From Burkholderia multivorans ATCC BAA-247 (GTDB lineage: Bacteria; Pseudomonadota; Gammaproteobacteria; Burkholderiales; Burkholderiaceae): a DNA stretch of 64,000 nt. Made by a program: the position numbers and the translations under genes. This document shows, one piece after another, positions 1 to 64,000 of this stretch; position 1 is the first letter of the stretch; every line of letters begins with the position of its first letter. The notes below the pieces were generated by a model that saw only the letters and a list, made by a program, of their open reading frames with translations, did no database searches and was not told the DNA's origin. The stretch covers positions 1,364,001 to 1,428,000 of the forward strand of contig NZ_CP009831.1 of the NCBI RefSeq assembly GCF_000959525.1, given 5' to 3'.

Positions 1-715
1 GTGGAGCCGATCGTCGGCCGATGCGGCCGCCGCGCTCGACGCACTGCGCGCCGAAGTCGAAGCCGAACGGGCAGCGGCCAAGGCCGACGTCGCCGCCTTG
101 CAGTCGGAGCTGGCCCGCACCGAAACCGCGCTCGAGCAGCGCACGGCCGCGTTGCTCGCGGCACAGGTGAGGATTCAGGAGCTGGAGCAGGCGAGGGCGG
201 CCGACGACGCCACGCGCCGCGCCCAGCAAGCCGAAATCGAACGCCTGAAGGCCGATAACGCGGAAGGCGATCGCGCGCTCGCCCAGGCGCGCGCCGACTT
301 CACCGCACAGCTCGATCGGCTGCGCGACGATGCGAGCCGGGCGGAAGAGCGTCTGCGCGCGTCGGAGCGGCGTGCGCTGCAGGAAATCGATCGCGAGCGG
401 CAGGCGGCCGCACGACTGCAAAAGGAACTCGACGCGACGAACGCGCGCGCCGACGAGCGCGACGCACACCTTCGCCGCGAAATCGGCGCGCTGCAGGCGC
501 AGCTTGCCGACAGCCAGCATCGCTGCGGCGTACTGGAAGGGCAGCTCGACGGTGCACGCGCTGCACAGGCGGCAAGCGCCGCCGAGCTCGACGCGCTGCG
601 TGCCGAGCGGGCGTCGGCATCGCGCGTGACGGCGCGTCGCGGCCCGATCCGGCCGATGTCGGCCGTACGCCCCACAAAACCGATCGCGCGGCGCCGCGTG
701 CCCAAACCGGCATGA
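1..715 (+). CDS. KfrA-like coiled-coil DNA-binding protein, 3' part only
   Basis: This gene enters from before the window. The reading frame is open from base 2 and stops at 713-715, leaving about 237 C-terminal residues. The visible part is almost entirely a long alpha-helical coiled coil rich in Ala, Glu, Arg and Gln, with many LxxEL- and ERQ-type heptads. It ends in a basic Arg/Pro/Lys tail. This matches the C-terminal region of KfrA-type proteins, which carry a short N-terminal DNA-binding domain followed by a long coiled coil and were first described as plasmid-encoded repressors and partition accessories. The DNA-binding domain is outside the window, so the assignment rests on architecture only. 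Another long coiled-coil protein cannot be excluded. Confidence 0.6.
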   Translation, partial: WSRSSADAAAALDALRAEVEAERAAAKADVAALQSELARTETALEQRTAALLAAQVRIQELEQARAADDATRRAQQAEIERLKADNAEGDRALAQARADFTAQLDRLRDDASRAEERLRASERRALQEIDRERQAAARLQKELDATNARADERDAHLRREIGALQAQLADSQHRCGVLEGQLDGARAAQAASAAELDALRAERASASRVTARRGPIRPMSAVRPTKPIARRRVPKPA

Positions 716-801
716 GGCAAAACAAACCGGAAGCAGGCCAACGTTCACGGCGACCCACAAGGCGACCAAACTGCAACGCGCGAGACGTCGCGCCAACGGC
801 G

Positions 802-818
802 TTAGACGACCGGTCTAA
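802..818. promoter_or_regulatory. TetR operator in front of the TetR gene
   Basis: A 17-bp inverted repeat, TTAGAC-N5-GTCTAA, lies 22 bp before the regulator start codon. It sits between a possible -35 (TTAGAC, 802-807) and a possible -10 (TACCAT, 826-831). Nearly the same sequence recurs at 1501-1515 before the next gene. It resembles operators known for NemR/AcuR-like TetR proteins. Binding by the adjacent TetR protein, giving autorepression, is inferred from the repeated placement. Confidence 0.75.
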
Positions 819-839
819 TCGCTGCTACCATACGCCATC

Positions 840-1460
840 ATGAATGCATCCTCGGGCGCGGAAGTCCGCCAGCACATCCTCAATATCGCGAAGCCGATCA
901 TGCTCCACAAGGGGTTTTCGGCGGTCGGGCTGAACGAGATTCTCGCTGCGGCGGGCATCCCGAAGGGGTCGTTCTACCATTACTTCGGCTCGAAGGAGGC
1001 GTTCGGCGAAGCGCTGCTCGAGTCGTATTTCGAAGGCTACCTGGAGCATCTCGACAACCTGTTCGAGCGCCAGCCCGGCACGGGCGCCGAGCGGATGATG
1101 ACGTACTGGAGCAATTGGCTGCACACGCAGTGCGCGGACGATCCCGAGGGCAAGTGCCTCGCGGTGAAGCTGGGCGCGGAAGTGTCCGACCTGTCCGAGG
1201 CGATGCGCGCGGTACTGCGACGCGGCACGAGCCACATCGTCGAACGGCTGGCGGCATGCATCGAGGCCGGCCTCGCGGACGGTTCGCTGCGCGGCATCGA
1301 GGATCCGCCGCACACCGCCGCGCTGCTGTATGAGCTGTGGCTCGGCGCGACGCTGCTGGAGAAGATCCACCGCAACCGCAAGCCGCTCGAAACCGCGATG
1401 GCCGCGACGCGGCAGCTGCTGAACCTGCCGCCGTCCGCGCCCGACGAGGTGCGGACATAA
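840..1460 (+). CDS. TetR/AcrR family transcriptional regulator
   Basis: This 206-aa protein has the usual TetR length. Its N-terminal helix-turn-helix (about residues 10-55) includes the hallmark segment GIPKGSFYHYFGSKEAFGEA, and the C-terminal helices would form a ligand pocket and dimer interface. The sequence is of the NemR/AcuR-like type that commonly senses reactive electrophiles; a Cys at about 97 (TQCADDPEGKC) could be part of such a sensor. The gene is followed by a terminator and then an NADP-dependent oxidoreductase. Matching palindromes precede both genes, so it probably represses itself and the downstream detoxification genes. The inducing ligand is unknown. Confidence 0.92.
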   Translation: MNASSGAEVRQHILNIAKPIMLHKGFSAVGLNEILAAAGIPKGSFYHYFGSKEAFGEALLESYFEGYLEHLDNLFERQPGTGAERMMTYWSNWLHTQCADDPEGKCLAVKLGAEVSDLSEAMRAVLRRGTSHIVERLAACIEAGLADGSLRGIEDPPHTAALLYELWLGATLLEKIHRNRKPLETAMAATRQLLNLPPSAPDEVRT

Positions 1461-1463
1461 GCG

Positions 1464-1490
1464 GGCGCGCTACGGCGCGCCTTGTTTTTA
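1464..1490 (+). terminator. Rho-independent terminator after the TetR gene
   Basis: A perfect 7-bp stem (GGCGCGC / GCGCGCC, loop TACG, 1464-1481) is followed by TTGTTTTT. It starts 4 bp after the TetR stop codon and separates the regulator from the oxidoreductase, which therefore needs its own promoter. Confidence 0.75.
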
Positions 1491-1500
1491 CCTATCACAC

Positions 1501-1515
1501 TAGACGACTGGTCTA
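1501..1515. promoter_or_regulatory. TetR operator in front of the oxidoreductase gene
   Basis: TAGAC-GACTG-GTCTA is the same palindrome as at 802-818 with one changed spacer base. It lies between the TetR terminator and the oxidoreductase, about 160 bp before that start codon. This makes the oxidoreductase and the genes behind it the likely targets of the TetR protein. Confidence 0.75.
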
Positions 1516-1677
1516 CTCATGGCGATCGCGATTCCTCCCCCGTTTTTGCCCTCGCAGCATTCGCGCCCGCAAGGGCAGCGGGGCGATCGCAGCGCATCGT
1601 GGATCGCGCGTAGTCCGCTCGTCCTTTCCTGATTCGATCGCGTGCGTGCACACGCATCCTTGTTGACGGAGGCTCAC

Positions 1678-2721
1678 ATGTCGCAAAGCAAGACCGCAAA
1701 CCGCCGTATCGTCCTCAATTCGCGCCCGGTCGGCGCGCCCACCGCCAACGACTTCCGCCTCGAAACCGGCGACGTGCCGACGCCCGGCGCCGGGCAGGTG
1801 CTGCTGCGCACGGTATGGCTGTCGCTCGATCCGTACATGCGCGGCCGGATGAGCGACGCGCCGTCGTATGCGCCGCCCGTGCAACTTGGCGACGTGATGG
1901 TCGGCGGCACGATCAGCCGTGTCGTATCGTCGAACCTGCCGGCGTTCCGCGAGGGCGACCTCGTCGTCGCGGCGGGCGGCTGGCAGGACTATGCGCTGTC
2001 CGACGGCAGCGACCTGATTCCGCTCGGCCGCGATTTCCCGCATCCGTCGCGCGCGCTCGGCGTGCTCGGCATGCCCGGATTCACCGCGTATACGGGGCTG
2101 CTCACGATCGGCGAGCCGAAGGCTGGTGAAACGGTCGTCGTCGCGGCCGCGAGCGGTGCGGTCGGCGCTGTCGTCGGCCAGATCGCGAAGCTGAAGGGTT
2201 GCCGCGTGATCGGCGTCGCGGGCGGCGCCGACAAATGCGCGTACGTGACCGGCACGCTCGGCTTCGACGCGTGCATCGACCATCGCGATCCCGCCTTCGC
2301 GAGCCAGTTGAAGGCAGCCTGCCCGAACGGGATCGACGTGTACTTCGAGAACGTCGGCGGCGCCGTGTTCGACGCGGTCTGGCCGCTGCTCAACAACCAC
2401 GCGCGCGTGCCGGTGTGCGGCTTGATCGCGCATTACAACGACACCGCGCTGCCGGCCGGCCCCGATCGTCTGCCGAAGCTGATGACGACGATCCTGAGCA
2501 AGCGCATCCGCATGCAGGGTTTCATCATCCTCGATTACTATGCGACCGGCTATGCGCCGTTCCTGAAGGACATGAGCGAATGGGTCGCGCAGGGCAGCGT
2601 GAAGGTGCTCGAGGACGTGATCCCCGACCTGACCGACGCGCCGGCCGCACTGATCGGCCTGCTCGCCGGCAAGAACTTCGGCAAGGTCGTCGTGCGCGTC
2701 GGCCCCGACGAACTCGTGTAA
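1678..2721 (+). CDS. NADP-dependent medium-chain oxidoreductase (CurA/YncB type)
   Basis: This 347-aa zinc-independent medium-chain dehydrogenase/reductase belongs to the leukotriene B4 dehydrogenase-like group that includes E. coli CurA/YncB. Such enzymes reduce C=C bonds of alpha,beta-unsaturated carbonyls with NADPH. Visible features are the substrate-side motif SLDPYMRGRM (about residues 43-52) and the Rossmann fingerprint VVVAAASGAVGAVVGQIAK. The later ENVGG and CGLIAHYN segments are also typical. The ATG at 1678 is chosen because GGAGG lies 6-8 bases ahead of it. Two TetR-type operators flank the regulator just upstream, which suggests induction by reactive aldehydes or quinones (inference). 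Confidence 0.9.
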   Translation: MSQSKTANRRIVLNSRPVGAPTANDFRLETGDVPTPGAGQVLLRTVWLSLDPYMRGRMSDAPSYAPPVQLGDVMVGGTISRVVSSNLPAFREGDLVVAAGGWQDYALSDGSDLIPLGRDFPHPSRALGVLGMPGFTAYTGLLTIGEPKAGETVVVAAASGAVGAVVGQIAKLKGCRVIGVAGGADKCAYVTGTLGFDACIDHRDPAFASQLKAACPNGIDVYFENVGGAVFDAVWPLLNNHARVPVCGLIAHYNDTALPAGPDRLPKLMTTILSKRIRMQGFIILDYYATGYAPFLKDMSEWVAQGSVKVLEDVIPDLTDAPAALIGLLAGKNFGKVVVRVGPDELV

Positions 2722-2799
2722 CCGTTCCACGCATTCGCGGACCGGCGCCGGAAGACGTCGGCCCGCTACGTTGTCGATCGCTTTTTCAAAGGAGAAATC

Positions 2800-3099
2800 A
2801 TGGCGCTCTACGTGATGGCCTCGCTGTTTCCGAAACCCGAACACGCGCAAGCCGTCGAGGCCGAACTGCGCAGCATGGTCGCGAAGACGCGGACCGAACC
2901 GGGCAATCGCCAATACGACCTGTTCCGCGAAGAGGGCGGCTCGCCGAACCTGCATCTGTTCGAAGTCTACGACGACCAGGCCGCGTTCGACGCGCACCTC
3001 GCGAGCCCGTACTTCGTCGCGTTCCGCGACAAATCCGCCGACTGGTTCGCGTCGCCGCCGGTGATCAAGGTGCTGAGCGGCATCGACGTCGCCGACTGA
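2800..3099 (+). CDS. Antibiotic-biosynthesis-monooxygenase (ABM) fold protein
   Basis: This 99-aa protein has the small ferredoxin-like ABM fold: an early hydrophobic strand, the EPGNRQYDLFRE segment and the LFEVYDDQAAFDAHLASPYF signature. YgiN-type quinol monooxygenases and many uncharacterised dimeric proteins share this fold. AAAGGAG is placed well before the ATG. It sits 78 bp after the oxidoreductase and before the molybdenum hydroxylase genes, so it may belong to the same electrophile or quinone response. The catalytic role is not established by sequence alone. Confidence 0.88.
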   Translation: MALYVMASLFPKPEHAQAVEAELRSMVAKTRTEPGNRQYDLFREEGGSPNLHLFEVYDDQAAFDAHLASPYFVAFRDKSADWFASPPVIKVLSGIDVAD

Positions 3100-3222
3100 C
3101 GTATCGCGTACCGCGCCCCGTCGCGACGGGGCCGCATGCAGCCGCCGCGCCCGCGCGCGGCGGCGACGACGACACGGCGCATCCAGCGCGCCGCTTCCCC
3201 ACACACCGGCCCCGGAGGCTGA

Positions 3223-3678
3223 ATGGTCACTCTGAACATCAACGGCGAGACCCGCACGGTCGACGCCCCCGACGACATGCCCTTGCTCTGGGTGCTGCGC
3301 GATCTGGTCGGCCTGACCGGCACCAAGTTCGGCTGCGGCATCGCGCAGTGCGGTGCGTGCACCGTGCATCTCGACGGCGTCGCCGCGCGCTCGTGCGTGT
3401 TGCCGGTCGCGGCGGTCGCGGGCCGCAGGATCACGACGATCGAAGCCGTCGGCGCGACGCCGGCCGGCCAAAAGGTCCAGCAGGCATGGCGCGCACTCGA
3501 CGTCGTGCAGTGCGGCTACTGCCAGTCCGGCCAGGTGATGGCGGCCGCTGCGCTGATTGCGTCGAACCCGAAGCCGAGCGACGCCGACATCGACGCCGCC
3601 ATGGCCGGCAACATCTGCCGCTGCGGCACGTACCATCGGATTCGCGCGGCGATCAAGCAAGCCGCGCAGGAGGCCTGA
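3223..3678 (+). CDS. (2Fe-2S) subunit of a xanthine-dehydrogenase-family molybdenum hydroxylase (IorA-like)
   Basis: This 151-aa small subunit carries two [2Fe-2S] clusters. The plant-ferredoxin-type N-terminal cluster uses C38, C43, C46 and C58, and the C-terminal helical domain uses C97, C100, C132 and C134 (QCGYC and CRCG motifs). All eight ligands are present. It passes electrons from the Moco subunit encoded immediately downstream toward the cytochrome subunit. The start is supported by GGAGG 8 bases upstream. The best relatives are IorA/isoquinoline 1-oxidoreductase-type and aldehyde oxidoreductase subunits. The substrate of this enzyme cannot be read from the sequence. Confidence 0.93.
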
Positions 3679-3679
3679 C

Positions 3680-5899
3680 ATGTCGCGCGGACTGATCGAA
3701 GCAGGCCATGCCGGCGCCGCCATGTCGCGCCGTTCGTTTCTGCGCTTCGGCATGTCGCTCGGCGCGGCGGCCGGCGGCGGACTGCTGCTCGGCTTCAGCC
3801 TGCCGGCCGCGGGCGACGATACGCGGCGCTCGGTGATCGGCGGCGACGCGGACGAACCCGCGCGGGCGGGCGTGTTCGCGCCCAACGCATTCGTGCAGAT
3901 CGACCGCAGCGGCCGCGTCACGCTCGTGATGCCGAAGGTCGAGATGGGGCAGGGCGTTTACACCGCGCTGCCGATGCTGATCGCGGAAGAGCTCGAGGTG
4001 CCGCTGTCGAGCGTGACGCTGGATCATGCGCCGCCGAACGAAAAGCTGTTCCTCGATCCGCTGCTCGGCGGCCAGTTGACCGGCGGCTCGACGTCGGTGC
4101 GCTACGCATGGGAGCCGCTGCGTCGCGCCGGTGCGACCGCGCGCGTGCTGCTGGTGTCGGCGGCCGCGAAGCAATGGAACGTCGACCCGGCTGCCTGTCA
4201 CGCGGAGAACGGCGAGGTGCGCCATCCGCCGAGCGGTCGCCGCGCATCGTACGGCGAGCTCGCGGACGCGGCTGCAAAGCTGCCGGTGCCGACAGACGTC
4301 GCGCTGAAAAAGCCCGAGCAGTTCAAGCTGATCGGCACGCCCGCGAAGCGCCTCGATTCGCCGGAGAAAGTCGACGGTGTCGCGCAGTTCGGACTCGACG
4401 TGCGGCTGCCCGGGATGCTCTATGCGGTGATCGTGAACAGCCCGGTGTTCGGCGGCACCGTTGCGAGCGTTGACGATACGGCCGCGAAGAAGATTCCCGG
4501 CGTGCGTCAGATCGTGCGCGTCGACGACGCCGTCGCGGTGGTCGGCGATCACACGTGGGCGGCCAAGCGCGGCGCATCGGCGCTGGTCGTCAAATGGAAC
4601 GAAGGCGCGAACGCCAACGTGTCGACGAAGGATCTGTTCGCCGATCTCGCGCAGGCTGCCGCGAACGGCAAGGGCGCGGTCGCTCGCAAGGACGGCGACG
4701 TCGACCATGCCTTCTCGAACGCGAAGACGCGCGTGGACGCGGTGTACGAACAGCCGCTGCTCGCGCACGCGACGATGGAACCCGTGAACTGTACCGTGCA
4801 CGTGCGCAGCGACGCCTGCGAGGTGTGGGTCGGCACGCAGGTGCCGACGCGCGCCCGCGACACCGCGCAGCGGATCACCGGCCTGCCTGCCGAGCGCATC
4901 GTCGTGCACAACCACCTGCTTGGCGGCGGCTTCGGCCGCCGGCTCGAAACCGACATGATCGGCCAGGCCGTGAAGATCGGCAAACAGGTCGGCGCGCCGG
5001 TGAAGGTCGTGTGGACGCGCGAAGAGGACATCCAGCACGACATGTACCGGCCGTGCTACCACGACCGGATCTCGGCCGCGCTCGACGCGAACGGCAAGCC
5101 GATCGCATGGCGGCACCGGATCGTCGGCTCGTCGATCCTCGCGCGCTTCGCGCCGCCGGCTTTCAAGGACGGTGTCGATCCCGACGCGGTGGAGGTGGCG
5201 ATCGATCTGCCGTACGACGTCCCGAATCAGCTGATCGACTACGTGCGACAGGAGCCGCGCCATGTGCCGACCGCGTTCTGGCGCGGCGTCGGGCCGACGC
5301 GCAGCACCTTCGTCGTCGAAAGCTTCATCGACGAACTCGCCGCGCAGACCAAAACCGACCCGGTCCAGTACCGGCGCGCGCTGCTCGACAAGACGCCGCG
5401 TGCGCGCAACGTGCTCGACATCGCGACGAAAGCGGCCGGGTGGGGCGCGGCCTTGCCGCAAGGGCAGGGCCGCGGCGTCTCGGTGATGCATGCGTTCGGC
5501 AGCTTCTTCGCGATCGTCGCGGACGTCGCGGTCGACGACGGTGAAGTGCGCGTGACGCGCGTCGTCTGCGCGGTCGACTGCGGGATGACCGTGAACCCGA
5601 ACACGATCGAGGCGCAGGTGCAAGGCGGCATCATCTTCGGCATCACGGGCGCGCTGTACGGCGAAGTGACGATCGAGAACGGCCGCGTGACGCAGCGCAA
5701 CTTCACCGACTATCGCGTGCTGCGGATCAACGAGACGCCGCCGATCGACGTGCATATCGTGAAGAGCGGCGAAGCGCCGGGCGGGATCGGCGAGCCCGGC
5801 ACCGCGGCGACGGCCGCGGCCGTCGCGAACGCGATCTTCGCGGCGACCGGCAAGCGGCTGCGCAAGCTGCCGATCGGCAACCAGCTGAAAACGGCCTGA
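3680..5899 (+). CDS. Molybdopterin-binding large subunit of a xanthine-dehydrogenase-family hydroxylase (IorB-like)
   Basis: This 739-aa periplasmic Moco subunit starts with a twin-arginine signal (SRRSFLRFGMSLGAA, about residues 16-30), so it is probably exported folded. Family signatures are VEMGQGVYTALP near the N-terminus, LLGGGFGRRLE in the middle, and C-terminal GGIGEPGTAAT with the catalytic Glu. The start ATG at 3680 follows the small-subunit stop by one base, indicating tight coupling. With the small subunit and the three-haem cytochrome behind it, this forms a membrane-linked aldehyde or N-heterocycle oxidising system that delivers electrons to the respiratory chain. Both aldehyde and isoquinoline-like substrates are possible. 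Confidence 0.92.
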   Translation: MSRGLIEAGHAGAAMSRRSFLRFGMSLGAAAGGGLLLGFSLPAAGDDTRRSVIGGDADEPARAGVFAPNAFVQIDRSGRVTLVMPKVEMGQGVYTALPMLIAEELEVPLSSVTLDHAPPNEKLFLDPLLGGQLTGGSTSVRYAWEPLRRAGATARVLLVSAAAKQWNVDPAACHAENGEVRHPPSGRRASYGELADAAAKLPVPTDVALKKPEQFKLIGTPAKRLDSPEKVDGVAQFGLDVRLPGMLYAVIVNSPVFGGTVASVDDTAAKKIPGVRQIVRVDDAVAVVGDHTWAAKRGASALVVKWNEGANANVSTKDLFADLAQAAANGKGAVARKDGDVDHAFSNAKTRVDAVYEQPLLAHATMEPVNCTVHVRSDACEVWVGTQVPTRARDTAQRITGLPAERIVVHNHLLGGGFGRRLETDMIGQAVKIGKQVGAPVKVVWTREEDIQHDMYRPCYHDRISAALDANGKPIAWRHRIVGSSILARFAPPAFKDGVDPDAVEVAIDLPYDVPNQLIDYVRQEPRHVPTAFWRGVGPTRSTFVVESFIDELAAQTKTDPVQYRRALLDKTPRARNVLDIATKAAGWGAALPQGQGRGVSVMHAFGSFFAIVADVAVDDGEVRVTRVVCAVDCGMTVNPNTIEAQVQGGIIFGITGALYGEVTIENGRVTQRNFTDYRVLRINETPPIDVHIVKSGEAPGGIGEPGTAATAAAVANAIFAATGKRLRKLPIGNQLKTA

Positions 5900-5913
5900 G
5901 GGGAGCGGCGACC

Positions 5914-7218
5914 ATGCGAAACCTGGACCTGAGTGCGCGTGCGCTTTGCGCGTCGTTGCTCGCGCTGTCGGCACTGGTGACCGCGACGACCGCACACGCG
6001 GCGCAAGCGGCGCCCGCCGACAGCGCACTCGTCGCGCGCGGGGCCTACCTCGCGAAAGCCGGCGACTGCGTCGCGTGCCACACCGCGCCGCGCGGCACGC
6101 CGTTCGCGGGCGGCCTGAAGATGGTCACGCCGATGGGCGCGATCTACACGACGAACATCACGCCCGACACGGAAACCGGTATCGGCGGCTATACCGAAGC
6201 GGAGTTTGCCGACGCGTTGCGCAAGGGTGTCGCGAAGGACGGCCATCGGCTGTATCCGGCGATGCCGTACCCGTCGTACGCGAAGCTGAGGGACGACGAC
6301 GTGAAGGCGTTGTATGCGTACTTCATGCACGGCGTCGAACCGGTGAAGCAGGCGAACCGGGCGTCCGACATTCCGTGGCCGCTCAACATGCGCTGGCCGC
6401 TCGCGTTATGGAACATGGTGTTCCTCGACACGACGCCGTACGCGGACAAGCCGGCGAAGGACGCGATGTGGAACCGCGGCGCCTATCTCGTGCAAGGGCT
6501 CGGCCACTGCGGCTCGTGCCATACGCCGCGCGGTGTCGGCTTCCAGGAGAAGGCGCTCGACGAAAGCGGCACGGCGTTCCTGTCGGGCGCGTCGATCGAC
6601 AACTGGTTCGCGTCGAACCTGACGGGCGAGCACAATACGGGGCTCGGCCGCTGGAGCGAGGCCGACGTCGCGCAGTTCCTGAAAACCGGCGCAAACCGGC
6701 ACGCGACGGCGTTCGGCTCGATGGTGAGCGTGATCAACCACAGCACGCAGGAACTGACCGGCGACGATCTGGCGGCGATCTCGCGCTACCTGAAGTCGCT
6801 GCCCGCGGCAGGCGGCACGGGCGCGCCCGAGTACCGCTATGATGCGAAGGCGACGCAGGCTGCACTGGCGCGACCGTCGGCCGATCCGGGCGCAAAGGTC
6901 TATAGTGCGTACTGCGCGCATTGCCACGGCACGGACGGGCGCGGCTACGCGCCGCTGCTCGCACCGCTCGCCGGCAATCCGAACGTGCTCGAACGCGATG
7001 CGTCGTCGCTGATCAACGTGACGCTGAACGGCAGCGACACGCTCGTGATCGACGGCGTGCCTTCCGCGTATCCGATGCCGGCGTTTGCCGGCCAGCTGAA
7101 CGACCGGCAGATCGCCGACGTGCTGACGTTCATGCGTGCCGGATGGAGCAACGGCGCGCCGGCCGTGCAGCCGGCGGATGTCGCGAAGCTGCGCAAGGCG
7201 ACCGCCGCCGCACAATGA
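5914..7218 (+). CDS. Three-haem cytochrome c, electron acceptor of the molybdenum hydroxylase
   Basis: This 434-aa protein has a Sec signal peptide ending near AHA (residue 29) and three CxxCH haem sites at C52-H56, C199-H203 and C334-H338. The arrangement is that of cytochrome subunits of alcohol/gluconate dehydrogenases and of periplasmic IorAB-type hydroxylases. It follows the Moco subunit by 14 bp, and a terminator lies downstream, so 3223-7218 is probably one transcription unit. It would relay electrons from the hydroxylase to ubiquinone or an oxidase. Confidence 0.93.
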   Translation: MRNLDLSARALCASLLALSALVTATTAHAAQAAPADSALVARGAYLAKAGDCVACHTAPRGTPFAGGLKMVTPMGAIYTTNITPDTETGIGGYTEAEFADALRKGVAKDGHRLYPAMPYPSYAKLRDDDVKALYAYFMHGVEPVKQANRASDIPWPLNMRWPLALWNMVFLDTTPYADKPAKDAMWNRGAYLVQGLGHCGSCHTPRGVGFQEKALDESGTAFLSGASIDNWFASNLTGEHNTGLGRWSEADVAQFLKTGANRHATAFGSMVSVINHSTQELTGDDLAAISRYLKSLPAAGGTGAPEYRYDAKATQAALARPSADPGAKVYSAYCAHCHGTDGRGYAPLLAPLAGNPNVLERDASSLINVTLNGSDTLVIDGVPSAYPMPAFAGQLNDRQIADVLTFMRAGWSNGAPAVQPADVAKLRKATAAAQ

Positions 7219-7357
7219 GTGCCGTGCGGATCGTCGGCGACACCGATCCGCGATCGCATGCCGGCCAGTGCCGGCCGGCATGCCGACCGAACCGCGGGCG
7301 ACGAGCCCGCACCGAACGCCGCCGCGCGCATTGCGCCGGCGACGCCCCTGATAACCG

Positions 7358-7388
7358 GCGTGCCGCCGTCCGCGGCGGCACGCTTTTT
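7358..7388 (+). terminator. Rho-independent terminator after the cytochrome gene
   Basis: A perfect 11-bp GC-rich stem (GCGTGCCGCCG / CGGCGGCACGC) has a 4-nt loop and is followed by TTTTT. It ends the molybdenum hydroxylase unit 24 bp before the next start codon. Confidence 0.88.
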
Positions 7389-7396
7389 CGACGTAA

Positions 7397-8857
<1,461 letters not shown>

Positions 8858-8944
8858 CGGTGGTTTGATGAAGGACGGACGCATGCGCCGCCGGTGGGTG
8901 GCGTGTGCGGTCTGTGGGGATGGAGTTCTGGTTTGTTTTGGGAG

Positions 8945-9680
8945 ATTCATAATTTGACATAAGGTGAATTATCACACCAAACGGTTGTAGCGGCTAAGTT
9001 GTAATGTCCGCTTTCGTGCCGCGTAAGCTATCCGGCCGCCGGTTGTCCGGCGCCGGGAGCTTCGATGGCTGCGACAGAACGGATCACGATGACGATGCGA
9101 GAACTGGACCGATTCAAGGTTATTCAGGACGTGGCGGACGGCAAGCTCAAGCCGTGGCGCGCGGCCGAGCGACTCGGACTGACGACGCGGCAGATTCGGC
9201 GACTGGTTGGCCGACTGCGGGAGCACGGGCCGCAAGGTCTCGTGTCGCAGCGGCGCGCGAAGCCCAGCAATAACCGATTGGACGCCGTGACGGCCGACCG
9301 GGCACTCTCGATCATCCGCGAACGCTATACCGACTTCGGGCCGACGCTGGCCTGCGACGAGCTCCGGGAATGCCACGGCGTCCCGCTCGCCAAGGAAACG
9401 GTACGGCGGCTGATGACGGACGCTGGCTTGTGGATTCCGCGCCGGCAGCGTCCGCCGAAGGTCTACCAGCCGCGGGCGCGACGCGCGTGCCTGGGCGAGC
9501 TGATCCAGATCGACGGCAGCGAGCATGCGTGGTTCGAGGATCGGGCGCCGCAATGCACGTTGCTGGTGTACGTCGACGACGCGGCCAGCCGGCTGATGCA
9601 ATTGCACTTCACCGCGACCGAGTCGACGTTCAGCTACTTCGAGGCGACACGCGCGTACCTCGAGCGCCACGGCAAGCCCC
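8945..9680 (+). mobile_element. Remnant of an ISNCY-like insertion sequence
   Basis: This holds the 5' part of an insertion sequence: an A/T-richer stretch from about 8945 followed by a truncated transposase gene. Similarity to a transposase stops abruptly at about 9680, in the middle of the catalytic domain, and host-like sequence leading into a DUF72 gene follows. The terminal inverted repeat on the left could not be fixed exactly, and no right end or target-site duplication was recognised. The element is a one-ended relic and cannot transpose by itself. Confidence 0.65.
9065..9680 (+). pseudogene. Truncated ISNCY-family transposase
   Basis: About 205 residues of a roughly 400- to 450-residue transposase remain. 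Visible are an N-terminal helix-turn-helix (LGLTTRQIRRLVGRLREHG, about residues 37-55) and the start of the integrase-type catalytic core (IQIDGSEHAWFEDRAP, then LLVYVDDAASRLMQLHF) with its first acidic residues. The recognisable sequence ends after ERHGKP. The frame stays open by chance to 10273 but encodes nothing transposase-like beyond 9680 and overlaps the DUF72 gene in another frame. The missing last acidic residue and C-terminus make it non-functional. Confidence 0.8.
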
Positions 9681-9821
9681 GTGCCGCGTGGGCGCTCGAA
9701 GCCCGCATAGCGACGCGCGACCCAATGCAGGCGCACTCGGTGCCCGCCCCGCATGCCGTCCCAGGAACGACCCTTGCTCACCTGATCCCGATCGAGACCC
9801 CATCGACATTCGAACATCGAC

Positions 9822-10796
9822 GTGAAAAAGACATCAGGCGAGATTCGAATCGGCATTTCAGGCTGGCGCTACGCGGGATGGCGCGGCACGTTCTACCCGC
9901 AAGGACTGAAGCAGGCAGCGGAGCTGCGCTACGCGTCGAGCCTGATGCAGACGATCGAAATCAACGGAACGCATTACAGCCTGCAATCGCTGGACAGCTG
10001 GCAGCACTGGTACGCACAGACACCGCCGGGATTCACGTTCAGCGTAAAAGGCGCCCGCTACCTGACGCATCTGCTGCGCTTTCGCGACGAAGCGGCGACG
10101 GTCGGCGCCGCCAACTTCTTCGCACAGGGCGTGCTTGCGCTGAAAGACAAGCTCGGCCCGATCCTGTGGCAGTTCCCGCCCTCCCTGCGCTTCGACGCGG
10201 AGCACATCGAGCGCTTCCTGACACTGCTGCCGCACGATACCGAAGCGGCGCTCGCGTTCGCCGAACGGCATGACGCGCGCGTGAAGACGCCCTACCTCAG
10301 GATCGACCGCAAGCGCCGCTTGCGTCACGCGATCGAGGTGCGCCACGAGAGCTTCATGGATCCGGCGTTCATAAAGCTGCTGCGCCGCCACAAGGTCGCA
10401 CTCGTCGTGTCGGATTCGACCGAGCCATGGCCGCAGTTCGAGGATCTGAGCGCGGATTTCGTCTATATGCGGCTGCACGGCACCGAAACGAAATATTCGG
10501 GCGAATACTCGGATGCCGCGCTCGACCGCTGGGCGAACCGAATCGACGCATGGCGCCGCGGCACGCAGCCTGCCGACGCACGGCTCGCCGCGCCGGAACT
10601 GCCGCCGCCGCGCGCGCAGACGCGCGACGTGTACTGCTATTTCGACAACGATGCGAAAACGCACGCGCCGTTCGACGCGCAGCGTCTGATGGAGCGCCTC
10701 GGCCTGCATGCACACGCGGCGGCGACGGCCGACGACGGCGCCGCCGCGGCCGTCGCCGAACACGATGAACCCGAACCGCAAGGAGAAAAACGATGA
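9822..10796 (+). CDS. DUF72 (YecE) family protein
   Basis: This 324-aa TIM-barrel-like DUF72 protein has the family features GISGWRYAGWRGTFYP at the start, INGTHYSLQ, FSVKGARYLTHLLRF and the later DFVYMRLHG. Its biochemical role is not known. It uses a GTG start with no obvious Shine-Dalgarno. The IS remnant ends about 140 bp upstream, so native upstream sequence may have been altered. The C-terminal 40 residues are Ala/Asp/Glu-rich and probably disordered. Its stop codon overlaps the next small gene's start, indicating translational coupling. Confidence 0.88.
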   Translation: MKKTSGEIRIGISGWRYAGWRGTFYPQGLKQAAELRYASSLMQTIEINGTHYSLQSLDSWQHWYAQTPPGFTFSVKGARYLTHLLRFRDEAATVGAANFFAQGVLALKDKLGPILWQFPPSLRFDAEHIERFLTLLPHDTEAALAFAERHDARVKTPYLRIDRKRRLRHAIEVRHESFMDPAFIKLLRRHKVALVVSDSTEPWPQFEDLSADFVYMRLHGTETKYSGEYSDAALDRWANRIDAWRRGTQPADARLAAPELPPPRAQTRDVYCYFDNDAKTHAPFDAQRLMERLGLHAHAAATADDGAAAAVAEHDEPEPQGEKR

Positions 10797-10963
10797 CTCT
10801 GCTTATCTACCTGGTCGGATGGATCATTTTCATCGGCGGCGTCGCATGGGGATTGATGACGCTGCATGTGTCGCAGCACATCATCGAGATCGTCGCCGTC
10901 ATCCTGTTCGGCATCGCCGTGATCACGGGCGCGACGCGCGCACGCAATCGCGACCGGTCCTAG
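10793..10963 (+). CDS. Small 56-aa membrane protein
   Basis: A short ORF starts at the ATGA that contains the DUF72 stop codon, with AAGGAG 8 bases ahead. The product MTLLIYLVGWIIFIGGVAWG... has two hydrophobic segments (about residues 3-22 and 28-45) and a basic tail ARNRDRS. It looks like a two-helix inner-membrane protein. I do not recognise a family; the coupling suggests it is made together with the DUF72 protein. Confidence 0.7.
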   Translation: MTLLIYLVGWIIFIGGVAWGLMTLHVSQHIIEIVAVILFGIAVITGATRARNRDRS

Positions 10964-11029
10964 CGCGATGCGTGCGTGCGCACGACCGCTCTGCGCACGC
11001 ACGTCGCATCGTTCGCGGCCCACCACGTC

Positions 11030-12247
11030 TCAGCGCCGGTTCGATCGCGACACGACGTCGATCCACACCGCGAGCACCAGCACCGCGCCCTTGACGATCA
11101 TCTGCCAGTACGCGTCGACGTCGAGCATCGACATCCCGTTGTCGAGACTCGCCATCACGAGCGCGCCGATCAGCGCGCCGTACACGGTGCCCGACCCGCC
11201 GCGCATCGACGTACCGCCGATAAAGCACGCGGCGATCGCGTCGAGTTCGCCCATCGTGCCGGCAGACGGCGATCCTGCAGCGAGCCGCGCGGTGTTCACG
11301 ATCCCCGCGAACGCGCACATCAGCCCCATCAGCGCGAAGATCGCGAGCTTCACGCGGTCGGTGTCGACGCCGGACAGCCGCGTCGCCTCGAGATTCGATC
11401 CGACCGCATAGATGCGCCGGCCGAACACGGTCTGCGTCGCGATCCACGAGAACACGCCGAGCAGCGCGAGCAGCAGCAGGACCGGCACCGGAATGCCGCC
11501 GTAACGGTCGAGCGTCGCAACGAACGCGAACAGCACGGCACCCGCGCCGACGACCTTCGCCGCGTCCTGCCACACCGGCGCGACCGCGAGCCGGTAGCGG
11601 CGCCGCGTGCCGCGCTGACGCACGACGAGCAGCGCGACGAGCGCGAACAGCAGCAGCGCGAGGCCGTCGCCGACGGCGCGCGGCAGATAGCCCTGCCCGA
11701 TGAACACGAAGCCGTCCGAGACCGGCGCGATGGTCGAACCGCCGGTCACGCCGAGCAGCACGCCGCGAAACGCGAGCATCCCGCCGAGCCCGACGATGAA
11801 CGACGGCACGCGCCGATAGGTCGACCACCAGCCGTTGAACAACCCGATCAGCACGCCGAGCGCGAGCACGGCGGGCACGGTCGCGGCTACGGGCCAGTGG
11901 CGGTTCACGTCGAGAATCGCCGCGACGCCGCCGAGCAGCCCGAGCAGCGAACCGACCGACAGGTCGATCTCGCCCGCGATGATGACGAACACCATGCCGC
12001 ACGCGAGCATCCCGGTGATCGACATCTGCCGCAGCAGGTTCGACACGTTGCGCGGCGTAACGAACGCGCCGTCGGTCAGCACCGAGAAGAACAGCCAGAT
12101 CGCGGCGACCGCGAACAGCAGCGCGAGCACCTTGTAGCGGACGAAGATCTGCCGCAGCGGCCGGCCCGCGCCGCGGCGCGCGTCGGCACCGGGCGCACCG
12201 CCCGGCGCGCCGGCGGAAGACGAAGAGGAAGACAGTTCGGTATTCAT
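11030..12247 (-). CDS. xylH: D-xylose ABC transporter permease XylH
   Basis: This 405-aa permease of the ribose/xylose (BPD_transp_2) family has about ten hydrophobic segments and the signature [20 protein letters not shown] (about residues 98-117). The later [20 protein letters not shown] segment is also typical. The N-terminal 35 residues are Ser/Gly/Ala-rich and cytoplasmic. It overlaps the end of xylG by 4 bp (ATGA) and is the last gene of xylA-B-F-G-H on the minus strand. With XylG and XylF it imports D-xylose. The start is the ATG at 12245-12247; the frame is open much further upstream but only as a by-product of high GC. Confidence 0.93.
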
Positions 12248-13803
12248 GTCGCACTCGTTGCGGTGGGTTCGGTCGGGCGCCGGCCGGCTTTCAGCGCGGC
12301 GCCGAGAATCTGTTCCTGCGTCAGGCCGTCGTTGACGAAATCGCCGCGCAGCTCGCCCTCGCCGATCACGAGCACGCGATCGGCAAGCCCGAGCACCTCG
12401 GGCATCTCCGACGACACGACGATCAGCGCGACGCCGCGTTTCGCAAGCGCGAAGATCAGCCGGTAGATCTCCGCTTTCGCACCGACGTCGACGCCGCGCG
12501 TCGGCTCGTCGAGAATCAGCACCTGCGGGTCGGCGAGCAGCATGCGCGCCAGCACGGCCTTCTGCTGATTGCCTCCGGACAGGCTCGCGATCGGCAGGAA
12601 CGGATGCGCGGCACGCACGGACAGCCGCTGCATCTCGGTGCGGATCGCGTCGAGTTCGGCGGCCTCGTCGATCCGCCCGCGCGCCGCGAAGCGCCGCAGC
12701 ACCGACAGCGTGATGTTGTGGCCGACGCCGAGCTGCGGAACGATGCCGTGCCGCTTGCGGTCCTCGGGCACCATCGCGATGCCCGCGCGGATCGCATCGC
12801 CCGGCGCACGGATCGCGAGCGGCCGGCCGTTCATCCGTACGTCGGCCGCGCACGCGCCCGGATACGCGCCGAAGATCGCCTGCATCAGCTCGGTACGCCC
12901 GGCGCCGACGAGGCCCGCGACGCCGAGGATCTCGCCGCGCCGCACGCTGAACGACACGTCGTCGACGCGCTTGCGGCGCGGGTTCGTCACGTCGTAGCAG
13001 GTCACGTTGCGCACATCGAGCACGACGTCGCCGATCTCGTGTGGCTCGCGCGGATACAGGTTGCGGATCTCGCGGCCGACCATCATCGAGATGATCCGGT
13101 CGGTCGTCAGCGCACGCATCGGCTCGGTCGCGACGTGGCGGCCGTCGCGGATCACGGTGACCGTGTCGCAGACGGCTTCGACCTCGTCGAGCTTGTGCGA
13201 GATGTACACGCACGCGACGCCGCGCCGTTTCAGATCGCGGACGATGTCGAGCAGGATGCGCGTCTCCGACGCGCTCAGCGACGACGACGGTTCGTCGAGA
13301 ATCAGCAGCTTCGCGCGCTTGTTCAGCGCCTTCGCGATCTCGATCAATTGCTGATGGCCGCCGCCGTAGTTCATCACGGGCTGCGCGACGTTGATCGCGT
13401 CGATCCGCAGTTCGCGCAGCAGCGCCTCGGCGCGTCGCACCATCTCGGCATAGTGCATGCGCCCGCCGGGCAGCGTGATCTCGTTGCCGAGGAAGATGTT
13501 CTCGGCCACCGACAGTTCGGGCACGAGCATCAGCTCCTGGTGAATGATCACGATGCCCGCGCGCTCGGTATCGCGCACGCCGGATGCGACGAGCGGCGCA
13601 CCTTCCCAGCGGATCTCGCCCTCCCACGTGCCGTGCGGATAGACGCCCGACAGCACCTTCATCAGCGTCGATTTGCCCGCGCCGTTCTCGCCGCACAGCC
13701 CGACGCATTCGCCGGGCCGCACGGTCAGGTCGATTCCGTCGAGCGCCTTCACGCCGTCGAAATCCTTGACGATGCCGCGCATCGTCAGCAAGGGTTCGGT
13801 CAT
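12244..13803 (-). CDS. xylG: D-xylose ABC transporter ATP-binding protein XylG
   Basis: This 519-aa sugar importer ATPase has two tandem ABC domains. The first has Walker [13 protein letters not shown] and Walker [12 protein letters not shown]. The second has the usual degenerate Walker A ([12 protein letters not shown]), signature [15 protein letters not shown] and Walker [13 protein letters not shown]. This two-domain layout is standard for the Rbs/Ara/Xyl group. It lies between xylF and xylH, and its gene context (xylose isomerase and kinase in the same operon) fixes xylose as the likely substrate. Confidence 0.95.
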
Positions 13804-13872
13804 ACGTTCGTGCCTCGCAGTGTGCGCGCGGCCGCACCCGGCACCCGCGGCCGGCCGCGCGCGTCGCGCCGC

Positions 13873-14901
13873 TTACTGGCTCGCCAGCTGCGCCTGGGTG
13901 TAGAAGCCGTCCTTCACGACGACGTCGACGTTGCGCTTGGTCAGCAGCGTCGGCTGCAGCAGCACGGTGTCGACCTTCTTCTTGCCGTTGTCGTATTGCG
14001 CGTTGTACGCGGGCTTCGTACCCTTCGCGAGATCGACCGCGAGCTTCGCCGCTTCGCCGGCGATCAGCTTCAGCGGCTTGTAGACGGTCATCGTCTGCGT
14101 GCCGGCGATCACGCGCTTGACGGCCGCGAGATCGGCGTCCTGCCCCGACACGGGCACCTTGCCGGCCAGATGCTGCGCGGCGAGCGCCTGGATCGCGCCG
14201 CCCGCGGTGCCGTCGTTCGACGCGACGATCGCGTCGATCTTGTTGTTGTTCGCGGTCAGCGCATCCTCGACGATCCGCAGCGCGGTCGATGCGCTCCACT
14301 CCGGCACCCACTGCTGGCCGACGATCTTGATGTCGCCGCGGTCGATCGCGGGCTTCAGCACCTTCATCTGGCCGGCGCGCAGCATCTTCGCGTTGTTGTC
14401 GGTCGGGGCGCCGCCGAGCAGGAAGTAGTTGCCCTTCGGCTTCGCGTCGATCACGCCCTGCGCCTGCAGCTCGCCGACCTTCTCGTTGTCGAACGAGATG
14501 TATGCGTCGACGTCCGCATCGAGAATCAATCGGTCGTACGACACGACCTTGATGCCGGCCTTCTTCGCTTCCGCGACGACGTTGCCGAGCGTCTTCGAAT
14601 TGAACGGCACGATCACGATCACGTCGACGCCGCGCGAAATGAGGTTTTCGATCTGCGAGATCTGCCGCTCCTCGCTCGCGTCGGCGGACTGCACGGACAC
14701 CTTCGCGCCGAGCTTCGTCGCGGCGGCGACGAAATAGTCGCGATCGCGCGACCAGCGCTCGACGCGCAGATCGTCGATGCAGAAGCCGATCTCGGGCTTG
14801 TCCTTGCTCGCGTGCGCGAGCGGCGCGCCAAGCGCGAGGACCGCCAGCGCTGCGGCGCCGGCGAGCGAACTCAATACGGTACGACGCGTCACGGATCTCA
14901 T
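13873..14901 (-). CDS. xylF: D-xylose-binding periplasmic protein XylF
   Basis: This 342-aa protein has a signal peptide cleaved near AHA-SKD. The mature part has the type-1 periplasmic binding fold and XylF-specific stretches such as IGFCIDDLRVERWSRDRDYF, SADASEERQISQIENL and SYDRLILDADVDAYISFDNE. It captures D-xylose for XylGH. The 141-bp gap after xylB is the largest inside the operon and may hold an internal promoter or processing site. Confidence 0.95.
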   Translation of the reverse strand: MRSVTRRTVLSSLAGAAALAVLALGAPLAHASKDKPEIGFCIDDLRVERWSRDRDYFVAAATKLGAKVSVQSADASEERQISQIENLISRGVDVIVIVPFNSKTLGNVVAEAKKAGIKVVSYDRLILDADVDAYISFDNEKVGELQAQGVIDAKPKGNYFLLGGAPTDNNAKMLRAGQMKVLKPAIDRGDIKIVGQQWVPEWSASTALRIVEDALTANNNKIDAIVASNDGTAGGAIQALAAQHLAGKVPVSGQDADLAAVKRVIAGTQTMTVYKPLKLIAGEAAKLAVDLAKGTKPAYNAQYDNGKKKVDTVLLQPTLLTKRNVDVVVKDGFYTQAQLASQ

Positions 14902-15042
14902 GTCTCCACTCCTCTTTATTGGACTACCTCGATACGCCGGGCGGGCGCCGGAATGCGCCGCCCGCTTCGAGCCATTGCAGGCCCCGCGCCATCGCGCGGC
15001 AGCCCCGCCGGCGGCCCGAGTTCCGGCGGTGCGAACGGTGCG

Positions 15043-16521
15043 TCACGCGCCGGCCGCGAATACGGGTTCGAGCGCGCGATACAACGCGCGAAACGTCGGC
15101 CGCCGCACGTCGCGATACCACGCATGGCGCGCGCGGTCCGGCTCGCGTACCGCCAGCACGGGCGGCTGCGGACACACGATGTCGAGCGGCACATCGGGTT
15201 CGACCGCGAGCCGCGCAAGCCGCGCGGCACCGAGCGCCGGGCCGACGTCGCCGCCCGCGCGCAGCGTCAGCGCGCGGCCGGTCAGATCGGCGAGCATCTG
15301 CGTCCAGTACGCGCTGCGCGAGCCGCCGCCGATTACCGTGATGCCGTCCGGCACGAGCCCCGCCGCATGCAGCGCGTCGATGCCGTCGAGCAGCGCGAAG
15401 CCGACGCCTTCGAGCGTCGCGTTCGCGAGATCGGCGCGCCGCGTATCGGCCGTCAGCCCGTAGAACACGCCCTTCGCATTGACGTCGTTGTGCGGCGTGC
15501 GCTCGCCGCTCAGGTAAGGCAGGAACCATGGGCGCGCATCGCGCGCGTTCGCCTCGGCATCCGCGAGCAGCGCCGCGACGCCGTCGTAGCCGGCGAGCTG
15601 CGCGGCAAAGTCGATGCAGCCCGCCGCGTTCAGCATCACGGACATCAGGTGCCACGTGTCGGGCAACGCATGGCAGAAGCTGTGCACCGCCGATTCGGGA
15701 TTCGCGCGAAAGCCGTCCGACACCGCGAAGTAGACGCCCGACGTGCCGAGCGACAGCAGCGCATCGCCGGGCCGCACGATGCCGACGCCGACCGCGCCGG
15801 CCGCGTTGTCGCCGCCGCCCGCAATAACCGGAATCTCGCGCAGCCCGAGCGTGCGCGCGACGTCGGGCAGCAGCATGCCGGTGATCCGGTTGCCTTCGAA
15901 CACGGCCGGCATCTGCGCTTGCGACAGTCCGCAGGCCGCGAGCAGCGTGTCGTCGTACGCGCGCTTCGCGACGTCGAGCCACAGCGTGCCGGCCGCATCC
16001 GACGGATCGGTCGCGAACGCGCCGGTCAACCGGTAGCGCAGATAGTCCTTCGGCAGCAGCACGTGCGCGATCCGCGCGAACACGTCGGGTTCGTGGCGGC
16101 GCACCCACAGCAGCTTCGGCGCGGTAAAGCCCGGCATCGCGATGTTGCCGGCGACCGCACGCAGCGACGGCGCCGCGCGTTCGAGCTCCGCGCACTCCGC
16201 ATCCGCGCGGCCGTCGTTCCAGAGAATCGCGGGACGCAGCACGTCGCCGCGCGCGTCGAGCAGCGTCGCGCCGTGCATCTGGCCCGTGAGCCCGAGCGCG
16301 GCGATGTCGCGCGCGTCGATGCCGGCCGCACGTGCATCGGCGACGAGCGCCGCGAGCGCACCGCACGCAGCGTCCCACCAGTCGTGCGGCGCCTGCTCCG
16401 ACCAGCGCGGCTGCGGCCGGCTCACCGTCAGCGGCCGCGTCGCGCTCGCGCGCACCGTGCCGTCGCGGTCGAGCAGCACGGCCTTTACGCCCGACGTGCC
16501 GAGATCGAGTCCGATGTACAT
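15043..16521 (-). CDS. xylB: Xylulokinase
   Basis: This 492-aa FGGY-family sugar kinase phosphorylates D-xylulose to xylulose 5-phosphate. Visible motifs are the N-terminal phosphate loop GLDLGTSGVKAVLLDRDG, the substrate-side LTGQMHGATLLD, and the C-terminal adenosine loop GGGSRSAYWTQMLAD. It starts 4 bp after the xylA stop, consistent with cotranscription. Length and motifs are those of XylB rather than glycerol kinase. Confidence 0.95.
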   Translation of the reverse strand: MYIGLDLGTSGVKAVLLDRDGTVRASATRPLTVSRPQPRWSEQAPHDWWDAACGALAALVADARAAGIDARDIAALGLTGQMHGATLLDARGDVLRPAILWNDGRADAECAELERAAPSLRAVAGNIAMPGFTAPKLLWVRRHEPDVFARIAHVLLPKDYLRYRLTGAFATDPSDAAGTLWLDVAKRAYDDTLLAACGLSQAQMPAVFEGNRITGMLLPDVARTLGLREIPVIAGGGDNAAGAVGVGIVRPGDALLSLGTSGVYFAVSDGFRANPESAVHSFCHALPDTWHLMSVMLNAAGCIDFAAQLAGYDGVAALLADAEANARDARPWFLPYLSGERTPHNDVNAKGVFYGLTADTRRADLANATLEGVGFALLDGIDALHAAGLVPDGITVIGGGSRSAYWTQMLADLTGRALTLRAGGDVGPALGAARLARLAVEPDVPLDIVCPQPPVLAVREPDRARHAWYRDVRRPTFRALYRALEPVFAAGA

Positions 16522-16525
16522 GGCG

Positions 16526-17848
16526 TCAGCGCAGCGCGTAAATCGCCTGATTCACGATGTTCTCGAGCCGCTCCTGCGCGCCGCTCGCATGCTGCGGGTT
16601 CACGCCGCGCGCGAGCGCGTCGGCCGCGAGCGATTCGAGCGTATAGCCGCCCGACAGGATCTTGCGGCCGAACGCGTCGTCCCACTGCGCGTAGCGCTGC
16701 CGGCGCATCGCTTCGAGCCGGTCGTTCTCGACGAGCACGGCCGCGCGTTCGACGGCGAGCGCGAGCACGTCGATCGCGCCGACATGTCCGTAGAACAAAT
16801 CTTCCGGATCGACACTCTGACGTCGCACCTTCGCGTCGAAGTTCATGCCGCCGGTCGTGAATCCGCCGTGACGCAGGATCTCGTAGAACGCGAGCGTGAG
16901 CTCCTCGACGCTGTTCGGAAACTGATCGGTGTCCCAGCCGTTCTGCGGATCGCCGCGGTTCGCGTCGACGCTGCCGAACACGCCGAGCGCGAACGCGTTC
17001 GCGATTTCGTGATGGAACGAATGACCGGCGAGCGTCGCATGGTTCGCCTCGATGTTCACGCGGATCTCGTCCTGCAGCCCGTATTGCGTGAGAAAGCCGT
17101 GCACGGTCGCGACGTCGTAGTCGTATTGATGCTTGGTCGGCTCCTGCGGCTTCGGCTCGATCAGCAGCGCGCCGCGAAAGCCGATCCGGTGCTTGTGCTC
17201 GACGACCATCGACAGGAAGCGCGCGAACTGCTCGCGCTCGCGCTTCAGATCGGTATTGAGCAGCGTTTCGTACCCTTCGCGGCCGCCCCACAGCACGTAG
17301 TTCTCGCCGCCGAGCCGGTGCGTCGCGTCGAGCGCATGGCGCACCTGCGTCGCGGCCCATGCGAAGACGTCCGGGTTCGGGTTGGTCGCGGCGCCCGCCG
17401 CGAAGCGCGGATGCGAGAACAGGTTCGCGGTGCCCCACAGCAGCCGCACGCCGCTCGCCTGCTGGCGCTCGCCGAGATAGTCGACCATCCGCGCGAAGTT
17501 GTCGACGTACTCGCGCAGGCTGTCGCCTTCCGGCGCGACGTCGGTGTCGTGGAACGTGTAGAACGGCGTGCCGAGCTTCGTGAAGAACTCGAATGCGGCA
17601 TCGGCCTTTTGCCGCGCGCGCTCGAGCGCGTCGCCCGGCTGCTGCCATGGCCGCCGGAATGCGCCCTGCCCGAAAATGTCGTGACCGGGCCACACGAAGG
17701 TGTGCCAGTAGCAGACGGCGATCCGCAGATGTTCCTCGAGCGTCTTGCCAAGCACGCGCTTCGTGCGGTCGTAGTGGTGATAGGCCAGCGGGTTGTCCGA
17801 CTGCGGCCCTTCGTAGCGAATCGCGGGAATGTGTTCGAAATACGACAT
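16526..17848 (-). CDS. xylA: Xylose isomerase
   Basis: This 440-aa protein has exactly the usual length of class II xylose isomerases, which convert D-xylose to D-xylulose with two divalent metals. Family signatures are visible, including [32 protein letters not shown] (metal-binding Glu/Lys) and [17 protein letters not shown], with [19 protein letters not shown] further on. The ATG at 17846-17848 has a GGAGA ribosome-binding site and gives the classic [14 protein letters not shown] start. It is the first gene of the xyl operon and is divergent from xylR. Confidence 0.97.
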
Positions 17849-18117
17849 GGCGTCTCCGTCCGGTGTCTTGTTGCAGCGCAGCGTGCGTCGCGTCGACGCG
17901 CGGCGCCGGGTTGCGGTCTGGCAGGATCGTGCCCGTGCGCCTGCCGGCCGGCAATTGCGAAATTGCGCAGCACGCTTAACGTTTCTTGCCAGCCGCGCGC
18001 GCGGCACGCGGATTCCGTCCTACAATCGCCGGACATCGAACCGTCGCGCGCCGCCCGCCGGACGCGCGCCCCAGGAGACAACGGCACGGCGCCCGCGGCG
18101 CCGGCCCCGAGACCGAG
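17849..18117. promoter_or_regulatory. xylA-xylR divergent control region with tandem AATTGCG repeats
   Basis: This 269-bp intergenic region serves both the xylA operon (minus) and xylR (plus). At 17953-17968 there is a tandem direct repeat, AATTGCGA-AATTGCGC, in otherwise GC-rich sequence, a plausible binding site for the AraC-type XylR, whose sites are direct repeats. TACAAT at 18021-18026 is a possible -10 for xylR, though no good -35 pairs with it. The operator assignment is inference. Confidence 0.5.
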
Positions 18118-19311
18118 ATGAACCGCGCCCGTTCCGCCCCGACACCGCACCGCATTGCGCTGCTGTTCAACGCCAACAAGGTCTACGACCGCGAAATCAT
18201 CAGCGGGATCGGCCAGTACCTGCACTCGACGCGCGTCGTGTGGGACCTGTTCCTCGAAGACGACTTCCGCTGCCGGCTCGCCGGCATCGAGCGCTTCGAC
18301 GGCGACGGCATCATCGCGGATTTCGACGATCCGGCGGTCGCCGACGCGCTGGCCGGCTCGCCGCTGCCGATCGTCGCGGTGGGCTCGTCTTACGAGGATC
18401 CGTCCCACTATCCGGACGGCGTCCCGTACATCGCGACCGACAATCCGAAACTCGTGTCGCTCGCCTATACGCATCTGATCGGCGCGGGGCTGCCGCATTT
18501 CGCGATGTACAGCCTGCCGGCCGCGCAGGAAAACCGCTGGGCGCAGCAGCGCGAGCTGGCGTTCGACCGGCTCGCGCGCGCGGACGGCCTCGACGCGCCG
18601 ATCTACCGCGGGCTGCCGACGACGGCGTCCGGCTGGAACCATGCGATCGAGCAGCTGATCGACTGGCTGAACGCGCTGCCTAAGCCGGTCGGCGTGATCG
18701 CGGTGACCGACGCGCGTGCGCGGCATCTGCTGCAGGCGTGCCTGATCGCCGGCATCGCGGTGCCCGAGCAGGTCGCGATCATCGGGATCGACAACGATCC
18801 GCTCACGCGCACGCTGACGCGCATTCCGCTGTCGTCGGTGATCCAGGGCACCGAGGAGATGGGCCGCACGGCCGCGCACCTGCTGCACCGGATGCTGCGC
18901 GGCGCACGCTTTCCGGGGCAGCGCATCCTCGTGCCGCCGGTCGGCATCAACGTGCTCGAATCGACGCGCCATCAGCCGGTCGCGAGTCCGCACGTGATGC
19001 GGGCGCGGCACTTCATCCGCCAGTACGCGTGCCAGGGCATCAAGACCGAGCAGGTCGCCGACTATGTCGGCGTGTCGCGCTCGCTGCTCGAAGAACACTT
19101 CCGGCGCGAACTGCAGCGCACCGTTCATCAGGAAATCCTGCGTCACAAGCTCGAGGCCGCGCAGGCGCTGCTCGCGAGCCGCAATGCATCGAGCGCCGAG
19201 GTCGCGATCCGCTGCGGATTCACGTCGCTGCAGTACATGTATGCGGTGTTCCGGCGCGAACTCGGCTGCACGCCGCGCGAATACCAGGAACGCGCGGTGT
19301 CCGCGCACTGA
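18118..19311 (+). CDS. xylR: Xylose operon activator XylR (AraC family)
   Basis: This 397-aa regulator has an N-terminal periplasmic-binding-protein-like sugar-sensing domain (HRIALLFNANKVYDREII..., about residues 12-280) and a C-terminal AraC helix-turn-helix pair (about 285-395). The latter includes DYVGVSRSLLEEHFRRELQ and FTSLQYMYAVFRRELG. Architecture and length match E. coli XylR. It is divergent from xylA and is expected to activate the operon when xylose is bound. ATG 18118 is chosen because upstream in-frame sequence is low-complexity Arg-rich, although its own Shine-Dalgarno is weak. Confidence 0.94.
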   Translation: MNRARSAPTPHRIALLFNANKVYDREIISGIGQYLHSTRVVWDLFLEDDFRCRLAGIERFDGDGIIADFDDPAVADALAGSPLPIVAVGSSYEDPSHYPDGVPYIATDNPKLVSLAYTHLIGAGLPHFAMYSLPAAQENRWAQQRELAFDRLARADGLDAPIYRGLPTTASGWNHAIEQLIDWLNALPKPVGVIAVTDARARHLLQACLIAGIAVPEQVAIIGIDNDPLTRTLTRIPLSSVIQGTEEMGRTAAHLLHRMLRGARFPGQRILVPPVGINVLESTRHQPVASPHVMRARHFIRQYACQGIKTEQVADYVGVSRSLLEEHFRRELQRTVHQEILRHKLEAAQALLASRNASSAEVAIRCGFTSLQYMYAVFRRELGCTPREYQERAVSAH

Positions 19312-19337
19312 CGCTCATCGTCGACGACCGACTACTC

Positions 19338-20426
19338 ATGACCTTCGATACCGATTCTTCCCGTACCGCGTCCGACGTCGCCCGCATTCCGTCCGAGCCG
19401 TGGGGGTCGCTGCCCGGCGGCGATCCGGTGCGGCGCTATACGCTGCGCAATGCGCACGGGATGCGCGTCGTCGTCAGCGACCTCGGCGCGACCGTCGTGT
19501 CGTGGCTCGCGCCCGACCGCACCGGCCGCTTCGCCGACATCGTGCTCGCGCACGACACGCCGGCCGACTATCTCGCGTCCGGCGCGTATCTCGGCGCGAC
19601 GGTCGGCCGCTGGGCGAACCGGATCGCCGGCGCGCGCTTCACGCTCGACGGCATCGACTACCCGCTCGATCGCAACGAGAACGGCAATCTGCTGCACGGC
19701 GGCGCAAGCGGTTTTCATCGCGAACGTTGGGACGTGATCGACGATCGCGGCGGCCTTACGCTGCGGCTCGATTCGCCCGAAGGCGATGCGGGGTTTCCCG
19801 GCAACGTCAGCGTACAAGTGCGCTATACGCTCGACGACGACGGCACGCTGACGATCGACTACACGGGCACGAGCGACGCACCGACGCCGCTGAACCTGAC
19901 GAATCACAGCTACTTCAATCTGAGCGGCCGCGCGGGCAGCGACGTGCGCGGCCACGTGCTGAGGATCGATGCGGACGCGTTTCTCGAAGTCGACGACGCG
20001 CTGATTCCGACCGGCCGCGCCGACGTGACGGGCACCGCGTTCGATTTCCGGCAAAGCGCGCCGCTCGGTGCGCGCCTCGATTGGCCGCACGCGCAGCTTG
20101 CGCGCGGCCGCGGCTTCGACCACTGCTACGTGCTGCGCGACGACCTGCACGGCGTGCGGCCGGTGGCGAGCATCTACGATCCGGAAAGCGGCCGCGAGCT
20201 GACCGTGTCGACCGATCAATGCGGGCTGCAGCTCTATACCGGCAACTATCTCGACGGCCTGCGCGTCAGCGGCGGCACGACCTGCGTGCGGCATGCGGCA
20301 CTGTGCGTCGAGGCCGGCTGCTTTCCGAATCAGATCAACATGGCGGAGCTCGCCGACGCCACGATCGTACGGCCCGGCGATACGTATCGGCAGACGACGC
20401 GCTATCGCGTCGCCGTGCGCGCGTAA
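19338..20426 (+). CDS. galM: Aldose 1-epimerase (galactose mutarotase)
   Basis: This 362-aa GalM-type mutarotase interconverts alpha and beta anomers of aldoses. Family motifs are GATVVSWLAPD, GATVGRWANRIAGARFTLDG, NLLHGGASGFHRERWDV and NLTNHSYFNLSG, which contains the conserved His. A C-terminal YTGNYLDG segment with FPNQINM follows. It starts 26 bp after xylR and is probably cotranscribed with it. In this context it likely supplies the right xylose or arabinose anomer to the isomerase rather than serving galactose only. Confidence 0.92.
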   Translation: MTFDTDSSRTASDVARIPSEPWGSLPGGDPVRRYTLRNAHGMRVVVSDLGATVVSWLAPDRTGRFADIVLAHDTPADYLASGAYLGATVGRWANRIAGARFTLDGIDYPLDRNENGNLLHGGASGFHRERWDVIDDRGGLTLRLDSPEGDAGFPGNVSVQVRYTLDDDGTLTIDYTGTSDAPTPLNLTNHSYFNLSGRAGSDVRGHVLRIDADAFLEVDDALIPTGRADVTGTAFDFRQSAPLGARLDWPHAQLARGRGFDHCYVLRDDLHGVRPVASIYDPESGRELTVSTDQCGLQLYTGNYLDGLRVSGGTTCVRHAALCVEAGCFPNQINMAELADATIVRPGDTYRQTTRYRVAVRA

Positions 20427-20740
20427 TCGCCGCGCGCGGTACGGCCGCGTAATCCGCGCGCCGTCGCAGGCCGCGATCGTTCGCGCGGCGCGCCGCGTCC
20501 GGCCATCGACCTGAGGGCAGCGCACGCCCTCCGCCCCCTTCCCTTTCTGCGCCGGATGTCGCACACGGCATCCAGCGACGCATGCGCGCCGCACACGATT
20601 GTGCGAGATCGTGCAGAAGACCTTTCCTGTGCAGCCGCTTAATCGCGCGTCGGGCGATCTTCAATAATGCGCGCTCGATCCGTCGGTCTGCCGCCGACGC
20701 GCCTGCCGGCTTCGCGCCGGGCCAACGACAAGAACACACA
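20427..20740. other. Intergenic region before the porin gene
   Basis: These 314 bases have no convincing ORF. They contain a small perfect inverted repeat CGCACA-CGAT-TGTGCG (20588-20603) and an AATAAT box (20663-20668) that could be a -10 for the porin. No clear terminator for the epimerase was seen. Confidence 0.45.
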
Positions 20741-21997
20741 ATGCATTCCAATCAGACCACCCCGCGCGCGCGCACGCGTGGCCGCACGACCTCATCGACG
20801 CGTCGCGCGCGCCGGACCAACGGGATCGCCGGCGCGCTCGTCGCCGCCTGCACGGCGGCCATCGCACCGACCGCCGCACAGGCACAGAGCAGCGTCGGGT
20901 TGTACGGGCTGATCGACACGTCGATCACCTATGCGAACAACCAGCGCACGCATGGCGCGGGCTCGCCCGGCAGCGGCAGCGTCGCGATGACGAGCGGCGC
21001 ATTGAATGCGGCGCGCTGGGGACTGCGTGGCCGCGAGGATCTCGGCGGAGGTCTCTCGGCCATCTTCACGCTCGAGAACGGCTTCTCGGGCACGACCGGC
21101 GCGTTGTCGCAGAAAGGCGTCGACCTGTTCGGCCGGCAGGCATGGATCGGCGTGCGCTCGAACACGGCCGGCACGCTGACGTTCGGCCGCCAGTACGACC
21201 TGATTCTCGACTTCGTGACGCCGCTCGGCGCGTCGGGGCCCGGCTGGGGCGGCAATCTCGCCGTCCATCCGTACGACAACGACGACTCGAATCGCAACCT
21301 ACGGATCAACCACGCGGTCAAGTACACGAGCCCGACCTATCGCGGGCTCACGTTCGGCGCGATGTACGGATTCTCGAATACGGCCGGCGCGTTTTCGAAC
21401 AATGCCGCGTGGAGCGCGGGGCTGTCGTATGCGAACGGCCCACTGAAGCTCGGCGCCGGCTATCTGAAGATCAGCCGCGACCGCCATGCGCCGAATCCGG
21501 ACGGCGCGCTCAGCACGGTCGACGGCTCGGCGACGATCACGGGCGGCAACCAGCAGATCTGGGCGCTCGCCGCGCGCTATGCGTTCGGCCCGCACTCGGT
21601 CGGCGCCGCGTGGTCGCATTCGGCCACGGACGGCGTGACCGGTGTGCTGCAAGGCAGCGGCATCGCGCCGCTGAAAGGCGAATCGCTCGTGTTCGACAAC
21701 TTCTCGGTCGATGCGCGCTACTTCGCGACCGCCGCCTTCAGCGTATCGGCTGCTTACACCTACACGATGGGCCGCTTCGATACGCGCGCGGGCCAGACTC
21801 GCCCGAAGTGGAACCAGCTCGTCGCGCAGGCCGACTACGCGTTCTCGAAGCGCACCGACGTCTATCTCGAAGGCGTATATCAGCGCGTGAGCGGCGGCAA
21901 CGGCAATCCGGCGTTCAACGCGACCGTCTGGACGCTGACGCCGTCGGCGAACGGCAATCAAGTCGTCGTCGCGCTCGGGCTGCGGCACAAGTTCTGA
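20741..21997 (+). CDS. Outer-membrane porin, Gram-negative trimeric type
   Basis: This 418-aa protein has a long, Arg/Thr-rich signal region ending at AQAQ (about residue 48). The mature protein starts SSVGLYGLIDTSITYANN and ends in KF, the C-terminal Phe needed for outer-membrane insertion. Typical burkholderial porin segments are RWGLRGREDLGGGLSAIF, LENGF and RQAWIGVRS, with the FGRQYD motif of the constriction-loop region. It forms a 16-stranded general diffusion channel. The n-region of the signal is unusually long. No strong ribosome-binding site is visible before the ATG. It may aid uptake of the sugars handled upstream, but this is only suggested by position. Confidence 0.9.
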   Translation: MHSNQTTPRARTRGRTTSSTRRARRTNGIAGALVAACTAAIAPTAAQAQSSVGLYGLIDTSITYANNQRTHGAGSPGSGSVAMTSGALNAARWGLRGREDLGGGLSAIFTLENGFSGTTGALSQKGVDLFGRQAWIGVRSNTAGTLTFGRQYDLILDFVTPLGASGPGWGGNLAVHPYDNDDSNRNLRINHAVKYTSPTYRGLTFGAMYGFSNTAGAFSNNAAWSAGLSYANGPLKLGAGYLKISRDRHAPNPDGALSTVDGSATITGGNQQIWALAARYAFGPHSVGAAWSHSATDGVTGVLQGSGIAPLKGESLVFDNFSVDARYFATAAFSVSAAYTYTMGRFDTRAGQTRPKWNQLVAQADYAFSKRTDVYLEGVYQRVSGGNGNPAFNATVWTLTPSANGNQVVVALGLRHKF

Positions 21998-22279
21998 AGC
22001 GCGCCGCGCACGCGCCGGGCCTCGTCATGCAACGTTCGTTCCCGAGCGCGTGCGGCAACGTACGATGCCTGCGTGCGCATCCTTTCTCGTCCATCGTCTC
22101 GGTCAATGACGGAGAAACTGGTCACGCTGTGACATTTTTCCTAATCTGATTGCAGCAGCATCGCGATCTGGCACGCCGATCGTCACAGTCTTTCAGATCG
22201 TGTGCCGCCGGCTTGCGAAAGCATGTCGCGTGGGTCTCGCGCGCCCGCTGTCAACGCAGTCAACCGCAGGAGAAAAAGG

Positions 22280-22771
22280 ATGAGCAAAACGAATCGGTTT
22301 GCGGTCATTGCAGCGCTCGCGCTGCTCGGCGGCTGTCATCAGGCCGCGAAGACGCCCGAGAACACCGGGATGGCGCCGACGCCGTCGAGCGAGGCCGTCA
22401 CGACCGTGACGGCCGACGATCTCGACAATCCGAACAGCCCGCTCGCCAAGCGCAGCGTGTATTTCGACTTCGACAGCTACACGGTGAAGCCCGAGGACCA
22501 GTCGCTGCTGCAGGCCCATGCGAACTACCTGCGCAGTCACCCGTCGCGTCACGTGCTGATCCAGGGCAACACCGACGAGCGCGGCACGTCCGAATACAAC
22601 CTCGCGCTCGGCCAGCGCCGCTCGCAGGCCGTGATGAGCGCGCTCGAAACGCTCGGCGTGCCGGCGTCGCAGCTCGAAGCCGTGAGCCTCGGCAAGGAAA
22701 AGCCGGTCGCGCTCGGTCACGACGAAGCCGCGTGGGCGCAAAACCGCCGCGCGGATCTCGTCTATCGTTGA
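22280..22771 (+). CDS. Peptidoglycan-associated OmpA-domain lipoprotein (Pal-like)
   Basis: This 163-aa lipoprotein has lipobox LLGGC (Cys at about 19) followed by a short linker and an OmpA-like domain (about residues 55-163). The domain has VYFDFDSYTVKP, IQGNTDERGTSEYNLALGQR and NRRADLVY, the regions that bind peptidoglycan diaminopimelate. It resembles Pal. However, it stands alone with no tolB or ybgF next to it, so it is probably an accessory Pal paralogue rather than the Tol-Pal component. AGGAG before the ATG supports the start. Confidence 0.9.
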   Translation: MSKTNRFAVIAALALLGGCHQAAKTPENTGMAPTPSSEAVTTVTADDLDNPNSPLAKRSVYFDFDSYTVKPEDQSLLQAHANYLRSHPSRHVLIQGNTDERGTSEYNLALGQRRSQAVMSALETLGVPASQLEAVSLGKEKPVALGHDEAAWAQNRRADLVYR

Positions 22772-23087
22772 TCGCGCCGTGTCTGCCGCCGCGTTCGCGC
22801 CAGCGTGGCGGCCCTCCCGAGCCGCCGCGTCGCAACGCGTCGCCTACGCCAACGGCAGATCGAGCTCCACTTCCGATGCAGATATCGTCCTGCGGCGACC
22901 ACGTTGCGAGGTTGCGCAACGGTCGCGAGGACGCACCGCGCGATGCATGACGCCGTGCGCGTGCCGCGGCGCGATATGCAAAAACAATGGAATAACGGCC
23001 GGCGCCAAGTCGTTCTGTGATCGTCCAGACGCCCGGTTCGCACGAACCGGCGTCGTCCGGCGGACTGCGCACCGAAAGGAGATCGAC
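22772..23087. other. Intergenic region without recognised genes
   Basis: This is 316 bp between the Pal-like gene and the mini-lipoprotein. No coding signal or clear terminator was found. The A-rich run AAAAACAATGGAATAA near 22980-22995 may be promoter sequence for the small gene downstream. Confidence 0.4.
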
Positions 23088-23249
23088 ATGAAATCGGCAA
23101 CGTTGGCCGCGGCGCTGATCGCGGCGCTCGCGCTCGTGCTGTCGGCGGGCTGTACGTCGTCGGGCGGCGGCCCCGCGCAGGGGCCCGGCATGAGCCGCTA
23201 CGGCGGCTCCGGAGGCAACGGCGGTGGAGGTGGCGGCGGCGGTTACTGA
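23088..23249 (+). CDS. Glycine-rich 53-aa lipoprotein
   Basis: A 53-residue protein has a signal with lipobox SAGC (Cys at about 22). The mature part is nearly all Gly and Ser with one Arg-Tyr, ending in an eight-glycine run and Tyr. GAAAGGAG gives a good ribosome-binding site. It carries no domain; a flexible outer-membrane-anchored peptide is the only reasonable description. Confidence 0.7.
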   Translation: MKSATLAAALIAALALVLSAGCTSSGGGPAQGPGMSRYGGSGGNGGGGGGGGY

Positions 23250-23329
23250 CGCATCGCCGTCGAGATGTCGGGCGCACAGCGCGCGGCGGCCGGCAACCGG
23301 CCTGCCCGCACGCTGCATCGCCGCACGGT

Positions 23330-24586
23330 TCAGCGCATCGCCTTGACGTCGGCCGGCGTGACGCTGGCCGGCTGGCCGCCCCATGTCGCGCGCAGATAGT
23401 TCGCGAGCTGTGCGACTTCCTCGTCGCCGAGCGTGCCGGCGAAGCCCGGCATCGCCTGCATGTTCTCGACGCCGGCGAACTTCTGTTCGTCGATGCCGTC
23501 GAGCACCGCGACGAGCAGGTTGCGCGGATCGTGCTGACGCACGGTCGAGTTGCCGGCCATCGGCACCGCGACGTGCGGCTTGCCCTCGCCGCTCAGCCCG
23601 TGACAGCCCGCGCACACGGCGACATAGACGGAACGGCCGGCCGCGAGCTGGGCCGCATCGGCCGATACCGGCTTCACGGGCTGCGGCGCGGGCGGCGTGT
23701 CGCCGAGCAGATAGACCGACAGCGCGCGCAGGTCGTCCTTCGTCAGGTATTGCGTGCTCAGGTGCACGACCGGATACATCTCGCCGAACGCCGAGCCTTG
23801 CGGCGCGATCCCGACGCCGAAGAAGGTCTGCAGGTCGGCACCGGTCCAGCCGCGCGCTGCGAGGCCGGCCGGCGTGATGTCCGGCGCGGCGACGCGGCCG
23901 AGCGCAGCGCCCGCGAACGGCTTCGCGCCGTCGAGCTGGCCCGTGAACGCGCGCGGCGTGTGGCACTCCGCGCAGTGGCCGAGCGCGCCGGCCAGATAGC
24001 GGCCGCGCTGCCAGTCGGCGGACTGGCCCGTCGATGCGTCCGGCAGGCTGTCCTTCAGGAACGCAAGGTCCCACAACGCCATCCCGAACCGCAGGTTGTA
24101 CGGGAACTTCAGCTCGTGCTCACGGTTGGCCTGCGCGACCGGCCTGATCGTCATCAGGTACGCGTACATCGCGTCGGTGTCCGCGCGCGTGAGCTGCCGG
24201 TACGACGTGTACGGCATCGACGGATAGAGCCGCTTGCCGGGCGCCTTGCCGTCGTGCAGCGCCGCATAGAAGTCGTCCGCGCTCCAGCGGCCGGTCCCGT
24301 GATCCTTGTCGGGCGTGATGTTCGATCCGTAGAACGTGCCGTACGGCGAATCGAGCTTCGCGCCGCCCGCGAACGGCGCGCCGTCCTTCGCGGTATGACA
24401 TGCGGCGCAGTCGGCCGCCTTCACCAGATAGCGGCCGCGCGCGATCTGGTCCGCGCCCGGTGCGCCGGAGCCGGCCGTCGACGCCGGAGCGTCGCCGCCG
24501 CACGCGGCGAGCGTCAGTGCGCACGCCGCGGCGAGCGCAGGCAAGCCGGCGAAGCGCGCGATACGATGAGCGAGTGTACGTTTCAT
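23330..24586 (-). CDS. Three-haem cytochrome c lipoprotein of the second molybdenum hydroxylase
   Basis: This 418-aa protein has a lipobox (LAAC, Cys 29), so it is probably anchored in a membrane by lipid. It carries three CxxCH haem motifs: CAACH at 60-64, CAECH in the middle and CAGCH near the C-terminus. It resembles the cytochrome encoded at 5914-7218 but differs in anchoring. Its start overlaps the stop of the 2Fe-2S subunit gene (ATGA, 24583-24586), so the three genes are translationally coupled. It accepts electrons from the hydroxylase and passes them to the respiratory chain. Confidence 0.92.
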   Translation of the reverse strand: MKRTLAHRIARFAGLPALAAACALTLAACGGDAPASTAGSGAPGADQIARGRYLVKAADCAACHTAKDGAPFAGGAKLDSPYGTFYGSNITPDKDHGTGRWSADDFYAALHDGKAPGKRLYPSMPYTSYRQLTRADTDAMYAYLMTIRPVAQANREHELKFPYNLRFGMALWDLAFLKDSLPDASTGQSADWQRGRYLAGALGHCAECHTPRAFTGQLDGAKPFAGAALGRVAAPDITPAGLAARGWTGADLQTFFGVGIAPQGSAFGEMYPVVHLSTQYLTKDDLRALSVYLLGDTPPAPQPVKPVSADAAQLAAGRSVYVAVCAGCHGLSGEGKPHVAVPMAGNSTVRQHDPRNLLVAVLDGIDEQKFAGVENMQAMPGFAGTLGDEEVAQLANYLRATWGGQPASVTPADVKAMR

Positions 24587-25251
24587 GCGGCGTCCTTCAC
24601 GAGTCCCGGCGTCGTCATCACGACGTCCTTCACGGCTTCGTAGTAGCGGACGTAGCCCGTGCAGCGGCACAGATGCGCGTTCAGCGCCTCGGTGATCGTG
24701 CGCTCGACGTCGGCCTTCGCGACCGGCTCGCGCTTCAGCCGCTCGATCAGCACCGTCGCCGCGTTCACGAAGCCGGGCGTGCAGTAGCCGCACTGGAAGC
24801 TGAAGTGCTCGAGGAACTTCTGCTGGATCGGCGACAGCTCGACCACTTCGCCGGCTTCGTTGCGCTTCGCATGGCCTTCGACCGTGCGGATCGCGCGCCC
24901 GTGGAAGAAATGCGCGCCGGTGATGCAGGTGCGCACTTCCTCGCTCGTGCCGTCCGGCTTGTCGAGAATCACCACGCACGCGTGGCAGATCCCCTGCCCG
25001 CAGCCGAGCCGCGAGCCCGTGAGCCCCGCATACTCGTGCAGGAACTCGATCATCATCAGCCCTTCCGGCACCTGCATCGGGCCGACGGCCTTGCCGTTGA
25101 TGTTGACCGACAGCGGCTTCTGCTGGAAGCGGACCAGCGGACGCTCGACGGCGGCCGCAGCGGGTGCGGCCGAAGCCGCGTTCGGCGCGGACGCGCCGGT
25201 CGCTGCCGCGGCGGCGCTCGCGCCCGACGCGGCGGTTTGGGCGGTCGTCAT
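24583..25251 (-). CDS. (2Fe-2S) subunit of the second molybdenum hydroxylase
   Basis: This 222-aa small subunit has all eight iron-sulfur ligands: C84, C89, C92 and C109 for the ferredoxin-type cluster, and C154, C157, C195 and C197 for the helical-domain cluster. Unlike the small subunit at 3223 it has an added N-terminal tail of about 35 residues made almost only of Ala, Thr, Ser and Gly. The tail has no twin-arginine motif, so export would depend on the Moco subunit. It overlaps both neighbours by 4 bp. Confidence 0.92.
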   Translation of the reverse strand: MTTAQTAASGASAAAAATGASAPNAASAAPAAAAVERPLVRFQQKPLSVNINGKAVGPMQVPEGLMMIEFLHEYAGLTGSRLGCGQGICHACVVILDKPDGTSEEVRTCITGAHFFHGRAIRTVEGHAKRNEAGEVVELSPIQQKFLEHFSFQCGYCTPGFVNAATVLIERLKREPVAKADVERTITEALNAHLCRCTGYVRYYEAVKDVVMTTPGLVKDAA

Positions 25252-28127
25252 GCGAGCACCTCCTGAATCTTTTGCGGGGTCACCGGCAGATCGGTGAAAC
25301 GATGGCCGATCGCGTGTGCGATGCCGTTCACGATCGCGCCGACGACGGGAATCATCACGACTTCGGCGACGCCCTTCGGCGGATCGGTCTCCGACAGCGG
25401 CGGCAGCACGTCGCCCGTCTGCGTCCATACGGCGACGTCGGTCGCGCGCGGCAGCTGATAGCGGTTGAAGTTCCACGTGCCGTTGCCGGGGCCGTCCTCG
25501 TAGAGCGGCAGATATTCGTGCAGCGCGTGGCCGATACCCATCGCGAGGCCGCCCTGCAACTGGCCCGATACGAGCTGCGGCGAAATCTGGTTGCCGCATT
25601 CCATGATCGAGTGATGCGTGAGCAACTCGACCTTGCCGGTCGCTTCGTGCACGGCCAGCTCGACGAGCGTACCGACCGCCGTGTAGTACGTGACGGCCGC
25701 GTTGTTGCGGCTCATCGGCGGAATGAACACGCGCTTGCGGTCGAGCACGCGATAGCCGTTCGCGGTCGGCGGCAGCGTGCCGCGCACCGCGGTCGCGCCG
25801 GCCGGCACGGCGGTGCCCGGTACCGGTCCGTGCTCGTCGCCCGTCTTCGGCGCACCGATGCGCAGCGACAGCCCGTCGATCGGCAAACGCTCGACCGTGC
25901 CGCCGATTTCGAAGTCGGCGTCGGTCCATTGCCAGCGGTTGAACACGTGCACGACGGCGCCCGTCGGCAGGCCGAGCGCATGCGCCTGCTTCGCAAGCTG
26001 TTCGAAGCTGAGCGGCTCGAGCCCGTCGGCGGTCAGCTTGCCGTCGACCCAGCGCGCGTCTTCGATGCGTACCGTGTACGGCGCGGCCTGACCGCCGCCG
26101 AGGCCGCGCGACCAGATCGACATCGCGGCCGGCCACAGGCCGTAGCGGAATACGGCGCGCGCGGCTTCGCGCGTGCTGTGCGTGAAGTAGAACGCCGAGT
26201 TCGTCGCGCTCGACGGCGACGCATAGCTCGGCGACCAGCGCGGATTCGCGCTCAGGCGATCCTGGTCGGCCTGCGACATCGTGTACGGGTCGCCGCTCGT
26301 CTCGACCGGCAGATCGGGCCATTCCGTCACGGCGACGCGCACGTCGGTCGCCGGGCGGCCGAGCCATTTCGCGACCGCGACCGCCTGCGACGTCGACATC
26401 CCGGTGCCGATCTCGGCGGCCGTGTGATGCAGCGTGACCTTGCCGTTCTCGTCGAACTCGACCTTCGCGAACGATGCTTCGGCGCCGGTGCCGAAGTCCT
26501 TCTGCACGCAGGCGAAGCCGACGCCGTAGCGCTTGCCGGGATTCGCGGCCTCGAATTCGGCCTTGCGCGCGGCGCGCCGCGTCCACAGCGGGTGCTGCTT
26601 CGCGCGCTCGAGCACTTCGTCGACGCGCAACGCGCCGGCCGGAATCGCGCCCTGTGTGTTCTTCATGCCGGAGCGCAGCGCGTTGCGCAGACGGAAATCA
26701 ATCGGATCGAGGTTCAGCTGCGCGGCGATCTCGTCGATTGCCATTTCGGTCGCGGCCATGCTTTGCAGCGTGCCGTAGCCGCGCGCGGACCCGGCGTCGA
26801 TCGCGCGCGACGCGATCGCGACCGCCGCGAGATCGCTTTTCGGGAAGTAGTAGATCGACTGCGCGGCCGTCGCGCCGACCATCGCGACCGAAGGCGAGAA
26901 GTTCGAGCGCCCGCCGCCGTTCGCTTCGAAGTCGCCCTTGAACGACTGCAGCAAGCCGGTATTGCGGTCGACCGCGATCCGGTAATGCATGCGGAACGCG
27001 TGACGCTTAAGCGACGTCTGGAACTGCTCGTAGCGGTCGTTCGCGAAACGCACCGGACGGCCGTCCGCATAGAGCGCGCACACGAGCCCGTAGAACGGCA
27101 CGTTGCAGTGATCCTTCGATCCGTAGCCGACCGTGTAGCACGGATGCACGAACAGCTTCTTCACCGGGAAGCGGCATTTCGCGACCATCGCGGCCGCGTT
27201 CTCCGCGACCTCGAGCGGCGACTGGCTTGCGACCACCAGATGCAGCGACTGCGTCGCGGCGTCGTACCAGCAGTTCGCGTTGTCCGGCTCGAGCGCGGCC
27301 GTATCGACCGACTGCGTGCTGTACTCGCGATCGAACACGAGCCAGTCCGCGGACGGATGCTCGAGCTCCGCCGCGATCTGCCCGGCATGGAACATCCCCT
27401 GCTCGTCGAGCTTGCCGTGTTCCTTGCCGTCGGGCCAGACCGGTTGATGCTTGCGCATCTGGCTCGGGAAGATCGGCGCGTCCTTCAGGCTCGAATAGAC
27501 ATCGTCGTCGTACGCGGTCTTGCCGCCCACGCGCACGTAGCGGAACGTGCCCCACGGATCGCGCTCGAGCGGCCCCGTGACGGCGCCGTAGCGGATCACG
27601 TCGTCGCGGAACTTCAGCGCGTTCTTCGCGAAGCGGAAGCGCGCGAAGTCGTGATAGATCAGGATCGCGACCGCATGGCCGAGATAGGCAGGCGTCTTGC
27701 CGGCGGGCAGCAGCATGTCCTCGCCGTAGAACGCCGGGAATGCGACGCCGTCGCGCGCGAGATCGTCGGCGGTGACGACGCGGTCCGGCTTCAGTTCGTC
27801 GCCGAGCCGCGACAGGTCGAATCCTTCGTAGATGCGGTCCGCCTGCGTGACGCGCAGGATCAGCGCATGCGACTGCTGCTGCGGCCAGTGCGGCATGTCG
27901 GCGGCACGCACGTCGCGGGCGAACACTTTCGAGCCCGTGACCTTCGCCATGCCGTCGATGCGGAATCGGGGGATGCCGGTGACGCTATCCCATTTGACCG
28001 GAGTGAGGAGTTTTTCTTCGAAGAGCGCCGCGAATGCGCGGCTGCCCAGCGGCGCGACATACACTGCAACGCCGGCCAGCACGCTGGCTTTCAGAAAACC
28101 CCGCCGTGACAGGCCGTGGTTTTTCAT
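25248..28127 (-). CDS. Molybdopterin-binding large subunit of the second hydroxylase
   Basis: This 959-aa protein is about 220 residues longer than the Moco subunit at 3680. It has a twin-arginine signal (LSRRGFLKASVLAGVAVYVA, residues 6-25). Family features include IDGMAKVTGSKVFARD, GYGSKDHCN, AAEIGTGMSTSQAVAVAKWL and the C-terminal GVAEVVMIPVVGAIVNGIAH. In the last segment the usual GEP motif is changed, but the Glu that would be catalytic remains. It belongs to the periplasmic aldehyde/heterocycle hydroxylases. GAGGTT lies ahead of the ATG at 28125-28127. It is the first gene of a three-gene overlapping operon on the minus strand. Confidence 0.9.
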   Translation of the reverse strand: MKNHGLSRRGFLKASVLAGVAVYVAPLGSRAFAALFEEKLLTPVKWDSVTGIPRFRIDGMAKVTGSKVFARDVRAADMPHWPQQQSHALILRVTQADRIYEGFDLSRLGDELKPDRVVTADDLARDGVAFPAFYGEDMLLPAGKTPAYLGHAVAILIYHDFARFRFAKNALKFRDDVIRYGAVTGPLERDPWGTFRYVRVGGKTAYDDDVYSSLKDAPIFPSQMRKHQPVWPDGKEHGKLDEQGMFHAGQIAAELEHPSADWLVFDREYSTQSVDTAALEPDNANCWYDAATQSLHLVVASQSPLEVAENAAAMVAKCRFPVKKLFVHPCYTVGYGSKDHCNVPFYGLVCALYADGRPVRFANDRYEQFQTSLKRHAFRMHYRIAVDRNTGLLQSFKGDFEANGGGRSNFSPSVAMVGATAAQSIYYFPKSDLAAVAIASRAIDAGSARGYGTLQSMAATEMAIDEIAAQLNLDPIDFRLRNALRSGMKNTQGAIPAGALRVDEVLERAKQHPLWTRRAARKAEFEAANPGKRYGVGFACVQKDFGTGAEASFAKVEFDENGKVTLHHTAAEIGTGMSTSQAVAVAKWLGRPATDVRVAVTEWPDLPVETSGDPYTMSQADQDRLSANPRWSPSYASPSSATNSAFYFTHSTREAARAVFRYGLWPAAMSIWSRGLGGGQAAPYTVRIEDARWVDGKLTADGLEPLSFEQLAKQAHALGLPTGAVVHVFNRWQWTDADFEIGGTVERLPIDGLSLRIGAPKTGDEHGPVPGTAVPAGATAVRGTLPPTANGYRVLDRKRVFIPPMSRNNAAVTYYTAVGTLVELAVHEATGKVELLTHHSIMECGNQISPQLVSGQLQGGLAMGIGHALHEYLPLYEDGPGNGTWNFNRYQLPRATDVAVWTQTGDVLPPLSETDPPKGVAEVVMIPVVGAIVNGIAHAIGHRFTDLPVTPQKIQEVLA

Positions 28128-28545
28128 TGGGGGGAACCTCCTGATGCGGCTCGTACGGCGATCGGATGTCGCGGCGTTCGGAGCGGCGCGCATTCTGGCA
28201 TTTTTTACGAGATATCGCCTATAGTATTTTTCACATGCAATAGTTATTGAATTTCTTATAACGAGATTCGGCCGCGGCGCGGCGTGCGGTCGCGGCATCG
28301 ATCGCAAGCGTGTGCGGACGTGCCGGCCATGCGCCGCATATCGTCCCGTGGACAACGATCGTGCCGCTGCGCGCGCGGCGCCGCAAGCGTCTTTTCTTCG
28401 CGTGCGGCAGCCGTTCGAACGGCCAAGCACCGGTGCGCCGCGCGGCGCGCGTTCATGGTAATGTCGTGCGCATCCCGGCTTGCCGGCACCCGGCCCCGTG
28501 CACGGATCCGCCAGCCATCGCGATATCGTGTCGAGGTCGATAACC
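28128..28545. other. Divergent promoter region with an AT-rich island
   Basis: This 418-bp region lies between the hydroxylase operon (minus) and the diguanylate cyclase (plus) and has no ORF I trust. Bases 28190-28265 are strikingly A/T-rich compared with the surroundings and contain several TATAGT- and TTATAA-like boxes. This is most likely where the minus-strand promoter lies. I could not define one -35/-10 pair with confidence. Confidence 0.5.
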
Positions 28546-30087
28546 ATGGCAGTCAGGGCACGTCTCCTGCACTCCGTTCTCGCCACTCCCCCGTCCGGCA
28601 ACCACTGCGTGACGGACGCGCTGCGTCCGTCGATGCTCGTCACGTTGTTCGAGGACGTGCGGCCGATGGCGCTGTCCGGCCTCGCAAGCGGCTTCGTCGC
28701 GGCCGTTGCGCTGCTTCGTCTGCATGAACTCTGGTGTGCGCTCTGGCTCGTCCTCGACGTCGGGCTGCTCGCCGCGCGGCTCGCGATCGCGCGCGCTTAC
28801 GTGGTCGAGCGCAACGCCGGCCGCGATCGCGCCGAATACTGGGCGATGCGCTACGCGCCCGTGTCGCTGCTCGCCTGCTTCGTGCTCGGCCTCGGCGCGA
28901 TGGGCTGCGTCGATGCGGCCGACGTCGAGCTCGGCACGCTCGCGGTGATGATCGCGGGCGGCGTGTTCGGCGGCATCGCGTCGCGCAATTCGGCGCTGCC
29001 GCGCCTCGCGATGACGCAGGTCACGCTCGGCGTGCTGCCGATCGGCGTCGGCGCGCTGCTCGCCGAGCGGCCGGGTGCGTGGCTGCTGGTGCCGCCGCTC
29101 GCGATCTATCTGGCCGCGATGCGCACCGTCGTGCAACGCCACTACCGCGTGCTCGTCGCGCTGATCGCGGCCCGCCAGCGCAATGCGGAGCTCGTCGCGC
29201 GCTTCGACGCCGCGCTCACCTACATGCCGCACGGCCTCTGCATGATCGACGGCGACAGCCGCGTGATCGTCGCGAACCGGCGCACCGCGCATCTGTTCGG
29301 TTCGCCGCGCGACATCATGCTCGATACGCCGCTGCCGGACGTCGTCGCAGCGCTCGGCACCGACGCTGCGCAGCCGGACGCGGCCGTTCTCGCGGCCCGC
29401 TGCGCGGACTGGCTCGCACACGACGCGGCGCCGTTCGACATCACGCTCGCGAGCGGCCGGCAGCTCGAACTGACGCGCCATCGCGTGCCGGACGGCAACG
29501 CGGTGATCATCGTCGAGGACGTGACCGCGCGGCGTCTGACCGAACAGCACATCCGCCACCTCGCGCGGCACGATGCGCTGACGGGGCTGCCGAACCGGCA
29601 CGAGCTGCATGCGGAGCTCGAACGGATGCTGTCGCGGCCGCGCCGGCCCGACACGGCGGTCGCGGTGATGTATCTCGATCTCGACGGCTTCAAGGCGATC
29701 AACGACCGCTTCGGCCATCAGGCCGGCGACGAGCTGCTCACGCAGGTCGCCGAACGGCTCGGCCGCACCTTGCGCGACGGCACGCTCGCGGCGCGCATCG
29801 GCGGCGACGAGTTCGTCGTGGCCGTCGACGATACGACGATGGACGCGTGCTCGCGCGTCGCCGCGCAGCTCATTGCGCAGATCTCGGCGCCGTACACGCT
29901 GTCGATCGGCGAGACGGTCCGCTTCGGCATCAGCATCGGCATCGCGCTCGACGACGGGCACGGCACGCCTGACGAGCTGATCCGCCAGGCCGACAGCGCG
30001 CTCTACGACGCGAAGTCTGCCGGCAAGGGCCGCTATCGATTCTATTCGAGCGGCAGCCGGCCCGTCGCGCCGGCCGCCGCAAACTGA
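28546..30087 (+). CDS. Membrane diguanylate cyclase (TM-PAS-GGDEF)
   Basis: This 513-aa protein has an N-terminal half with about five hydrophobic helices (residues 40-200). A PAS-like segment follows (about 220-330, LTYMPHGLCMIDGDSRVIVANR). The C-terminal GGDEF domain spans about 340-510, with HDALTGLPNRHEL, the metal-binding YLDLDGFKAINDRFGH and intact GGDEF. It should make cyclic di-GMP at the membrane. The residues where the inhibitory RxxD site normally lies (five before GGDEF) read RDGT, so product inhibition may be absent. No EAL domain is present. The first in-frame upstream residues look non-coding, so the ATG at 28546 is used. Confidence 0.9.
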   Translation: MAVRARLLHSVLATPPSGNHCVTDALRPSMLVTLFEDVRPMALSGLASGFVAAVALLRLHELWCALWLVLDVGLLAARLAIARAYVVERNAGRDRAEYWAMRYAPVSLLACFVLGLGAMGCVDAADVELGTLAVMIAGGVFGGIASRNSALPRLAMTQVTLGVLPIGVGALLAERPGAWLLVPPLAIYLAAMRTVVQRHYRVLVALIAARQRNAELVARFDAALTYMPHGLCMIDGDSRVIVANRRTAHLFGSPRDIMLDTPLPDVVAALGTDAAQPDAAVLAARCADWLAHDAAPFDITLASGRQLELTRHRVPDGNAVIIVEDVTARRLTEQHIRHLARHDALTGLPNRHELHAELERMLSRPRRPDTAVAVMYLDLDGFKAINDRFGHQAGDELLTQVAERLGRTLRDGTLAARIGGDEFVVAVDDTTMDACSRVAAQLIAQISAPYTLSIGETVRFGISIGIALDDGHGTPDELIRQADSALYDAKSAGKGRYRFYSSGSRPVAPAAAN

Positions 30088-30241
30088 CCGCGCCGCGCGC
30101 GACTGTTTCAGTTTCGAAACGCTTTTCGCGTGCGCGGCGCGTGCCGATGTCACGTGACGTGTTCCGTAACATCGCCCGCGATACGCCGCGACGTTACGTG
30201 CAGAAGGCTGCACGATCGGCGCAGTGCGCCGCATTTCTCTC
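30088..30241. promoter_or_regulatory. Cluster of small palindromes upstream of a sigma-54 promoter
   Basis: Several inverted repeats lie at 30111-30120 (GTTTCGAAAC), 30149-30158 (GTCACGTGAC), 30160-30171 (TGTT-N4-AACA) and 30197-30214 (CGTGCA-N6-TGCACG). They are 30-130 bp upstream of the -24/-12 promoter, where a bacterial enhancer-binding protein would be expected to bind. None is a clear match to NtrC, and the cognate activator is unknown. Confidence 0.5.
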
Positions 30242-30258
30242 TGGCACCGTTATTGCTT
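30242..30258 (+). promoter_or_regulatory. Sigma-54 (-24/-12) promoter
   Basis: TGGCAC-CGTTA-TTGCTT matches the sigma-54 consensus TGGCAC-N5-TTGCW in full, with the invariant GG and GC ten bases apart (GG 30243-30244, GC 30255-30256). It ends 35 bp before the ATG of the 90-aa gene, an ideal distance. Transcription should require RpoN and an enhancer-binding protein, pointing to nitrogen, carbon or stress control. Confidence 0.82.
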
Positions 30259-30292
30259 CATCACGGGAAACAGACTGCCGGAGAGTGCTGCC

Positions 30293-30565
30293 ATGAATAC
30301 CGTCGAAGTGATGAGCCGCCGCGAAACGATCGACGAACTCGACGTGATCGACGGCGCATCGCTGATCCGCCGCCTCGTGTCCGGACGCCGCACGCCCGCT
30401 CGGGAAGCCTGCTGCGTCGACAATCCGCCGCTGACGCTGTACGGCGCGTATCGGCAAGGCGTCGCCGACTACGCGGCCGGCCGCGCGAATCCGTATCGTG
30501 CGGGCAGCCGGTTCTGGGCGCTGTGGGAAGAAGGTCGTATCGAAGCTGAAACGTCGGGGCGGTAG
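30293..30565 (+). CDS. Small 90-aa protein with an RMF-like C-terminal motif
   Basis: This hydrophilic 90-aa protein follows a sigma-54 promoter and has GGAGAG before its ATG. I do not recognise a named family. The C-terminal half reads AYRQGVADYAAGRANPYRAG, then WALWEEGRI. This G..AG..NPY..G...W..G pattern recalls ribosome modulation factor, a small protein that makes inactive 100S ribosomes. It has Cys-Cys at about 40-41. An RMF-related role would suit stress-type sigma-54 control but is only a pattern-based suggestion. Confidence 0.75.
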   Translation: MNTVEVMSRRETIDELDVIDGASLIRRLVSGRRTPAREACCVDNPPLTLYGAYRQGVADYAAGRANPYRAGSRFWALWEEGRIEAETSGR

Positions 30566-30665
30566 CGCACGCAAGTCCGCGCGCGCGCGACACGCGGCTC
30601 GCGCGCGTCGCGCCGCGGCCGTTTCCCGATAAGATGGCAGATCCCGTCCATCGCACGACGTTGCC

Positions 30666-31700
30666 ATGACCGCCTCCTCCCCGTTCCGCAATCCCATCCA
30701 CTGCGAAATCGATCTCGACGCGCCCGGCAAGCAGGCCGGCTATCTGCGTCTTCCGCATTCCGTGCATCGCTCGGCATACGGCTGGCTGCCGATTCCGATC
30801 GCGTCGATCCGCAACGGCGACGGCCCTGTCGCGCTCGTGATGGCCGGCAATCACGGCGACGAATATGAAGGGCAGATCATCGTGTCGCAGCTGATGCGCG
30901 AGATCGAGCCCGACATGATTAGCGGCCAGCTGATCCTGCTGCCGATGGCGAACTTTCCGGCCGCCGATGCGGGGCTGCGCGTGTCGCCGCTCGACAACGG
31001 CAACCTGAACCGCAGCTTTCCCGGCGATCCGGCCGGCACGCCGACGCAGATGATCGCGCATTACATCGAGCACGCGCTGCTGTCGCGCGCGCAATACCTC
31101 GTCGACCTGCATTCGGGCGGCAGCTCGCTGCTGTATAGCGGCGGCAACATGCTCGCGATCGATCCGCTCGACGCGGACGAGGCCGCGAAGCTCCACGGGC
31201 TGCTCGTCGCGTTCGGGCTTCCGAACGCGCTGCTGCATGGGCCGAACCCCGTGCATTCGGCGTCGGCCGCGCGCCGGCAAGGCGCAATCTCGATCGTCAC
31301 CGAACTCGGCGGCGCCGGCATGGCGGATCCGTCGCTGATCCGGCTCGGCCGTCACGGGCTGCTGCACTATCTCGGCTATATCGGCCTGCTGCACGGCAAG
31401 CTCGTGCCGGATGCGCCACCGACCGTCACGCGCTTTTTGCGGGTCGACGGCGACCGGCATTTCGTCTACGCCTACGAACGCGGGCTCTACGAACCGCTCG
31501 TCGAACTCGGCGACCGCGTGACGGCCGGGCAGCCGGCCGCCTGGGTCCACTTCCCCGATACGCCGCTGCGCGAGCCCGTGCTGCATCGGTTCAAAGGCGA
31601 CGGCGAAGTCGTCTGCAAGCGCGTGCCCGCGCAAGTGCAGCGCGGCGACTGCCTGTTTCAGCTCGCGGAACCCACCGACCCGCCGAGCATCGGCCGATAG
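30666..31700 (+). CDS. Succinylglutamate desuccinylase/aspartoacylase family hydrolase
   Basis: This 344-aa zinc-dependent M14-like deacylase has the metal-binding motif GNHGDEYEGQ (His and Glu, about residues 60-69). The later YLVDLHSGGSS segment supplies the second His, and a Glu (TELGG) near residue 216 is the likely catalytic base. Members remove acyl groups from amino acids such as succinylglutamate, N-acetylaspartate or ectoine precursors. The C-terminal domain (about 260-344) is a beta-rich lid. It is monocistronic here, and the substrate is undetermined. Confidence 0.88.
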   Translation: MTASSPFRNPIHCEIDLDAPGKQAGYLRLPHSVHRSAYGWLPIPIASIRNGDGPVALVMAGNHGDEYEGQIIVSQLMREIEPDMISGQLILLPMANFPAADAGLRVSPLDNGNLNRSFPGDPAGTPTQMIAHYIEHALLSRAQYLVDLHSGGSSLLYSGGNMLAIDPLDADEAAKLHGLLVAFGLPNALLHGPNPVHSASAARRQGAISIVTELGGAGMADPSLIRLGRHGLLHYLGYIGLLHGKLVPDAPPTVTRFLRVDGDRHFVYAYERGLYEPLVELGDRVTAGQPAAWVHFPDTPLREPVLHRFKGDGEVVCKRVPAQVQRGDCLFQLAEPTDPPSIGR

Positions 31701-31776
31701 GGCCGGTTCCGGACCTCTCCTTTTCCCGTGCTGTCTGCCCTGTATGGCGGACGGCACGCGTGCGCCATTAACCAAC

Positions 31777-31804
31777 TTGACAAATTAACCTACTTGGTTA
31801 CACT
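31777..31804 (+). promoter_or_regulatory. mqsRA promoter with embedded operator palindrome
   Basis: TTGACA (31777-31782), a 16-bp spacer and TACACT (31799-31804) form a strong sigma-70 promoter. The spacer holds the inverted repeat TAACC-TACTT-GGTTA (31786-31800), which has the form of the AACCT/AGGTT palindrome bound by MqsA antitoxins. Autorepression of the toxin-antitoxin operon is therefore likely. Confidence 0.75.
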
Positions 31805-31819
31805 CGCGCATGGATACCT

Positions 31820-32114
31820 ATGGAAAAGCGAACGCCGCACTGCAAGCTGCCGCGTCAAGGCGCTGATCGAAGCCGGCAAGGTCCGCCTGACCGCAAGCGC
31901 CGTCATCGGCGCCCGCCTGATGGGCTTCACCGAAGCGGAAGCGATCGACGTGGTGAGGGCGCTGACACCGTTCGAATTCCACAAGAGCATGACGACCTAC
32001 GCCGACCACACGATCTGGCAGGACGTCTACCGGCCTTGCACGATGCGCGGCGACGTGTACCTGAAACTGACCGTCGTCGACGATGTGCTGATCGTGTCTT
32101 TCAAGGAGCGATAA
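31820..32114 (+). pseudogene. mqsR: mqsR toxin gene with a frameshift near the start
   Basis: The canonical MqsR N-terminus MEKRTPHCKL is encoded from the ATG at 31820, but the rest of the protein lies in another frame. That part runs from RVKALIEAGKVR to KSMTTYADHTIWQDVYRP and VLIVSFKER, ending at 32114. The break is between 31849 and 31851: after CTG only one base precedes CGC-GTC, as if two bases of a Ser codon (LSRVK in relatives) were lost. From the 31820 ATG no functional toxin is made. An open frame in the second phase extends upstream to a GTG at 31728, but that lies before the promoter and encodes unrelated residues. MqsR is a GCU-preferring mRNA interferase. Sequencing error or programmed frameshifting are alternatives. 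Confidence 0.78.
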
Positions 32115-32115
32115 A

Positions 32116-32517
32116 ATGAAATGTCCTGCATGCGGTGCTGCCACGCTGGTCCGCGACACGCGCGACATCCCGTACACCTACAAGGGCGAATCGACCGTGA
32201 TCCCGCACATCACCGGCGAGTTTTGCCCCGCGTGCGGCGAGTCGGTGCTCGACGTCGACGAGGCGACCCGTTTCGGCGAAGCGGTGTCGGCGTTCAACCG
32301 GCAGGTGAACGCGACACTCGTCGATCCGAAGTTCATTGCGACGGTACGCAAGAAGCTGAAGCTCGATCAGCGCGAGGCGGCCGAGATTTTCGGCGGCGGC
32401 GTCAACGCGTTTTCCCGCTACGAGACCGGCAAGACCAATCCACCGCTGGCGCTCGTGAAGCTGCTGAAGATTCTCGACCGTCATCCCGATCTGCTCGACG
32501 AAGTGCGTGCGGCATAA
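32116..32517 (+). CDS. mqsA: MqsA-type antitoxin
   Basis: This 133-aa antitoxin has an N-terminal zinc-binding domain (CPAC at about 3-6 and CPAC at about 37-40) that binds the toxin. A C-terminal Xre helix-turn-helix (LDQREAAEIFGGGVNAFSRYETGK) binds the operator at 31786-31800. It begins 1 bp after the mqsR stop. It appears fully intact although the toxin gene is frameshifted, so it may persist as a free-standing regulator. Confidence 0.92.
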   Translation: MKCPACGAATLVRDTRDIPYTYKGESTVIPHITGEFCPACGESVLDVDEATRFGEAVSAFNRQVNATLVDPKFIATVRKKLKLDQREAAEIFGGGVNAFSRYETGKTNPPLALVKLLKILDRHPDLLDEVRAA

Positions 32518-32799
32518 ACGGCCTGCGCGCGTGCATCGATGATCCGCCGCGCACGCGCACTTTCGCGCCTCATCCCCCCGCTTTCGCTGCAAGCCTTCTG
32601 ACGCTTCCCGCGAAATCCTTATCGAAATTGCTTCGTTCGTCTTCGCGCGCCGCCCCGCTAACGTATCCGAAACGGCGGCGGCCCGCCCAATGCATCGCAC
32701 CGCGCACAGCGGCTGCCGCCCTCACGACAACCGCGTCGCGATAACGAACGAAATGGCCGGACCGCGTGCCTGCCGCGTCCGCATCGCGCGCCTTTCGCG

Positions 32800-33366
32800 A
32801 TGCCCATGGCCACGACCGACCGCATCATCGACACGACCCCGCTCGACGCGCGTGCCCAGCCGCTGATCGACGCGCTGATCGACGAATACGCCACGCGCTA
32901 CGACGCGTACCGACCCGACAGCCGCGCGTCCGCGCGCGAAGAACTCGCACGCTATCCGGCCGAGCTGTTCGCGCCGCCCGAAGGCGCGTTCGTGCTGCTG
33001 CTGCGCAACGGCGAGACGATCGGCGGCGGCGCATTCAAGCGCTACGACGCACAGACGGCCGAACTCAAACGCATCTGGACGCGCGCCGACCAGCGCCGCC
33101 AAGGGCTCGCGCGCCGCATCGTCGACGCGCTCGAGCAGCGCGCGCGCCGGCAAGGCTATCGCCGCGTGTATCTGACGACCGGCTTTCGTCAGCCCGAAGC
33201 GTGGGCGCTGTACGACCGCGCGGGTTATGCGCGTCTGTTCGATGCATCGATCGATCCCGAAGTGCTTTTCCATCTGCGCTTCGGCAAGGATCTCGTCGAT
33301 CCCGCGCGCACGTCGACGCTCGCCGATCTGTGGGCGCCCGCGCCCGAAGCGGCCCTGCCGCGCTGA
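32800..33366 (+). CDS. GNAT family N-acetyltransferase, first gene of an S-alkylcysteine-type cluster
   Basis: This 188-aa acetyltransferase has the GNAT acetyl-CoA loop TRADQRRQGLARRIVDALEQ (about residues 89-108) and the C-terminal strand RVYLTTGFRQPEAWALYDRAGY. It is followed at 65 bp by a solute-binding protein gene, then two flavin monooxygenases and an ABC transporter. In Bacillus subtilis the equivalent acetyltransferase (SnaA, formerly YtmI) N-acetylates S-alkylcysteines before monooxygenase cleavage, so the same role is proposed here from context. Two start codons, 32800 and 32806, are possible, and neither has a strong ribosome-binding site. Confidence 0.88.
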   Translation: MPMATTDRIIDTTPLDARAQPLIDALIDEYATRYDAYRPDSRASAREELARYPAELFAPPEGAFVLLLRNGETIGGGAFKRYDAQTAELKRIWTRADQRRQGLARRIVDALEQRARRQGYRRVYLTTGFRQPEAWALYDRAGYARLFDASIDPEVLFHLRFGKDLVDPARTSTLADLWAPAPEAALPR

Positions 33367-33431
33367 CGGTCGGCCGCGGTCCACGCGCGCATCGCATTCC
33401 CCGCTTTCCACGACAACGACAGGACGTCTTC

Positions 33432-34373
33432 ATGCCATACCGCGTTCGCCGCGCTTCGCGCGCCATCGTCACCCTCGCCGCCGCGCTCGTGGGCCTGACG
33501 GCCTTCGCCGCCGCGGCCGCCACGTTCGACCTGAGCCCCGAGCAGCGCGGCCGTCCGCGCGGCGTCGCCGATCCGGCGGTCGAGCGCGCGGTGCCCGCGT
33601 CGTTCCGGTTCGCCGAACCCGACACGCTGACGATCGGCATCGCGCCGAGCCTGCCGCCGATCAGTACGTATGCGACGGACGCGCGCACGGTCGTCGGCTT
33701 CGATGCGGACGTCGGCCAGCTCGTCGCCGACACGCTCGGACGCCGGCTGAAGATCGTCGCGCTCGCGTGGGCCGACTGGCCGCTCGCGCTCGAATCGGGC
33801 AAGGTCGACGCCGTGATCGCGAACGTGACCGTCACCGAGGAACGCAAGCAGAAGTTCGATTTCTCGACGTACCGCAAGGATCAGCTCGGCTTCTACGTGC
33901 GCAACGACAGCGCGATCCGGGCGATCCGCGAACCGAAGGACGTCGCCGGGCTGCGCATCGTGACCGACGCCGGCACCAATCAGGAAAAGATCCTGCTCGC
34001 GTGGGATCGCGACAACGTCGCGCACGGGCTCAAGCCCGTGCAGGTGCAGTACTACGACGATCACGCGATGCGGATCGTCGCCGTGCAGTCCGGTCGCGCG
34101 GACGCGGTCTTCAGCGTGAATTCGGTGCTCGCGTATCAGAGCGCGCAGCAGGGCAAGACGCGGCTCGTCGGTGCGATCAGCGGCGGCTGGCCGCGCACGG
34201 CCGACATCGCGATCGCGACGCGCAAGGGCAGCGGGCTCGCGCAGCCGCTGACGGCCGCACTGAATACGCTGATCGCGAACGGCCGCTACGCGCAGATCCT
34301 CGATCGCTGGAACCTCGCGTCCGAAGCGATCGACACGTCGCGCACGAATCCGCCCGGCCTGCCGAAGAGCTGA
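33432..34373 (+). CDS. ABC transporter solute-binding protein 1 (polar amino acid family)
   Basis: This 313-aa periplasmic binding protein of the type-2, family-3 amino-acid group has a signal peptide ending near AAAA. Segments such as TIGIAPSLPPISTYATDART, ALAWADWPLALESGKVDAVI and GLRIVTDAGTNQEKILL are shared with a second paralogue at 38723 in the same cluster. It starts with AGGA 8 bases upstream of the ATG. It likely binds a sulfur-containing amino acid derivative for the fused permease-ATPase at 36900. Confidence 0.9.
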   Translation: MPYRVRRASRAIVTLAAALVGLTAFAAAAATFDLSPEQRGRPRGVADPAVERAVPASFRFAEPDTLTIGIAPSLPPISTYATDARTVVGFDADVGQLVADTLGRRLKIVALAWADWPLALESGKVDAVIANVTVTEERKQKFDFSTYRKDQLGFYVRNDSAIRAIREPKDVAGLRIVTDAGTNQEKILLAWDRDNVAHGLKPVQVQYYDDHAMRIVAVQSGRADAVFSVNSVLAYQSAQQGKTRLVGAISGGWPRTADIAIATRKGSGLAQPLTAALNTLIANGRYAQILDRWNLASEAIDTSRTNPPGLPKS

Positions 34374-34404
34374 GCGCCGCCTCCTTTCACGCACGTCGTT
34401 CACC

Positions 34405-35466
34405 ATGTCCTATTCGCTTTCGCTGCTCGACAAAAGCCCGATCGCCGACGGCGGCAGCGCCGCCGACGCGCTGCGCTTCACGACGACGCTCGCGCGGCGC
34501 GCCGAGCAGCTCGGCTACGCGCGGTTCTGGGTCGCCGAGCATCACGGCGCGCCGGGCTTCGCGAGCTCGGCACCGGAGATCGTCGTCGCCCACCTGCTCG
34601 CGCAGACGTCGCGCATCCGCGTCGGTTCGGGCGGCGTGATGCTGCAGCACTACAGTCCGTTCAAGGTCGCCGAGACGTTCCGGCTGCTCGCGGCCCTCGC
34701 ACCCGGCCGCGTCGATCTCGGCATCGGCAAGGCGCCGGGCGGACTGCCGCTGACCACGCGCGCGCTGCAGTGGTATCACGACAAGGCCGCGAAACCCGAC
34801 TTCGCGGGCCAGCTCGCCGCGCTCGACGCGTTTCTCGGCTGGGGCGTCGACGAGGATCACGCACTCGCGGGCGCGATCGCGCTGCCCGAACCGCCGCAGC
34901 CGCCGCAGCGCATCCTGCTCGGCGGATCGCCGGACAGCGGCGCGCTCGCCGCACGCCACGGCTGGCACTTCTGCTATGCCGGCCATTTCAACGGCGACGA
35001 GGCGAACCTCGAACGCTCGCTCGAGGCCTACCGAAGCGCAGGCGGCACGAAGCCGCTCGTCGCGCTGTACGCGGTCGCGGCCGAGACGCGCGATGCGGCC
35101 GAGCGGCTGACCGGGTCGCTGAAGATCTTCCGGCTGCGGCTCGCGAGCGGTCAGAGCTTCAACCTCGCGAGCGCGCAGGCGGCCGCCGAATTCGCGCGGC
35201 AAAGCGGCGCGTCCGACTACCGCATCGACGAACTGCGCCCCGCCGTGCTCGCCGATACGCCCGAGCGCGTGCATCGCGCGCTCGACGCGCTGAGCCGGCG
35301 GCTCGGCGTCGACGAGTTCGTGATCGATGCGCCGACCGCCGACCATGCGGCGCGACTCGCGTCGGTCGAATGGCTCGGCGGCGTGCAGACGACCACGCCC
35401 GCGCACATCGCACGCGCCGCGACGCACGGCGCCCCTTCCCTCGACCGCGACACGCCACACCCATGA
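34405..35466 (+). CDS. LLM-class flavin-dependent monooxygenase 1 (YtmO/MsnO8-like)
   Basis: This 353-aa bacterial-luciferase-like enzyme uses reduced FMN and O2. Signatures are SLLDKSPIADGGSAADALRF at the N-terminus, RFWVAEHHGAPGFASSAPEI (about residues 35-54), VGSGGVMLQHYSPFKVAE and DLGIGKAPGG. These are typical of the MsnO8/YtmO branch rather than of alkanesulfonate monooxygenase. It precedes a second, different LLM enzyme with a 4-bp overlap. By analogy with Bacillus CmoO (YtmO) it could cleave the C-S bond of N-acetyl-S-alkylcysteine; this substrate is inference. The reductase supplying FMNH2 is not in the cluster. Confidence 0.9.
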   Translation: MSYSLSLLDKSPIADGGSAADALRFTTTLARRAEQLGYARFWVAEHHGAPGFASSAPEIVVAHLLAQTSRIRVGSGGVMLQHYSPFKVAETFRLLAALAPGRVDLGIGKAPGGLPLTTRALQWYHDKAAKPDFAGQLAALDAFLGWGVDEDHALAGAIALPEPPQPPQRILLGGSPDSGALAARHGWHFCYAGHFNGDEANLERSLEAYRSAGGTKPLVALYAVAAETRDAAERLTGSLKIFRLRLASGQSFNLASAQAAAEFARQSGASDYRIDELRPAVLADTPERVHRALDALSRRLGVDEFVIDAPTADHAARLASVEWLGGVQTTTPAHIARAATHGAPSLDRDTPHP

Positions 35467-36815
35467 CGACTCCACGCCCGATTCCCTTCGGCCTGATGCT
35501 GCAAGGCGCAGGCAGCCACATGAACGCATGGCGGCATCCGAGCAACCCGCCGGATGCGAGCATCAACGTCGATTTCGCGATCGGCATCGCGCGCAAGGCC
35601 GAGGCGGCCGGGATCGCGTTCGCGTTCGTCGCGGACGGCCTCTACATCAACGACAAGTCGATCCCGCACTTCCTGAATCGCTTCGAGCCGCTGACGCTGC
35701 TGTCCGCGCTCGCGGCCGCGACGACGAAGATCGGGCTTGCCGGCACGATCTCGACGTCGTACAGCGAGCCGTTCACGGTCGCGCGCCAGCTCGCGTCGCT
35801 CGACGCGATCAGCGGCGGCCGCGCCGGCTGGAACGTCGTGACGACGCCGCTCGAAGGCACCGCGAAGAACTTCGGCAAGACGCATCCCGATCACGCGCTG
35901 CGCTACGAGATCGCCGACGAATTCCTGAGCGTCGTGCAGGGCCTGTGGGACAGCTGGGACGACGACGCATTCGTGCGCGATCGTGAGACCGGGCGCTTCT
36001 TCGATCGCACGAAGCTGCATACGCTCGATCATCGCGGCCGCTTCTTCCAGGTCGCCGGACCGCTGAACATTCAGCGCTCGCGCCAGGGGCAGCCGGTGAT
36101 CTTTCAGGCCGGCTCGTCCGACGACGGCATCGCGCTCGCCGGCAAGTACGCGGACGCGGTATTCACGCATTCGCCGTCGCTCGACGAAACCGCGGCCTTT
36201 TCGCGGCGCGTGAAGCAGAGCGCGATCGACCACGGCCGTCGGCCCGACGACGTGAAGATCTTCCCCGGTATCGGGCCGATCGTCGGGCGCACCGCCGCCG
36301 AAGCCGAAGACAAATACCGCGCGATCCGCGATCTGTTGACGATCGACGACGCGCTCGCCTATCTCGGCCGCTATTTCGACCACCACGACTTCACGCAATA
36401 CGCGCTCGACGCGCCGTTCCCCGAGCTCGGCGACATCGGCCGCAACAGCTTCCGTTCGACGACCGACCGGATCAAGGCCGACGCGAAACGGCACGGGCTG
36501 ACGCTGCGCGAAACCGCGCTCGCCGTCGCGACGCCGCGCCCGAACTTCATCGGCACCGCCGAGCACGTCGCCGACGAACTGATCCGCTGGTTCGACGCGG
36601 GCGCGGCCGACGGTTTCATTCTCGGCTTTCCGGTGCAGGCGCAAGGCGTCGACGATTTCGTCGAACTCGTGATTCCGGCGCTCGAAGCGCGCGGCCGCTA
36701 TCGGCGCGAGCTGCCCGGCAGCACGCTGCGCGATCACCTCGGCCTGCCGCGCAAGGCGAGCCGCTACGCGCCGCCCGATGCGACGCGCGCGCCGGCCGAT
36801 GAAGCGCATGCCTAG
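35463..36815 (+). CDS. LLM-class flavin-dependent monooxygenase 2 (NtaA/YtnJ/DszA family)
   Basis: This 450-aa protein belongs to the nitrilotriacetate monooxygenase branch (NtaA, SnaA, DszA, Bacillus YtnJ/CmoJ). Recognisable stretches are AWRHPSNPPDASINVDFAIG and FVADGLYI near the start, then SEPFTVARQLASLDAISGGR, AGWNVVTTPLEG and VFQAGSSDDGIALAGKYAD-like sequence. Such two-component enzymes oxidise C-N or C-S bonds with FMNH2. The start ATG overlaps the preceding stop. A pair of LLM enzymes of exactly these two branches with an acetyltransferase and an amino-acid-type transporter is the ytm/ytn pattern. Confidence 0.9.
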   Translation: MTTPRPIPFGLMLQGAGSHMNAWRHPSNPPDASINVDFAIGIARKAEAAGIAFAFVADGLYINDKSIPHFLNRFEPLTLLSALAAATTKIGLAGTISTSYSEPFTVARQLASLDAISGGRAGWNVVTTPLEGTAKNFGKTHPDHALRYEIADEFLSVVQGLWDSWDDDAFVRDRETGRFFDRTKLHTLDHRGRFFQVAGPLNIQRSRQGQPVIFQAGSSDDGIALAGKYADAVFTHSPSLDETAAFSRRVKQSAIDHGRRPDDVKIFPGIGPIVGRTAAEAEDKYRAIRDLLTIDDALAYLGRYFDHHDFTQYALDAPFPELGDIGRNSFRSTTDRIKADAKRHGLTLRETALAVATPRPNFIGTAEHVADELIRWFDAGAADGFILGFPVQAQGVDDFVELVIPALEARGRYRRELPGSTLRDHLGLPRKASRYAPPDATRAPADEAHA

Positions 36816-36899
36816 TACGCCGCGTGCGTCGCGCGCCGTCATGCGTGCCGAGCAGCCGACGTACCGATTCGACGACCCATTCGAGGACCCTGCATCGAC

Positions 36900-38681
36900 A
36901 TGAGCGATACGACCCATCTCGGCGGCGCCGTGCCGCCGCTGCCTTCCAGCGCGCCGCGCGACACCGGCGCCGGCGCGCGCGTGCGCATCGTGCCCGCGCG
37001 CCACCGCTCGAGCCTCGCGGGCACCGTGCTCGCGGTCGCGTTGATCGCGCTCGCGCTGCACTCGATCCTGACGAACCCGCGATGGGGCTGGCCGGTGTTC
37101 GCCGAATGGTTCCTGTCGCCGCCCGTGCTGTCCGGCCTGGCACGCACGCTCGTGCTGACGCTGCTCGGCGCCGTGTTCGGGTTCGCGCTCGGCGCATTGG
37201 TCGCCTTTGCGCGGCTGTCGCGCTCGCGGCTGCTATCGGCCAGCGCATGGGCGTTCGTCTGGCTGTTCCGCTCGATCCCGCTGATCGTGCTGCTGCTGAT
37301 CCTGAACAACCTCGGCTACCTGTACGAGCACGTGCGGCTCGGCGTGCCGTTCACCGGCATCGTATGGTTCGACGCGCCGACGACGGACCTGATCAGTCCG
37401 TTCGCGGCGGCCGTGCTCGGTCTCACGCTGAATCACGCGGCGTTTTCGGCGGAAGTGATCCGCGGCGGCATTCTTTCGGTCGATCAGGGGCAGCTCGAAG
37501 CGGCCGCCGCACTCGGCCTGCCGCACGGCCGGCAGACCGCGCGCATCGTGCTGCCGCAGGCGATGCGTGCGATCCTGCCGACCGCGTTCAACGATCTGAT
37601 CGTGCTCGCGAAAGGCACGTCGATGGTGTACGTGCTCGCGATGCCCGAGCTGTTCTACACGGTTCAGGTCATCTATCGCCGCAATCTCGAAGTGATTCCG
37701 CTGCTGATGGTCGCGACGGTCTGGTATCTGATCATCCTGACCGTGCTGTCGGCGATCCAGGTGCAGGTCGAGCGCCACTACGCGCGCGGCGCGCTGCGCA
37801 ACCCGCCGCCGTCGGCGCTGACGTTCGTGCTCGCACGCGCGGGCGCGCTGTGGCGGCGCGTCGTCGCGCGCCGCAGCGTGCCGGCCGCCGGCGCCCGCGA
37901 CGACGCGGTCGTGCCGCAAGTCGGCGGCGAAGTGACCGTGCATCGCGTATCGAAACGCTTCGGCACGCAGCGCGTGCTCGACGACGTGTCGTTCGTCGCG
38001 CCGCGCGGCAGCGTGACCGTGATCGTCGGCCCGTCCGGCTCGGGCAAGTCGACGCTGCTGCGCACGATCAATCATCTCGAACGCGTCGACGACGGCATCA
38101 TCGACATCGACGGCGAACTGATCGGCTATCGCCGCGACGGCGACGTGCTGCACGAACTGAAGGAGCGCGACGTGCTGAAGCGTCGCAGCGGGGTCGGGAT
38201 GGTGTTCCAGACCTTCAACCTGTTCCCGCATCTGACGGTGCTCGAGAATCTGATCGAAGCGCCGCTCGCGCTCGGCACCGCGACGCGCGAGGCGGCGGAA
38301 CGGACCGCGCGCGCGTTGCTCGCGCGTGTCGGCCTCGCCGACAAGGCCGACGCGTATCCGCGCCAGTTGTCGGGCGGCCAGCAGCAACGCGTCGCGATCG
38401 CGCGGGCGCTCGCGCTGCGACCGAAGGTGCTGCTGTTCGACGAGCCGACGTCCGCGCTCGATCCGGAACTCGTCAACGAAGTGCTCGACGTGATCAAGGA
38501 ACTTGCGCGCTCCGGCACGACGCTCGTGATCGTCACGCACGAAATCGGCTTCGCGCGCGAAGTCGCCGACAACGTGCTGTTCATGGAACGCGGACGCATC
38601 GTCGAAGCGGGACCGCCGGCGGTCGTGCTCGACGCGCCCGCGCATCCGCGCACGCGCGCGTTCCTGTCGCACGTGCTGTAA
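36900..38681 (+). CDS. Fused amino-acid-type ABC permease and ATPase
   Basis: This 593-aa protein joins two usual subunits. The N-terminal permease (about residues 40-300) has five or six helices and the His/Gln permease signature (HAAFSAEVIRGGILSVDQGQ, then LEAAAALGLPHGRQTARIVL). The C-terminal ATPase (about 340-593) has Walker A GPSGSGKSTLLR, signature LSGGQQQRVAIARAL and Walker B LLFDEPTSALD. In most bacteria these are separate genes, so the fusion fixes their 1:1 ratio. Two solute-binding proteins flank it in the operon, which suggests they share this translocator. Confidence 0.92.
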   Translation: MSDTTHLGGAVPPLPSSAPRDTGAGARVRIVPARHRSSLAGTVLAVALIALALHSILTNPRWGWPVFAEWFLSPPVLSGLARTLVLTLLGAVFGFALGALVAFARLSRSRLLSASAWAFVWLFRSIPLIVLLLILNNLGYLYEHVRLGVPFTGIVWFDAPTTDLISPFAAAVLGLTLNHAAFSAEVIRGGILSVDQGQLEAAAALGLPHGRQTARIVLPQAMRAILPTAFNDLIVLAKGTSMVYVLAMPELFYTVQVIYRRNLEVIPLLMVATVWYLIILTVLSAIQVQVERHYARGALRNPPPSALTFVLARAGALWRRVVARRSVPAAGARDDAVVPQVGGEVTVHRVSKRFGTQRVLDDVSFVAPRGSVTVIVGPSGSGKSTLLRTINHLERVDDGIIDIDGELIGYRRDGDVLHELKERDVLKRRSGVGMVFQTFNLFPHLTVLENLIEAPLALGTATREAAERTARALLARVGLADKADAYPRQLSGGQQQRVAIARALALRPKVLLFDEPTSALDPELVNEVLDVIKELARSGTTLVIVTHEIGFAREVADNVLFMERGRIVEAGPPAVVLDAPAHPRTRAFLSHVL

Positions 38682-38722
38682 CGCCTGCGGCGCGCGATCC
38701 ATTCGCTATCGAACCCGACGAC

Positions 38723-39661
38723 ATGACGATCGACCGACGACAGTTCATCGCCGCCGCACTGGCCGCGGCATCCGGCTGCGCGCCGTGGCGCGCGGCGCAC
38801 GCGGTGGCCGCGACCGCGGACCTCGATCCACGCCAGCCCGGCCGCGTGCGCGCGCCGCGCGACGACGCCGCGATCCGCGCGGCAAGTACCTACCGATGGG
38901 TGCGCGACGGCGCATTCACGGTCGCGATTTCGCCGCATGCGCCGCCCGTGTCGACCTACGCGACCGATGCGCGTACGGTCGTCGGCGCCGATCCCGACTA
39001 TGCGCAGCTCGTCGCCGACGCGCTCGGCCGCACGCTGGTGCTGGCGCCCATCGCGTGGGCCGACTGGCCGCTCGGCCTCACGTCGGGGAAATACGATGCG
39101 GTGATCTCGAACGTCGGCGTGACCGAAAAGCGCAAGGAGAAGTACGACTTCACGACGTACCGGCTCGGGCTGCACGGCTTCTATGTGCGCACCGACAGCC
39201 CGATCCGCGCGATCGCCGAACCGAAGGACGTCGCCGGGCTGCGCATCATCACCGGCGCGGGCACGAGCCAGGAGCACATCCTGCTCGAATGGAGCCGGCG
39301 CAACGTCGCGCACGGCCTGAAGGCGACCGAGCTGCTGTACTTCGACGACGATGCGGCCGCGCGCGTCGCGCTGCTGTCGGGCCGTGCGGACGCCGAGCTG
39401 AATCCGAACGCATCGCTCGCCTACGAAGCCGCGCGCACGGGCAAGATCCGGCGCGTCGGCGTCGTCAATGCGGGCTGGCCGGCGAATGCGGACGTCGCGA
39501 TCGCGACGCGTCGCGGCAGCGGGCTTGCGCCCGCGCTGACGCTTGCGACCAACACGCTGATCGCGAGCGGCCGCTACGGACAGGCGCTTGCGCGATGGGG
39601 GCTGCAAAGCGAAGCGATCGCGCGTGCCGAAACCAATCCGCCGGGACTGCCGTCGTACTGA
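38723..39661 (+). CDS. ABC transporter solute-binding protein 2, paralogue of protein 1
   Basis: This 312-aa periplasmic binding protein has a short signal that begins MTIDRRQFIAAALAAASGCA, with RR (Tat-like) and Cys-19 as possible features. Its body parallels the protein at 33432: PPVSTYATDARTVVG, IAWADWPLGLTSGKYDAVIS, EPKDVAGLRIITGAGTSQEH and a closing TNPPGLP. It is a duplicated and diverged binding protein, probably for a related ligand. It is the last gene of the cluster, 41 bp after the permease-ATPase. Confidence 0.9.
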   Translation: MTIDRRQFIAAALAAASGCAPWRAAHAVAATADLDPRQPGRVRAPRDDAAIRAASTYRWVRDGAFTVAISPHAPPVSTYATDARTVVGADPDYAQLVADALGRTLVLAPIAWADWPLGLTSGKYDAVISNVGVTEKRKEKYDFTTYRLGLHGFYVRTDSPIRAIAEPKDVAGLRIITGAGTSQEHILLEWSRRNVAHGLKATELLYFDDDAAARVALLSGRADAELNPNASLAYEAARTGKIRRVGVVNAGWPANADVAIATRRGSGLAPALTLATNTLIASGRYGQALARWGLQSEAIARAETNPPGLPSY

Positions 39662-40163
39662 ACCGCACATCGATGCGTGCGCATGCATCGATGCGCGCGT
39701 CCTTCGCGCTGCGCCACGCGCGTTTCATCGCAACCGGAAGCGATTCCGATTCGCGTTCTTCATTCGATTTCATCGCGTGTTCGACGGCCGCCGCGGTAAG
39801 TTTTGCGCGCGCATGCGCGCCGCATCCGGCAACGCTTGCCGGCGCACGCGCTGTTACAAAAATCGCCTCTCGCCCCGCGCGCGGATCGCCTACATTGCAA
39901 CCACTTCGACGCAATCGTCGGATGTCTGCACGGGCTTCGACGGCGGTCGGTATCGCACGCCGGGCCGATGGCAAAGAAAACGAAAAGGTGTCTCGACCGA
40001 CGCGCTGGCGGTATCCAGCGTACGCGGCTTGCGATGGCTGAAACGGTTTCCCCGAACGATACGAGGCGATCCGCTGCGCGGCATCCGTTGCCTGCGCACG
40101 CGCGTCGCGTCGTCGATCGGTCGGGCCGCGCCGTCGCAGCCGCACGTCAATGAGGAGCAGTCC
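39662..40163. other. 502-bp intergenic region with an inverted repeat
   Basis: No credible gene is seen. A 9-bp perfect inverted repeat, CATCGATGC...GCATCGATG (39668-39693), follows the transporter gene by 6 bp. It lacks a T-run, so termination there would need Rho or another mechanism. An A-rich patch near 39855-39862 and TACATT at 39891-39896 may be promoter elements for the Asp-box protein. Confidence 0.45.
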
Positions 40164-41609
40164 ATGCGACGCATCACCGTGCCTCACTTGCTCGTCACCC
40201 GTCTGTCAGCCGCGCTTGCCTGCGCGGCCGCCGCCGCGGCGCACGCGGACCCGGTCGTCGTATCGGGACCGAGTCCGTTCGCGGCGTGCACGATCGGCGG
40301 CCCCGGTACCAACTACGTGAACGCCGAAGTCGAACCCTGGCTCTCGGTTAATCCGGCCAATCCGTTGAACATGATCGGCGTATGGCAGCAGGACCGCTGG
40401 TCGAACGGCGGCGCGCACGGGCTCGTCGCGGGCTACACGTTCGACGGCGGCGCGACGTGGGCGCGCACGCCGCAGCCGTTCAGCGCGTGTGCGCCCGGCG
40501 GGCTCAAGTACGAGCGCGCCTCCGATCCGTGGGTGTCGTTCGGGCCGGACGGCACCGCGTACTCGGTGTCGATCTCGTTCAACCAGTCGAACAACGGCAA
40601 CGCGGTGGCCGCGTCGGTATCGACGGACGGCGGGCAGACCTGGAGCAGCCCGGCCGTGCTGATCGCGAACGACGAACCGACCACGCAGTTCTTCAACGAC
40701 AAGGAATCGGTCACCGCGAATCCGGTGAAGGCCGGCACCGCCTATGCGGTGTGGGACCGGCTCGAACTGCCGAACGGCAATCCGTACGCGAACCTGCATA
40801 CGGCCGCGTATCGCGGGCCGACGCTCTTCTCGAAGACGGTCGACGGCGGCCGCACGTGGAGCCCCGCGAAGGTGATCGTCAGCGTCGCGTCGCGGCAGCA
40901 GACGATCGGCAACCAGATCGTCGTCGGTCCGAAGACGGGCACGCTGTACGACTTCTTCGACCTGATCCAGCCGCCGTTCAGCAAGGCGGCCGGCAAGGTC
41001 GCGTTCGTGAAGTCGACCGACGACGGCGCGACGTGGAGCAAGCCGCAGGTGATCGCGCGACTGCAGACGGTCGGCGTCACCGATCCGAACACCGGCGCGC
41101 CGGTGCGGACCGGCGACATCATTCCCGAGCCGGCGATCGACTCGGCGTCGGGGCAGCTGTACGTCGTGTGGCAGGACAGCCGCTTCAACGGCGGCCAGTA
41201 CGACGAGATCGCGCTGTCGACGTCGAAAGACGGCGGCGCGACCTGGAGCGCGCCGCTGCAGGTCAACACGCCGACCGGGCGCCCGGCGTTCAACCCGTCG
41301 GTGCGCGTCGACAATGCGGGCACCGTGATGGTCACGTACTACGATTTCCGCGACCTGCAGGCCGGCAACACGACGACGCTGCCGACCGGCTTCTGGCGCA
41401 AGGTGTCGCATGACGGCGGTGCGACGTTCGTCGACGAACGCCGTGTCGGCGGGCCGTTCGACATGATGCTCGCGCCGTACGCGGAAGGGTTCTTCATCGG
41501 CGACTATCAGGGGCTCGACGTGCTGCCGTCGTCGTCGTTCCATCCGCTGTTCGTGCAGACGAATTCGGGCAATTTGACGAACCGCACCGACGTGTTCTTC
41601 GCGCCGTAA
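40164..41609 (+). CDS. Secreted Asp-box (sialidase-fold) repeat protein
   Basis: This 481-aa protein has a signal peptide ending at AHA (about residue 22). The mature sequence is a beta-propeller with at least six Asp-box motifs: FDGGATW, STDGGQTW, TVDGGRTW, TDDGATW, SKDGGATW and SHDGGATF. This fold is that of sialidases and BNR-repeat glycosidases. I do not see a convincing sialidase arginine triad or the FRIP-type motif, so enzymatic activity is uncertain. It may be a glycan-binding or exo-glycosidase-like secreted protein. GAGGAG precedes the ATG. Confidence 0.85.
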   Translation: MRRITVPHLLVTRLSAALACAAAAAAHADPVVVSGPSPFAACTIGGPGTNYVNAEVEPWLSVNPANPLNMIGVWQQDRWSNGGAHGLVAGYTFDGGATWARTPQPFSACAPGGLKYERASDPWVSFGPDGTAYSVSISFNQSNNGNAVAASVSTDGGQTWSSPAVLIANDEPTTQFFNDKESVTANPVKAGTAYAVWDRLELPNGNPYANLHTAAYRGPTLFSKTVDGGRTWSPAKVIVSVASRQQTIGNQIVVGPKTGTLYDFFDLIQPPFSKAAGKVAFVKSTDDGATWSKPQVIARLQTVGVTDPNTGAPVRTGDIIPEPAIDSASGQLYVVWQDSRFNGGQYDEIALSTSKDGGATWSAPLQVNTPTGRPAFNPSVRVDNAGTVMVTYYDFRDLQAGNTTTLPTGFWRKVSHDGGATFVDERRVGGPFDMMLAPYAEGFFIGDYQGLDVLPSSSFHPLFVQTNSGNLTNRTDVFFAP

Positions 41610-41825
41610 GCCGGCGTACGCGCCGCGCCGCCGCCGCGATGCAGGCCGTCGCGCGGCGGCCGTGCTGCATTCGACCATGCGCGGCCGCTCGGTTCCCGAC
41701 GCGGCCGCCGCCCGCGTTCTCCGCCTTCCCCGCCTTCCCCGCCTTCCCCATCTCCTCCGCTATCTGCTCGCCGTGCATCGCGCGGCGGCGTCGGCCGTTG
41801 TCCGTTCGGTCGGCTTGGAGCCCGA
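41610..41825. other. Intergenic region before the TonB receptor control sites
   Basis: GC-rich sequence follows the Asp-box protein with no T-tailed hairpin or ORF that I would support. It includes a CTT/CCC-rich pyrimidine run at about 41725-41760. Confidence 0.35.
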
Positions 41826-41844
41826 AATGATATAACGTATCATT
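41826..41844. promoter_or_regulatory. Zur-like operator 1
   Basis: A perfect inverted repeat, AATGATATAACGTATCATT, is centred at 41835 upstream of a TonB-dependent receptor gene. Its A/T-rich core GATATAACGTATC has the look of Zur/Fur-superfamily boxes. A second, degenerate copy lies at 41932-41948. Zinc control of the receptor is inferred. Confidence 0.65.
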
Positions 41845-41931
41845 CACGATCTCGATCGTCCGATGCCGCCTGACCGGCGTGGCGGCCGAATCGAGCGATG
41901 TTCCAGCGGGTCGCTGCGCGCCGCAAACGCA

Positions 41932-41948
41932 ACAATATATCGTATCGA
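41932..41948. promoter_or_regulatory. Zur-like operator 2 (degenerate)
   Basis: ACAATATATCGTATCGA agrees with operator 1 at 12 of 17 positions and lies about 74 bp before the chosen receptor start. Two spaced boxes could allow cooperative repression. Confidence 0.45.
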
Positions 41949-42021
41949 CATGAAACCGATTCGCGGCGCGCCGGGCTTGCCCCCGATCCGATTCCGACAG
42001 ACTTCAACCGACTCATCGACC

Positions 42022-44115
42022 ATGCGCGACCTCCCACGTCTTCCACGTCTTCCGCTCCGCCCACTCTCGCCCGTTTCGCTGATGGCGCTCGCCGCCCTTG
42101 CCCATGCGCAAACCGACACGTCCGCAATCGCTACGTCGCCGTCCTCGAACGGCGCGCCGCTCGCGCCGATTTTCGTCACCGCGAATCCGCTCGGCGACGC
42201 CGAGCTGATCGCGCCCACCGCGCAGCTGTCGGGCGATGCGCTGCTGCGCCGCCAGGCCGATTCGCTTGGCGAAACGCTGAACGGCCTGCCCGGCGTATCG
42301 ACCACCACGTACGGGCCGATGGTCGGCCGCCCGATCGTGCGCGGCATGGACGGCGACCGGATCCGGCTGCTGCAGAACGGCGTGGCTGCCTACGATGCGT
42401 CGTCGCTGTCGTACGACCACGCCGTGCCGGAAGACCCGCTGTCGATCGAGCGCGTCGAGATCGTGCGCGGCCCGGCGGCGCTGCTGTACGGCGGCAACGC
42501 GATCGGCGGCGTCGTGAACACGATCGACAACCGGATCCCGCGCGAGGCGATCGATGGCCCGACCGGTGCGCTCGACGTCCGCTACGGCGGCGCGAACGCC
42601 ACGCGCGCGGGCGCCGCGCAGGTCGAAGGCGGCAACGGCCGCTTCGCGTTCCACGTCGATGCATTCGATCGCGAAACCGGCAAGCTGCGGATTCCCGGCT
42701 ATGCGCGCAGCGATACGCAACGCGCGCTCGACGGCCCCGACACGCCGCAGCCGGTCGGCAGCGTGCCGAACAGCGACGGCCGCGTGCACGGCGGCGCGGT
42801 CGGCGCGTCGTACACGTGGGCCGACGGGTTCGCGGGCCTGTCGTACAGCGGCTACGAATCGAACTACGGATCGGTCGCCGAAGACGACGTGCGGCTGCGC
42901 ATGCGGCAGGAGCGTCTCGCCTTCGCGTCGGAGGCGCGCAATCTGCCCGGGCCGTTTTCGACGCTGAAATTCGACTTCGCGTACACCGATTACCGCCACA
43001 AGGAAGTCGACAACGGCGAAACCGCGACGACGTTCCGCAATCGCGGCTACGAGGCGCGCCTCGAGGCGCGGCACCGCAAGATCGGGCCGCTCGAAGGCGC
43101 GATCGGCGTACAGTTCGGCGGCAACACGTTTTCCGCGCTCGGCGACGAAACGCTCGTTCCGTCGACGCGCACCAACAGCGTCGCGCTGTTCGGCCTCGAG
43201 GAATGGCAGGTCGATCCGGCGCTGAAGCTGAGCCTCGGCGGACGCATCGAGCATGTCAACGTCGATCCCGATCCGGCCGGCGTCGAGAAATTCGCGGGCG
43301 CGCAATCGCGCACGTTCAACGCAGGCAGCGTGGCGGCCGGCGCGCTGTTTTCGCTGACACCCACCTGGTCGATCGCCGCCAACGTCGCTTACACCGAACG
43401 CGCGCCGACGTTCTACGAGCTCTATTCGAACGGTCCGCACGATGCGACCGGGCAGTTCCTGATCGGCAATCCGAACGCGTCGAAGGAAAAAGCCGTGTCG
43501 ACCGACCTGTCGCTGCGCTATGCGAGCGGACCGAATCGCGGCAGTGTCGGCGTGTTCTACAACCGCTTTTCGAACTATCTGGCCGAATACGCGACCGGCC
43601 GCATCGTCGACGGCGACGGCGATCCGGTGCCGCGCGGCACCGACGACGCGCTCGCCGAGGCCGTCTATCGCGGCGTGCGCGCGGAGTTCTACGGCGTCGA
43701 GCTGGACGGCAAGTATCGCGTCTATGCACACAGCGGCCACACGGTCGACCTCGAGCTGACGGCCGACTATACGCATGCGCGCAACGTCGACACCGGCGAG
43801 CCGCTGCCGCGCATCGCACCGCTGCGCGCGACGCTCGCGGCCGACTACGGCTACGGCCCCTTCGGCGCACGCGCGCAGCTCACGCACGCGTGGTCGCAGC
43901 ATCGCGTGCCCGCCGACGATGAACCGACCGCCGGCTATACCTCGCTCGGCGTGATGCTGACATACAAGTTCCGCGTCGGCGCAACGCACTGGCTCGCGTA
44001 TCTGCGCGGCGACAACCTGACGAACCAGGACATCCGCTACGCGACCTCGGTGGTGCGCGGTTTCGCACCGCAAGGCGGACGCAGCGTGATGGCCGGATTG
44101 CGCACGACGTTCTGA
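42022..44115 (+). CDS. TonB-dependent receptor, ZnuD-like
   Basis: This outer-membrane receptor is about 697 aa from this start, with signal peptide ending LAHAQ. A TonB-box region (APIFVTANPLGD) and a plug domain follow (about residues 45-160; LGETLNGLPGVSTTTYGPMV, then VEIVRGPAALLYGGNAIGGVVN). The 22-strand barrel ends in GLRTTF. It lacks features of siderophore receptors with large plugs and resembles zinc-uptake receptors such as ZnuD, which fits the Zur-like boxes upstream. No good ribosome-binding site marks the start. An in-frame ATG at 41950 is an alternative but would add 24 residues ahead of the signal. Confidence 0.85.
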   Translation: MRDLPRLPRLPLRPLSPVSLMALAALAHAQTDTSAIATSPSSNGAPLAPIFVTANPLGDAELIAPTAQLSGDALLRRQADSLGETLNGLPGVSTTTYGPMVGRPIVRGMDGDRIRLLQNGVAAYDASSLSYDHAVPEDPLSIERVEIVRGPAALLYGGNAIGGVVNTIDNRIPREAIDGPTGALDVRYGGANATRAGAAQVEGGNGRFAFHVDAFDRETGKLRIPGYARSDTQRALDGPDTPQPVGSVPNSDGRVHGGAVGASYTWADGFAGLSYSGYESNYGSVAEDDVRLRMRQERLAFASEARNLPGPFSTLKFDFAYTDYRHKEVDNGETATTFRNRGYEARLEARHRKIGPLEGAIGVQFGGNTFSALGDETLVPSTRTNSVALFGLEEWQVDPALKLSLGGRIEHVNVDPDPAGVEKFAGAQSRTFNAGSVAAGALFSLTPTWSIAANVAYTERAPTFYELYSNGPHDATGQFLIGNPNASKEKAVSTDLSLRYASGPNRGSVGVFYNRFSNYLAEYATGRIVDGDGDPVPRGTDDALAEAVYRGVRAEFYGVELDGKYRVYAHSGHTVDLELTADYTHARNVDTGEPLPRIAPLRATLAADYGYGPFGARAQLTHAWSQHRVPADDEPTAGYTSLGVMLTYKFRVGATHWLAYLRGDNLTNQDIRYATSVVRGFAPQGGRSVMAGLRTTF

Positions 44116-44455
44116 TTGCACTCGCCGCTCCGATTCGCATCATATCGACACTGCAATACCGGTCATTCGTCGATCGAGCGAATCGGAACGGCCGATCGTT
44201 CAATGACGAATACCGGTTTTGCCAAATGCAACGAAGCCGGTTTCATTATCCGGATATGAAACGAATGAATCGCCGGTGATTGCCTCTCGGCGCACGAATT
44301 GGCGTTGCAGCACGGCGTTGCCGAATCGCGGTTGAATTAATAGAAATAAAAATCAGGGTTTCGACGGGTAAAGAAATGACTGCGAATACCCGTTAAATGC
44401 GGCATCGGCCTGCTACGGCCGAATTCCGTTTCCCCATCCGCGCAAGAGGGCCATT
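44116..44455. other. AT-rich leader of the chemoreceptor gene with a hairpin and a FliA-like promoter
   Basis: This 340-bp region is clearly lower in GC than its neighbours. At 44162-44207 an imperfect hairpin has arms GTCATT-N3-CGATCG and CGATCG-N3-AATGAC, and ATACCGGT occurs directly before and after it. A possible sigma-28 promoter is TAAAGAAA (44369-44376) plus CCCGTTAA (44389-44396) with a 12-bp spacer, one base longer than the norm. Flagellar control would suit the chemoreceptor that follows. Confidence 0.45.
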
Positions 44456-46090
44456 GTGAAAATCACCAGAATAACCATCCAGGCAAAGCTGCTCGGCGGC
44501 TTCGGCATGCTCGCCGCCATCGTCGTCATCGTGTCCGCGATGGCGCTCAATGCACTGTCCAACGCCAACGACGAATTCTTCCGCTACATGAACGGCATCA
44601 GCGCACGCGCGCAATTGTCCGAGCAGATTCGCGAGGCCGTCGACCGGCGCGCGATCGCCGCGCGCAATCTCGTGCTCGTGACGAAGCCGTCCGACGTCGA
44701 ACTCGAACTCGCCGACGTGCAGCGCGCGCACAAGGACGTGCAGGATCGCATCGCGAAACTGCAGGCGCTGATCGCGAATGCGCACGATACGACCGATCGC
44801 GCGCGCGAACTGGTGGCCGCCATCGCGCGCATCGAGCGCAGCTACGGGCCCGTCGCGCTGAACATCGTGTCGCTCGCGCAGGCCGGCAGGAAGGACGAGG
44901 CGGCCGCCGACATCGACGATCGCTGCCGGCCGCTGCTCGCGCAGCTCGTGCGGGCGACCGATGCGTACGCAACCTATACGCGCGAACGCGAACATGCGAT
45001 CGCGGAATCGTTCGGCGATCGCTACGTGCGCGAACGCAACCTGCTCGCCGGCATCTGCATCGGCTCGCTGCTGCTCGCGATCGGCGGCGGCCTGTGGATC
45101 ACGCGCCGGATCACCGCGCCGATCGCGGTCGCGGTCGACGTCGCGCGCACCGTTGCGCAGGGCGATCTCGGCAGTCGCATCGCCGTAACGGGCAACGACG
45201 AGACGCGCGACCTGCTCGATGCGCTCCGCACGATGAACGCACGACTGATCGACATCGTCGGCCGCGTGCGCGACTCGTCCAATAGCATCGCGCACGCCGT
45301 CGGCGAGATCGCGGCCGGCAACCTCGATCTGAGCCAGCGCACCGAGGAGCAGGCGGCGTCGCTGCAGGAGACGGCCGCGACGATGGAGGAATTCACGTCG
45401 ACGGTACGGCTCAACGCGGAGAACGCGCAGCAGGCGAGCGCGCTCGCCGCGAATGCGTCCGACGTCGCGCAGCGCGGCAGCGCGGTGGTCGGCCGCGTGG
45501 TCGACACGATGACGGAGATCGGCGACAGCTCGTCGAAGATCGCGGACATCACCGGCATCATCGAAGGCATCGCGTTCCAGACCAATATCCTTGCGCTGAA
45601 CGCGGCCGTCGAAGCCGCGCGTGCCGGCGAACAGGGGCGCGGCTTCGCGGTCGTCGCGAGCGAAGTGCGCAGCCTGGCGCAGCGGTCGTCCACCGCGGCG
45701 AAGGAGATCAAGGCGCTGATCGGCGCGTCGGTACAGACGATCCGCGACGGCTCGGCGCTCGCCGACGAAGCCGGCAGGACCATGGCCGACGTCACGCAGG
45801 CGGTCGCGCGCGTGACCGACATCATGGGCGAGATCGCGGCGGCGTCGGCCGAACAGAGCCGCGGCATCGAACAGGTGAACCTGACGATCACGCAGATGGA
45901 TCAGACGACGCAGCAGAACGCGGCCCTCGTCGAACAGGCGGCCGCTGCGTCGAAGTCGCTCGACGCACAGGGACGCGAACTGTCGCAGACGGTCGCCGCG
46001 TTCCGGATGCCGGCCGGTGCGCCTGCGCAAGCGAGCGACGGCAGCACGCCGCCGCACGCCGCGTCTCGCTGGCAGACGGCCGCTGCATAA
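44456..46090 (+). CDS. Methyl-accepting chemotaxis protein
   Basis: This 544-aa chemoreceptor has an N-terminal transmembrane helix (about residues 10-30) and a periplasmic four-helix-bundle ligand domain (about 31-190). A second transmembrane helix (about 193-212) and HAMP follow, then a long cytoplasmic coiled coil. The hairpin tip is [20 protein letters not shown], followed by the highly conserved [18 protein letters not shown]. It signals to CheA/CheW. The Tar-like C-terminal pentapeptide for CheR docking is absent; the tail is Ala/Pro-rich. GTG is the start. The ligand cannot be predicted. Confidence 0.93.
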
Positions 46091-46131
46091 CGCTGCACGC
46101 CGGCGAGCAAATTCCGGTCCCGCGCCTGCAT

Positions 46132-46164
46132 CGTACGCCGCACGCCGCATGGGCGCGGCGTACG
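46132..46164. other. Perfect 10-bp inverted repeat after the chemoreceptor gene
   Basis: CGTACGCCGC and GCGGCGTACG are separated by 13 bases, 42 bp after the chemoreceptor stop. A stable hairpin is expected. No direct T-run follows (CTTTTAAAA comes 16 bp later), so it is a weak terminator candidate or an mRNA 3' stabiliser. Confidence 0.5.
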
Positions 46165-46358
46165 CGTATGGATGCAGACTTTTAAAACGGACGATTGGCG
46201 AGTATCCTAAAAAAGCACTCCTCGTTCGGGCTGCGAGCCGCGTGCCCCTGGCTCCGGTCCGATCGTACTGCGGTCCCGTCGCGCGCGTCGCGACCTTGGC
46301 GGCATCCGCTGCGCGCCCGGCCGCACGACCTTTCCCTCAACAACCGTCAGGAGAGCTG

Positions 46359-47759
46359 GTGAGCCGTCTCGTCGTCGTATCGAATCGCATTGCAGATCCC
46401 CGTAAAGCCGCGGCCGGCGGTCTCGCCGTCGCCGTGAAAGACAGCCTGCAGGAAACGGGCGGCGTCTGGTTCGGCTGGAGCGGCAAGCTACGCAGCGCCG
46501 ACGCGCAGCCCGCACACGGCGACGACGTGCAGATCCAGAACGTCGGCGGCATTCAGCTCGCGACGATCGATCTCGACCCGCAGGATTACGACGCGTACTA
46601 CCTCGGCTACTCGAACAACGTGCTGTGGCCGGTGTTCCATTACCGGCTCGATCTCGCGCAGTTCGACCGCCGTTTCGCCGACGGCTACCGGCGCGTGAAC
46701 CAGCTGTTCGCGCGTCGGCTGCGCACGCTGCTGCGGCCCGACGACGTCGTGTGGGTTCACGACTATCAGCTGATTCCGCTCGCGGCCGAATTGCGCGCGA
46801 TGGGCTGCACGAATCCGATCGGCTTCTTCCTGCACATCCCGGTGCCGCCGCCGCCGATCATGGCTGCGATCCCGGAGCACGAATGGCTGATGCGCTCGCT
46901 GTTCGCGTACGACCTCGTCGGCTTCCAGACCGAGGCCGACCTGCTCCACTTCGAGCATTACGTCGAAGCGGAAGCCGGCGCCGCGCGCCTCGCGGACGGC
47001 CGGCTGCGCGCCTTCGGCCGCACGCTGTCGGCCGGCGCGTTTCCGATCGGCATCAACGTCGACGAATTCGCGGCGCTCGCCGACGATCGCGACGGCATCG
47101 ACATGTTCGAGCGGATGCGCGACGAGTATTCGCGCCGACAACTGCTCGTCGGCGTCGACCGGCTCGACTACACGAAGGGACTGCCGCAGCGCGTGCATGC
47201 GTTTCGGCAATTGCTCGAACAATATCCGGAGAACCGCAATCGCGCGACGCTGATCCAGATCGCGGCACCGAGCCGCGAGGATCTCGGCGCATACGACGAT
47301 CTGCGCCGCGAAATGGACAGTCTGTGCGGCGCGATCAACGGCGACTACGGCGAGCTCGAATGGATGCCGATGCGCTACATCCATCGCACGGTCGCGCGCA
47401 AGCGGCTGCCGGGACTCTATCGCGCGAGCCGCGTCGCGCTCGTGACGCCGCTGCGCGACGGGATGAATCTCGTCGCGAAGGAATTCCTCGCCGCGCAGGA
47501 CGAAGCCGATCCCGGCGTACTCGTGCTGTCGCGCTTCGCCGGTGCGGCCGAGCAGCTGAAGGAAGCGCTGCTCGTGAATCCGTACGACACGCAAGGCACC
47601 GCGCAGGCGATCCAGCGCGCGCTCGCGATGCCGCTCGACGAGCGCCGTCAGCGTCATGCCGCGCTGATGGCGACGTTGCGGCGCACCGACGTGCAGTGGT
47701 GGCGCAAGCGCTTTCTCGAAGCGCTCGCGGAAGCGGCCGAAGTCGCGGATGCGACGTAG
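46359..47759 (+). CDS. otsA: Alpha,alpha-trehalose-phosphate synthase (UDP-forming)
   Basis: This 466-aa GT20 glycosyltransferase makes trehalose 6-phosphate from UDP-glucose and glucose 6-phosphate. Motifs are VSNRIADPRKAAAGGLAVAV at the N-terminus, VWVHDYQLIPLAAELR, GFFLHIPVPPPP, VGVDRLDYTKGLPQR and LRDGMNLVAKEFLAAQ. The GTG at 46359 is chosen for its CAGGAGAG ribosome-binding site and the normal SRLVVVSNR start. The phosphatase otsB is not adjacent. The product is used in osmotic and stress protection. Confidence 0.95.
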   Translation: MSRLVVVSNRIADPRKAAAGGLAVAVKDSLQETGGVWFGWSGKLRSADAQPAHGDDVQIQNVGGIQLATIDLDPQDYDAYYLGYSNNVLWPVFHYRLDLAQFDRRFADGYRRVNQLFARRLRTLLRPDDVVWVHDYQLIPLAAELRAMGCTNPIGFFLHIPVPPPPIMAAIPEHEWLMRSLFAYDLVGFQTEADLLHFEHYVEAEAGAARLADGRLRAFGRTLSAGAFPIGINVDEFAALADDRDGIDMFERMRDEYSRRQLLVGVDRLDYTKGLPQRVHAFRQLLEQYPENRNRATLIQIAAPSREDLGAYDDLRREMDSLCGAINGDYGELEWMPMRYIHRTVARKRLPGLYRASRVALVTPLRDGMNLVAKEFLAAQDEADPGVLVLSRFAGAAEQLKEALLVNPYDTQGTAQAIQRALAMPLDERRQRHAALMATLRRTDVQWWRKRFLEALAEAAEVADAT

Positions 47760-47826
47760 CGCGTCGCGCGTCGACGGGCCCGCTTCGTCTGCGTCCAATC
47801 GCTCGCCGCATCGCGGCGTCACGGCT

Positions 47827-48294
47827 TTAAGTCCCCGTCTGTTCGCTGACCAGCAACGCGCCGTTCGCGTCGCGCACGTCGATCGAGATCGGAATGCCGG
47901 CCCGCACGCTTTCGGTCACCACGCAATACACATCGAAGCGCTCGAGCGCCTGCGCCGAGGTCGCGAGTTCGGCCCACGTGCGGCCGACCGAGAGGCGCAC
48001 CGCCATCGCGCCGACGCGCACGGCGCCCGCGTCGTCCTGAACCATGTCGACGTCGACGTGTGCGCCGACCGGCTGCGGATCGACGCGCTGCCGCTCGAGC
48101 GCGAACAGCAGGCTCGCCGCGAGACAGCTCGCGACGGACGCCGCCAGCAGCCGGACCGGGTTCGGTCCGCGGCCTTCGCCGAGCGGCGGCGGCTCGTCGG
48201 TCACGACCGGCGCCAGCGTCGTGCCGGCAAACGTCACTTCGAAGCTGAAACGCGCGCGCTGCGCGACATCGATCGATACGTGCACCTCGCTCAT
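47827..48294 (-). CDS. OsmC family protein
   Basis: This 155-aa protein of the OsmC/Ohr superfamily has the N-terminal beta strands and the helix RLLAASVASCLAASLLFALE with Cys near residue 57, where family members have their peroxidatic Cys. The second typical Cys occurs late (about residue 128, VYCVV). Many OsmC-like proteins reduce organic peroxides, and others of this subgroup have no known activity. It is convergent with otsA. The start is the ATG at 48292-48294. Confidence 0.88.
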   Translation of the reverse strand: MSEVHVSIDVAQRARFSFEVTFAGTTLAPVVTDEPPPLGEGRGPNPVRLLAASVASCLAASLLFALERQRVDPQPVGAHVDVDMVQDDAGAVRVGAMAVRLSVGRTWAELATSAQALERFDVYCVVTESVRAGIPISIDVRDANGALLVSEQTGT

Positions 48295-48446
48295 GGCGAC
48301 TCCGTCTAAGGCAAGGAAGGACAGGAAGACCGGTGCGTCGCGGCGCCGCGGGCATCGCTTGCGCGACGGGCGAACCGTATGCGGCGACGCGCGCGCAGCC
48401 GGCGGCGACCGGCGACGGGCGGCCGCCTCGAAGGCGAACACCTTCT

Positions 48447-50414
48447 TCAGCGATCGGGCTCGCGCGGCGGCCCGTACGCGACGAACTCGCGCTCGACTGC
48501 CGACGCGCGTTCCGGCGCGCGCGCCGGGCCGAGCGTCGCGGCACCCGCATCGCCGGCGCCGGCCGGCGGGTCGGCGCGACCGTCGATCAGCGCCTGCAGC
48601 GCGTCGTGCTCGACCACCTCGCACTGCAGCAGCCGGCGCGCGATGCGCTCGAGCGCGTCGCGCCGTTCGCCGAGCGTCGCCGCGACGCGCGCATGCGCAT
48701 CGGCGAGGAGCGTGCGCACCTCGTCGTCGATCAGACGCGCGGTATGTTCGCTGCAACGGCCGTCGCCCGGATGCCAGGCATTCGCGCTTCCGGTGCGGCC
48801 GTCGCCGTCGTCGAACGTCGCAAGCCCGAGCCGCTCGCTCATCCCGTACTGCATCACCATGTGGCGCGCCATCGCCGTCGCGCGTTCGAGATCGTTCTGC
48901 GCGCCGGTCGACACGTCGCCGAACGCGAGCTCTTCCGCGACGCGTCCGCCGAGCAGCACGTCGAGACGATCCATCAGTTCGCTCTTGCGCAGCACGTAGC
49001 GGTCCTCGGTCGGCACCTGCTGCGTGTAGCCGAGCGCCGCGACGCCGCGCGGAATGATCGACACCTTCTTCACCGGATCGCAGTGCGCGCGGCACTGCGC
49101 GACGAGCGCGTGGCCGGCCTCGTGATAGGCGATCGTCGTCTTCTCCTGTTCGTTCATCACGCGGCTCTTGCGCTCCATGCCCGTCATCGCGCGGTCGATC
49201 GCCTCGTCGAAGTCGTCCATGCCGATCGCCGCGCGCCCGAGCTCGGCCGCGTGCAGCGCGGCTTCGTTCACGACGTTCGCGAGATCGGCGCCGACGAAGC
49301 CCGGCGTGCGCGACGCAAGCTCGCCGAGATCGACGTCGGCGGCCAGCTTCACGCGCTTCACGTGCACGCCGAGAATCTGCCGGCGACCGTTCAGATCGGG
49401 GCGATCGATCGCGATGTGCCGGTCGAAGCGGCCCGGACGCAGCAGCGCGGGGTCGAGGATCTCGGGCCGGTTGGTCGCGGCCATGATGATCACGCCGGAA
49501 TTGGCCTGGAAGCCGTCCATCTCGACGAGCAGCTGATTGAGCGTCTGCTCGCGCTCGTCGTTGCCGGACATCGGGCCGACGCCGCGCACCTTGCCCAGCG
49601 CATCGAGCTCGTCGACGAACACGATGCACGGCGCCTTCTGCTGCGCCTGCTCGAACAAATCGCGCACGCGCGCGGCGCCGACGCCGACGAACATCTCGAC
49701 GAACGCCGAGCCGCTGATCGAGAAGAACGGCACCGCGGCCTCGCCGGCGACCGCACGCGCGAGCAGCGTCTTGCCCGTGCCCGGTGCGCCGACGACCAGC
49801 ACGCCCTTCGGAATCTTGCCGCCGAGCCGCTGATAGCGCTCGGGATTGCGCAGGAACGCGACGATCTGCTGCAGCTCGGCCTTCGCTTCGTCGATGCCGG
49901 CAATGTCGTCAAACGTGATGCCGGTTTCCTGCTGCACGTAGACGCGCGCGCGGCTCTTGCCCATCCCCGTGAAATCCTGCAGCCCGCCGCGTCGTCGCAG
50001 CATCAGCGTCCAGACGAACGCGAACGCGGCCAGCGGCAGCAGCCACGACGCGAGCGAGACGAGCCAGCTCGTATCCGGCGCGCCGCGGTAGCGGATGCCG
50101 GCTGCCGTCAGCGTATCGATCAGCCGCTCGTCGGGCACGCGCTCGGTCGTGAAGCGCCACGGCGCGCCGGCCGTCTTCGCGGCATCGGCATCGGACGCCG
50201 GCAGCATCGCGGCCGCCTTCGGCATGCGCAGCGTGCCCGAGATCGACGCGGAGCCGATCTCGAGATCGTCGACGAGCCGCGCATCGACGAGCCGGTGGAA
50301 ATCGCTGTATGCGATCGACGTCGCCGCCGGCCGCAGCGTCAGCAATTGCGCGGCGAACAGCACGAAGAAACCCGCCGCGATCAGCAGCCCCGGGTAGTCG
50401 AATTTCCTGTCCAT
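48447..50414 (-). CDS. FtsH-type ATP-dependent zinc metalloprotease, accessory copy
   Basis: This 655-aa membrane AAA+ protease has a first transmembrane helix ([18 protein letters not shown]), a periplasmic domain of about 90 residues and a second helix ([17 protein letters not shown]). The ATPase has Walker [15 protein letters not shown], pore motif [11 protein letters not shown] and Walker B-like [11 protein letters not shown]. The second region of homology is [20 protein letters not shown]. The protease motif is HEAGHALVA with a further Asp ligand in [16 protein letters not shown]. Motifs are complete. Its context (no rrmJ or folP nearby) indicates it is not the housekeeping ftsH. An in-frame ATG at 50480 would add 22 hydrophilic residues. 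Confidence 0.9.
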
Positions 50415-50642
50415 GGCATCGGCATGCGCGGCGAAGCCGCACGTCGTGCGCTTCGTCGTCGTTTCGTTTCGTCGCATCAATGACGCCGCGGCGTCGCCGC
50501 GGGCCTGCGCCGCCGCGCGGCATTCGCGCCGGCCGCCCGTCGCGACGCGCGGCCCGTCGATTCCAGTCTAGTTCGCGCACGCGCGTCGCGCATGCGCGGC
50601 CGCAGCACGCCGCGCGCGCCTTTCGCTGCCGGGCGCGGTCGC

Positions 50643-50675
50643 GCTATAGTCGCGTTCATGACAATTTCATGACAA
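50643..50675 (-). promoter_or_regulatory. Pho-box-like promoter pointing toward the FtsH gene
   Basis: On the minus strand two half-sites TTGTCAT (50675-50669 and 50664-50658) are separated by four bases. Nine bases after them comes TATAGC (50648-50643), the geometry of PhoB-activated promoters in which the box replaces the -35. The plus strand has TATAGT at 50645-50650. The site lies between the divergent protease and phosphatase genes and may control either or both. Confidence 0.55.
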
Positions 50676-50764
50676 CGGCCGCCCGGTGCGGCGGCCGCAA
50701 CCGCGCGGCGTCGGCCGAACGCCGGCGCATCGAGCGACATCCCAACCCGCGAGGAGCACACGAC

Positions 50765-52429
50765 GTGAACGACACCCCCGATCGCCCCGACGACCTTCCC
50801 GACGATCCCGACCGCCGCCGTGTGCTCGGCGGCCTCGCCGCACTCGGCGCGGGCCTCGCGCTGAACGGCTGCGAAACCGCGCCCGGCGGCGCGCCGCGTT
50901 CCGCGGCCGACCTGCGCGTCGACGCAGCGCTGCGCCACCATGTGCGCCACATCGTCGTGATCTACGCGGAGAATCGCAGCTTCGCGAATCTGTACGGCGA
51001 TTTCCCGGGCGTGCGCTATCCGTTGAGCGCGGTGGCGCCCGAGCAGGCGCAGCAGCTCGACCGCGACGGCAAGACGCCGCTGCCGGTGCTGCCGAAGATC
51101 TGGGGCGGCCTCGTGCCGCAGGCGCAGGAAGTGAACGGCAAGCGCTACATGATCGGCGAGCGCGACATCGACAAGCTGCCGAACGGGCCGTTCCAGCTGA
51201 CGGACAAGGACCGCAAGCCGCTGCCGAACGGCGTGATCACGCGCGACCTGTGGCACCGCTTCTATCAGAACCAGATGCAGATCGCGGCGGGCCGCAACAA
51301 CCAGTTCGCCGCATGGGCCGACTCGGGCGGCCTCGTGATGGGCCATTACCGCAATTCGGCCGACACGTTGCGCCTATGGAATCTCGCGCGTCAATACACG
51401 CTGTGCGACAACTTCTTCATGGCCGCATTCGGCGGCTCCTGGCTGAACCATATGTACCTGATCGGCGCACAGCCGCCGCGCTACCCGGATGCGCACAAGC
51501 ACCCGCACGCGGCAAAGCTGCTGTCGGTGCTCGACGGCGACGATCCGGCCGGCACGCGGCTGAAGCTGGCCGCCGATTCGCCGGCGTCGGCGCTCGACGG
51601 CCCGCCGAAGTTCGTCGGCGACGGCCCGCTGACGCCCGACGGTTACGGCGTGAACACGATGGCGCCGCCGTACCAGCCGAGCTACGTGCCGCCGCCCGCG
51701 AACGGCAACTCCGCGTTCGCCGATCCGGACGACCATCGCGTGCTGCCGCCGCAGGTCTACGCGACGATCGGCGACCGGCTCTCGGAGAAGCAGATCGACT
51801 GGGCGTGGTATAGCGGCGCGTGGCAGTACGCGCTCGAGCATCGCGACACGGGCACCGTGCCCGATTTCCAGTACCACCACCAGCCTTTCAACTACTTCGC
51901 GAACTACGCGCCCGGCACCGAAGCGCGCCGCCGGCATTTGCGCGATGCAGGGCTCGGCGACGATCCGTCGACGAACCGTTTCATCGCCGACATCGACGCG
52001 GGCCGCCTGCCCGCCGTCGCGTTCTACAAGCCGCAAGGCAACCTGAACATGCATGCGGGCTACGCGGACGTCGAGTCGGGCGACCGCCACATCGCGACCG
52101 TGATCGAGCATATCCGGCGCGGGCCGCAGTGGGAGAACACGGTGATCGTGATGACACACGACGAGAACGGCGGCTGGTGGGATCACGTCGCGCCGCCGGT
52201 CGGCGACCGCTGGGGCCCCGGCTCGCGGATTCCCGCGCTCGTGATCGCGCCGTTCGCGAAAAAGGGCTACGTCGACCACACGCTGTACGACACGAACTCG
52301 ATCCTGCGCTTCATCAGCCGCGTGCACGGCCTCGCGCCGCTCGACGGAATCGTCGCGCGCAACCAGGCATTCGCGGCACGCGGCGCGACGCCGCCCGGCG
52401 ATCTGACCAACGCGCTCGATCTCGGTTGA
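50765..52429 (+). CDS. AcpA-type acid phosphatase/phosphoesterase (Tat lipoprotein)
   Basis: This 554-aa secreted enzyme of the phospholipase C/AcpA superfamily has a start region with DRRRVLGGLAALGAGLALNG followed by Cys, a combined twin-arginine and lipobox signal. Conserved segments are HIVVIYAENRSFANLYGDFP (metal and nucleophile region) and CDNFFMAAFGGSWLNHMYLI. Later come YADVESGDRHIATVIEHIRR and IVMTHDENGGWWDHVAPP, which carries metal ligands. It should release phosphate from organic phosphoesters at the cell surface. GAGGAG precedes the GTG start, and the Pho-box-like site upstream fits phosphate-starvation control. Confidence 0.88.
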   Translation: MNDTPDRPDDLPDDPDRRRVLGGLAALGAGLALNGCETAPGGAPRSAADLRVDAALRHHVRHIVVIYAENRSFANLYGDFPGVRYPLSAVAPEQAQQLDRDGKTPLPVLPKIWGGLVPQAQEVNGKRYMIGERDIDKLPNGPFQLTDKDRKPLPNGVITRDLWHRFYQNQMQIAAGRNNQFAAWADSGGLVMGHYRNSADTLRLWNLARQYTLCDNFFMAAFGGSWLNHMYLIGAQPPRYPDAHKHPHAAKLLSVLDGDDPAGTRLKLAADSPASALDGPPKFVGDGPLTPDGYGVNTMAPPYQPSYVPPPANGNSAFADPDDHRVLPPQVYATIGDRLSEKQIDWAWYSGAWQYALEHRDTGTVPDFQYHHQPFNYFANYAPGTEARRRHLRDAGLGDDPSTNRFIADIDAGRLPAVAFYKPQGNLNMHAGYADVESGDRHIATVIEHIRRGPQWENTVIVMTHDENGGWWDHVAPPVGDRWGPGSRIPALVIAPFAKKGYVDHTLYDTNSILRFISRVHGLAPLDGIVARNQAFAARGATPPGDLTNALDLG

Positions 52430-52542
52430 GCATCTGTCGTCGTGCCGCGCGTGCGATCGACGAAGCGGCTCGCGGGACATCGTGCGCCGCGTCCCGCGGC
52501 AGTCGCATCCGCCGTCGCATCGCGTCGCCTTTCGTGTCGCTG

Positions 52543-52584
52543 AAAAAAACGCCCCGCTGCCGGTTCGGTGCCGACAGCGGGGCG
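52543..52584 (-). terminator. Rho-independent terminator of pckG
   Basis: A perfect 10-bp stem (CGCCCCGCTG / CAGCGGGGCG, 52550-52584) is followed, in the minus-strand sense, by a seven-base U run from AAAAAAA at 52543-52549. It begins 19 bp after the pckG stop and is the clearest terminator in this part of the window. Confidence 0.92.
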
Positions 52585-52603
52585 TCGCGGACGATGCCGA
52601 TTG

Positions 52604-54469
52604 TCAGGCGTCGAGACGCTGCTCGATCTTCTTCATCGTGTCGGTCAGTTCAGCCGGCAGCCGCAGCTTCAGCGTATCGAACAGCGCCGCGTGCAGCTTC
52701 AGCTCTTCGCGCCATTCTTCCGCGTTCATCGACGTGACCGCGTCGAACTGCTCGCGCGTGAAGTCGAGGCCGTCCCAGTGCAGATCGTCATACGCGGGCG
52801 ACACGCCGAACGCATGCTCGCTGCCGCCGCCCTCGCCTTCGAGACGATCGAGCATCCACTTCAGCACGCGCATGTTCTCGCCGAATCCCGGCCATACGAA
52901 GCGGCCGTCCGCGTCCTTGCGGAACCAGTTCACGCAATAGATCTTCGGCAGCGTCGCGCCGGCGCGCTCCAGCTGCTTGCCGAGCTTCAGCCAGTGCGCG
53001 AAGTAGTCGCTCATGTTGTAGCCGCAGAACGGCAGCATCGCGAACGGGTCGCGCCGCACGACGCCCTGCTGGCCGGCGGCTGCAGCCGTCGTTTCGGAAC
53101 CCATCGTCGCGGCCATGTACACGCCTTCGACCCAGTCGCGCGCTTCGGTCACGAGCGGCACCGTGGTCGAGCGGCGTCCGCCGAAGATGAATGCGTCGAT
53201 CGGCACGCCGGCCGGGTTCTCCCAGTCGGCGTCGATCGACGGGCACTGCGCGGCCGGCGCGGTGAAGCGCGAGTTCGGATGCGCGGCCTTGCGGCCCGTT
53301 TCCTTGCCGATTTCCGGCGTCCACGTATTGCCTTGCCAGTCGGTCAGCTTCGCCGGCGGCGTGTCGGTCAGCCCTTCCCACCATACGTCGCCGTCTTCGG
53401 TCAGCGCGACGTTCGTGAAGATCACGTTTTCCTTCAGCGTCGCGAGCGCATTCGGATTCGTCTTCTCGCCGGTGCCGGGCGCGACGCCGAAATAGCCGGC
53501 CTCCGGGTTGATCGCGTAGAGCCGGCCGTCGGCGCCCGGCTTCAGCCACGCGATATCGTCGCCGATCGTCGTGACCTTCCAGCCGTCGAAGCCCTGCGGC
53601 GGAATCAGCATGGCGAAGTTCGTCTTGCCGCATGCGGACGGGAACGCGGCCGCGACGTGATACTTCTTGCCGGCCGGAGACGTCACGCCGAGGATCAGCA
53701 TGTGTTCGGCGAGCCAGCCCTGATCGCGGCCCATCGTCGATGCGATCCGCAGCGCGAAGCATTTCTTGCCGAGCAGCGCATTGCCGCCGTAGCCGGAGCC
53801 GAAGCTCCAGATCTCGCGCGTCTCGGGGAAATGCACGATGTACTTGACCGGATTGCACGGCCACGACACGTCCTGCTGACCAGGCTCGAGCGGATGACCG
53901 ACGCTGTGCACGCACGGCACGAATTCGCCGTCTTCGCCGAGCACGTCGTATACGTCGCGTCCCATGCGCGTCATGATCCGCATGTTCACCGCGACGTACG
54001 GACTGTCGGACAGCTCGACGCCGATATGCGCGATCGGCGAGCCGAGCGGGCCCATCGAGAACGGCACGACATACAGTGTGCGACCGCGCATCGAGCCGCG
54101 GAACAGCCCGTCGAGCGTTTCGCGCATTTCGTCGGGCGCGATCCAGTTGTTGGTCGGGCCGACGTCGTCGCGCGACGCGGCGCAGATGAACGTGCGGTCT
54201 TCGACGCGCGCGACGTCCGACGGATCGGACTGCGCGAGATACGAGTTCGGGCGCTTCGCCGGATTCAGGCGCTTGAGCGTGCCCTGATCGACCATCGCCT
54301 GACACAGCGCGTCGTATTCGGCCTGCGAGCCGTCGCACCAGACGACGCGTTCGGGCTCCGTCAGTTCGGCGATGCGCGCGACCCAGTCGATCAGTTTGCG
54401 GTGTTTGACGAAAGCGGGGGGAGCGATCAGCGGGCCGTGTGTCGCTTCGGCCAGATTGTTGTGCGACAT
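52604..54469 (-). CDS. pckG: Phosphoenolpyruvate carboxykinase (GTP)
   Basis: This 621-aa GTP-dependent PEPCK converts oxaloacetate and GTP to PEP and CO2, the first step of gluconeogenesis. The P-loop variant [19 protein letters not shown] with its reactive Cys is diagnostic for the GTP class. [26 protein letters not shown] and [18 protein letters not shown] also match. The ATG at 54467-54469 gives the expected [20 protein letters not shown] start. It is monocistronic with its own terminator. A long open frame exists on the opposite strand but is only a GC-codon shadow. Confidence 0.96.
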
Positions 54470-55111
54470 GATGACGTCTCCAGATTTATTGGGCGGGGAT
54501 CGGGGATGCGGGCGAGGCCCGCGAGATGCGGAATGCGTGCGGAGGGCAGGATGCGGCGACGCGCAGGTCGGAGCGCGCGGATTCAGCGCGTGTCGATGCC
54601 GCGAGGCGTGCGAGAGAAAGTGAAGTCTCTTGAGAGGGTGCGAACGCGAGTTTCGCCATGCATGCAACCTGCCGAACAACTCCATGACGGCCAGCATACC
54701 ATCGCCGATTTGGCCCGCGCGTTGCGTTGCAACAAGAAACAAATCTGACGAACCGTCGGCACGCGCGTTGCGTACCGGTCGTTTTTACTGCTTCGCTGCG
54801 CACCGCACGTCGGACGAAACGGCCGGAACGTCCGCCGCACAAGGGTTTCGCGGACGCGGCAATTTCGGCCTGTCGCGCAGCGACGCGTGCGCGACATCGA
54901 CGGGTGGCGCGTGTCCGTGTTTTCGCTACTCAGGCAAACCCTGAATTAGGTTGCGTACACAAACATCTCTCTCGCGCGTACCCGATCAAAGCGGCGCGAC
55001 AGACAATCGGGAGTAACACGCATCTCTTCGACCGCGTCATCGCGTTGCCCGCGCGTAGCCGTCGACTTCGAGCGACATCGACGGGACGAATCGCTGCACA
55101 CCGCGCGATAT
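54470..55111. other. Long intergenic region between pckG and a divergent regulator
   Basis: About 640 bp contain no ORF with believable composition or ribosome-binding site. The part next to pckG should hold its promoter and 5' leader on the minus strand; an A-rich patch (AACAAGAAACAAATC, about 54730-54744) is the likeliest place. The rest is mixed sequence without repeats I could define. Confidence 0.45.
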
Positions 55112-55140
55112 TTTGCATGCCGTGACAAAACGTCTATACT
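55112..55140 (+). promoter_or_regulatory. Sigma-70 promoter for the regulator/ammonia-lyase pair
   Basis: TTTGCA (55112-55117), 17 bases, and TATACT (55135-55140) form a good sigma-70 promoter. It lies about 200 bp before the DauR-like start codon, leaving a long 5' leader. Confidence 0.6.
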
Positions 55141-55340
55141 TGGACGAACTGTCAAACAGGGAAAATCGCGCGTATCGGTCGCCTGTGGCCGCGCGTTGCG
55201 ACTCCCGTTTCATCCTGCCGGACCGACATGCACGATCGCCCTGCTTTGCACTCTCGGTGTAGCCTGCCGAACCGAAACGGCATCCGCTTTCACGCCGGCG
55301 CGCGCATCGCAATCTCGCCGCACGCATGCGGAGTGCGTCG

Positions 55341-56036
55341 ATGAAGCCGAAAGCGCGAACGTCCGCCGTTGCGCAAGCGAAGCGCACGAGCCGCCGGCCC
55401 GCCGCATCGGCGGTGTCGTTGAAATCGGAGCAGGCCTCGCTGATCGAACAGGTGCAGCGCATCGCCGAAGGGCTCGGCCAGATGTTCGCGCCGTTCACCG
55501 AAGTCGTCGTGCATGATCTGCGCACGCCGAAGCAGGCGATCCTCGCGATTCACAACAATCTGTCGGGCCGCGCGGTCGGCGAGCCGGCTACCGAACTCGG
55601 GCTCGCGCGCATCGCGGACGACGATTTCCCGCCGGTGCTCGCAAACTACCCGAACCGCTTCGCGGACGGCCGCACGGCGAAGAGCACCTCGATCGGTATC
55701 AAGGACTCGAGCGGGCGCTACGTCGCCGCACTGTGCCTGAATGCGGACGTCACGCTGTTCCGCGGCTTTCAGCACATGCTCGCGCAGTTCTGCAGCACCG
55801 ACGGCGACGCGGTGCCCGACACGCTCGACCCGGCGGGCGCCGATGCGATCCGTCAGCGGATCGACGCGTTCGCGACGCGGCTTGCCGCCACGCCACGCGA
55901 GCTGAAGACGGAGCAGCGCCGCGAACTGATGCAGACGTTGAAGGCGGACGGTTTGCTCGAGATCCGGCGCGCGATGGAGATCGTGTCGCAGCATCTCGGC
56001 GTGTCGCGCGCGACGGTGTACAACGATGCGAAATGA
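55341..56036 (+). CDS. DauR/YheO-type helix-turn-helix regulator
   Basis: This 231-aa regulator has a basic N-terminal tail. A YheO-like PAS domain follows (about residues 30-150; FAPFTEVVVHDLRTPKQAIL, IKDSSGRYVAALCLNADVTL). A C-terminal helix-turn-helix (AMEIVSQHLGVSRATVYNDA) lies at the end. DauR regulates D-arginine catabolism in Pseudomonas; relatives often sit next to amino-acid lyase genes, as here. CGGAG lies 6 bases before the ATG at 55341; a second ATG at 55326 is in frame. It likely controls the ammonia-lyase gene 61 bp downstream. Confidence 0.87.
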   Translation: MKPKARTSAVAQAKRTSRRPAASAVSLKSEQASLIEQVQRIAEGLGQMFAPFTEVVVHDLRTPKQAILAIHNNLSGRAVGEPATELGLARIADDDFPPVLANYPNRFADGRTAKSTSIGIKDSSGRYVAALCLNADVTLFRGFQHMLAQFCSTDGDAVPDTLDPAGADAIRQRIDAFATRLAATPRELKTEQRRELMQTLKADGLLEIRRAMEIVSQHLGVSRATVYNDAK

Positions 56037-56097
56037 TGCACGGGCGCGGCATGCCGCCGTGCCCGGCTGTTGACGGACTCTTTCACTCGAGCGACTC

Positions 56098-57078
56098 ATG
56101 AACAAATTGCCCCTCCCCAGCTTCGACGACGTTGCCGCCGCGGCGGCGAGAATCGCCGGCCACGCGCACCGCACGCCCGTGATGACGTCGCGCACGGTCG
56201 ACGACGCGCTCGGCGCGCAGGTGTTCTTCAAGTGCGAGAACCTGCAGCGCATGGGTGCTTTCAAGTTCCGCGGCGCATTCAACGCGCTGTCGCGCTTCGA
56301 TGCGGAGCAGCGCCGTCGCGGCGTCGTTGCGTTTTCGTCGGGCAATCATGCGCAGGCGATCGCGCTGTCCGCGCGCATGCTCGGGATTCCGGCGACGATC
56401 GTGATGCCGCAGGATGCGCCGGCCGCGAAGATCGCCGCGACGCGCGGCTACGGCGGCATCGTCGTCACGTACGACCGCTACACCGAGGATCGCGAGCAGA
56501 TCGGCCGTGAACTCGCGGAACGGGACGGGCTCACGCTGATTCCGCCGTACGATCATCCGGACGTGATCGCCGGTCAGGGCACCGCGGCCATCGAGCTGTT
56601 CGACGAAGTCGGCCCGCTCGACGCGGTATTCACGCCGCTCGGCGGCGGCGGTCTGCTGTCGGGCACCGCGCTCGCCACGCGCGCGCTGTCGCCTAACGCG
56701 CGGCTGTACGGCGTCGAACCCGAAGCCGGCAACGACGGTCAGCAATCGTTCCGCTCGGGCGCGATCGTCCACATCGACACGCCGCGCACGATCGCCGACG
56801 GCGCGCAGACGCAGCATCTCGGCAACATCACGTTTCCGATCATCCGCCGCGACGTCGACGACATCCTCACCGCGACCGACGACGAGCTCGTCGAATGCAT
56901 GCGCCTGTTCGCGTCGCGTATGAAGATTGTCGTCGAGCCGACCGGTTGTCTGTCGTTCGCAGGCGCGCGACGCATGAAGGACGAGCTGAAGGGCAAGCGC
57001 GTCGGCATCGTGATCAGCGGCGGCAACGTCGATCTCGACGCGTTCAGCGCATTGCTCGCCAGCCGGCCGCAAGACTGA
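56098..57078 (+). CDS. Threo-3-hydroxyaspartate/threonine ammonia-lyase
   Basis: This 326-aa PLP-dependent fold-type II enzyme has catalytic Lys in QRMGAFKFRGAFNAL (Lys about 58). It also has the phosphate loop LGGGGLLSG (about 180-188) and AFSSGNHAQAIALSARMLG. It lacks the C-terminal ACT-like regulatory domain of biosynthetic IlvA, so it is catabolic. The short length and TDDELVECMRLFASRMKIVV-type ending match serine racemase/threo-3-hydroxy-L-aspartate dehydratases. The regulator gene upstream suggests induction by its amino-acid substrate. Threonine or serine dehydratase activity is possible too. Confidence 0.9.
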   Translation: MNKLPLPSFDDVAAAAARIAGHAHRTPVMTSRTVDDALGAQVFFKCENLQRMGAFKFRGAFNALSRFDAEQRRRGVVAFSSGNHAQAIALSARMLGIPATIVMPQDAPAAKIAATRGYGGIVVTYDRYTEDREQIGRELAERDGLTLIPPYDHPDVIAGQGTAAIELFDEVGPLDAVFTPLGGGGLLSGTALATRALSPNARLYGVEPEAGNDGQQSFRSGAIVHIDTPRTIADGAQTQHLGNITFPIIRRDVDDILTATDDELVECMRLFASRMKIVVEPTGCLSFAGARRMKDELKGKRVGIVISGGNVDLDAFSALLASRPQD

Positions 57079-57168
57079 GCGAAGCGGCAACGCACCCTTC
57101 ACGTCGCGTTAAGTTTCGCGACCTAGACTGACGAGGTGATCCCCGCAGTCCGTCGTGAAGGAGTTGCC

Positions 57169-57405
57169 ATGAACACGCATGCGATCGTCGCCGCCGCATT
57201 GGCGGCCGCTTCCCTGTCGGCGTTCGCTCAACCGGCCGCCGTGCCGTCCGGTGCACCGCTCGCCGCACCGTGCGCCGCCGCGCCCTGCACGTCGCGCGCG
57301 TTGCCCGCGCCGCGCTTCGTCCTGGCGAAGATCGATCAGAACAATACGCCGCCCGATCGCGGCGGCGATCCGTCCGGCCGCTCGCACGGCGCGGCGCATC
57401 TGTAA
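57169..57405 (+). CDS. Small secreted 78-aa protein
   Basis: A 78-residue product has a clear signal peptide (MNTHAIVAAALAAASLSAFA, cut near residue 20) and a Pro/Ala-rich mature part with two Cys. The ending is hydrophilic (KIDQNNTPPDRGGDPSGRSH). GAAGGAG precedes the ATG. No family is recognised. It is probably a periplasmic peptide. Confidence 0.65.
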   Translation: MNTHAIVAAALAAASLSAFAQPAAVPSGAPLAAPCAAAPCTSRALPAPRFVLAKIDQNNTPPDRGGDPSGRSHGAAHL

Positions 57406-57653
57406 TGGCACAGACGGCGAACGCGAGTATCGGCCGTTCGCCCGCCCTGTTCGAGAAGCGATGCAGCCTGCGGCAAGCGAACCTGCATCATGCGTGCCCG
57501 ACCCGCGTCGCGCGTTGCGCGTGCATACGCCCGCGTACCGACGCGCGCAGCACGACCATGCAGGAAAACGAGCGTGGCCGCACGCCACCGTGCAATCTAC
57601 GCTGAGAGAACCGGCTCGTCCAACGGCGCGCATGTCGCGCAAAGGCGGCACCG

Positions 57654-58472
57654 ATGCAACCCCATGATGCGGACACGCTGTTCGCCGGCTCGATCCCGGC
57701 GCTCTACGACACGCTCCTCGTGCCGCTGCTGTTCGAGCCGTACGCGATCGATCTCGCGAGGCGCGCCGCGATCATTGCGCCGACGCGCGTGCTCGAGCTC
57801 GCGGCCGGCACCGGCGCGCTGACGCGGGCGTTGTCCCGCGCGCTGCCGGACGGCACGACGCTCGTCGCAACCGACCTGAACCGGCCGATGCTCGATCGCG
57901 CGGCGGAAGTCGGCACGTGCTGGCCGGTCGTCTGGCAACAGGCCGACGCGCAGCGGCTGCCGTACGGCGACGCGAGCTTCGATCTCGTGATCTGCCAGTT
58001 CGGTGCGATGTTTTTCCCGGACAAGCCGCGCGCGTTCGCGGAAGCGCATCGCGTATTGAAACCGGGCGGCACGTTGCTGTTCAACGTGTGGGACCGGATC
58101 GCCGAAAACGAATTTGCCGACACCGTCACGCAGACGCTCGCGCGGCGCTACCCCGATCGTCCGCCCACGTTTCTCGCGCGCACGCCGCACGGCTACCACG
58201 ATCGCGCGACGGTCGAAGCCGACGTGCGCGCGGGAGGCTTCTCGTCGCTGCTCTATTGCGACACGGTGCCGGCGCACAGCCGCGCAGCGACGCCCGGCGT
58301 GCCGGCGATCGCGTACTGCCACGGCACGCCGCTGCGCAACGAACTCGAGGCGATCGGTCCCGACACGCTGGCAGACGCGACCACCGCATGCACGGAGACG
58401 ATTGCCGAGCGGTTCGGTGCGGGGCCGGTGGACGGCAAGATCCAGGCGCACGTGTTCGGCGCGAGCCGCTGA
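57654..58472 (+). CDS. Class I SAM-dependent methyltransferase
   Basis: This 272-aa methyltransferase has the SAM motif I VLELAAGTGALTRALSRALP (about residues 45-64), acidic ATDLN at the end of strand 2, and QADAQRLPYGDASFDLVICQ (motifs II/III). HRVLKPGGTLLFNVWDRI then follows. It belongs to the Ubi/COQ5-like type 11 group that methylates small molecules. The preceding 248 bp carry no gene. Its end converges on the small membrane-protein gene. Confidence 0.88.
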   Translation: MQPHDADTLFAGSIPALYDTLLVPLLFEPYAIDLARRAAIIAPTRVLELAAGTGALTRALSRALPDGTTLVATDLNRPMLDRAAEVGTCWPVVWQQADAQRLPYGDASFDLVICQFGAMFFPDKPRAFAEAHRVLKPGGTLLFNVWDRIAENEFADTVTQTLARRYPDRPPTFLARTPHGYHDRATVEADVRAGGFSSLLYCDTVPAHSRAATPGVPAIAYCHGTPLRNELEAIGPDTLADATTACTETIAERFGAGPVDGKIQAHVFGASR

Positions 58473-58494
58473 CGGCCGGCGCAGCCGGCGCGCA

Positions 58495-58794
58495 CTACAG
58501 GATCAACGACGCAAGGATGCTGCACCACACCGCGATCGCGCCGCCGAGAAACACGCGCCGCGCGACCGCGATCTGCGTTTCGTCGTCCGCGCGCTTCATC
58601 GGCGACGTCGCGAAAAACGGCACGCTCCCGAGGCAGGCGAAGCCGGACAGCGCAAGCGCGATCACGACGTAGTCGCCGAACTGCCACGGCGTTTGCTCGT
58701 GCAGCCCCCAGTAGCCGAGGAACAGCATGCCCATCGAAAACATCGTCGCGGCGGCCGAACTGAGCGCGGTCACGGATCCTGTCGGAAATTGCAT
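58495..58794 (-). CDS. Small 99-aa membrane protein
   Basis: This protein has about three hydrophobic segments (about residues 10-30, 42-60 and 78-98), and a basic/acidic loop MKRADDETQI lies between the last two. AGGAGG lies six bases before the ATG at 58794 and directly abuts another ATG at 58800, so 58794 is the better start. No family is recognised. It is convergent with the methyltransferase. Confidence 0.7.
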   Translation of the reverse strand: MQFPTGSVTALSSAAATMFSMGMLFLGYWGLHEQTPWQFGDYVVIALALSGFACLGSVPFFATSPMKRADDETQIAVARRVFLGGAIAVWCSILASLIL

Positions 58795-59029
58795 GGGCAT
58801 CCTCCTGCGCGCATCGCGCGCGCCGCGTCATTATCCGGGCGCGCAGCAGGGCAGCGCAACGGCGCTGCGCCTGTCGTCGAGTGCGTTCCGCGACGATTCG
58901 TCATACCAAACGGGTGGCACGGCGCGTCGCAAATGCGGACCCGATGCCAGCCGCGGCGCGTGGTTTTTTCGCGCCGGTGCGTGCATGAAAGATTGACGCG
59001 CGAAAGCCCTGCCCCTTACCCTTGCGCGC

Positions 59030-59192
59030 TGATGGTTCCCGCGAGACGGGATCAAATGGGAACGCAGTGACGGCGCACGCCGGAATCTGCGGCTGCCCCC
59101 GCAACTGTAAGCGGCGAGTCCGTGCCCTTCGCGCCACTGGGAAACCGGGAAGGCGGGCACCGGGCGGCGACCCGCGAGCCAGGAGACCAGCC
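59030..59192 (+). promoter_or_regulatory. Cobalamin riboswitch
   Basis: The conserved riboswitch parts occur in order: GATGGTTCCC with ATCAAATGGGAACGCAGTG (59031-59069), then GGCTGCCCCCGCAACTGTAA (59091-59110), AGCGGCGAGTC, and the B12 box GAGCCAGGAGACC (59175-59188). It lies about 300 bp before btuB and should shut off the receptor when adenosylcobalamin is plentiful. Confidence 0.96.
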
Positions 59193-59491
59193 ATCGACCG
59201 AGGTCCAAGCAGCCGCAACGGGCGGGGTGTCCCGATGCGCAAGCGCCGCCGCCGGCGGTCGCCCGTTGCAAGGACGGCCCGACCTCAGGATCCGTCAGAT
59301 GTCCACCGCTTCCGCATCCGTTTGCCCGCGCACGGCACGCACGCTGCCGTGCGCGCGCGTTCGCGCGCCTGCATGCAGCCGGTTCGGCGACACGAGCCGG
59401 CCTCGCCGGGCCACGCCACCGCCGCGCGACGGCGGCGCGCCCTGCGCCCACGTCGCCGCCACGCCCGCATCACGATAACGACTCACGCTTC
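59193..59491 (+). other. Leader between the riboswitch and btuB, with a possible 59-codon upstream ORF
   Basis: This 299-bp GC-rich leader contains ATG at 59299 with AGGA eight bases ahead, open to a stop at 59476-59478, 13 bp before btuB. The product would be Arg/Pro/Cys-rich with no signal or domain. It may be a translated leader coupled to btuB or simply a chance ORF. Confidence 0.35.
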
Positions 59492-61420
59492 ATGAATCTC
59501 CGACATCTCCTTGCCACGACCACCGCCACCGCGTTCCTGTCGCCGCTCGCGCACGCCGCCGGCGACGGCGCGGCGCAGCAGCCGGCGCAGCCGTCGAACG
59601 ACGCCGCGCTGCCGGCCATCACCGTTACCGACACGCGCCATCTGCCCGAATCGTTCGATCGCCGCTATGCGAGCACGCAGGTGCTCACGCGCGACGATCT
59701 CGACCGCCTGTCGCCGAGCGATCCGAGCATCACGCAGGCGCTCGCGACGCTGCCGGGCATCACGGTCTCGCAGAACGGCGGGCCGGGCTCCACCGCGTCG
59801 GTCAGCATCCGCGGCTCGTCGGCGAACCAGGTCGCGGTGTTCGTCGACGGCATCCGGATCGGCTCGCCGACCACCGGCATCGCGCCGTGGTCCGACCTGC
59901 CGACCGAGGCATTCGAACGCGTCGAGGTGATTTCCGGGCCGGCCGCCGCATCGTTCGGCGCGAACGCGATGGGCGGCGTCGTGCAGTTGTTCACGCGCCG
60001 AGCGTCGAACCAGCCGAACCGCACGACGGTGTCGTTCGGCGGCGGCTCGAACAAGACGTTCGACACGCAGCTGCGTACGTCCGGCACGGTGCCGTCGACC
60101 GGACCGCTGGCCGCGCTCGGCGGCCTCACCTACTCGCTCGGCCTGCACGATTACGCGACGGCCGGCATCGACGCGACGCGGCCGTTCGCATACGGTCACG
60201 AGGACGGCCGCAATCCGTACCATGCGCAGGACGTCGACGCGCGGCTCGGCTACGCGCGCGACAACTGGTCGGTCTCGACGTTCGCGCTCTATCACCGCTC
60301 CGATCTGTCGTACGACAATGCCGGCGGTGCGAACCGCGAGCTCGATCATCAGCTGACGACCGGCGTATCGCTCCACGTCGACATCACACCCGACACGCAG
60401 TTCGATCAGTCCTTCGGTTATGCGAACGATCGGCAGTTCTTCTATGCGGGCGATCGGACCATCGCGACCGACCGGATCGATTCGCAGCGAATCAGCACGT
60501 CGACGTCGCTGACGCATCAGACGCGCGGGCTCACGCTGCTCGGGCAGCCGCTGTCCGGCGAGACGAAGCTCGCGTACGACTTCACGCGCGAGCAGGCGTT
60601 CCTGCCGAATGACGTGGCGGGCGGCGTGCCGACGCGCAACGACTCCGCGTTCTCGCTGCATCAGTCGATCACGCTCGGCAAGGTCACGATGTTCATGGCG
60701 GGCCGTCACGAGATCATCGCCGGCCGCGCGGTCAACACCGGCAACGCGGCGCTCGCATGGGCGATCACGCCCGTCTACACCGCGCGCGTGTCGTACGGCA
60801 ACGCGTTCCGGCTGCCAACCTTCAACGATCTGTACTACCCCGGCTACGGCAATCCGCGGCTCAGTCCGGAACGCAGCAATTCGGTCGAGGCGGCAGTCGA
60901 CGCAAGCACGGCAATCGGTACGTTCACGGCCGCGCTCTACGACACGCGCGTTCACAACCTGATCGCATACGATCCCGTCACGTTCGGGCCGATCAATATC
61001 GGCCGCGCGCATATTCGCGGCATCGATCTGTCGTACAAGGGCACGCTCGGCCGCTCGACGCCCGTCAGCGTCGCGGTCGGCTTCCTGAATCCGCAGGACG
61101 TGACGAATCGGACATGGCTGAACCGCCGGCCGCGTCAGACCGTGAGCGTCAGCATCGATCACTCGTGGGACGAACTGCATCTGCATGCGCTGAGCACCGG
61201 CGCATCGCTGCTGTACGGCGGCACGACGTTCGACGATCCGGCCAACGCGACGTATCTGCCGTCGTATCTGAGCGTAAGCCTGCGTGCGTCGTACCGGATC
61301 AATTCGCATCTGACGGTGTCGGCGCTGCTGTCGAACCTGTTCGACCGGCAGTACATGACGGCGTACGGTTACAACACGGTCGGCCGCACCGCGTTCGGCA
61401 AGATCGCCTATACGTTCTGA
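59492..61420 (+). CDS. btuB: TonB-dependent vitamin B12 receptor BtuB
   Basis: This 642-aa outer-membrane receptor has a signal peptide ending at AHA (about residue 22) and TonB box region LPAITVTDTRHLPESFDRR. The plug domain includes ITQALATLPGITVSQNGGPG, then VSIRGSSANQVAVFVDGIRI and VEVISGPAAASFGANAMGGV. The 22-stranded barrel ends in GKIAYTF. The cobalamin riboswitch ahead of it fixes the substrate as B12 or a close corrinoid. No other B12 transport genes follow; the next gene is convergent. Confidence 0.95.
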   Translation: MNLRHLLATTTATAFLSPLAHAAGDGAAQQPAQPSNDAALPAITVTDTRHLPESFDRRYASTQVLTRDDLDRLSPSDPSITQALATLPGITVSQNGGPGSTASVSIRGSSANQVAVFVDGIRIGSPTTGIAPWSDLPTEAFERVEVISGPAAASFGANAMGGVVQLFTRRASNQPNRTTVSFGGGSNKTFDTQLRTSGTVPSTGPLAALGGLTYSLGLHDYATAGIDATRPFAYGHEDGRNPYHAQDVDARLGYARDNWSVSTFALYHRSDLSYDNAGGANRELDHQLTTGVSLHVDITPDTQFDQSFGYANDRQFFYAGDRTIATDRIDSQRISTSTSLTHQTRGLTLLGQPLSGETKLAYDFTREQAFLPNDVAGGVPTRNDSAFSLHQSITLGKVTMFMAGRHEIIAGRAVNTGNAALAWAITPVYTARVSYGNAFRLPTFNDLYYPGYGNPRLSPERSNSVEAAVDASTAIGTFTAALYDTRVHNLIAYDPVTFGPINIGRAHIRGIDLSYKGTLGRSTPVSVAVGFLNPQDVTNRTWLNRRPRQTVSVSIDHSWDELHLHALSTGASLLYGGTTFDDPANATYLPSYLSVSLRASYRINSHLTVSALLSNLFDRQYMTAYGYNTVGRTAFGKIAYTF

Positions 61421-61686
61421 TCGGACCGGGCGCGCTTAGGGACGCTTCGCTGCGCGGCGTGGCTCGAGTCGGTCATCTCGTCGATTTTGATTTGCTGCAT
61501 GCATCGATGTGCGGCTCGCAGGCGATCGCCGCGACCTCGGTCACGTATGCGAATGCGTCTACGCGCTCGCGCGTGACCGACAATCTCTGCAATTTCAGTT
61601 TCACGACTACACGCTGGCGGTGTTACGTAGCGTCGTGGCGCGCGCGGGCGGCCCCGCATCGCGTCGACGACGATCAGGCCATCGCC
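61421..61686. other. Convergent intergenic region btuB/cusF-like
   Basis: This is 266 bp with no gene. No perfect terminator hairpin with a T-run was found for either convergent gene. Confidence 0.4.
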
Positions 61687-62031
61687 TCAACGCACATTCA
61701 CGAGCGTCACGAGCGTCAGCGTGCCGTTCACGCGTTCCACGCGCACCTTCACATGGTCGCCGACATGAACGCCGCCGAGCATCGCGGGATCGGCCGCCTT
61801 GAACGCCATCGTCATCGGCGGCATTCCGACGTTGCGCAACGCGTCGTGCTTCAACGTGACCATCCCGCTGCCGGCATCGATCCGCGTGACTTCGGCATCC
61901 GTCAGCGCGGCGTCCTGCGCCGACATCGTCGGCTGGCCGCCCTTCATATCGGCCATGTCGTCGGCCGCGGCCGGCACCGGCACCGCGGCGCTGATCGCGA
62001 TCGAGACCGCCGCAACGCATCCGCTCTTCAT
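61687..62031 (-). CDS. CusF-like periplasmic copper-binding protein
   Basis: This 114-aa protein has a signal peptide ending at AAA (about residue 22). The CusF OB-fold follows, with ITRIDAGSGMVTLKHDALRN-like sequence and MPPMTMAFKAADPAML, which supplies Met ligands and the aromatic/Met copper site. A LVTLVNV-type end completes it. CusF chaperones Cu(I)/Ag(I) to an efflux pump; no cusCBA is next to it here. It is the last gene of an operon behind DUF1326 and DUF2182 genes. GGGGAGA precedes the ATG. Confidence 0.87.
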   Translation of the reverse strand: MKSGCVAAVSIAISAAVPVPAAADDMADMKGGQPTMSAQDAALTDAEVTRIDAGSGMVTLKHDALRNVGMPPMTMAFKAADPAMLGGVHVGDHVKVRVERVNGTLTLVTLVNVR

Positions 62032-62063
62032 CGACTGTCTCCCCGCGCATCCGCACGATGCGC

Positions 62064-62855
62064 TCAAACCAGCAACGTCGCGATCGCCCATCCGATCAGC
62101 ACGATCCCGAGCGCACGACCGAACCGTTCGCCGCGCGGCGCGACCTTCTCGACGACGACGATCAGCGACAGCGCGGCAATCCAGACGACGTTCATCGCGC
62201 CGCCGACGAACAGCAGCGCCATCAGCAGCCAGCAGCAGCCGACGCAATAGAGCCCGTGCCGCACGCCGAGCACGAAGCTGCCGGCGAGCCCCGGCCGCCA
62301 GTGCGCGGTCAGAAAGCCGACCGGGGAGCGGCACTGGCGCAGACACGCGCGCTTGAGCGGCGAGAACTGATAGAGGCCGGCGAGTGCGAGCACGAGCGCC
62401 GAGAGCACGGCGCTTTTCGACCACAGCATCATGCCGGAGATGAGGCCGGCCGGCTGCAGTCCCTGCTGAAGCCATGCGGCCAATACGGAGAACGCGAGCC
62501 ACGCAACCAGATAGCCGGCCAGCAGACACGCGGACAAGCGCGCCGATGTCCGCGCATCCGCGCCGCGATGCCGCAGCACGCGCCGGTACAGCAGCACGAG
62601 CGGCGCCGCACCGGGCGTCATCATCGCGATCATCATCGTCCACCACATCAGGATCACGGTCGGCAGCGACGGCGCCATGCTGCCCGGATCGTCCGGCAGC
62701 CGATGCGGAAAGAGCGCGACCGTCGTCATTTCGAGCGCGGACATGCCGGTGCCCGCGCCCGTCCACACGTAAAACCAGCACAGCGCGGCCACCGCCGCCA
62801 TCGCAAGCAGCGTGACGGCGCGCTCGCGTCCGAGCAGCGGGTCTGCCGGGATCAT
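62064..62855 (-). CDS. DUF2182 integral membrane protein
   Basis: This 263-aa protein has about seven hydrophobic segments. Typical DUF2182 motifs are VILMWWTMMIAMMTPGAAPL (about residues 67-86), FSPLKRACLRQCRSPVGFL and VRHGLYCVGCCWLLMALLFV, with abundant Met, Trp and Cys in membrane segments that could handle a metal. Function is unknown. Its start overlaps the DUF1326 stop by 4 bp; the DUF1326/DUF2182 pairing is widespread. Confidence 0.88.
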   Translation of the reverse strand: MIPADPLLGRERAVTLLAMAAVAALCWFYVWTGAGTGMSALEMTTVALFPHRLPDDPGSMAPSLPTVILMWWTMMIAMMTPGAAPLVLLYRRVLRHRGADARTSARLSACLLAGYLVAWLAFSVLAAWLQQGLQPAGLISGMMLWSKSAVLSALVLALAGLYQFSPLKRACLRQCRSPVGFLTAHWRPGLAGSFVLGVRHGLYCVGCCWLLMALLFVGGAMNVVWIAALSLIVVVEKVAPRGERFGRALGIVLIGWAIATLLV

Positions 62856-63496
62856 GCCGCGACGCGATGCCGGATCAATCCGTGGTTGTTCAGGTGCAGT
62901 CGCGCGAACTGCGCATAGGTTCCGTCGAGGGTCAGCGCGATGTTGCCTTGCGAGCGACCGGTGCCCGAGCCGACTTCCGCCAGCTCGTATTCGAAGCCGT
63001 GCGGCAGATCGATCCGCACGCGGTGCGCGGCGCCGGTGACCGGGTTGCGGATCGGTTCGCCCGTCAGGTCGAACACGCCCTCGACATGAACGCGGCCGCG
63101 CCGTTCGTCGACGTCCACGTCGAAGTCGATCGTCGTGAAGATCGGATCGTACGCATGCTCGAGCGTCGAGGCGAACACCGCGAACATCGTCGCAAAGGGA
63201 TCGGTGTCCTGACCGGTCATGATTTTCAGCACCGCGTCGCGCTGCGCGGGATCGGCGCGCGCATCGACGATCGGCTGGCAGCGCCCGTGGCCTTCGTGAA
63301 TCGGCCCCGGCCACTGAAACACGACCGCGATCTTCACGCCGTCGAGCACCACGTCGCCGTAGTGGCCGCTGTCGATCGAAATCGCACCCATCGCTTCGCA
63401 GCCGCCGTGCGTCGGCGGTGCGTTGAACTGACAAGGGCAACCGTATGAGCAATTGCAGTTGATCAATTCGGTTCCCTGAATTTCCCAAGGCGTCAT
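62852..63496 (-). CDS. DUF1326 protein with Cys-rich N-terminus
   Basis: This 214-aa protein has the N-terminal motif INCNCSYGCPCQFN (C-x-C-x4-C-x-C), a likely metal-binding site, and a beta-rich body. The role of DUF1326 is not established. With DUF2182 and a CusF-like gene behind it in one operon, a link to copper or related metals is reasonable. GAGGTGGAG supports the ATG at 63494-63496. A perfect palindrome lies just upstream. Confidence 0.88.
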   Translation of the reverse strand: MTPWEIQGTELINCNCSYGCPCQFNAPPTHGGCEAMGAISIDSGHYGDVVLDGVKIAVVFQWPGPIHEGHGRCQPIVDARADPAQRDAVLKIMTGQDTDPFATMFAVFASTLEHAYDPIFTTIDFDVDVDERRGRVHVEGVFDLTGEPIRNPVTGAAHRVRIDLPHGFEYELAEVGSGTGRSQGNIALTLDGTYAQFARLHLNNHGLIRHRVAA

Positions 63497-63516
63497 GGCT
63501 CCACCTCGCGCGCGCG

Positions 63517-63530
63517 GTGACACGTGTCAC
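63517..63530. promoter_or_regulatory. Perfect palindrome GTGACACGTGTCAC before the DUF1326 operon
   Basis: A 14-bp perfect palindrome lies 20 bp upstream of the DUF1326 start. Its half-site TGACAC/GTGTCA recurs, with a 4-bp spacer, in the inverted repeat at 63688-63713. It is probably an operator; the protein that binds it is unknown. Confidence 0.5.
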
Positions 63531-63687
63531 GCTTCGAAATCTAGTGCACGGCACCGGGAAAGCAAGGGCGCATCGGCCGCGCTCGCATGCCGCGTCTGTC
63601 CGACGAAATCCTGTTGCCGGTACGCGAGCGCGACACGCGTCGCGTGCGACCTTGCGCAGCGCGCGCGATGCGCCGCGTCCGTGCCCT

Positions 63688-63713
63688 GCTCCTGACACGA
63701 CGGTGTCAGGAGC
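63688..63713. promoter_or_regulatory. Inverted repeat covering the MFS gene's ribosome-binding site
   Basis: Perfect 11-bp arms GCTCCTGACAC and GTGTCAGGAGC have a 4-bp loop GACG. The right arm contains AGGAG, the Shine-Dalgarno of the MFS gene, so the RNA form would hide the ribosome-binding site. As DNA it is also a plausible operator. Confidence 0.6.
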
Positions 63714-63721
63714 ACCGCGCT

Positions 63722-64000
63722 ATGCTGAATCCATTCCAGTTCGCGGAGCGCTTCATCGTGCCGAACGACGGACATCCTTCTTCGCCCGCGCCGACGCGCG
63801 CCACGCATCCCGGCTTCACGCTACTGACCCTCTGTATCGCGGTGCTCGTCGCACAGATCGACACCGCCGTCGTGAATCTCGCGACGCGCGCGATCGGCGA
63901 CTATTTCCACGCAGGTGTCGGCGCGCTGCAATGGGTCGTCGACAGCTACAACCTCACGTACGCGGTGCTGCTGCTGACCGGCGGATTGCTCGCCGATCTC
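63722..64000 (+). CDS. MFS exporter of the DHA2 (EmrB/QacA) family, 5' part
   Basis: The first 93 residues of a drug-efflux-type major facilitator run off the window. After a hydrophilic N-terminus come transmembrane helix 1 (LLTLCIAVLVAQIDTAVVNL) and the motif IDTAVVNLATRAIGDYFHAG, followed by ALQWVVDSYNLTYAVLLLTG, the typical DHA2 start. AGGAG lies nine bases before the ATG at 63722; an in-frame GTG at 63758 is a second possibility. Substrates are probably drugs or toxic metabolites. Confidence 0.85.
   Translation, partial: MLNPFQFAERFIVPNDGHPSSPAPTRATHPGFTLLTLCIAVLVAQIDTAVVNLATRAIGDYFHAGVGALQWVVDSYNLTYAVLLLTGGLLADL

Follow-up and report, generated by a model that had tools for sequence, protein, structure and literature searches.

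Gene organization

The window (the whole 64-kb stretch of DNA analysed here) contains six adjacent forward-strand genes that encode a putative system for uptake and breakdown of S-substituted cysteines. The first gene (32800-33366) encodes a GNAT acetyltransferase (PF00583, 66 bits), proposed to be an S-substituted-cysteine N-acetyltransferase. It is followed by genes for SBP1, a solute-binding protein of the SBP_bac_3 family (33432-34373; PF00497, 98.4 bits), and for two LLM monooxygenases. LLM1 (34405-35466; TIGR03558, MsnO8 family, 339.9 bits with a family cut-off of 166.95 bits) is a CmoO/YtmO-like protein and a proposed sulfoxidase. LLM2 (35463-36815; TIGR03860, NtaA/DmoA family, 529.4 bits with a cut-off of 279.7 bits) is a CmoJ/YtnJ-type protein and the proposed C-S cleaving enzyme. 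The fifth gene (36900-38681) encodes a 593 amino acid protein in which an N-terminal permease (BPD_transp_1, residues 94-293) is fused to a C-terminal ATPase (ABC_tran, residues 360-518) with a Walker A motif at 377, LSGGQ at 490 and a Walker B motif at 510. SBP2 (38723-39661; SBP_bac_3, PF00497, 72.2 bits) is a paralogue of SBP1 and matches the SBP1 proteins of near Burkholderia loci at approximately 60%. The six genes are intact and contiguous with no internal stops, and the distances between them are, in order, 65, 31, -4, 84 and 41 bases. Both the family assignments and the arrangement on one strand with short gaps or overlaps (-4 to 84 bases) agree with the first-pass annotation of this DNA.

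These six genes may not be the whole functional unit, because a deacylase gene upstream (30666-31700, forward strand) appears to belong to it. The 344 amino acid product is an AstE/AspA-family protein, DoeB-like but not DoeB, and is the proposed N-acetylcysteine deacetylase. Between this gene and the acetyltransferase gene lies a forward-strand toxin-antitoxin pair that is outside the pathway: an MqsR-like toxin of 128 amino acids (31728-32114; named by position and sequence), whose reading frame ends one base before that of an MqsA antitoxin (32116-32517; PF15731, 213.5 bits; TIGR03830, 153.6 bits).

Conservation of the cluster

The window was compared with the 80 best-scoring loci from a scan for LLM2 homologues. 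In 71 of these loci the LLM2 homologue is found together with LLM1, the GNAT protein, the fusion and one or more binding proteins, a grouping that is not due to chance. A CmoO-like gene is on the same strand and at most 1 kb upstream of the CmoJ gene in 78/80, and a GNAT homologue is present in 78/80. The permease-ATPase fusion, initially read as a simplification particular to this version of the system, is instead the usual proteobacterial form (74/80), and the same count rules out a Burkholderia-specific fusion. A third LLM gene, found in 42/80, is missing from the window cluster. One related cluster (L028) includes a TonB-receptor-like gene; the TonB receptor encoded at 41863-44115 in the window was rejected as its counterpart because the similarity is only 27% over 127 amino acids.

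Monooxygenases and acetyltransferase

LLM2 and the Listeria copy of CmoJ share 55% identity. Its score against YtnJ is 543 bits, compared with 299 bits for 7e36, 275 for DszA/BdsA, 204 for DmoA and 197 for EmoA, and a B. multivorans record that is 99.1% identical to LLM2 shows 57.2% identity to YtnJ. In the tree, LLM2 belongs to a clade of 31 rows (support 100/99) that includes B. subtilis CmoJ/YtnJ and the Listeria and Niallia copies; two TIGR03860 paralogues from the same genome (L004 and L005) are outside this clade. Judged by these comparisons, LLM2 is an enzyme of the CmoJ/YtnJ type and not of the NtaA, DszA or DmoA type. The CmoJ-type assignment had been made in the first-pass annotation, which took clustering with alkanesulfonate or nitrilotriacetate enzymes as evidence against it; such clustering was looked for with LLM2 and did not occur. 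LLM1, with 37% identity to Listeria YtmO over 329 amino acids, is by homology CmoO/YtmO-like. In the tree MsnO8 and a paralogue from the same genome (L002) pair apart (94/99), although both are long branches and their join is possibly false.

The window GNAT protein has no BLASTP match to the GNAT protein of the Listeria ytmI operon at E ≤ 1e-3, and at this limit the Listeria protein matches only one of the 80 best-scoring loci. Although both are GNAT proteins, the earlier equation of this gene with the ytm/ytn acetyltransferase is not supported by this comparison, and because the match is absent the substrate of the window protein is less certain.

Upstream deacylase

The upstream protein is a member of the AstE/AspA superfamily (PF24827, 123.1 bits with a cut-off of 25). 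Residues H63, E66, H149 and E213, presumably the metal or catalytic residues, are invariant in 24 aligned rows. Its score for TIGR02994 (DoeB) is 233.6 bits, under the cut-off of 402.7, and the DoeB of this genome is encoded elsewhere (C1:160016-161017; 559.6 bits) and is 35% identical to the window protein; for these reasons, identification as the DoeB of ectoine degradation was rejected.

Among the 80 best-scoring loci, an M20 deacetylase gene is directly behind CmoJ in 43 and an AstE/AspA deacylase gene is upstream of GNAT in 19; no locus has both, and 18 have neither in the DNA covered. Sorted by label, the 24 Burkholderia/Paraburkholderia loci include 19 with the deacylase and none with M20, and the 56 other loci include 43 with M20 and none with the deacylase. 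Five of the 18 loci with neither gene are from Burkholderia/Paraburkholderia, and one of the 18 (L059) is at a contig end. The split tracks lineage and may represent one evolutionary change. The cluster M20 protein of one locus (L048) scores 248 bits against YxeP/ScmP (1ysj); a tblastn search with it at E ≤ 1e-4 gave no hit within the 64-kb window.

Co-occurrence was assessed in wider draws as raw genome counts, which include shared ancestry, at E-value limits set by the analyst's choice. In the Burkholderia draw the deacylase is present in 61/61 genomes; among the 57 that have CmoJ at 76% or above, it lies in the same orientation and at most 20 kb upstream in 54, and at most 12 kb upstream in 50. 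CmoJ occurs in 16 of the 120 genomes drawn from the family, all of them among the 17 that have the deacylase. The 77 genomes drawn from genus g20 (Paraburkholderia) comprise 21 with both genes, one with CmoJ alone, none with the deacylase alone and 55 with neither, and in three of the 21 the two genes are 42-99 kb apart. Deacylase, GNAT and CmoJ genes are consecutive in locus L100 and stand in a row in genomes G163 and G183, in each case without an adjacent CmoO gene; in G175, the deacylase and GNAT genes are neighbours 99 kb from CmoJ. Another pair apparently apart from CmoJ (G222) was withdrawn because its contig ends just past SBP1, so that the cluster may merely be broken by the assembly.

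On sequence and gene context, the balance tips towards 30666-31700 encoding the deacetylase of the cluster. The first-pass annotation had placed both a deacetylase and a flavin reductase elsewhere in the genome. This was borne out for the flavin reductase, for which two queries have no match within the 64-kb window, but perhaps not for the deacetylase, given the AstE/AspA candidate upstream. Among the titles and opening abstract lines listed from the open-licence literature, none reports this system. The candidate would fill a step that had seemed to lack an enzyme, as a predicted non-orthologous replacement of the M20 N-acetylcysteine deacetylase.

Alternative explanations

The six genes might salvage S-alkylcysteines while the deacylase has nothing to do with them: it would be a neighbour retained by vertical inheritance that acts on another N-acyl amino acid, with a housekeeping M20 enzyme deacetylating N-acetylcysteine. 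The genome has five M20 matches located elsewhere, four of them at 54-56%, and the 18 loci with neither deacetylase gene also fit such an arrangement. Three genomes (G043, G055 and G066) have the deacylase but, at the limits used, no CmoJ, CmoO or GNAT; in the first of these it is at its usual place though the cluster is absent. Two others (G032 and G045) have it with only a CmoJ paralogue of approximately 60%. In many Burkholderia loci the deacylase and GNAT genes are separated by variable insertions of 0.3 to 5 kb, so that the two often do not share an operon. The distance reaches 21 kb in G220. In two further genomes, G194 and G234, GNAT remains beside CmoO and tens of kb separate them from the deacylase. 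In L101 and L102 it is found behind transporter-like genes, a setting that is compatible with some other N-acyl substrate as well. Against this reading are the patchy yet matched presence seen in g20, which extends to the three genomes with widely separated genes, the deacylase-GNAT-CmoJ row of L100 and the deacylase-GNAT pair of G175. This explanation is considered unlikely, but it is the strongest competitor.

The cluster could also be dedicated to S-(2-succino)cysteine in the manner of the scm/yxe operon, with LLM2 cleaving N-acetyl-S-(2-succino)cysteine directly. ScmK/YxeK is homologous to CmoJ according to the portion of PMC10863075 available, and the deacylase-GNAT-LLM2 order of L100 mirrors ScmL-ScmK-ScmP. 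This is improbable given the CmoO-like gene just upstream of LLM2 in the window and in 78 of the 80 best-scoring loci, when the scm locus as presented in the accessible part of PMC9706529 is without one, and given the 55% identity of LLM2 to a ytmI-operon CmoJ. Degradation of aminopolycarboxylates of the nitrilotriacetate or EDTA type is suggested by the NtaA name of TIGR03860 and by the best PDB chain for LLM2 (3sdo), which is named nitrilotriacetate monooxygenase. It was rejected as very improbable because the scores favour YtnJ (543 bits, compared with 197 for the EDTA monooxygenase chain) and the L004 and L005 paralogues fall outside the CmoJ clade; an acetyltransferase and a deacylase are not known to take part in that pathway.

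Proposed pathway

Salvage of S-substituted cysteines in general is the probable function of the cluster. The complete reading, a ytm/ytn-like system for sulfur salvage from S-substituted cysteines (thioethers) with an AstE/AspA deacylase for the last step, is given a probability of roughly 0.6 on the sequence evidence. The pathway would run as follows. The fused ABC importer, together with SBP1 and SBP2, presumably takes up S-alkylcysteines or their sulfoxides, and the GNAT protein would then acetylate the amino group of the substrate. By homology to CmoO, LLM1 would form the sulfoxide, and LLM2, by homology to CmoJ, would cleave the C-S bond to give an aldehyde and N-acetylcysteine sulfenic acid; sulfoxidation followed by cleavage to these products is documented for B. 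subtilis CmoO and CmoJ in the part of PMC10863075 consulted. Enzymes encoded elsewhere would supply FMNH2 and reduce the sulfenic acid. Lastly, N-acetylcysteine would be deacetylated to cysteine, in Burkholderia/Paraburkholderia most likely by the AstE/AspA deacylase, which would replace the M20 enzyme (YtnL/ScmP type) of many proteobacterial versions.

Aminoacylase 3 is the mammalian mercapturate deacylase, and S-alk(en)ylcysteine sulfoxides are found in plants such as onion and crucifers. It is conceivable, though speculative, that Burkholderia sensu lato rebuilt the acetylation-deacetylation steps, with a GNAT protein unlike that of ytmI and an AstE/AspA deacylase as a protection/deprotection pair in place of M20, which would make it a bacterial counterpart of aminoacylase 3. 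The minimal deacylase-GNAT-CmoJ form, with no adjacent CmoO, would in that case act on ready-made sulfoxides, for instance those of plants, and feed plant sulfur to plant-associated bacteria. The analysis provides a testable enzyme inventory for the proteobacterial form of the CmoO/CmoJ pathway. If correct, it would assign a function to the AstE/AspA-family gene that all Burkholderia genomes drawn have in common, and would bear on the sulfur supply of rhizosphere and onion-associated Burkholderia.

Comparison with known systems

The available sections of PMC10863075 establish the CmoO/CmoJ pathway in B. subtilis, demonstrate it on S-benzylcysteine and describe it as widespread among soil bacteria; the corresponding part of PMC12757645 regards it as unclear which compounds the ytn cluster handles in nature. 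The first-pass annotation had ascribed S-(2-succino)cysteine to the ytm/ytn operon, but in B. subtilis this is the job of the separate scm/yxe operon (PMC9706529, as far as its text was accessible). The window cluster shares with the ytm/ytn (ytmI) operon the adjoining CmoO-like and CmoJ-type genes, a GNAT gene and a polar-amino-acid ABC importer. Its description as a proteobacterial version of that operon is thus upheld for these parts, but not for a matching GNAT protein or for the fusion as a simplification.

The Listeria ytmI operon has the same kinds of parts (PMC9239247, in the part available). The window differs in its unmatched GNAT protein and its fused permease and ATPase; the importer with family 3 binding proteins is present (PF00497, PF00528, PF00005), the binding proteins being 21-22% identical to those of Listeria. 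The Listeria glutaredoxin and FMN reductase have no match in the 64-kb window, and the glutaredoxin has none in any of the 80 best-scoring loci; no glutaredoxin gene separates CmoO from CmoJ in the window, where LLM1 and LLM2 overlap by 4 bases. The B. subtilis ytn cluster has an M20 deacetylase, and all three N-acetylcysteine deacetylases shown in that species are M20 proteins (PMC12757645, same portion), whereas the window has the AstE/AspA deacylase and no M20 match.

CmoO-CmoJ-M20-GNAT-fusion-SBP clusters of other proteobacteria (Acidovorax, Stenotrophomonas, Rhizobium, Agrobacterium and others) have in common with the window the LLM pair, GNAT, fusion and binding proteins; the M20 gene between CmoJ and GNAT (43/80) and the third LLM gene (42/80) are both absent from the window cluster. 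The DoeB/EutE N-acetyl-diaminobutyrate deacetylases share superfamily and conserved metal-site-like residues with the window deacylase, which is distinguished by its 35% identity to the DoeB of its own genome and its score below the DoeB cut-off. Finally, the scm/yxe operon follows the same logic of acetylation, C-S cleavage and deacetylation and includes a homologous LLM monooxygenase; the window cluster differs from it in having a CmoO-like sulfoxidase candidate and an AstE/AspA deacylase in place of the M20 protein ScmP.

Gene content and predicted function

The cluster runs from a GNAT acetyltransferase gene (32800-33366) through a binding-protein gene (SBP1), two LLM monooxygenase genes (LLM1 and LLM2) and a permease-ATPase fusion to a second binding-protein gene (SBP2), which ends at 39661. 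As the first-pass annotation described, all six genes share one strand. This is the + strand; the genes have no internal stops and are spaced by 65, 31, -4, 84 and 41 bases, and the domains of their products were confirmed with Pfam and NCBIfam. The contig is 2.34 Mb long and the genome is 6.32 Mb in three contigs. Gene content, homology, linkage and co-occurrence of the cluster were observed directly.

The B. subtilis pathway, as outlined in PMC10863075, consists of acetylation, sulfoxidation by CmoO, cleavage by CmoJ to a sulfenic acid, reduction and deacetylation. Because of homology to this CmoO/CmoJ pathway, the cluster would be expected to convert imported S-substituted cysteines to cysteine; each enzymatic step and the substrate are predicted by this analogy. 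S-(2-succino)cysteine, named in the first-pass annotation as a substrate of the ytm/ytn operon, belongs to the scm/yxe operon in the account of PMC9706529.

LLM monooxygenases

Among PDB chains, LLM2 was compared with 3sdo (629 bits), YtnJ (543 bits), 7e36 (299 bits), a DszA/BdsA chain (275 bits), DmoA (204 bits) and EmoA (197 bits). YtnJ is the CmoJ of B. subtilis. It shows 57.2% identity (query residues 3-424) to LLM2 of a B. multivorans record, the nearest named match, whose protein is 99.1% identical to that of the window over 447 residues; between the Listeria copy and the window LLM2, identity is 55%. The phylogeny proposed in the first-pass annotation (maximum likelihood, 38 rows, 25 of the 80 loci discussed below represented) places LLM2 in a clade of 31 rows (100/99) that also contains YtnJ, the proteobacterial cluster proteins and the copies from Listeria and Niallia. 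Within it, 26 proteobacterial cluster proteins group together (100/100), as do the three Firmicute proteins (100/98), and two second-copy proteins (L029 and L100) fall between these groups with weak support. The genome encodes two further proteins that exceed the TIGR03860 cut-off, both of which lie outside the clade: L004, which adjoins MetNQ-transporter-like genes, and L005, which adjoins an SfnB-looking gene.

LLM1 belongs to the MsnO8 family (339.9 bits) and is 37% identical to Listeria YtmO. The corresponding LLM1 tree (31 rows) does not separate the Firmicute from the proteobacterial cluster proteins. It sets MsnO8 apart as a pair with L002, a paralogue from the same genome (94/99), by a long-branch join that the program flagged as possibly false. 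LLM1 can be called CmoO-like by position and family, short of proven orthology.

Related clusters

A protein scan of genome contigs returned at least 579 LLM2 relatives, of which the best 80 loci were compared. LLM1 lies directly upstream of CmoJ in 78 of these 80 and GNAT is found in 78, while the fusion and at least one binding protein are each present in 74; the four occur together in 71, and 56 have at least two binding proteins. A contig end accounts for some of the absences (L041, L059). With 74 of the best 80 loci carrying it, the fusion is the usual proteobacterial form and not, as had been proposed, a simplification of this version.

Several loci carry additional genes. A third LLM gene (e.g. 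L090:16156-17205), not found in the window cluster, has homologues in 42 of the best 80 loci, and several Paraburkholderia clusters with it also carry a second GNAT. A TonB-dependent-receptor-like gene adjoins SBP1 in L028 (6330-8828), L032, L034 and L029 (reversed), lying between SBP1 and CmoO in the first three, which suggests outer-membrane uptake of the substrate; the window receptor at 41863-44115 was considered as its counterpart and rejected, being no close relative. SsuD/SsuA-like LLM and periplasmic binding-protein genes of sulfonate-use appearance lie downstream on the opposite strand in L013 (14299-16528), and similarly in other Burkholderia loci; the window stretch yielded no member of this SsuA-like family. 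The B. anthina locus L022 is a natural CmoO-less cluster, in which the gene is missing between SBP1 and CmoJ and the rest is kept. The B. cenocepacia plasmid NZ_CP091015.1 (L105), typed conjugative (MOBH, MPF_T), carries GNAT, SBP, CmoO, CmoJ and fusion, with neither deacylase nor SBP2 in the stretch shown, and a second copy in B. latens (L016) is similar to it. L065 has a Stenotrophomonas-like layout and 75% identity to the window LLM2, and its label, Bacillus subtilis SK7B5, looks wrong. L027 carries the label B. multivorans WS-FJ9, yet the identity of its LLM2 is only 83%, as against 99.1% for the other B. multivorans record, and one of these two labels may be wrong.

A candidate deacetylase

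The first-pass annotation held that the cluster lacks a deacetylase. A candidate, encoding an AstE/AspA-family deacylase, is located upstream of GNAT at 30666-31700 (+). Its residues H63, E66, H149 and E213, which we take to be metal and catalytic residues, are invariant in 24 aligned rows. Identity with DoeB was rejected (233.6 bits against a cut-off of 402.7; the genome's own DoeB is 35% identical). The N-acetylcysteine deacetylases that PMC12757645 describes as shown in B. subtilis (ScmP, YhaA and YtnL) are all M20 enzymes. Among the best 80 loci, an M20-type gene directly follows CmoJ in 43 (the L048 protein scores 248 bits against YxeP (ScmP) 1ysj), and an AstE/AspA-family gene lies upstream of GNAT on the same strand, with no M20 match, in 19, at gaps of 262-5136 bases. 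None of the 80 has both. Neither is present in 18, of which 6 are from Variovorax, 5 from Burkholderia/Paraburkholderia, 2 each from Curvibacter and Bosea and 3 from other sources; one of the 18 is a contig end. By label, the 24 Burkholderia/Paraburkholderia loci include 19 with the deacylase and none with M20, and the 56 others none with the deacylase and 43 with M20. This split along lineage may represent one evolutionary change.

An MqsR/MqsA-like toxin-antitoxin pair (31728-32517) lies between deacylase and GNAT in the window; MqsA is matched in only one of the best 80 loci (L014). The same interval in other Burkholderia (L015, L017, L018, L020, L021, L023) holds differing inserts, including an RdgC-looking gene, a GntR/MocR-looking regulator and a GNAT, named by sequence look only.

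Co-occurrence was scored in three overlapping genome draws, with E-value limits chosen by us. In the Burkholderia draw, all 61 genomes have the deacylase (E-value ≤ 1e-100) and 57 carry a CmoJ of at least 76% identity; no CmoJ reaches E-value ≤ 1e-140 in G043 and G055, and G032 (82% complete) and G045 have only a ~60% CmoJ. In 54 of the 57, a same-strand deacylase lies no more than 20 kb upstream (no more than 12 kb in 50); two carry it on a separate contig (G030, G033), and in one it is far off (G057). In the family draw (n = 120), 17 genomes have the deacylase (E-value ≤ 1e-110) and 16 of these are the 16 with CmoJ (E-value ≤ 1e-190); all five CmoJ genomes from outside the genus (G075, G079, G121, G163, G165) carry the deacylase on the same strand, at most 6 kb upstream. 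In the Paraburkholderia draw (n = 77), 21 have both, one has CmoJ alone (G221), none the deacylase alone and 55 neither (Fisher p 5.5e-18, with phylogeny not taken into account). For 15 of the 21, the deacylase is on the same strand and at most 8.2 kb upstream; in the other six, the genes are separated by 42, 58 and 99 kb, the deacylase not being upstream in the last case, or are on different contigs (three genomes).

Deacylase, GNAT and CmoJ are consecutive in G163 (L100), where the best CmoO-like protein (52%) is encoded ~13 kb from CmoJ; G183 has the same spacing. In the Paraburkholderia genome G175, the deacylase adjoins GNAT with CmoJ 99 kb off. Against a fixed deacylase-GNAT pair, G194 and G234 have GNAT close to CmoO, with tens of kb between it and the deacylase, and in G220 deacylase and GNAT are 21 kb apart. 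The deacylase may have a use of its own, since four transporter-like genes end ~40 bases ahead of it in L101, a binding-protein-like gene overlaps it in L102, which has no cluster, and it is present in G043, G055 and G066 with no CmoJ, CmoO or GNAT under the thresholds applied. The genes flanking it in G043 match the window's flanks, with the cluster absent. That the AstE/AspA deacylase is the cluster's deacetylase, in place of an M20 enzyme, is the reading that we favor slightly (probability roughly 0.55). More tentatively, Burkholderia sensu lato might have rebuilt the acetylation and deacetylation of thioether salvage, with a GNAT unlike that of ytmI and the deacylase as a protection/deprotection pair.

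G222 was withdrawn as a case of a deacylase-GNAT pair away from CmoJ, its contig stopping just past SBP1; two more LLM genes (L109:1939-4674, deacylase on +; 41% and 47% to CmoJ) immediately precede the deacylase, GNAT and SBP1 there.

Comparison with the Firmicute ytmI operon

The Listeria record encodes LysR, an SsuE-type FMN reductase, GNAT, a binding protein, two permeases, an ATPase, an LLM, glutaredoxin and a second LLM, a layout that PMC9239247 names the ytmI operon, including ytmO and the cystine transporter TcyKLMN. The 64-kb window was searched with the FMN reductase, GNAT and glutaredoxin of Listeria, a flavin-reductase-like protein from a rhizobium and the M20 protein of L048; none of these gave a match (E-value ≤ 1e-4), in agreement with the earlier statement that no flavin reductase is nearby. 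Because these parts are unmatched and the binding proteins are only 21-22% identical, the likeness to ytm/ytn drawn in the first-pass annotation appears to hold for the LLM pair as the conserved core, the other parts being of the same type and not evidently the same genes. The ytmI operon has its own GNAT type and separate permeases and ATPase, whereas the window has a GNAT with no BLASTP match to it (E-value ≤ 1e-3) and a fused permease-ATPase. The pathway itself is already known, and soil bacteria have been stated to possess it; the new element is probably an AstE/AspA deacylase replacing the M20 enzyme, together with a GNAT that differs from the ytmI one.
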